Part shown: positions 1-5,727 of the stretch, piece after piece
How positions within the stretch are numbered: position 1 is the first letter of the stretch
How the letters are laid out: every line of letters begins with the position of its first letter
From: a bacterium
GTDB lineage: Bacteria > Blakebacterota > Blakebacteria > Blakebacterales > Blakebacteraceae
DNA length: 5,727 nt
Direction: 5' to 3'
Assembly (NCBI GenBank): GCA_025774615.1
Contig: JALGVQ010000175.1
Location: 1-5,727 of the forward strand
The notes under the pieces: generated by a model
Told to the model about the DNA's origin: nothing
Seen by the model: the letters and a program-made list of their open reading frames with translations, nothing else
Database searches by the model: none
Made by a program: the position numbers and the translations under genes

Positions 1-260
1 TCCAGAGCGGATATGTTGTTGTCCTGATGGAGGATACGGCCCGGCCCGGCAGGTTCTTCACCCACCCGCTGGTGACCATCGCGAATGGTCGTCCTCTCTC
101 ACCGCAGACCGGCGATCCCTTCTCGATCAGGCGGCTGAAGCCGCTGCTCTACGACATTTCCCTCCCTGAAGGATTCATGTTGCGGGAGGTACGCATCCTC
201 GTGTACGACCGTGCGGGCGAGCTGCTTCTCGATCAGGGATTTCCCGTGGAGAGCAGATGA
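1..260 (+). CDS. C-terminal end of an unrecognised protein (5' truncated)
   Basis: The frame is open from the left edge (first full codon at base 3) to the TGA at 258-260, giving about 85 residues. An ATG at 27 lies in frame, but no Shine-Dalgarno-like stretch precedes it and the frame stays open upstream, so I read this as the tail of a longer protein. I do not recognise the family. The visible part has no long hydrophobic segment. It reads as alternating beta strands, ending in a strand-turn-strand pattern (LREVRILVYDRAGELLLDQG). The stretch ITIANGRPL-like to GDPFSIRRLKPLLYDI, residues VTIANGRP onward, faintly resembles the beta modules of the next protein. Its stop overlaps the next start by 4 bases, so the two are probably translated together and may act in the same exported pathway. 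Coding status is well supported; function is unknown. Confidence 0.75.
   Translation, partial: QSGYVVVLMEDTARPGRFFTHPLVTIANGRPLSPQTGDPFSIRRLKPLLYDISLPEGFMLREVRILVYDRAGELLLDQGFPVESR
248..253 (+). promoter_or_regulatory. Ribosome binding site of the M99-like gene
   Basis: GGAGAG lies 3 to 8 bases before the ATG at 257; its GGAG core ends 5 bases before the start. It sits inside the end of the upstream gene. It supports the ATG that overlaps the upstream stop as the true start. Confidence 0.65.
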
Positions 261-2227
261 TACGCCGGGCGCTGATACTCGGATCCCTGCTGGCGGTGGT
301 TGCCGTTCTCTTCTCGGCGATCCTGACCATCTCCGGGATTACGACATCCGGATCGGACGCCACCTTCGGGAGTACAATTCCCGGGGGGCCGGTGCTGGCT
401 CCTCTCACCACGATGGGGGGTGATGGAGATTCATCCCGTTCGCTCATCGTTTCCTCCGAACGGATCGACCCTGATGCCGAGGACAGCCCCGGGCGGACGC
501 ACGAAGTCTTTTTTCCCAACACCGATCACGAACTGCACGTCTACCATATCCGCGGGCGAGAGCCGGGATCGACGATGCTCATCATCGGCGGTATACACGG
601 CGATGAACCGGGTGGGTATCTGGCCGCGGATCTCTATGCCGATCTCTCCCTGCGTCGTGGGAATCTGATCGTGGTGGCGAGAGCGAATATCCAGTCGATC
701 CACCATAACACCAGGGGTGCCAGCGGTGATCTGAATCGCCGGTTCGGCGGATATGATGACGGCCAGATCGATCAGGAGATCGCGGTCGTCCTCGAGGATC
801 TCATCTCGGAATCCGATGTACTCCTGAACCTCCATGACGGATCGGGATTCTACAGTCCCGAAAATGAAGGGTCCCGGCGGAATCCCCGACTGTGGGGCCA
901 ATCGGTGATCATCGACGCCGATGGATTCACGATGCCGGAAGGGCAGCGGTGTGATCTGCTCTCCACAGCCGAGTCGGCGGTCGCGCGGGTCAATGGTCTG
1001 ATCATCGATTCAGATCATCACTTCAAGGTCAAGAACACGCTCACATTCGATGAGAACTCGACCCATAGGGAACAGAGAGGATCGGCGACCTTCTATGCCG
1101 TGAGTGAGGTTGGTATCCCCGGTTTCGGTGTTGAAACCTCACAGGATATCGACAGAGAGTCGCTGCGGGTCGAGTACCAGGTGCTGGTGATAAACGCGTT
1201 TCTGGATGAATTCGGGATCGTTCCCGACCATCCCCGGTTCGCGCTCGAAACCCCCGCTCTCAGGTACATCGCGATCTCCATCGATGGTGGTCCATCGATG
1301 ATAATAGAAAATGGTGGATCACTGAACGTGGCACCCGGTTCCTCGGTCGAGATCACCCATATCGAAGCCAACTACGAACGGGGCATTACGGTTGATTTCG
1401 AAGGGAAGGGCGGGTTCAACGATCTGGGGCGGACATTCCGTCTTGAGGGTGATACACGGGTCAGGGTGAACAAGGACAAATACCCGTGCGGCAGCGTGCT
1501 CCTTGTCGCTGATGCCTCCCTGGCCGGTGTTCGCGGCTCGCCGAATGTTGCTCCCAAAGAGACTTCCCGGGTCAGCATTGAGGCATTCCGGATCGCTCTC
1601 AATGGACGATGGACCTGGCTCCGGCCGGAAGAGACCCTTCGGGTGCTTTGGGGAGATGAGCTCATCCTGGATGATCCTATTGCTCCCGCGACCGGGAGTT
1701 ACAAAATCAATTTCCGTGGTTTTGTCGGGAATCAGAACAACAACGATGGCGAGGACAGGGGATATACGATTTTCACCGCCCACGATCTCCTGCAGCGGTT
1801 CAGCCTCAGTCCCGAGACGGAACGGTATGAGATCAGGGCAGAACTGGGGGGAACCATATTCGCCCGTTCATTTGTGGAGATCGTAGTGCCCCGGCTCGAA
1901 TACGTACTCATTCAGCCTGAGGATGGTCCCATACTGGCTCTTACCGAGGGCGATACCATCGATATCGGACCGACCTCCAGCCTGAAGGTGATCGATGTCG
2001 TCACCATACCGCGTGATTCAGATCCGGTCACGGTCGACCTGCGCAGACTCACCGGATCGGGAGGAACAGATGATCGTGGCGAGACGATCCAGCTCGGATC
2101 CGAACTCCTGAAAGACCACGATCTGCCAGGTCATGACGGGCTCTATGAGATCACCGTCAGACGGAAAGGTCTGCAGATCGGACGGGTGATGGTCCGGTTC
2201 GACGCTCCTGGCGGCGGTCAGCAGTGA
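257..2227 (+). CDS. Exported M14/M99-type zinc carboxypeptidase (Csd4/Pgp1-like) with three C-terminal beta modules
   Basis: A 656-residue protein. Residues 1-4 (MIRR) followed by a hydrophobic stretch at about 5-28 form a signal peptide or N-terminal anchor; I see no clear cleavage site, so an anchor is more likely. The catalytic domain covers about 80-320. Zinc ligands are His114 and Glu117 in GGIHGDEPGG and His193 in NLHDGSGFY. Substrate-binding residues are Arg153 and Asn160-Arg161 in the GDLNRRF motif. The likely catalytic Glu is Glu293 in FGVETS. NLHDGSG and the exported, beta-rich architecture favour the M99 D,L-carboxypeptidases, which trim peptidoglycan stem peptides and control helical shape in Helicobacter and Campylobacter, over cytoplasmic succinylglutamate desuccinylase. 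As I recall, Csd4 has Gln in place of the first His; here it is His, as in ordinary M14 enzymes. The protein is about 200 residues longer than Csd4, the extra length being beta modules at about 335-650. The start overlaps the upstream stop (ATGA). The catalytic class is firm; the substrate is inferred from family and from the neighbouring anmK. Confidence 0.85.
   Translation: MIRRALILGSLLAVVAVLFSAILTISGITTSGSDATFGSTIPGGPVLAPLTTMGGDGDSSRSLIVSSERIDPDAEDSPGRTHEVFFPNTDHELHVYHIRGREPGSTMLIIGGIHGDEPGGYLAADLYADLSLRRGNLIVVARANIQSIHHNTRGASGDLNRRFGGYDDGQIDQEIAVVLEDLISESDVLLNLHDGSGFYSPENEGSRRNPRLWGQSVIIDADGFTMPEGQRCDLLSTAESAVARVNGLIIDSDHHFKVKNTLTFDENSTHREQRGSATFYAVSEVGIPGFGVETSQDIDRESLRVEYQVLVINAFLDEFGIVPDHPRFALETPALRYIAISIDGGPSMIIENGGSLNVAPGSSVEITHIEANYERGITVDFEGKGGFNDLGRTFRLEGDTRVRVNKDKYPCGSVLLVADASLAGVRGSPNVAPKETSRVSIEAFRIALNGRWTWLRPEETLRVLWGDELILDDPIAPATGSYKINFRGFVGNQNNNDGEDRGYTIFTAHDLLQRFSLSPETERYEIRAELGGTIFARSFVEIVVPRLEYVLIQPEDGPILALTEGDTIDIGPTSSLKVIDVVTIPRDSDPVTVDLRRLTGSGGTDDRGETIQLGSELLKDHDLPGHDGLYEITVRRKGLQIGRVMVRFDAPGGGQQ
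1259..2200 (+). repeat. Three tandem diverged beta (Ig-like) modules encoded in the M99-like gene
   Basis: Residues about 335-416, 438-543 and 546-648 can be aligned by eye. Each opens with a strand containing an Ile-rich core and a Gly (YIAISIDGG, AFRIALNGR, YVLIQPEDG). Each continues with an 'E..tl.v..g..l.i' stretch, then a strand ending near 'V.vdf.g'. Each then has an Asp/Arg-Gly turn (FNDLGRTFRL, GEDRGYTIF, TDDRGETIQL) and closes on 'Y.I.v...g..i.r..v'. This is protein-level similarity only; the DNA copies have diverged. Such modules in exported peptidoglycan enzymes usually bind wall or place the catalytic domain. The module family name is not certain. Confidence 0.5.
1279..1300 (+). 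repeat. Inverted/direct repeat CATCGATGG within the M99-like gene
   Basis: CATCGATGG (1279-1287) and CCATCGATG (1292-1300) form a perfect 9-bp stem with the 4-base loop TGGT. Because CCATCGATGG is itself palindromic, the two copies are also direct repeats 14 bases apart. They encode the linker into the first beta module (SIDGGPSM). This may be a transcript hairpin or a chance product of the codons for Ser-Ile-Asp and Pro-Ser-Met. Confidence 0.4.
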
Positions 2228-3465
2228 GTCCTCCCCGGGCAGCCCGGCTGTTGGCCGGGTGCATGTCGGGGACTTCGGCAGATGGTATCGATACAGCCCT
2301 GCTCCGCCTTGAGGGCGATTACCCCGACATATCGTGGGAACTTGTTGCTTCGCGCACGGATCCCTTTGCTGAGGATCTGAGGAACGAGATCCTTCTCGCC
2401 GCCCGTCCGGAAACAGCGCTCCTCGCCCGGAGTGCCCATCTCCACACGCGACTGGGAGAGGTATACGCCGAAGCGGTGCGGTCACTGGTCAGGTCCGCCG
2501 GAATACATGAAAGCGATCTTGCCGCCACAGGTCTCCATGGACAGACCGTCTTTCACGATCCCCGGGGCGAATATGGCCGGTTGCCGGGGGATGATCCCGC
2601 TCCTGCTGGTGTGAGCGTTCAGATCGGTTCAGCCGCCATTGTCGCTGAGCGGCTCGGGTGTGATGTGATCAGTGATTTCCGCAGCCGGGATGTCGCGGCC
2701 GGAGGAGAGGGAGCACCCCTTGTACCGTTTGCCGACGCGGTGCTGTTCCGTTCTCCCGGGATCGACCGCATCATACTGAACATCGGAGGAATCGCGAACC
2801 TGACCTGGTTGCCCGCCGGCAGGGGGATCGATGGTGTTACCGGTTATGACATCGGTCCCGGTGTCATGGTGATCGACTCACTCGTCCGGTCGGGTACCTC
2901 CGGAATGAGGTTCGACACAGACGGGCTGCTTGCGCGGGAGGGAGAGGTGATCCCCGATCTGCTTGAGCAGTGGCTTACCCATCCTTTCCTGCTCCGGACA
3001 CCACCGAAAAGCACCGGGCGGGAGGAGTTCGGCGATGCATTCACCGGCGCGGTCCTGCAAGCGAGGCGGGATGACCACCCGCTCCCCGATCTGGTGAGAA
3101 CCGCGGTGGAGTTCACGGTCGAATCGATCGCTCGAGCCTGTGAGATGCACCTGCCGGAGGTGGGCGGGGATACCGGTAACCAGGAGATCATCATCGCGGG
3201 CGGTGGGGCACGGAACCCGGTCCTGATGGAGTCTCTCGCCGGACGTCTCGCTCCGGTACCCATTCGACCGAGTGATGATCTGGGACTTCCCATCGACGCC
3301 AGAGAGGCGGTCGCGTTCGCTCTCCTGGCCGATGCCTTCCTCATGGGAGTACCGTCGAATGTTCCGGCAGTAACGGGAGCGGGACACCCGGTCGTGCTCG
3401 GAAGCCTTGTTCCCGGGCCCCGGCGACCGCTCACTACCGGCGCAGGGGAGGGGATGCAGGCGTGA
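2224..3465 (+). CDS. anmK: Anhydro-N-acetylmuramic acid kinase
   Basis: A 413-residue cytoplasmic sugar kinase. It hydrolyses the 1,6-anhydro ring of anhMurNAc and phosphorylates O6 with ATP, giving MurNAc-6-phosphate for MurQ, so wall turnover products return to metabolism. Motifs in order: the phosphate loop MSGTSADGID (14-23), HGQTVFHDP (105-113), QIG (133-135), DFRSRDVAAGGEGAPLVP (151-168), NIGGIAN (186-192), GYDIGPG (207-213, with Asp209 the likely catalytic base), the HPF to PKSTGREEFG stretch (253-270), GGGARNP (326-332) and EAVAFALLAD (361-370), closing with NVPAVTGA. It is some 40 residues longer than the E. coli enzyme, with a short N-terminal tail and extra C-terminal residues, but no key motif is missing. 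The GTG start overlaps the upstream TGA (GTGA). It is needed because the first beta strand (RLLAGC) lies before the next in-frame ATG. No clear Shine-Dalgarno is present, so translation probably depends on the upstream gene. The identification is secure. Confidence 0.96.
   Translation: MSPPRAARLLAGCMSGTSADGIDTALLRLEGDYPDISWELVASRTDPFAEDLRNEILLAARPETALLARSAHLHTRLGEVYAEAVRSLVRSAGIHESDLAATGLHGQTVFHDPRGEYGRLPGDDPAPAGVSVQIGSAAIVAERLGCDVISDFRSRDVAAGGEGAPLVPFADAVLFRSPGIDRIILNIGGIANLTWLPAGRGIDGVTGYDIGPGVMVIDSLVRSGTSGMRFDTDGLLAREGEVIPDLLEQWLTHPFLLRTPPKSTGREEFGDAFTGAVLQARRDDHPLPDLVRTAVEFTVESIARACEMHLPEVGGDTGNQEIIIAGGGARNPVLMESLAGRLAPVPIRPSDDLGLPIDAREAVAFALLADAFLMGVPSNVPAVTGAGHPVVLGSLVPGPRRPLTTGAGEGMQA
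2243..2259 (+). other. Small GC hairpin just inside anmK
   Basis: CCCGGC (2243-2248) can pair with GCCGGG (2254-2259) around a 5-base loop. It begins 19 bases after the first base of the anmK GTG start, within the footprint of an initiating ribosome or just beyond it. A competing CCGGGC/GCCCGG pairing nearby has too short a loop to form. The hairpin may dampen independent initiation at the weak GTG start, but a 6-bp stem in high-GC coding DNA may also be chance. Confidence 0.25.
3444..3453 (+). promoter_or_regulatory. Strong ribosome binding site of the symporter gene
   Basis: The purine run AGGGGAGGGG ends 8 bases before the GTG at 3462, inside the last codons of anmK. It supports the GTG that overlaps the anmK stop. 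It also suggests that the symporter can load its own ribosomes, unlike anmK, which lacks a comparable site. Confidence 0.7.
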
Positions 3466-4916
3466 CCGGACTCGACCTGATGGTACTGGCGGTCTACCTG
3501 GTGGGGAGCGTCGGCCTGGGGTTGTGGATGGGGCGTTCCCAGCGGTCGGCTGCCGAGTACTTCCTCGGGAACCGTTCGCTTCCCTGGACACTTGTGGCGC
3601 TCTCAGTCGTGGCGACTGAAACGAGCACGCTCACCGTGATCAGCGTTCCCGGTCTGGCCTATCACGGCGACATGACGTTCCTGCAGCTGGCCTTCGGATA
3701 TGTGATCGGGCGAATCGCCATCGCCATCATCCTCCTGCCCTCCTACTTCAGGGGTGAGTCGGAAACGGCATATGCCTTCCTCGGACAGCGATTCGGCAGA
3801 GCGCCCCAGATGACCGCCTCCGGACTCTTCCTCATCACCAGAGTACTGGCTGATGGAGTGCGGCTTTTCGCAACTGCCATCCCGCTGGCTCTCATCACCG
3901 GCTGGTCATATCCGGTCTGCATCCTCATCATCGGAGCCATAACGGTTCTCTATACCTATGTCGGCGGTATCAGGTCGGTGGTATGGCTCGACTCGGTACA
4001 GCTGGTGCTCTACATCTCCGGTGCAGTCATCGCGCTCTGGATCGTGATCACCGTGATCGGGGGATGGGCCGGGTTCACCGACGCCCTGCCGGCGGGGAAG
4101 CTCAGGATCTTCGATATGGGACTTGATGAGGGCTGGCGCGGACTCTTCTCGGGAGGCTACAAGCTGCCGGCGGCACTCCTGGGCGGCGCGTTCCTCAGCA
4201 TGGCGAGCCACGGGACCGATCAACTGCTGGTCCAGCGTCTCCTCTCGACTCGGGGGCTCCGTCAGGCCCAGATGGCGCTCATCGCGAGCGGGTTCATCGT
4301 GGTACTCCAGTTCCTCTTCTTCCTCCTCCTCGGCTCAGCGCTGGCGGTCTTCTACGAAGGAGCGGCGATACCCACCGACCAGGTGTTCCCGCGCTACATC
4401 GTTGAAGGACTCCCTCCCGGACTCTCGGGGCTCCTGCTTGCCGCGATCTTCGCCGCGGCGATGTCCACCCTCAGCTCGAGTCTCAACTCGCTGGCGAGCA
4501 GTACCGTCTTCGATCTCTTCAGGTCGCGCCGGGATCTTCCTGGTGATGATCAGGAGAGGGATTCCAGTGATCTGAGACGTGGCCGACTGAGTACTCTTGT
4601 CTGGGCGGGTGTGCTTGTGGGCGGCGCGATGCTCTTCCGCACGACCGACAATCCGGTCGTGGAGATCGGACTCGCGATCGCCTCGGTTACCTACGGCGGG
4701 TTCCTCGGCACGTTCTTTCTCGGACGCTTCACGACGACACCGGGGCCGCGAGCAGCAGTGGCTGCTCTTCTGGCCGGAGTGGTCACTGCCGGCGCTCTCG
4801 TCCTCTTTACCGGCATATTCTGGGTATGGCTTGTACCCTTCGGGTGCGCGGCTTCGTTCACGACCGGCTGGATCCTCGGCCACGTACCGGGTTTCGAACA
4901 GACCGATCATCCCTGA
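3462..4916 (+). CDS. Sodium:solute symporter (SSS family), candidate importer of a peptidoglycan sugar
   Basis: A 484-residue inner-membrane protein with about 13 hydrophobic segments, near residues 6-23, 42-63, 73-93, 119-141, 147-166, 177-200, 234-249, 272-298, 319-343, 376-392, 400-420, 430-450 and 453-472. This is the usual SSS count. Family landmarks: AEYFLGNRSLPW (31-42) before the second segment, YVGGIRSVVWLDSVQ (166-180), SHGTDQLLVQRLL (249-261) and AAAMSTLSSSLNSLASS (331-347), whose Ser/Thr residues match the Na2 sodium site of the family. A charged cytoplasmic loop lies at about 351-375. Substrate cannot be read from sequence. The 4-base overlap with anmK (GTGA) points to anhMurNAc, MurNAc or a small muropeptide. 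As I recall, a symporter of this type imports MurNAc next to a MurNAc kinase in Tannerella forsythia, which is a useful precedent. Start choice rests on the overlap and the ribosome binding site. Family is certain; substrate is inference. Confidence 0.93.
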   Translation: MTGLDLMVLAVYLVGSVGLGLWMGRSQRSAAEYFLGNRSLPWTLVALSVVATETSTLTVISVPGLAYHGDMTFLQLAFGYVIGRIAIAIILLPSYFRGESETAYAFLGQRFGRAPQMTASGLFLITRVLADGVRLFATAIPLALITGWSYPVCILIIGAITVLYTYVGGIRSVVWLDSVQLVLYISGAVIALWIVITVIGGWAGFTDALPAGKLRIFDMGLDEGWRGLFSGGYKLPAALLGGAFLSMASHGTDQLLVQRLLSTRGLRQAQMALIASGFIVVLQFLFFLLLGSALAVFYEGAAIPTDQVFPRYIVEGLPPGLSGLLLAAIFAAAMSTLSSSLNSLASSTVFDLFRSRRDLPGDDQERDSSDLRRGRLSTLVWAGVLVGGAMLFRTTDNPVVEIGLAIASVTYGGFLGTFFLGRFTTTPGPRAAVAALLAGVVTAGALVLFTGIFWVWLVPFGCAASFTTGWILGHVPGFEQTDHP

Positions 4917-4926
4917 CACTACCGCT

Positions 4927-4931
4927 GGAGG
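4927..4931 (+). promoter_or_regulatory. Ribosome binding site deciding the start of the last gene
   Basis: GGAGG lies before two adjacent in-frame ATG codons at 4934 and 4937. Only 2 bases separate it from the first and 5 from the second, so 4937 is the better start. The choice changes the protein by one residue. The stretch 4917-4936 between the stop of the symporter gene and this start holds no hairpin or T-run, so I see no terminator. Confidence 0.7.
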
Positions 4932-4936
4932 TCATG

Positions 4937-5727
4937 ATGTCCTCGACTCAGCATCACCCTGTCGGCCTTATCTTCACCAGAACGCTCACCGCAGCCATCT
5001 TTGCGACTTCTCTTTTCCTTGCCTCATCTCTGTTCGATCCGCCCGTACAAGCACAGGATGCCGGAGAGGTGTCAGATCCACCGACGATAGAGGAGAAGAC
5101 AGGTGGAATGACCGCCATGGAGGGGTTCTTCAACCTCTACTGGGATGAAAGGACCGGACACCTTTTCTGGGAGATCGACCGGTTCGAGAAGGAGTTCCTC
5201 TATGTGGTATCTCTGACCTCCGGTCTCGGCTCCAATCCGGTGGGACTCGACCGCGGCCAGCTGGGAGGCACATGGATCCTCAAGGCCAGAAGAGTCGGCC
5301 CCCGGATCCTCCTGGTACAACCCAACTATCGCTATCGGGCTCGAAGTGATAATCCGCGGGAGGTGGAGGCGGTCGCCTTTGCCTTCGCGCCCTCGACACA
5401 ATGGGGATTCGAGATCGCCGCTCAGAGCGGTGAGCGGGTACTGGTGGACGCCACCGACTTCTTCCTGCGTGATACGCATGGAGCAGGCGCGACCATGCAG
5501 CGGGCGGGGCAGGGGACCTTTCGGCTCGACCGGAGTCGCTCTGTCTTCCATCTTCCCCATACGAAGACCTTTCCGAAGAACTGCGAGGTGGAGACCTGGC
5601 TCACCTTCACGAGTGACGATCCGGGACGACTGGTTTCGAGCGCAGCCGCCGATGGAGGAGCGGTTTCCCTGATCCAGCACCATTCACTCGTGGAACTCCC
5701 CGATGACGGCTACACGCCCCGCAGGGC
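4937..5727 (+). CDS. N-terminal part of an exported DUF5117-type zinc metalloprotease (3' truncated)
   Basis: Frame 2 stays open from the ATG at 4937 to the right edge: 263 codons plus two bases, with no stop. A signal peptide is visible: Arg16 in the n-region, a hydrophobic core at about 18-33, and a probable cut after VQA (37-39). The mature part matches the N-terminal region of the DUF5117/DUF5118 metalloproteases common in Gemmatimonadota, Acidobacteria and Bacteroidota. Landmarks are MEGFFNLYWDERTGHLF (61-77), SGLGSNPVGLDRGQLGG (95-111), LLVQPNYRYRA (125-135), VLVDATDFFLRD (168-179), GQGTFRLDRSRS (191-202), KTFPKNCEVE (210-219) and HHSLVELPDDGYTPR (248-262). The metzincin-like HExxH catalytic site lies further downstream in this family, outside the window, so activity cannot be judged here. 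Whole members run to about 800 residues or more. The substrate of the family is not known to me. It sits 20 bases after the symporter gene with its own strong ribosome binding site, so it is probably in the same transcript; whether it shares the wall-recycling role is open. Confidence 0.88.
   Translation, partial: MSSTQHHPVGLIFTRTLTAAIFATSLFLASSLFDPPVQAQDAGEVSDPPTIEEKTGGMTAMEGFFNLYWDERTGHLFWEIDRFEKEFLYVVSLTSGLGSNPVGLDRGQLGGTWILKARRVGPRILLVQPNYRYRARSDNPREVEAVAFAFAPSTQWGFEIAAQSGERVLVDATDFFLRDTHGAGATMQRAGQGTFRLDRSRSVFHLPHTKTFPKNCEVETWLTFTSDDPGRLVSSAAADGGAVSLIQHHSLVELPDDGYTPRR

Follow-up and report, generated by a model that had tools for sequence, protein, structure and literature searches.

The window analysed here, a stretch of bacterial DNA of 5,727 nucleotides, takes up contig C249 from end to end; the draft genome to which it belongs is 82% complete. 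The genes found in it are listed in Table 1. In the open reading frame listing of the window, the first four are joined by 4-base overlaps, ATGA or GTGA, at 257–260, 2224–2227 and 3462–3465. The first-pass annotation had described a Csd4-like carboxypeptidase gene, anmK and a sodium:solute symporter (SSS) gene joined in this way, and its coordinates, overlaps and family assignments were all borne out.

Table 1. Genes and partial genes of the window
Feature	Coordinates	Strand	Evidence
Membrane protein, C-terminal end	3–260	+	108-base exact overlap with contig C54, which carries the N-terminal part
Csd4-like M99 carboxypeptidase, 656 aa	257–2227	+	Pfam PF17033 (7e-31); PDB 4wcm (6.5e-27)
AnmK, 413 aa	2224–3465	+	PF03702 (3e-97); NF007148 above cut-off; PDB 3cqy (3e-60)
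Sodium:solute symporter (SSS), probable muramyl-sugar importer, 484 aa	3462–4916	+	PF00474, TIGR00813; clade of close homologues linked or fused to NamZ
Secreted DUF5118/DUF5117 protein, gene start	4934–5725	+	PF17148 (2e-23), PF17162 (1e-6); 83% identity in L004

The M99 protein matches its Pfam family at 108 bits in the profile search (cut-off 27 bits), and its best PDB matches are the H. pylori Csd4 entries. A signal or transmembrane (TM) segment covers residues 5–23. The metal motif is H114-x-x-E117...H193, the canonical HxxE form. Alignment with Csd4 indicated that the metal-site residues E117 and H193, the arginine pair R153/R161 and the general base E293 are retained. The QxxE...H metal motif, termed strictly conserved among Csd4 homologues (PMC4220969), is not seen in the alignment of the window protein, as His114 stands at the position of Csd4 Gln46. 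The predicted structure, calculated from three sequences, has a mean pLDDT of 48. The SSS protein has 10 hydrophobic segments and scores 127 bits against PF00474 (cut-off 22.8 bits, E 2e-36) and 199 bits against TIGR00813 (cut-off 184 bits).

AnmK is a full-length match above the curated cut-offs of both PF03702 (326 versus 24 bits) and NCBIfam NF007148 (412 versus 387 bits). Its active-site Asp, D209 in the DxGPG motif, and the stretch GGEGAPLVP align with Shewanella AnmK (3cqy). The segment corresponding to the DTGPGN motif (window 2845–2880) varies within the lineage: the window has DIGPGV, its same-genus relative DTGPGV and the same-family genome DTGPGN, which is also what G002 has. In the PDB comparison the levoglucosan kinase 4zxz scored 202 bits against 207 bits for AnmK 3cqy, which would suit a levoglucosan-type 1,6-anhydrosugar kinase that, paired with the symporter, serves the catabolism of external anhydrosugars. 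The protein nevertheless passes the AnmK equivalog model, its GGxGAPLVP motif is the AnmK form, its neighbours are wall-trimming genes and murQ is present in the genome. The identity as a levoglucosan kinase was therefore judged unlikely, to the point of being highly improbable.

The phylum of the window is represented by four genomes in the set compared, with completeness of 63–85%; two of the relatives are public metagenome-assembled genomes (MAGs), "bacterium Meg22_46_Bin_213" and "Candidatus Latescibacterota bacterium". The comparison of relatives suggested in the first-pass annotation revealed that the same-genus genome keeps the gene order, as do two same-family genomes up to their contig ends. 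The same-genus genome (L004) has the order Csd6-like, TM protein, M99, AnmK, SSS and DUF5117, with 71/73/88% identity for M99, AnmK and SSS, and the same 4-base overlaps join its TM, M99, AnmK and SSS genes. One same-family genome (L005), at 63–65% identity, contains the Csd6-like, TM, M99 and AnmK genes; its contig breaks off after residue 37 of SSS, and the overlaps are kept up to that point. The third genome (L200) has the Csd6-like, TM and M99 genes, followed by the contig end. In the genome of the window itself, a Csd6-like gene and the greater part of the TM protein lie at the end of contig C54, whose final 108 bases match the opening 108 bases of the window exactly. The partial frame at the left edge is thus the end of the TM protein, preceded by the Csd6-like gene. 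A Csd6-like gene is accordingly upstream in all four lineage genomes, in the window's own genome through this direct contig overlap. The arrangement of M99, anmK and SSS is a conserved operon and not a product of chance, and the operon exceeds coordinates 257–4916, with the Csd6-like and membrane-protein genes upstream. The DUF5118/DUF5117 gene, which also follows SSS in the same-genus genome, may share the transcript.

The Csd6-like gene encodes a YkuD domain followed by two NTF2-like Cds6_C stretches; the proteins of L004 and L005 match PF03734 and PF24125, and a homologue is present on C54. In C. jejuni, Pgp2 of the Csd6 type converts tetrapeptides to tripeptides, and Pgp1 of the Csd4 type converts tripeptides to dipeptides (PMC3961634). 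The adjoining Csd6-like and Csd4-like genes fit a two-step module of stem-peptide trimming of this kind, and the pairing of the Csd4-like gene with a partner beyond the window edge points to such a role. The membrane protein is about 240 aa long in the relatives, with one TM segment and homologues in L004, L005 and L200. This single-pass protein is kept between the Csd6-like and Csd4-like genes (window 3–260; L006:3287–4000; L007:1549–2286). Its matches to DUF6776, seen in three homologues, are sub-threshold only. A Csd5-like role was considered and is given no support by the family matches; the protein is possibly a scaffold for both trimming enzymes.

With the window SSS as the query, one strong match per genome was found in 147 of 247 genomes from the phylum of G004 (a MAG labelled Bacteroidetes) and in 58 of 149 genomes from the phylum of G005 (an Acidiferrales MAG). 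These close homologues show 40–57% identity to the window SSS, while further SSS genes at the same loci show 23–27%. Five residues, E53, R127, R134, H250 and D253, are invariant in 84/84 homologues and mostly absent from seven paralogues. That two of them are arginines would fit an acidic sugar as cargo, which is only suggestive.

Gene neighbourhoods were compared at 40 loci per phylum set (80 in total) and in 20 stretches of those genomes that served as controls, counting NamZ, NagZ, MurQ, a BadF-type (MurK-like) kinase and AnmK as wall-sugar partners. At least one partner was found nearby at 28 of the 40 loci in the phylum of G005 and at 16 of 40 in that of G004, or 44 of the 80 loci; none was found nearby at the remaining 36, and none in the 20 control stretches (320 kb). 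NamZ occurs at 14 loci of each set, mostly directly adjoining SSS in the G004-phylum set, and is, together with the kinase, the commonest partner. A BadF-type kinase adjoining SSS at one locus has as its best match the N-acetylmuramic acid/N-acetylglucosamine kinase of the solved structure 8zo3. At eight loci of the Acidobacteriota group, all in the G005-phylum set (L083, L086, L088, L089, L091, L094, L100 and L103), SSS, a beta-lactamase-like domain and NamZ constitute one uninterrupted open reading frame of 1374–1574 aa; in L086 the architecture by Pfam is SSF, Beta-lactamase, NamZ_N and NamZ_C. A literature search for a link between NamZ and a symporter found nothing relevant. Such a covalent union of a transporter with the enzyme producing its likely substrate merits a separate study.

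NamZ releases N-acetylmuramic acid (MurNAc), and the substrate of AnmK is 1,6-anhydroMurNAc (anhMurNAc). The SSS clade is therefore best read as a muramyl-sugar importer, and it is probably so on the grounds of gene context, from which the exact substrate is also deduced. Since the clade is usually tied to NamZ, NagZ and MurK-like genes and not to AnmK, MurNAc would be at least as likely as anhMurNAc to be the ancestral substrate. The intracellular kinase is best read as differing by lineage, with a MurK-like BadF kinase near many SSS genes and AnmK in the window operon. Of the first-pass proposal that SSS imports anhMurNAc, MurNAc or a small wall fragment, the uptake of wall sugars is well supported, by the clustering and fusion of the clade with muramidase and MurNAc-catabolism genes, by murQ and by the failure to find AmpG; the choice among these substrates stays a matter of deduction.

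Two other cargoes were weighed against a muramyl sugar. The NagZ and BadF-type kinases near SSS also act on GlcNAc, and the solved kinase relative accepts both MurNAc and GlcNAc, so that SSS could import GlcNAc or amino sugars generally, the gene links reflecting salvage of all amino sugars of wall and chitin. This is unlikely, as the MurNAc-releasing NamZ is both the commonest partner, with the kinase, and the fused one, MurQ is among the SSS neighbours, and the partner in the window is AnmK, not a GlcNAc kinase. The other candidates are amino acids or small peptides from trimming, for example mDAP (Csd4-like step) or D-Ala (Csd6-like step). The operon holds both trimming genes, mDAP is the product released by Csd4-type enzymes, and some SSS proteins transport amino acids. 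Against this, neither an M99 nor a Csd6-like gene was found at the 80 close-homologue loci of the two other phyla, where sugar-releasing enzymes are present instead, and the gene directly upstream of SSS in the window is a sugar kinase; import of amino acids or peptides is considered quite improbable.

The first-pass annotation had suggested looking for murQ and nagZ in the same genome, and both were found, the latter as a lipoprotein NagZ. A GH3 NagZ-like protein carrying a lipobox, a beta-lactamase-like lipoprotein and, at the contig end, a NamZ fragment share a single contig of the genome. Three of the four lineage genomes, that of the window included, have murQ, and all four have a BadF-type kinase. 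In three lineage genomes the murQ gene follows immediately on two genes that, from their translations, we take to be secD and secF (L026:4937–8668, L027:7937–11598 and L028:1342–4962). The BadF-type kinase of the window's genome (L197:7196–8236) is flanked by ssb-like, mlaD-like and PTS EIIA/EIIB-like genes, not by recycling genes. AmpG, whose absence the first-pass annotation had proposed to check, was not detected in the four lineage genomes with TIGR00901 at a threshold of E 0.001, while control genomes matched. As these genomes are 63–85% complete, the absence is provisional, and the four misses in relatives make it likely. An intact ampG together with a lack of conserved SSS–anmK linkage, named beforehand as contrary to the operon reading, was not the situation found in the lineage.

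Uptake of MurNAc by a sodium symporter is already known from MurT of T. forsythia, a member of the sodium symporter superfamily (PMC5790795), and MurT has been discussed as an anhMurNAc carrier (PMC7670621). The murT-murK-murQ operon (PMC5790795, PMC10465942) resembles the window in that a muramyl-sugar importer of this superfamily is encoded in one operon with a kinase yielding MurNAc-6P, MurQ being next in the pathway. The window SSS is likened to MurT by proposed function and gene context; its clade is tied in genomes to genes that release and catabolize MurNAc, as would be expected of a MurT-type transporter. The T. forsythia kinase is MurK, of the BadF type and acting on MurNAc, whereas the window operon has AnmK in this role. 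AmpG is present and AnmK missing in T. forsythia (PMC7670621), while AnmK is present and AmpG was not found in the lineage. No trimming genes are named for the murT operon, in contrast to the Csd6–Csd4 module of the window operon. Recycling in E. coli (AmpG, NagZ, AmpD, AnmK, MurQ) shares the AnmK and MurQ steps and differs in AmpG, not found here, and in NagZ, which is a predicted lipoprotein in the lineage. Release of the sugars would thus take place beyond the inner membrane, with monosaccharides as the imported form. Csd4/Csd6 of H. pylori and Pgp1/Pgp2 of C. jejuni likewise combine an M99 enzyme with a YkuD-Cds6_C L,D-carboxypeptidase; the two genes are adjacent in the window operon, which differs in the His at Csd4 Gln46, the two Cds6_C stretches and the linkage to AnmK and SSS. 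Rhodothermus marinus also lacks AmpG and has NagZ with a signal peptide and AnmK; its authors list NagZ and AnmK and found no importer, neither MurP nor NagE (PMC6987092). The SSS clade is a candidate for that importer step.

Taken together, the operon appears to serve cell-wall trimming and sugar salvage with SSS importing a muramyl sugar, an explanation that is fairly probable. In the periplasm, the Csd6-like enzyme, followed by the Csd4-like one, would shorten stem peptides from tetra- to tri- to dipeptides, and the sugars would be freed by lytic transglycosylases, the lipoprotein NagZ, NamZ and an amidase. SSS would bring the muramyl sugar in with Na+, in the place occupied in E. coli by AmpG or the PTS transporter MurP. 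AnmK would phosphorylate anhMurNAc to MurNAc-6P, from which MurQ, encoded elsewhere in the genome, would yield GlcNAc-6P; the BadF-type kinase could accept MurNAc or GlcNAc.

The trimming genes, for cell shape, and the salvage genes might instead share a transcript without a joint function. In H. pylori and C. jejuni, enzymes of these types have a role in helical cell shape (PMC4220969, PMC3961634), and M99 and SSS are unlinked outside the lineage; on the other side, the 4-base overlaps are conserved across two genera and every named function acts on peptidoglycan. Such mere co-transcription is the less likely case, though one of some weight, and it is compatible with the transporter assignment. 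The operon interpretation of the first-pass annotation is hence partly supported, with support for the transporter and only plausibility for the tie of trimming to salvage, which rests on the operon in one family.

Three features are new: AnmK as the coupled kinase, the Csd6–Csd4 trimming module encoded alongside it in one operon, and how widely the transporter clade occurs. For the return of muramyl sugars in bacteria that have neither AmpG nor the PTS transporter MurP, a symporter clade with one member per genome, linked to NamZ through gene neighbourhood and through fusion, is a concrete, testable importer candidate. Tentatively, this clade, sometimes fused to NamZ and here coupled to AnmK and the Csd6–Csd4 module, might be a general uptake route for free muramyl sugars including anhMurNAc in many Gram-negatives without AmpG or MurP, with trimming and salvage made as one unit in the lineage. 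Trimming of the Csd4/Csd6 type beside sugar salvage suggests that its purpose may extend beyond cell shape to the turnover of the wall.

A strict rule that SSS replaces AmpG was not upheld in the 247-genome set (odds ratio 0.53, p 0.02, uncorrected for kinship), and among its AnmK-positive genomes no exclusion between SSS and AmpG-like genes was seen. Ten genomes (G180, G184, G227, G289, G329, G333, G365, G381, G393 and G404), possibly interrelated, have an AmpG-like gene, matching below the curated cut-off, within a few kb of anmK, and none of the ten has the SSS homologue. Linkage of AnmK and SSS as a general rule was also rejected: at ten other AnmK loci outside the lineage SSS was not adjacent, and adjacency was found only in G240 and G310. 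In these two genomes (L202 and L138) the SSS homologue and anmK are divergently oriented, and anmK of G310 adjoins a glucosamine-6-phosphate deaminase-like gene.
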